From Planctomycetota bacterium (lineage in GTDB: Bacteria; Planctomycetota; Planctomycetia; Pirellulales; Pirellulaceae): DNA of 10,294 nt. The stretch spans positions 1 to 10,294 of the forward strand of contig JAHWKS010000100.1 in NCBI GenBank assembly GCA_019347795.1, given 5' to 3'. The translations under genes were made by a program, and so were the position numbers. This document shows positions 1 through 10,294 of the stretch, one piece after another. The notes below the pieces were generated by a model. It was not told where the DNA came from. It ran no database searches and was given only the letters and a program-made list of their open reading frames with translations. Every line of letters begins with the position of its first letter. The stretch's first letter is position 1.

Positions 1-351
1 CCGCTGCTGATTGATCAGGCCGCGGAGGCCGCGCGGCGGTGCGGCGTTCCGACGCGCCTCGGGGTGTACATCGCGGTCACCGGACCGAACTTCGAGACGC
101 GGGCCGAGTACCGCGCCTTTCGCCGCTTGGGAGGGGACGCGGTCGGCATGTCCACGGCGCCGGAAGCCATCGCCGCCGCCCAGCAAGGAATGCGGGTGCT
201 CGGCTTCTCGATCATCTCCAACGTCGCCCGCCCCGACGCCCCGACGGTGAACACCCATCAAGAAGTGCTCGACGCCGCCGAGCACGCCGAACCGCATCTT
301 ACGCAGATCGTCCTGGGAGTGCTGGAGCGAGACCGGCCGCCGTCTCCCTGA
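1..351 (+). CDS. punA: Purine nucleoside phosphorylase, trimeric class (3' part only)
   Basis: This is the C-terminal 116 residues of a phosphorylase that splits purine (deoxy)ribonucleosides with phosphate into a free base and (deoxy)ribose-1-phosphate, a cytoplasmic purine-salvage step. The frame is open at the left edge and ends at TGA 349-351. The segment GPNFETRAEY is the family's base-binding motif. By alignment from memory to human PNP, visible residues Y23, E32, M50, N74 and H86 correspond to Tyr192, Glu201, Met219, Asn243 and His257. Spacing is exact from Y23 to N74, then there is a two-residue deletion before the His. Glu plus Asn is the guanine/hypoxanthine-recognising pair of the trimeric class, so 6-oxopurine preference is expected. 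The protein ends about ten residues after the last helix, as is usual. The symbol is a family name; deoD-type hexameric enzymes lack this pattern. The neighbouring gene has no evident metabolic link. Confidence 0.93.
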   Translation, partial: PLLIDQAAEAARRCGVPTRLGVYIAVTGPNFETRAEYRAFRRLGGDAVGMSTAPEAIAAAQQGMRVLGFSIISNVARPDAPTVNTHQEVLDAAEHAEPHLTQIVLGVLERDRPPSP

Positions 352-371
352 CCCCAACGGCTCCGGCTGCG

Positions 372-380
372 TGATACAAT
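372..380 (+). promoter_or_regulatory. Candidate extended -10 promoter (TG-A-TACAAT)
   Basis: The sequence TGATACAAT has the extended -10 form TGnTATAAT with one mismatch and lies 62 bases before the ATG at 443. No convincing TTGACA-like -35 is visible about 17 bases upstream, which extended -10 promoters can tolerate. If used, transcription would begin near 387, giving a leader of roughly 55 bases. It would also put the longer GTG start at 371 upstream of the transcript. Assignment is by pattern only. Confidence 0.35.
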
Positions 381-442
381 GGCATGGCGCCGTCCCGCCT
401 CGCCTCATGCCCCACCAAACGATCGTTCCTCTTAAGCAATCC

Positions 443-3304
443 ATGAAACGCCTCCTGGTTTCCCTAGTTGTTTTCGTCATCGCGTCCACTTCGGCGGCGG
501 CTGAAGCGCCCGACTTCGCAAAAGACATCGCGCCGCTGCTGCGAAAGTACTGTGCGGGATGCCATAACGCCGATGACCCGCAGGCGGAGTTGGCGCTCGA
601 CTCGCACGCCGCGGCGATGAAGGGGGGCGACAGCGGCGCCGTGATCGCGCCCGGCAAGAGCGGCGAGAGCAAGTTGATCCGCGTGTTGACCGGCAAGGAT
701 GAGCCGAGCATGCCGCCCGAGGGTGAAGCCCGGCCGAGCGAGGCGGAGATCGCGCTGTTGGCGGCGTGGATCGACGCCGGCGCCAAGGGTTCTGAGATTG
801 CGCCGACGTTGCCGGAGACGCCGAAGATTGCGCTTTCCGCGCCGGCCCGCCGGCCGATTAACGCCGCCGCGTATTCGCCGGATGGCAAGACAATCGCCCT
901 TGCGCGGTACGGCGCCGTGGAGCTTCTATCGGTGGAAAAGGGGACGCCGATTGCGGCGCTGGAGGGCCTCAGCGGCAACGTCAATGCCGTCGGCTTCTCG
1001 CCGGATGGGAAACTCCTCGCAGCCGCCGCGGGCGAAGCGGGACTCTTTGGCGAAGTGCGAGTCTGGTCCGCCGCCGATCATAAACTGTTGCACACGCTAC
1101 GGGGACATCGCGACAGCATCTACGCCTTGGACATCAGCCCCGACGGCAACATGCTGGCCACGGGCAGCTACGACCATGACGTGAAGCTCTGGCGCCTGGA
1201 AACCGGCACCGAGCTGCGAACGCTGGAGAACCACAACGGCGCCGTGTTTGGTGTGGCGTTTCATCCCCGCGGGCATCTGCTGGCCAGCGCCAGCGCAGAT
1301 CGCACGGTGAAGCTCTGGGACGTGGAATCGGGGAAGCGGCTCGACACGTTCGAGCAATCCACGCAGGAGACATACGCCCTGGCGTTTCATCCCGACGGCA
1401 AGCGGCTGGCGGCCGCCGGGGCCGATAATCGCATTCGCGTCTGGTCGATCAGCGACAGCGGCGCCGAAGGGACCAATCCGATCCTGCTGTCGCGGTTCGG
1501 GCACGAGAAGGCAATCCTCCGGCTGGCGTTCTCGCGCGACGGCCGAACGCTGGTCTCGACGGGCGAAGATGAGCTTGTGAAGGTGTGGGACGGCAGCGAG
1601 ATGGTGCTGCGCGACACGCTGCCGCCGCAGCCGGACTGGAGTTCCGGATTGGCGATCGCTCCGGACGGCGAAACGGTCTTCGTCGGCCGGTTGGACGGCA
1701 CGTGGGACACGTACGCGATCGCCGACTCTGAGCCGCTCACGGAAGGGGCGGCGCCGATGACCAGCGAGACCGTTTCCGGTGACGCGGTAGCGGCCGAGTC
1801 GCCGCCGATGACGCAGGCCGAGGAAATCGAGCCAAACGGCGCGATCGAGCAGGCTGCGCCGCTCTCGCTCCCAGTGAACGTCAAAGGACGGCTTCACATC
1901 GAGAGCGATCCGCTCGCCGCCGACGTGGACCTGTACCGCATCGAGGCTAAGGAAGGGGAGTCCTGGGTGCTGGAGACCCAGGCCGCGCGAAGCGGCTCGC
2001 CGGCCGATACAAAGATCGAAGTGCTCGACGCCGCCGGCCGACCTGTCCCTCGGGTGCTCCTGCGGGCGACGCGGGACTCGTGGATCACCTTCCGCGGCAT
2101 CGACTCCTCCACGCTCGATTGCCGCGTCGTGTATTGGGAGGAGATGCAGCTCAATCAGTATCTCTACATGAACGGCGAGGTCGTGAAGCTCTACCGCGCG
2201 CCGCAAGGCCCAGACTCCGGCTTCCAGTTCTATCCCGGCTCAGGCAAGCGGCACACGTACTTCGACACCAGCGCCCGCGCCCACGCCTTGGATGAGCCGT
2301 GCTACATCGTCACGCCCTATCCGCCGGAGACCGAGCTGCCCAATAACGGCCTGCCCACGTTCACCGTCTACTACGAGAACGACGACGAGCACCGGCAGGC
2401 GTACGGCAAGGACTCTTACCTGACCTTCACCGCCCCGGCTGACGGCGAGTATCTGGTGCGCGTGAGCGACGTGCGCGGCTTCGCCGGCGACAGCTTTTCC
2501 TACGAGCTGACGGTCGGCCGCCCGCGGCCCGATTTCAAGATTACCCTCGGCGGCGCCAATCCGGAGGTTTCCGCCGCGAGCGGGAAACGGTTCACCGTCA
2601 CCGCGGAGCGGATCGACGGCTTCGACGGCGAGATCCGCGTCGATGTCGAGGGACTGCCGCCCGGCTTCCGCGCCACGACGCCGCTGGTGATCGAAGCCGG
2701 CCATCTCGAGGCTCGCGGGGTGATCAACGCCCTGCCCGACGCGCCGGCGCCGACGGAAGCGAACTGGGCCAAGACCAAGATCACCGCCACGGCTATGATC
2801 GGAGGGCGCGAAGTGACGCATGAGGTGAATTCGCTGGGAACGGTAAAGCTGGCGGGCGAGCCGAAGCTCTTCGTGCGTCTCTCGCCGCTGGATGAGGACG
2901 ATCCGGCGAAAGACGTGACGATCAGCCCCGGCGAGGAGCCGGCGGAGATCGTGATTCGCCCCGGGGCCACCGTCACGTGCCGGCTCAGCATCGACCGCAA
3001 CGACTTCGACGACCGCGTGAAGTTCGAGGTGGACAATCTCCCGCACGGCGTGATTGTGGACAACATCGGCTTGAACGGCGTCTTGCTCCCCGAGGGGAAA
3101 AGCGAGCGCACGCTCTACCTGACCGCCGCCGACTGGGTCCCCGCCACCCGCCGTCAATTTTTCGCCATGGCAAAAGCCGCCGGCGACCAGGCTTCCTACC
3201 CCCTGTGGTTACGCGTCCAAGAAGCGGAGAAGGTTCAAGCTCCCCTTTCGCAAAGTCGGACGGAAGGCGAAGATCCGCCGAAGCAAGACGTTCTGAGACG
3301 GTAA
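443..3304 (+). CDS. Secreted c-type cytochrome / WD40 propeller / PPC-domain protein
   Basis: 953 residues if started at ATG 443. I chose this start because MKRLLVSLVVFVIASTSAAA is a clean export signal (cleavage near residues 20-22), whereas the alternative GTG at 371 would place 24 polar residues in front of it. Domains in order: a mono-haem cytochrome c domain (about 25-116) with haem motif CAGCH at 37-41 and likely axial Met at M90 in SMPPEG; seven WD40-type blades (about 137-428), with SPDG/HPDG turns and closing VRVWS, VKLWR, VKLWD, IRVWS and VKVWD strands; an acidic linker; a PPC-like beta domain split in two (about 461-545 and 656-692) around a Tyr-rich insert; and two immunoglobulin-like beta regions (about 698-800 and 840-925). 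It is probably periplasmic or cell-surface. Such cytochrome/WD40 fusions are typical of planctomycetes, but their electron partners and binding targets are not established, so no specific function is claimed. No SD sequence is visible. Confidence 0.9.
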   Translation: MKRLLVSLVVFVIASTSAAAEAPDFAKDIAPLLRKYCAGCHNADDPQAELALDSHAAAMKGGDSGAVIAPGKSGESKLIRVLTGKDEPSMPPEGEARPSEAEIALLAAWIDAGAKGSEIAPTLPETPKIALSAPARRPINAAAYSPDGKTIALARYGAVELLSVEKGTPIAALEGLSGNVNAVGFSPDGKLLAAAAGEAGLFGEVRVWSAADHKLLHTLRGHRDSIYALDISPDGNMLATGSYDHDVKLWRLETGTELRTLENHNGAVFGVAFHPRGHLLASASADRTVKLWDVESGKRLDTFEQSTQETYALAFHPDGKRLAAAGADNRIRVWSISDSGAEGTNPILLSRFGHEKAILRLAFSRDGRTLVSTGEDELVKVWDGSEMVLRDTLPPQPDWSSGLAIAPDGETVFVGRLDGTWDTYAIADSEPLTEGAAPMTSETVSGDAVAAESPPMTQAEEIEPNGAIEQAAPLSLPVNVKGRLHIESDPLAADVDLYRIEAKEGESWVLETQAARSGSPADTKIEVLDAAGRPVPRVLLRATRDSWITFRGIDSSTLDCRVVYWEEMQLNQYLYMNGEVVKLYRAPQGPDSGFQFYPGSGKRHTYFDTSARAHALDEPCYIVTPYPPETELPNNGLPTFTVYYENDDEHRQAYGKDSYLTFTAPADGEYLVRVSDVRGFAGDSFSYELTVGRPRPDFKITLGGANPEVSAASGKRFTVTAERIDGFDGEIRVDVEGLPPGFRATTPLVIEAGHLEARGVINALPDAPAPTEANWAKTKITATAMIGGREVTHEVNSLGTVKLAGEPKLFVRLSPLDEDDPAKDVTISPGEEPAEIVIRPGATVTCRLSIDRNDFDDRVKFEVDNLPHGVIVDNIGLNGVLLPEGKSERTLYLTAADWVPATRRQFFAMAKAAGDQASYPLWLRVQEAEKVQAPLSQSRTEGEDPPKQDVLRR

Positions 3305-3334
3305 CGGTTCGGGACGCGCCTTGACGAGCGGGCG

Positions 3335-4174
3335 CTAAATTCGGCGCCAGCCGAAACGGCGGAGGCGGCCGGGGGGATCGGGCGCGAGGAACTCTTCCAC
3401 CAGTCCCTGCGTGTCGTCAGTGAGGTTGGTCATGCGGACCATCCACAGCGAGTGCGGGGCGCCGAGCGAGTCGAACAGCTCCTCGGGAAGCAGCTCCACC
3501 ACCGCGGAGGCGAGCTGTCGGTTCAGCTCGGGAGACGCCGGCTGCGGAGAGAGGTCTTGCGAGAACGCGGCGCGGAGTGAGGCCATCGTCATTTGCCACG
3601 CGAGACCCCGCAGGCCCCCTTCCTCGCGAAGGTCGTGGGCGAACTCGCGGGCGCGGTCGGCGTCGAAGGCGAACTCCGTCACGTCATGGTCGAGTAAGAG
3701 ACTCCCCAAAAGCAGGTCCGTCCAGCGTTCGCTGCGGCGGCGGATCTGGTTGAGCGCCACCGCTTCGTGAAGGTCGAAGCCCTGGCCGTAGACCAGGATG
3801 TTCAATGCACGGTTGCGGGCCTCCATCTGGCCGATGTAGACGCTGCGGGCGACCGGCTCGGCGTCGCCGTTTCCGCGCTCTTGATCGCAGAGGCACATGA
3901 CCGCCGTCCACACCCGGCCGAGCACCTCGCCGGTGAGGATCTCCTCCAGCACGGGCCGCACTTGCCGCCAGAGTTGGCGTTGCCGCGCGTGCGGCGCCGA
4001 TTGGACTTCTCGCGAATACGCTCCGAGGGCACGCCCCCACGAGTCGAGACGGAATTTCCCCGCCGCCCAATACCGCTCCAGCGCCGCCGGCGACCAGGAC
4101 GGGGCCAGCGCCACCAGCGCCGGCCCATGAGCGGCCGCAAGCGCCCCTAGCTCGACCAATTCCGATGCGTGCAT
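3335..4174 (-). CDS. Conserved-looking hypothetical protein, soluble and helical
   Basis: 279 residues, ATG at 4174 to TAG at 3335. I do not recognise a characterised family. The sequence has no signal peptide and no hydrophobic stretch long enough for a membrane segment, so it is probably cytoplasmic. It reads as mainly alpha-helical and charged. The most family-like stretch is about residues 86-128 (GRVWTAVMCLCDQERGNGDA, then PVARSVYIGQMEARNRALNI), followed by a Leu-rich helix near 150-165. The only Cys pair is C94/C96, with no further ligands to suggest a metal site. The C-terminus is basic (GRLRRFGWRRI). No good SD is visible; GAAGCGG just before the ATG is weak. The gene converges on the cytochrome gene with only 30 bases between stops. 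It lies 119 bases downstream of the small ORF and may have its own promoter. Coding is supported by length, composition and lack of a competing frame; function is unknown. Confidence 0.8.
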   Translation of the reverse strand: MHASELVELGALAAAHGPALVALAPSWSPAALERYWAAGKFRLDSWGRALGAYSREVQSAPHARQRQLWRQVRPVLEEILTGEVLGRVWTAVMCLCDQERGNGDAEPVARSVYIGQMEARNRALNILVYGQGFDLHEAVALNQIRRRSERWTDLLLGSLLLDHDVTEFAFDADRAREFAHDLREEGGLRGLAWQMTMASLRAAFSQDLSPQPASPELNRQLASAVVELLPEELFDSLGAPHSLWMVRMTNLTDDTQGLVEEFLAPDPPGRLRRFGWRRI

Positions 4175-4254
4175 TCCGCTTCGCCCGAGGAAAACAAACC
4201 CGCCCTCCTCAAGGCAAACCCGGCGCCGCGTGCACGCGGAAGAGTCGCGAATGG

Positions 4255-4283
4255 GCTAAGTTCGCAAAGCCCTAGAACTTAGC
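4255..4283 (-). terminator. Perfect 9-bp inverted repeat, possible end of the transporter transcript
   Basis: GCTAAGTTC (4255-4263) and GAACTTAGC (4275-4283) are exact reverse complements around an 11-base loop. In the direction of transcription the hairpin starts 10 bases after the small ORF's stop codon and lies about 80 bases before the start of the 3335-4174 gene. There is no T-run after it on either strand, so it is not a classic Rho-independent terminator. It could instead be a 3'-end stabilising hairpin or an operator for the downstream gene. An alternative 5-bp stem (GGGCT 4253-4257 with AGCCC 4268-4272) overlaps one arm. Confidence 0.4.
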
Positions 4284-4293
4284 AACTCGACCC

Positions 4294-4416
4294 CTACACC
4301 GTCGGCGCCGCTGCGTCCGGCCGGGGTTGCGATTCAGCATCATCATCGTTGACCGGGAGCGACGCGAGCGCGAGGAAGAAACCGACGCCAGTTGTGACGC
4401 GGACGAGGTATTTCAT
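4294..4416 (-). CDS. Possible small membrane or secreted peptide (40 aa)
   Basis: The short frame runs from ATG 4416 to TAG 4294, beginning 25 bases after the ATPase stop on the same strand. It encodes a basic start (MKYLVRV), a hydrophobic core (about residues 9-22, with GVGFFLALASLPV), then an acidic, Pro/Ala-rich tail (NDDDAESQ to the end). That is the pattern of a signal peptide or single-span microprotein. Third codon positions are mostly G or C, like the neighbouring genes, especially in the hydrophobic part. A perfect inverted repeat follows 10 bases after the stop, echoing the hairpins that follow other genes in this operon. Against it: very short length, a GGAG that is 15 bases from this ATG and better spaced for the out-of-frame ATG at 4423, and no recognised family. 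There is no lipobox Cys. It may be real or a remnant. Confidence 0.38.
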   Translation of the reverse strand: MKYLVRVTTGVGFFLALASLPVNDDDAESQPRPDAAAPTV

Positions 4417-4441
4417 ACATCATGACGGTTACTCCGTGGCG

Positions 4442-6310
4442 TTACTTCCCGCGCCTCGCAACCCGCTCCTCCCGTTGCCGCTGGCGCTGGCGGATGTGCT
4501 CCAGGTCGTCCTTGGGCGTGGCGTCGATCAGGCGGCGGGTGTAGGCCTCTTGCGGGTCGGCGTAGATCGCTTCCGAGGGGCCGAACTCGATGATCTTCCC
4601 TTCGTTCATCACCGCCATCATGTCGGCCATGAACTTCACCACGCTCAGGTCGTGGCTGATGAAGATATACGTCAGGTCGCGCTTCCGCTGCAGGTCCTTG
4701 AGCAGGTTCAGCACCTGGGCCTGGACCGAGACATCCAGGGCCGAGACCGACTCGTCGCAGATGATGAAGTCCGGCTCCACCGTCAAGGCCCGGGCGATGC
4801 AGAGCCGCTGCCGCTGGCCGCCGGAGAACTCGTGCGGATAACGGCGCAGGTGCATCGATCGCAGGCCGACTTCCTCCAACAAGGCGGCGGCGCGGTCGCG
4901 GCGGTCGCGGGCGGATTTCCCCACCCCGTGGATAACCATCGGCTCCACCAGCGCCGCCTCGATCGTCATCCGCGGGTTGAGCGAGCCGTAGGGATCCTGA
5001 AAGATGATCTGCATCCGCCGGCGGATGCGGCGCAGCTCGTTGTGGCTGAGCGAGGCGACGTCGGTCGCCTCGAACAGCACCCGCCCGGCGGTGATCGGGA
5101 CGAGGCGCAAGATCGCCCGGCCGGTGGTGGTTTTGCCGCAGCCGGACTCGCCCACCAGCCCCAGCGTCTGGCCCGGGTAGACGCGGAAGCTGATGTCGTC
5201 CACCGCCTTCACGTGATCCACCACCCGTTGCAAAACGCCGCGGCGGATGGGGAAATAGACCTTCAGATTCTGCACGTCCAACAGCGGCCGACGGCCTTCC
5301 TCGACGGTGGTCACGTCGGCGGCGTGCTGCGTCGGGTCGAAGGGATGCCCCATCGCCTTCAACTCCGACTTGGGGTGCAAGAGCCGTCCCCGGCCGTCGG
5401 TCTTGAGAAACTCCAGCCGCTGGGGAGTCATCTTCTTCTCACGGATGACCAGCTCGCCGTCCTTCTCGGCCGTCTCCATGTAGTCGCTCACCGTGGGGAG
5501 CCGCTTGAACGGCGTCTCCAGCCGCGGCCGACAGTTCAAGAGGCCCTTCGTGTACGGGTGGCTGGGGTTCTCGAAGATTTCCAGCACGGGTCCGTACTCG
5601 ACCACCTTGCCGTTGAGCATCACGGCCACGTCGTCGGCGATCTCGGCGATGACGCCCAAGTCGTGCGTGATGAAGAGGATGGCCATCCCGCGCTGGTCGC
5701 GGAGGTCGCGGAGGATGTCGAGAATCTGGGCCTGGATCGTCACGTCCAGGGCGGTGCTCGGCTCGTCGGCGATCAAGAGCCGCGGATTGCAGGAGAGGGC
5801 CATCGCGATCATCACCCGCTGCTTCTGTCCGCCGGACATCTGGTGCGGATAGGCGTCCACCCGCCGCTCGGCGTCGGCGATGCCCACTTCCTTGAACAGC
5901 TCGATCGTGCGGCGGCGGGCCTCCGCCTTGCTCACGTGCTGATGGATGCGGATCGCCTCCATCACCTGCGAGCCGACCGTGAACACCGGGTTGAGCGACG
6001 TCATCGGCTCCTGAAAGATCATGCTGATCTCTTTGCCGCGTAGTTGCCGCATCTCCGGCTCGGGGAGCCGCACCAGGTTCTCGCCGAGGAACGCAATACG
6101 GCCGGTTTCGATCTTCGCCGTGGGCGCCAGAAGCCGCATGATCGAGAGCGACGTGACCGACTTGCCCGAGCCGCTTTCCCCCACCACGCCCAGCGTGCGG
6201 CCCTCGTGGATGTCCAGCGAGATATCGTCCACCGCCTTGATCACGCCTTCTTCGGTGTAGAAGTACGTGCGGAGGTCGTCGATCTCGAGGAGGGGAGAAG
6301 GGTTATTCAT
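4442..6310 (-). CDS. Peptide-type ABC transporter ATPase, two fused nucleotide-binding domains (YejF/GsiA-like)
   Basis: 622 residues that would power import of a peptide-like substrate on the cytoplasmic face. NBD1: Walker A GESGSGKS 44-51, Q-loop Q100, signature MSGGQ 158-162, Walker B LLIADE 178-183 with catalytic E183, H-loop H216. NBD2: Walker A GESGCGKT 387-394, Q438, signature FSGGQ 495-499, Walker B FIICDE 515-520 with E520, H553. Both sites look catalytically intact. The stretch after NBD1 (HPYTKGLL, 251-258) is typical of the oligopeptide/dipeptide subfamily. The long linker (about 265-340) is charged, and the Cys cluster found after the NBD in many OppD/DppD proteins is absent. Start ATG 6310 is chosen because the in-frame ATG at 6367 would translate a palindromic repeat before MNNPSPLLEI. 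Length resembles GsiA, while gene order resembles yejABEF, so no symbol is assigned. It is the last clear transporter gene, 115 bases after the YejE-like permease. Confidence 0.95.
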   Translation of the reverse strand: MNNPSPLLEIDDLRTYFYTEEGVIKAVDDISLDIHEGRTLGVVGESGSGKSVTSLSIMRLLAPTAKIETGRIAFLGENLVRLPEPEMRQLRGKEISMIFQEPMTSLNPVFTVGSQVMEAIRIHQHVSKAEARRRTIELFKEVGIADAERRVDAYPHQMSGGQKQRVMIAMALSCNPRLLIADEPSTALDVTIQAQILDILRDLRDQRGMAILFITHDLGVIAEIADDVAVMLNGKVVEYGPVLEIFENPSHPYTKGLLNCRPRLETPFKRLPTVSDYMETAEKDGELVIREKKMTPQRLEFLKTDGRGRLLHPKSELKAMGHPFDPTQHAADVTTVEEGRRPLLDVQNLKVYFPIRRGVLQRVVDHVKAVDDISFRVYPGQTLGLVGESGCGKTTTGRAILRLVPITAGRVLFEATDVASLSHNELRRIRRRMQIIFQDPYGSLNPRMTIEAALVEPMVIHGVGKSARDRRDRAAALLEEVGLRSMHLRRYPHEFSGGQRQRLCIARALTVEPDFIICDESVSALDVSVQAQVLNLLKDLQRKRDLTYIFISHDLSVVKFMADMMAVMNEGKIIEFGPSEAIYADPQEAYTRRLIDATPKDDLEHIRQRQRQREERVARRGK

Positions 6311-6318
6311 GGTTCGCT

Positions 6319-6426
6319 CATCGTTTAACCGCGTGCCCGGCGGGCCGCGCGGCGGTGGAGTTGGCAAGCGGCGGATGATTTCAACGTCACGCCCTCGCGC
6401 GGCCCGCTGGGCCGCGGTTAAACGAT
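6319..6426. repeat. Palindromic intergenic element, copy 1 (REP-doublet-like)
   Basis: Left arm 6320-6351 and right arm 6396-6426 are inverted copies, differing by one extra base and one substitution, around a 44-base centre (6352-6395). Each arm has a head (ATCGTTTAAC) followed by a short palindrome of the form CGCG(T)GCCC-NNC-GGGCCGCG, so arms can fold singly or pair with each other. The left arm matches the left arm of the copy at 7646-7678 at 31 of 33 positions. The right arm touches the TGA of the YejE-like permease gene. The left arm ends 8 bases before the ATPase start. The element fills nearly all of the 115-base gap. Confidence 0.85.
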
Positions 6427-7637
6427 CAATGGCCGGCTTGCCTTAATCGGGGGTCGGTGGCTTCTTGGAGGCCTTCGCCGATGAGGTTGTACGCCAGCAC
6501 GGTGAGGAAGATCGCCATGCCGGGGAAGAGGATCAGCCACCACATCTCGCGGATCGCGTCGCGGCCCTTGCTCAAAAGGTCCCCCCAGCTCGGCGCCGTT
6601 GGGTCGCCGAACCCGAGGAAACTGAGCGCGCTCTCGGTGAGGATGGCCGAGGCGATGCCGAACGCGATCGGCACCAGGATCGGCGCCAGCGCATTCCGTA
6701 GGATGTGGCGGAACATCAGGCGGCCGTGCCCGGCCCCGAGCGCCTTGGCGGCGGCGACGTACTCCATCTGCTTGAGCTTGAGGAACTCGCCGCGCGTGAG
6801 GCGGGCGATGCCGGTCCAGCCGGTCACGCCCAGCACCGCCATGATGTGCCAGATCGAAGGCCGCTCCACGATCGCCAATAGGGCCAGGATGAGCACGAGC
6901 GAAGGGATGCACATCACCACTTCGATCAGCCGGCTCAGCACGATGTCGATCGCTCCGCCGAAATAGCCGGCCGCCGCCCCCATGCTGATGCCGATGGTGG
7001 CCGCGATGCCCATCGACACGAAGCCGACCAGCATCGCGGTCTGCGCGCCGTGCACCATCTGCGCGAACACATCCACTCCGCGGTCGGTCGTGCCGAAGAG
7101 GTTGAACGGCGGCGGACCGGCGAGGTATTCCTCGCTGAACTCCTCCTGAACGCGGTTCGTGTCAAATAGGGCATCCCAACCCTTGAGCCACAAGTAATAG
7201 AGATACGGTTTCCCGTTGTGGCCGGTGGGATTGGGCGGGATGACGCCCGGCCAGTCGTCCTCGTAAATGCGGCGATCGGGGTCCTGGTAGACCAGCGGCC
7301 AAATGGCCCAACTCTCGGGGTCGTTCTCCTTGAGGTTTTTGGGATACCGGCCGCGGAACTTGTCTTCCGTGCGGAAGATGGCGTTCTCCCAGCGGCGGTT
7401 GTAGTAGGCCATCGCGGGAAAGTAGAGCCGGCCCTTGTAGCGCGTGACGATCGGCTTGGTGCCGGCGATGGCGGGCGCGAACAGCGCCACCATTCCCAGC
7501 AGGACCACGAAGATGAGCGCCGTCATCCCGAGCTTCCGCCGGCGAAACCGCTGCCACGCCTCCACCCAGAACCCGCGCGAAGGCATCGCCTCGACCGGCG
7601 GCGCGGAAGTCGGTTGTTCGACGGGAATCGTGGACAT
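6426..7637 (-). CDS. yejE: ABC transporter permease, YejE/DppC type, with long extracytoplasmic insert
   Basis: 403 residues; one of two membrane subunits of the peptide-type importer. A cytoplasmic N-terminus (1-36) is followed by TM1 (about 37-58, GMTALIFVVLLGMVALFAPA). Then comes an extracytoplasmic segment of about 140 residues (59-195), rich in Trp, Tyr and Pro, before the conserved FGTTDRGVDVFAQMVHG entry. The remaining TM helices span about 200-225, 233-257, 262-278, 318-342 and 367-388. The EAA coupling loop is 292-315 (EYVAAAKALGAGHGRL and onward), the site that docks to the ATPase. The motif KPIVTRYKGRLYFP (61-74) resembles the start of the insert in E. coli YejE as I remember it, which is why I use that symbol; the insert here is longer. 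Start ATG 7637 is chosen over an upstream in-frame ATG at 7688 that lies inside the repeat element. No SD sequence is visible. Stop TGA overlaps the next repeat copy by one base. Confidence 0.93.
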   Translation of the reverse strand: MSTIPVEQPTSAPPVEAMPSRGFWVEAWQRFRRRKLGMTALIFVVLLGMVALFAPAIAGTKPIVTRYKGRLYFPAMAYYNRRWENAIFRTEDKFRGRYPKNLKENDPESWAIWPLVYQDPDRRIYEDDWPGVIPPNPTGHNGKPYLYYLWLKGWDALFDTNRVQEEFSEEYLAGPPPFNLFGTTDRGVDVFAQMVHGAQTAMLVGFVSMGIAATIGISMGAAAGYFGGAIDIVLSRLIEVVMCIPSLVLILALLAIVERPSIWHIMAVLGVTGWTGIARLTRGEFLKLKQMEYVAAAKALGAGHGRLMFRHILRNALAPILVPIAFGIASAILTESALSFLGFGDPTAPSWGDLLSKGRDAIREMWWLILFPGMAIFLTVLAYNLIGEGLQEATDPRLRQAGH

Positions 7638-7645
7638 GCAATGTA

Positions 7646-7734
7646 CATCGTTTAACCGCGTGCCCAACGGGCCGCGCGATGGCGCCAAGTTGAGCCTTGA
7701 CCCAAGCGCGGCCCGTTGGGCACGCGGTTAAACG
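7646..7734. repeat. Palindromic intergenic element, copy 2 (REP-doublet-like, perfect arms)
   Basis: Left arm 7649-7677 and right arm 7706-7734 are perfect 29-base reverse complements around a 28-base centre (7678-7705). The shared left-arm homology with copy 1 begins at 7646. Each arm has the head CGTTTAAC and an inner palindrome CGCGTGCCC-AAC-GGGCCGCG with a bulged T. The right arm lies one base after the TAA of the upstream permease gene (7736-7738), and the left arm ends 8-11 bases before the start of the next. In mRNA the 29-bp stem would be extremely stable. The central bases are not clearly related to those of copy 1. Confidence 0.9.
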
Positions 7735-7735
7735 C

Positions 7736-8716
7736 TTAGGAGTACGTAACCCTGGGATCGACGAAGGCGTACAAAATGTCGGCCAGCAACTGGCCCAGCA
7801 GCGTGAGGACGGAGAACATCAGCGTCAGGCCCATGATCGTGGGATAGTCGCGCTCGCGGAGCGACTCGAAGAACAGGCTTCCCATGCCGGGCCAGGAGAA
7901 GATCCGCTCCAGAATCACCGCGCCGCTCAACAGCGCCGGCAGCGTCAGGCCGATCAGCGTGACCAGCGGGATCAGCGTGTTGCGGAAAGCGTGATGCACG
8001 AGGACCCGGACCGGCCCCACCCCCTTGGCCCTGGCCGTGCGGATGTAGTCCTGGCGGATCACCTCCTCCATGTTCGACTTGATGAACCGCGTCTCGTAGG
8101 CCAGGCTGGCGTAGGTGAAGCAGATCATCGGCATTAGGGCATGGAGCAACAGGTCCCAGGCCTTGCCGAAGACCGACATTTGGGCGTAGTCGGGGCTGGT
8201 AATGTCCATCAGCGGCAGCCACTCCAGCTTCACCGCAAACAGGAGCTGCAAGTACAGCGCGGCGACGAAGCTGGGCAAGGCATACAGCATGTACAGGAGC
8301 GTGCTCACCGTGCGCTCCGGGATCGTGCCGCTTTTGGCCGTGGCCCAGAGTCCCATCGGAATCGACAGCAGGTAGGCGAGGATCAGCGAAGGGACCGTCA
8401 ACAACAGCGTGGCGCGGATCCGCTCGCCGATGAGCCGCGTCACCGGCTGCTTGCGGGCGATCGAAGTCCCCAGGTCGCCGCGCGCGAGATTCCCCAGCCA
8501 GACGAAGTACGCCTGATACCACGGCTTATCCAGGCCGTAAATGCGCTTCATCCGCTCGTAATCGGCCTGACTGACGCTCTTGCTGGGGTCCAGTTCCGCC
8601 AGCGCCGTGGTGAGCGGCGTCCCCGGCATGCTGCGGATCAGCCCGTAGACGAAGAACGTGATGAGCGTCAACGTCACGGCGCCGATCAAGAGTCGTCGGA
8701 CGAGGTAGCTGAACAT
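7736..8716 (-). CDS. ABC transporter permease, DppB/YejB type
   Basis: 326 residues, ATG 8716 to TAA 7736, the usual length for this subunit. It begins with the family-typical MFSYLVRRLLIGAVTLTLIT, a basic start running into TM1 (about 9-28). RSMPGTP (28-34) follows, then an extracytoplasmic region with YGLDKPWYQAYFVWLGNL (60-77) and DLGTS, a standard OppB/DppB signature. Further TM helices lie near 102-124, 137-162, 188-206, 247-270 and 296-318. The EAA coupling loop is at 223-246 (DYIRTARAKGVGPVRVLVHH and on). The C-terminus VDPRVTYS is characteristic. It pairs with the YejE-like permease to form the channel. The bases before the ATG are CTTCCTCC, with no SD. The gap to the binding-protein gene is 94 bases and holds two hairpins. 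YejB and DppB are hard to tell apart here, so the symbol is left empty. Confidence 0.94.
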   Translation of the reverse strand: MFSYLVRRLLIGAVTLTLITFFVYGLIRSMPGTPLTTALAELDPSKSVSQADYERMKRIYGLDKPWYQAYFVWLGNLARGDLGTSIARKQPVTRLIGERIRATLLLTVPSLILAYLLSIPMGLWATAKSGTIPERTVSTLLYMLYALPSFVAALYLQLLFAVKLEWLPLMDITSPDYAQMSVFGKAWDLLLHALMPMICFTYASLAYETRFIKSNMEEVIRQDYIRTARAKGVGPVRVLVHHAFRNTLIPLVTLIGLTLPALLSGAVILERIFSWPGMGSLFFESLRERDYPTIMGLTLMFSVLTLLGQLLADILYAFVDPRVTYS

Positions 8717-8749
8717 GGAGGAAGCTGGCGCGAGGCGGTGGGTTTTCGT

Positions 8750-8770
8750 CCGGTGCCTGTTAGGCGCCGG
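8750..8770. other. Short inverted repeat in the binding-protein/permease gap
   Basis: CCGGTGCC (8750-8757) and GGCGCCGG (8763-8770) are 8-base arms around the 5-base loop TGTTA with one non-complementary position. That position is a G-U wobble in plus-strand RNA but a C-A mismatch in the operon transcript. The hairpin lies about 34 bases before the permease start. It could influence translation initiation, but short GC-rich palindromes arise easily in DNA like this. Confidence 0.3.
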
Positions 8771-8788
8771 CTATTGCGTCCGCGAGAC

Positions 8789-8816
8789 GATTAGCGCGAA
8801 GGCCGGGGCGCTAATC
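8789..8816 (-). other. Perfect 9-bp inverted repeat containing the binding-protein stop codon
   Basis: GATTAGCGC (8789-8797) and GCGCTAATC (8808-8816) are exact reverse complements around a 10-base loop. In the transcript the first arm holds the last Asp codon and the TAG stop of the solute-binding-protein gene, so the stem begins inside the coding sequence. No T-run follows, so a full terminator is unlikely. A 3'-stabilising hairpin or attenuator that lets the binding protein be made in excess of the membrane subunits, as in many ABC import operons, is a reasonable inference. Confidence 0.5.
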
Positions 8817-10294
8817 CTTCGCCATCCAGATGCTTTCGAAGCCGGGGCTGTAGTGGAACGGCCCCCGCGGGCTGAACACGTAGCCGCGCAGACCCTTGTT
8901 GAATCCATGGAACGAGGCGCGGTGGAACAGCCACGTGTACGGCTGATCCTTGTGCAGCTCCATGTAGATTTGGCGGTAGATGTCCGCCCGTTTTTCCTGG
9001 TCGAACACTTTCATCCCCTGCTTGAATAGCTCATCGACCTTCTTGTTGGAGTACTCGCCGAAGTTCCGCTCTTTGCCAGTCGCGAAGATGTTCTCCAGCG
9101 TGTAGGGGTCGGCGCCCGTGCCCCACCCGCCCATGTAGGCGTGGAACTTGTGCGTCCGCGTCATCTCCTGGAGCACGGTCCACTCCAGCGGCCGGGGGTT
9201 GCACAAGATGCCGATCTGGTCGAGGTTCTCGCGAAACAGGTTGCAGACCTTCTCGGCGTTCGTGGAGCCTTGGGGATAGATGATGGAGAACTCGAAGGGG
9301 ATGAGCCGGCCGTTGATCTCGTTGTCGCGCACGCCGTCGCCGTCGCTGTCGTCCCAGCCGGCGGCGTCGAGCAGCTCCTCGGCCTTGTCCAGGTCCTGCT
9401 GCATCGGCGCGGGCGGGTTCTCGGGGGCCATCCACGAATCGGGATGAAAAATCCCGGCCGCCGGCTCGTACATGCCGTAGAAGATCTTGTCGAGCATCTC
9501 CTGGTGATTGAGGGCGTAGCCCATCGCCCGGCGGACATTCACGTCGGTGAAGAACGGCGCCTTCACGTTGTAGCCGATGTGGAACGTGGTCCACTCCACC
9601 TCGGTGACCTTGGTGTTGCGGGCGTAGAACTCCTGGTCGTTCGTCTGCTGGGTCCACTGGTCGGCGGTGATCTGCATCTCGTGGATGTCCCCCTTCTTGA
9701 GCGCCAAGAGCGACGTGTTGGGGTCTTCGATCACCACGAAGCGAATCCGCTGAAAGTAAGGGCGCCGGGCGTGCCAGTCGTCCCGCCGCTCGACCACGAT
9801 CGACTGCCCCCGAGTGCGGCTGATGACCTTATATGGCCCGTTGACGACCGGCTTCTCCTCGTACTTCACGTGGTAGGGAGAATTCTGCAGCGTGGGATCC
9901 TCCTCGACCGAGTTCTCATAGATGTGCTGGGGGATGATCGGGAACAGGATGTTCCAGGAGTTCACCGCCAATGCCTCTTTGTGGAAGAAGACGACGGTGC
10001 GGTCGTCATACGCCTCGACCCACCGCAGGTCCTCTGTGCCGCTGCGCACGGCGGGCACGGGGACCTTCGGGTTCATGATCGTCTTGAACGAGAACACCAC
10101 GTCGTGTGCGGTGACCGGTTTGCCGTCCGACCAGGTCCAGTCGTCGCGGAGCACCACCTTCTCGTACATGCGGTCTTTGCTCGTCTGCCACGACTCGATG
10201 ACGTCGGCGTTGCCGAAGGCCTCCATCCGCCAGTCAAACGTGAGGAGATTGCGCGAGGTGACGTACTGGTAATCAAACTCCGCCGTCGAGCTGT
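8811..10294 (-). CDS. Extracellular solute-binding protein, family 5 (peptide-type ABC importer; 5' end missing)
   Basis: The C-terminal 493 residues are visible; the frame stays open to the right edge, so the signal sequence and true start lie outside. It captures substrate in the periplasm and delivers it to the permeases. SBP_bac_5 hallmarks are visible: LRDDWTWSDGKPVTAHDVVF (48-67), PVVNGPYKVIS (148-158), the RRDDWHARRPYFQRI segment (169-183), VRRAMGYALNHQEML (253-267) and the YMGGWGTGADPYTLENIF segment (386-403). A DDSDGDGVRDNE loop (314-325) looks like a calcium-binding DxDxDG site and sits in the second lobe just after the DKAEELLDAAGW motif; similar inserts occur in other family members. 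C350 and C364 might form a disulfide, which is not testable here. The protein ends at WMAKD, TAG 8811-8813, inside a hairpin. Operon promoter and regulator are not in view. Substrate cannot be read from the sequence; peptides are the family default. Confidence 0.93.
   Translation of the reverse strand, partial: SSTAEFDYQYVTSRNLLTFDWRMEAFGNADVIESWQTSKDRMYEKVVLRDDWTWSDGKPVTAHDVVFSFKTIMNPKVPVPAVRSGTEDLRWVEAYDDRTVVFFHKEALAVNSWNILFPIIPQHIYENSVEEDPTLQNSPYHVKYEEKPVVNGPYKVISRTRGQSIVVERRDDWHARRPYFQRIRFVVIEDPNTSLLALKKGDIHEMQITADQWTQQTNDQEFYARNTKVTEVEWTTFHIGYNVKAPFFTDVNVRRAMGYALNHQEMLDKIFYGMYEPAAGIFHPDSWMAPENPPAPMQQDLDKAEELLDAAGWDDSDGDGVRDNEINGRLIPFEFSIIYPQGSTNAEKVCNLFRENLDQIGILCNPRPLEWTVLQEMTRTHKFHAYMGGWGTGADPYTLENIFATGKERNFGEYSNKKVDELFKQGMKVFDQEKRADIYRQIYMELHKDQPYTWLFHRASFHGFNKGLRGYVFSPRGPFHYSPGFESIWMAKD

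What the first reader, a model, noticed from the sequence alone, without database searches (positions are those of the whole stretch)
6319..7734. Two copies of a paired palindromic element fill consecutive gaps of one operon
The gaps before the ATPase and YejE-like genes are almost fully occupied by the same inverted-repeat element. Left arms match at 31 of 33 positions. In copy 2 the arms are perfect over 29 bases. Both copies start at or within one base of the upstream stop codon and end about ten bases before the next start. This precise placement suggests either insertion targeted to gene ends or selection for function, and resembles REP doublets (BIME/REPIN) mobilised by RAYT transposases. 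I cannot tell whether the family is already described in planctomycetes.
Basis: partly seen in the sequence, partly recalled or inferred. Interest (0 to 1): 0.72.

Follow-up and report, generated by a model that had tools for sequence, protein, structure and literature searches.

The report
GTTTAAC-tagged REPIN elements in a planctomycete operon
Two gaps in a peptide-transporter operon hold copies of a small, probably mobile DNA hairpin that is scattered through this bacterium's genome, and in two related planctomycetes the same hairpin surrounds the gene of the transposase-like enzyme that probably moves it.

Summary
The two gaps carry tag-outward doublets of a REP: a 7-base tag GTTTAAC (usually preceded by TC) followed directly by an 8-bp hairpin whose stem covaries. 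The family is dispersed: 44 exact heads in the draft genome (reversed-pattern control 2); with one mismatch allowed, 19 doublets, all in one orientation. Tag plus hairpin occurs in 19 of 241 genomes of the family (Pirellulaceae), with 259 copies in Rubripirellula lacrimiformis.

No RAYT gene flanked by these arms was found in the window's own 72%-complete genome. In two relatives (G200; G202 = R. lacrimiformis) a divergent RAYT-like HUH-Y1 gene sits inside an array of exactly these REPs. Of 80 catalogue loci of this RAYT clade, 65 have GTTTAAC or GTTTAGC tags beside the gene, and the tag type largely follows the RAYT tree. This is a REPIN/RAYT system whose tag is not the canonical GTAG or CGTC, with a RAYT clade that scores below NCBI's RAYT cut-off.

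Placement just after stop codons is real in this genome (11 of 17 tandem cases within 8 nt, 4.25 expected), but the spacing varies, which fits tolerated positions better than targeting.

New variant of a known kind; mobility itself is inferred.

The parts
6321..6425 (.). REPIN copy 1 (TC + tag ... tag + GA), between ATPase gene start and permease gene stop
6323..6351 (+). left REP of copy 1: tag GTTTAAC 6323-6329, then hairpin with one T bulge
   Evidence: pairing model (folded alone it prefers a shifted stem)
6396..6423 (-). right REP of copy 1: tag 6417-6423, hairpin without bulge
7648..7735 (.). REPIN copy 2 (TC + tag ... tag + GC), between permease gene start and upstream permease gene stop
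7650..7678 (+). left REP of copy 2: tag 7650-7656, hairpin 7657-7676 with T bulge
   Evidence: single-arm fold
7705..7733 (-). right REP of copy 2: tag 7727-7733; complementary to the left arm
4442..6310 (-). two-domain ABC ATPase gene (oligopeptide type), downstream of copy 1
   Evidence: PF00005 two stretches, PF08352
6426..7637 (-). OppC/YejE-like permease gene between the two copies
   Evidence: PF00528, PF12911; start by eye
7736..8716 (-). OppB-like permease gene upstream of copy 2
   Evidence: PF00528, PF19300

Best explanation
Each gap holds a REPIN: two REP hairpins in inverted, tag-outward orientation. Each REP is a 7-nt tag GTTTAAC, normally preceded by the dinucleotide TC, directly at the foot of an 8-bp stem with a 3-nt loop. 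SHOWN: dispersed family, doublet orientation, covarying stem, constant TC beside the tag, a RAYT-type HUH-Y1 gene inside arrays of the same REP in two relatives, and a tag type that largely follows the RAYT clade. INFERRED: the RAYT recognises tag plus hairpin on single-stranded DNA (exposed for instance at the replication fork), cuts at the TC beside the tag and moves or copies the doublet to a new place, as worked out in part for TnpA(REP) of E. coli and Stenotrophomonas. The copies in this genome are probably left over from past activity: linkers have diverged and no cognate RAYT was found. Those that remain sit where they do least harm, often just behind stop codons in operons; an added effect on mRNA (protection of the upstream message, damping of the downstream gene) is possible and untested.
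Against: No arm-flanked RAYT in the window's genome; its two genes of the clade (one with stops) carry other palindromes. Of nine genomes with 10 or more tag-plus-hairpin copies only G200 and G202 have a detected cognate gene (E <= 1e-15, at most 12 candidates scored per genome). No clean empty site: the same gaps in G001 hold 86 and 49 unrelated bases, and the G200 site is broken up in G199. RAYT scores are below NCBI's curated cut-off (42-51 bits of 80 for four clade members). Folded alone, the left arm of copy 1 takes a shifted stem with z -0.7. Tag-clade agreement can also come from common descent of linked repeats. G016 has 18 heads against a control of 3 but none with this hairpin, not followed up. 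No movement was observed.
Confidence: 0.9

Rival explanations
1. MITE of an ordinary DDE insertion sequence: the arms are terminal inverted repeats moved by an IS transposase with target-site duplication.
For: Tag-outward inverted ends with unrelated linkers look MITE-like.
Against: Each arm is itself a hairpin with covarying stem; solo arms and long arrays occur; no shared duplication seen by eye in the printed flanks; the gene that carries the arms in G200 and G202 encodes an HUH-Y1 protein.
Confidence: 0.04
2. The hairpins are kept for function in the operon (transcription attenuator, terminator or mRNA stabiliser), and mobility is secondary.
For: Both lie in operon gaps just behind stop codons; 11 of 17 tandem-context copies are within 8 nt of the stop, expected 4.25, P 6e-5 under uniform placement in the gap.
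Against: No terminator-like hit falls in the elements; G001, same genus, 83% identical permease, has no element in either gap and no exact tag-plus-hairpin match anywhere; linkers are not conserved between copies.
Confidence: 0.15
3. Insertion truly targeted to stop codons, for example by base pairing of the tag with a motif at gene ends.
For: Stop proximity in this genome; guide-target pairing is established for IS608 and proposed for REPs (PMC8266576, passages).
Against: Offsets vary (-1, 2, 2, 2, 2, 3, 3, 4, 5, 5, 7 in the 11 cases); in G007 only 1 of 7 tandem cases is within 8 nt (expected 0.28, P 0.25) and 3 of 7 within 40 nt (P 0.11); in G000 only the two bases next to the tag are constant.
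Confidence: 0.1

Closest known systems
REPIN/RAYT systems (REPtrons) of Pseudomonas, Escherichia, Stenotrophomonas
   Same: Inverted REP doublets, dispersed, mostly extragenic, arrays, 5' tag at the hairpin foot, RAYT gene flanked by the same REPs, HUH-Y1 fold
   Different: Tag is GTTTAAC (7 nt), not GT[AG]G; RAYT about 204 aa, below the NCBIfam cut-off; cleavage never tested
TIRYT/TIRtrons (PMC3733652)
   Same: Tyrosine transposases flanked by non-GTAG repeats that form families; that paper notes many transposase genes and flanking repeats in R. baltica, and an R. baltica record (L289) carries a GTTTAAC-type member of this clade
   Different: Its main text has no GTTTA or TTTAAC string; figures and supplements not seen, so whether figure 9 includes such a case could not be checked
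TnpA-Y1 class 3 of Planctomycetes, Acidobacteria and Proteobacteria (PMC6006769)
   Same: Planctomycete Y1 proteins with atypical tagged hairpins
   Different: Class 3 has Y----Q and a CnGA foot (passages); this clade has Y...NP and GTTTA[AG]C
IS200/IS605 transposons (ISDra2, IS608)
   Same: Same catalytic fold
   Different: The gene is found once in 29 of the 32 matching family genomes, and its flanking hairpins are dispersed repeats of their own

Membership tests
REPIN | two REPs in inverted orientation forming one long hairpin | tested here: met
   19 of 19 adjacent pairs in G000 are tag-outward; folds of the two window copies z -5.5 to -11.6
REPIN | many dispersed copies, mainly extragenic | tested here: met
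   44 heads; 2 of 25 elements inside called genes
REPIN | association with a RAYT flanked by the same REPs | tested here: met
   met in G200 and G202; not found in the own draft genome
REPIN | evidence of mobility (new insertions or excision intermediates) | tested here: inconclusive
   patchy presence; no clean empty site
GTAG or CGTC REP superfamilies | tag GT[AG]G or CGTC at the hairpin foot | tested here: not met
   tag is GTTTAAC
RAYT / TnpA(REP) | HUH motif, catalytic Y followed by NP | tested here: met
   H102, H104, Y172, N176, P177 invariant in 20 of 20 aligned
RAYT / TnpA(REP) | curated NCBIfam NF047646 cut-off (80 bits) | tested here: not met
   42 to 56 bits in 5 of 5 proteins, best hit nonetheless
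RAYT / TnpA(REP) | Y1 fold like 4er8 | tested here: met
RAYT / TnpA(REP) | specific cleavage of single-stranded REP | not testable with these tools
   needs protein
DDE-type MITE | target-site duplication | tested here: inconclusive
   none seen by eye in printed flanks; no empty site available
intrinsic terminator | hairpin followed by T-run | tested here: not met
   neither of the 2 hits in 6200-7850 lies in the elements

The most novel reading that the evidence does not exclude
A phylum-wide class of REPtrons in Planctomycetota uses a heptanucleotide guide (GTTTAAC, GTTTAGC and perhaps rarer relatives such as GTTTCGC or GTTTGAC) instead of GTAG, served by its own clade of RAYTs in which guide type and enzyme have diversified together: a natural series of enzyme/guide pairs from which the recognition code can be read.
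Probability: 0.6. Interest if true: 0.65.

Novelty: new variant of a known kind. Interest (0 to 1): 0.55.

Why it matters
The REP/RAYT biochemistry that I saw (PMC8266576, passages) rests on GTAG-tagged systems of Proteobacteria. Here a different tag, of which one base (A or G at position 6) largely separates two halves of the RAYT tree, gives an outside test of the idea that the tag acts as a guide for the enzyme. G007 and G200 also show the same chromosomal site with and without the RAYT, so loss (or gain) of the enzyme and persistence of its REPs can be studied in close relatives. The repeats also explain a class of hairpins in planctomycete intergenic regions that could be mistaken for terminators or RNAs.

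Tried and rejected
Cognate transposase among ordinary Y1 genes: G000 has 9 PF01797 matches over the cut-off search; 8 were listed (6 contigs) and looked at, the ninth was not listed. G007 has 5, all looked at. None of these 11 stretches (4.2-9 kb each) holds the head even with one mismatch, and several genes have other palindromes beside them, so they were rejected as cognate.

Empty-site tests: G001 and G199 gave no clean empty site. Rfam on the window: nothing. Terminator scan: nothing in the elements. Targeting at a fixed distance from the stop codon: rejected for variable offsets.

That the GTTTAAC tag is not in print rests on library searches (open-access papers only) and on string searches in the main texts of PMC3733652, PMC8266576, PMC6006769, PMC3116915 and PMC2817692: no GTTTA string in any. 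One search (GTTTAAC with palindrom) held 69 papers, of which I saw the 15 listed, mostly about CRISPR. What I saw of papers: PMC3733652 section 16 whole and passages; PMC6006769, PMC8266576 and PMC2817692 passages; PMC3116915 outline and abstract. Figures and supplements were not available. Bertels et al. 2017 (recalled) did not turn up in one search.

Dropped rows and weak points. Placement: 25 G000 elements passed my hairpin filter (the solo arm on L111 did not); the stop-distance test used 17 of 18 tandem elements (one, stop distance 8, was dropped because the next called gene overlapped it); 2 divergent, 1 convergent, 2 inside genes and 2 at contig ends were not in it. L113, L112, L116 and a few others entered with one arm only, so their start distances are too long. 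Gene calls come from my own simple Markov caller. The G007 sample is 24 elements of 259 heads, taken from the first places listed. Three of the 44 exact heads (C518, C549, C866) are not followed by the hairpin (by eye). The GTTTAGC label was chosen after seeing the k-mer counts of the same loci, so it is not a prediction.

Full report
OBSERVATION. The two repeats are present as described. They lie in an oligopeptide-transporter operon on the minus strand: SBP_bac_5 protein, OppB-like permease, [copy 2], OppC/YejE-like permease, [copy 1], double ABC ATPase.

ANATOMY. Each arm starts with GTTTAAC, followed at once by CGCG-(T)-RCCC-ANC-GGGY-CGCG. Folded alone as DNA, the left arm of copy 2 leaves exactly the seven tag bases unpaired; copy 1's left arm takes a shifted stem with a weak z of -0.7. 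The stem varies in a compensated way: A-T, G-C, T-A and C-G at one pair in G000, and swapped GGGC/GCCC inner stems in the relatives; 38 of 39 double changes still pair in bulge-type arms and 9 of 11 in bulge-free arms. Only arms with at least 6 of 8 pairs were admitted, which flatters these numbers. In six bulge-free arms from other genomes one pair position reads G-A, so my alignment of that small class is imperfect. The two bases before the tag are TC in most arms (29/37, 72/89, 46/46), a candidate for the cleavage dinucleotide that is CT or CA in studied REPtrons (PMC8266576, passages). Further out the G000 flanks vary; in the array-rich relatives some outer positions are biased too.

DISPERSAL. 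The own genome (5.92 Mb, 976 contigs, 72% complete) has 44 exact heads against 2 for the control. With one mismatch allowed, 19 doublets appear, 73-117 nt long, all tag-outward. Linkers show no convincing similarity to each other except one pair scoring 14 against a maximum of 12 in 20 shuffles, so there is little sign of recent copying here. G007, G200 and G202 hold arrays of nearly regular units; adjacent heads there are +- 31, -+ 17, ++ 1, -- 7 in G007, 46, 45, 1, 7 in G202 and 18, 16, 0, 0 in G200. In the family search, tag plus hairpin was found in 19 of 241 genomes; nine have 10 or more copies: G202 259, G200 140, G007 115, G000 33, G062 26, G158 18, G199 18, G177 17, G225 16 (forward plus reverse). 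G001, the only other genome of the window's genus there, has none. In the scan of 60 genomes with the head alone most others were near or below the control count; G016 stands out with 18 against 3 but has no match to tag plus hairpin. G202 is Rubripirellula lacrimiformis: identical protein K227x_39830 on a record of the same length, 8,542,491 bases.

RAYT. The Y1 transposases over the Pfam cut-off that I looked at in G000 (8 of 9) and G007 (5 of 5) have no such arms nearby. Weak PF01797 hits in G200 and G202 proved to be related genes (72% identical) enclosed by REPs of exactly this family. A two-sequence profile found relatives in 32 of 241 family genomes. Of 22 loci whose flanks I printed, 19 have GTTTAAC-type palindromes beside the gene by eye, often with another stem (for example GTTTAACGGCAAGCCGCAGGCGAC); the exceptions are both G000 genes (one with stops) and G230, which carry other palindromes. 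So most of these RAYTs serve other REP types, and only G200 and G202 have the window's type. A catalogue scan with 20 aligned proteins kept the best 80 of 401 relatives, 79 of them planctomycetes by title and one a Vicinamibacteraceae MAG. Within 500 nt, 38 have mostly GTTTAAC, 27 mostly GTTTAGC, and 15 neither, though most of those 15 show other palindromes by eye. Sixty have a tag on both sides (34 and 26). Twelve of the 80, all GTTTAAC, are contigs already seen (equal lengths); the GTTTAGC label was chosen after seeing k-mer counts. Beyond 1.5 kb the rate is 43 times lower for GTTTAAC and 14 times lower for GTTTAGC. The protein tree has a split supported 97/98 that puts all 38 GTTTAAC loci, 2 GTTTAGC and 3 others on one side and 25 GTTTAGC and 12 others on the other. 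Tag and enzyme therefore go together, which recognition of the tag by the enzyme predicts; common descent of linked repeats predicts it as well. The protein has invariant HxH, Y and NP, matches NCBI's RAYT family below its cut-off, is called RayT by one source for many relatives, and the AlphaFold model of one member (pLDDT 80, residues 17-46 unreliable) matches IS608, ISDra2 and 4er8.

LOSS OR GAIN OF THE ENZYME. The G200 RAYT site has an orthologue in complete genome G007: flanks 96-97% identical over 3.6 and 4.3 kb, but only one REPIN between the same two genes. Either the RAYT entered at a REPIN in G200 or it was lost from G007, for example by recombination between flanking REPs. With 259 heads but no RAYT match in G007, loss is the simpler reading. 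In G199 the two flanks lie about 246 kb apart without any such REP.

PLACEMENT. In G000, 18 of 25 elements lie between genes in tandem, 1 between converging, 2 between diverging, 2 inside called genes, 2 at contig ends; background gaps are 50, 9 and 4 of 63, so no context is clearly favoured there. Of 17 usable tandem cases 16 are nearer the stop than the start, and 11 are within 8 nt of the stop (expected 4.25 for uniform placement; P 6e-5). In the G007 sample, 10 of 24 are between converging genes (13 of 99 background gaps) and 2 between diverging genes (24 of 99), while the tandem test is not significant (1 of 7, P 0.25). Elements thus tend to avoid gene starts. Since the distance to the stop is not fixed, I read this as purifying selection on insertions, with weak targeting not excluded.

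MECHANISM. Shown: structure, dispersal, RAYT linkage in relatives, tag-clade agreement. Inferred: recognition of tag and hairpin on single strands, cutting at TC, movement of the doublet, decline after loss of the RAYT. Any effect on expression of the transporter is untested.

NOVELTY. The library has 18 papers with both REPIN and RAYT, about half of them unrelated by title. PMC3733652 reports tagged REP families in planctomycetes and many transposase genes with flanking repeats in R. baltica, and an R. baltica record here (L289) carries a GTTTAAC-type gene of this clade, so REP/RAYT systems in this group are not new as such and members may have been seen. I found no GTTTA string in five main texts, figures and supplements unseen. 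Hence: new variant of a known kind.

Noticed in passing
L136, L139, L140, L142-L146 (G000 and G007): Other Y1 transposases, most with a Y...Q motif by eye, have their own, different palindromes beside them, for example repeats of GCCTGGGACGCAAGTCCCAGG around the L142 gene: several REP-like systems seem to coexist per genome.
   Followed up: partly
L137, L138 (G000 C25, C86): Two open frames of 348 and 309 codons give two Y1_Tnp matches each, a possible tandem-domain Y1 family.
   Followed up: no
L115:3969-4041 and L134:4012-4022: REPs of this family lie inside open frames: a secretin-like gene, and a frame with a GDSL-lipase and a DUF7133 part, with the REP between the two parts. Tolerated in-frame insertions or gene-call errors.
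   Followed up: partly
L149:9102-10659 (G007): A stretch of about 1.5 kb with at least seven further copies at 96-98% identity in G007 ends next to a REPIN; probably an insertion sequence.
   Followed up: no
L418, L419 (G199): The two flanks of the G200 RAYT site are about 246 kb apart in G199, so a REPIN site coincides with a rearrangement breakpoint.
   Followed up: partly
L333: A record titled Vicinamibacteraceae (Acidobacteriota) MAG, isolate PLA1, carries a GTTTAGC-type RAYT close to that of an uncultured planctomycete, isolate PLA5 (L343): transfer or binning error.
   Followed up: no
G016: 18 heads GTTTAACCGCG against 3 for the control, some about 200 nt apart, but no match to tag plus this hairpin: perhaps a sister REP type.
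   Followed up: no
window 371-3304: WD40 protein with a planctomycete cytochrome c domain (PSCyt1) beside the operon.
   Followed up: no
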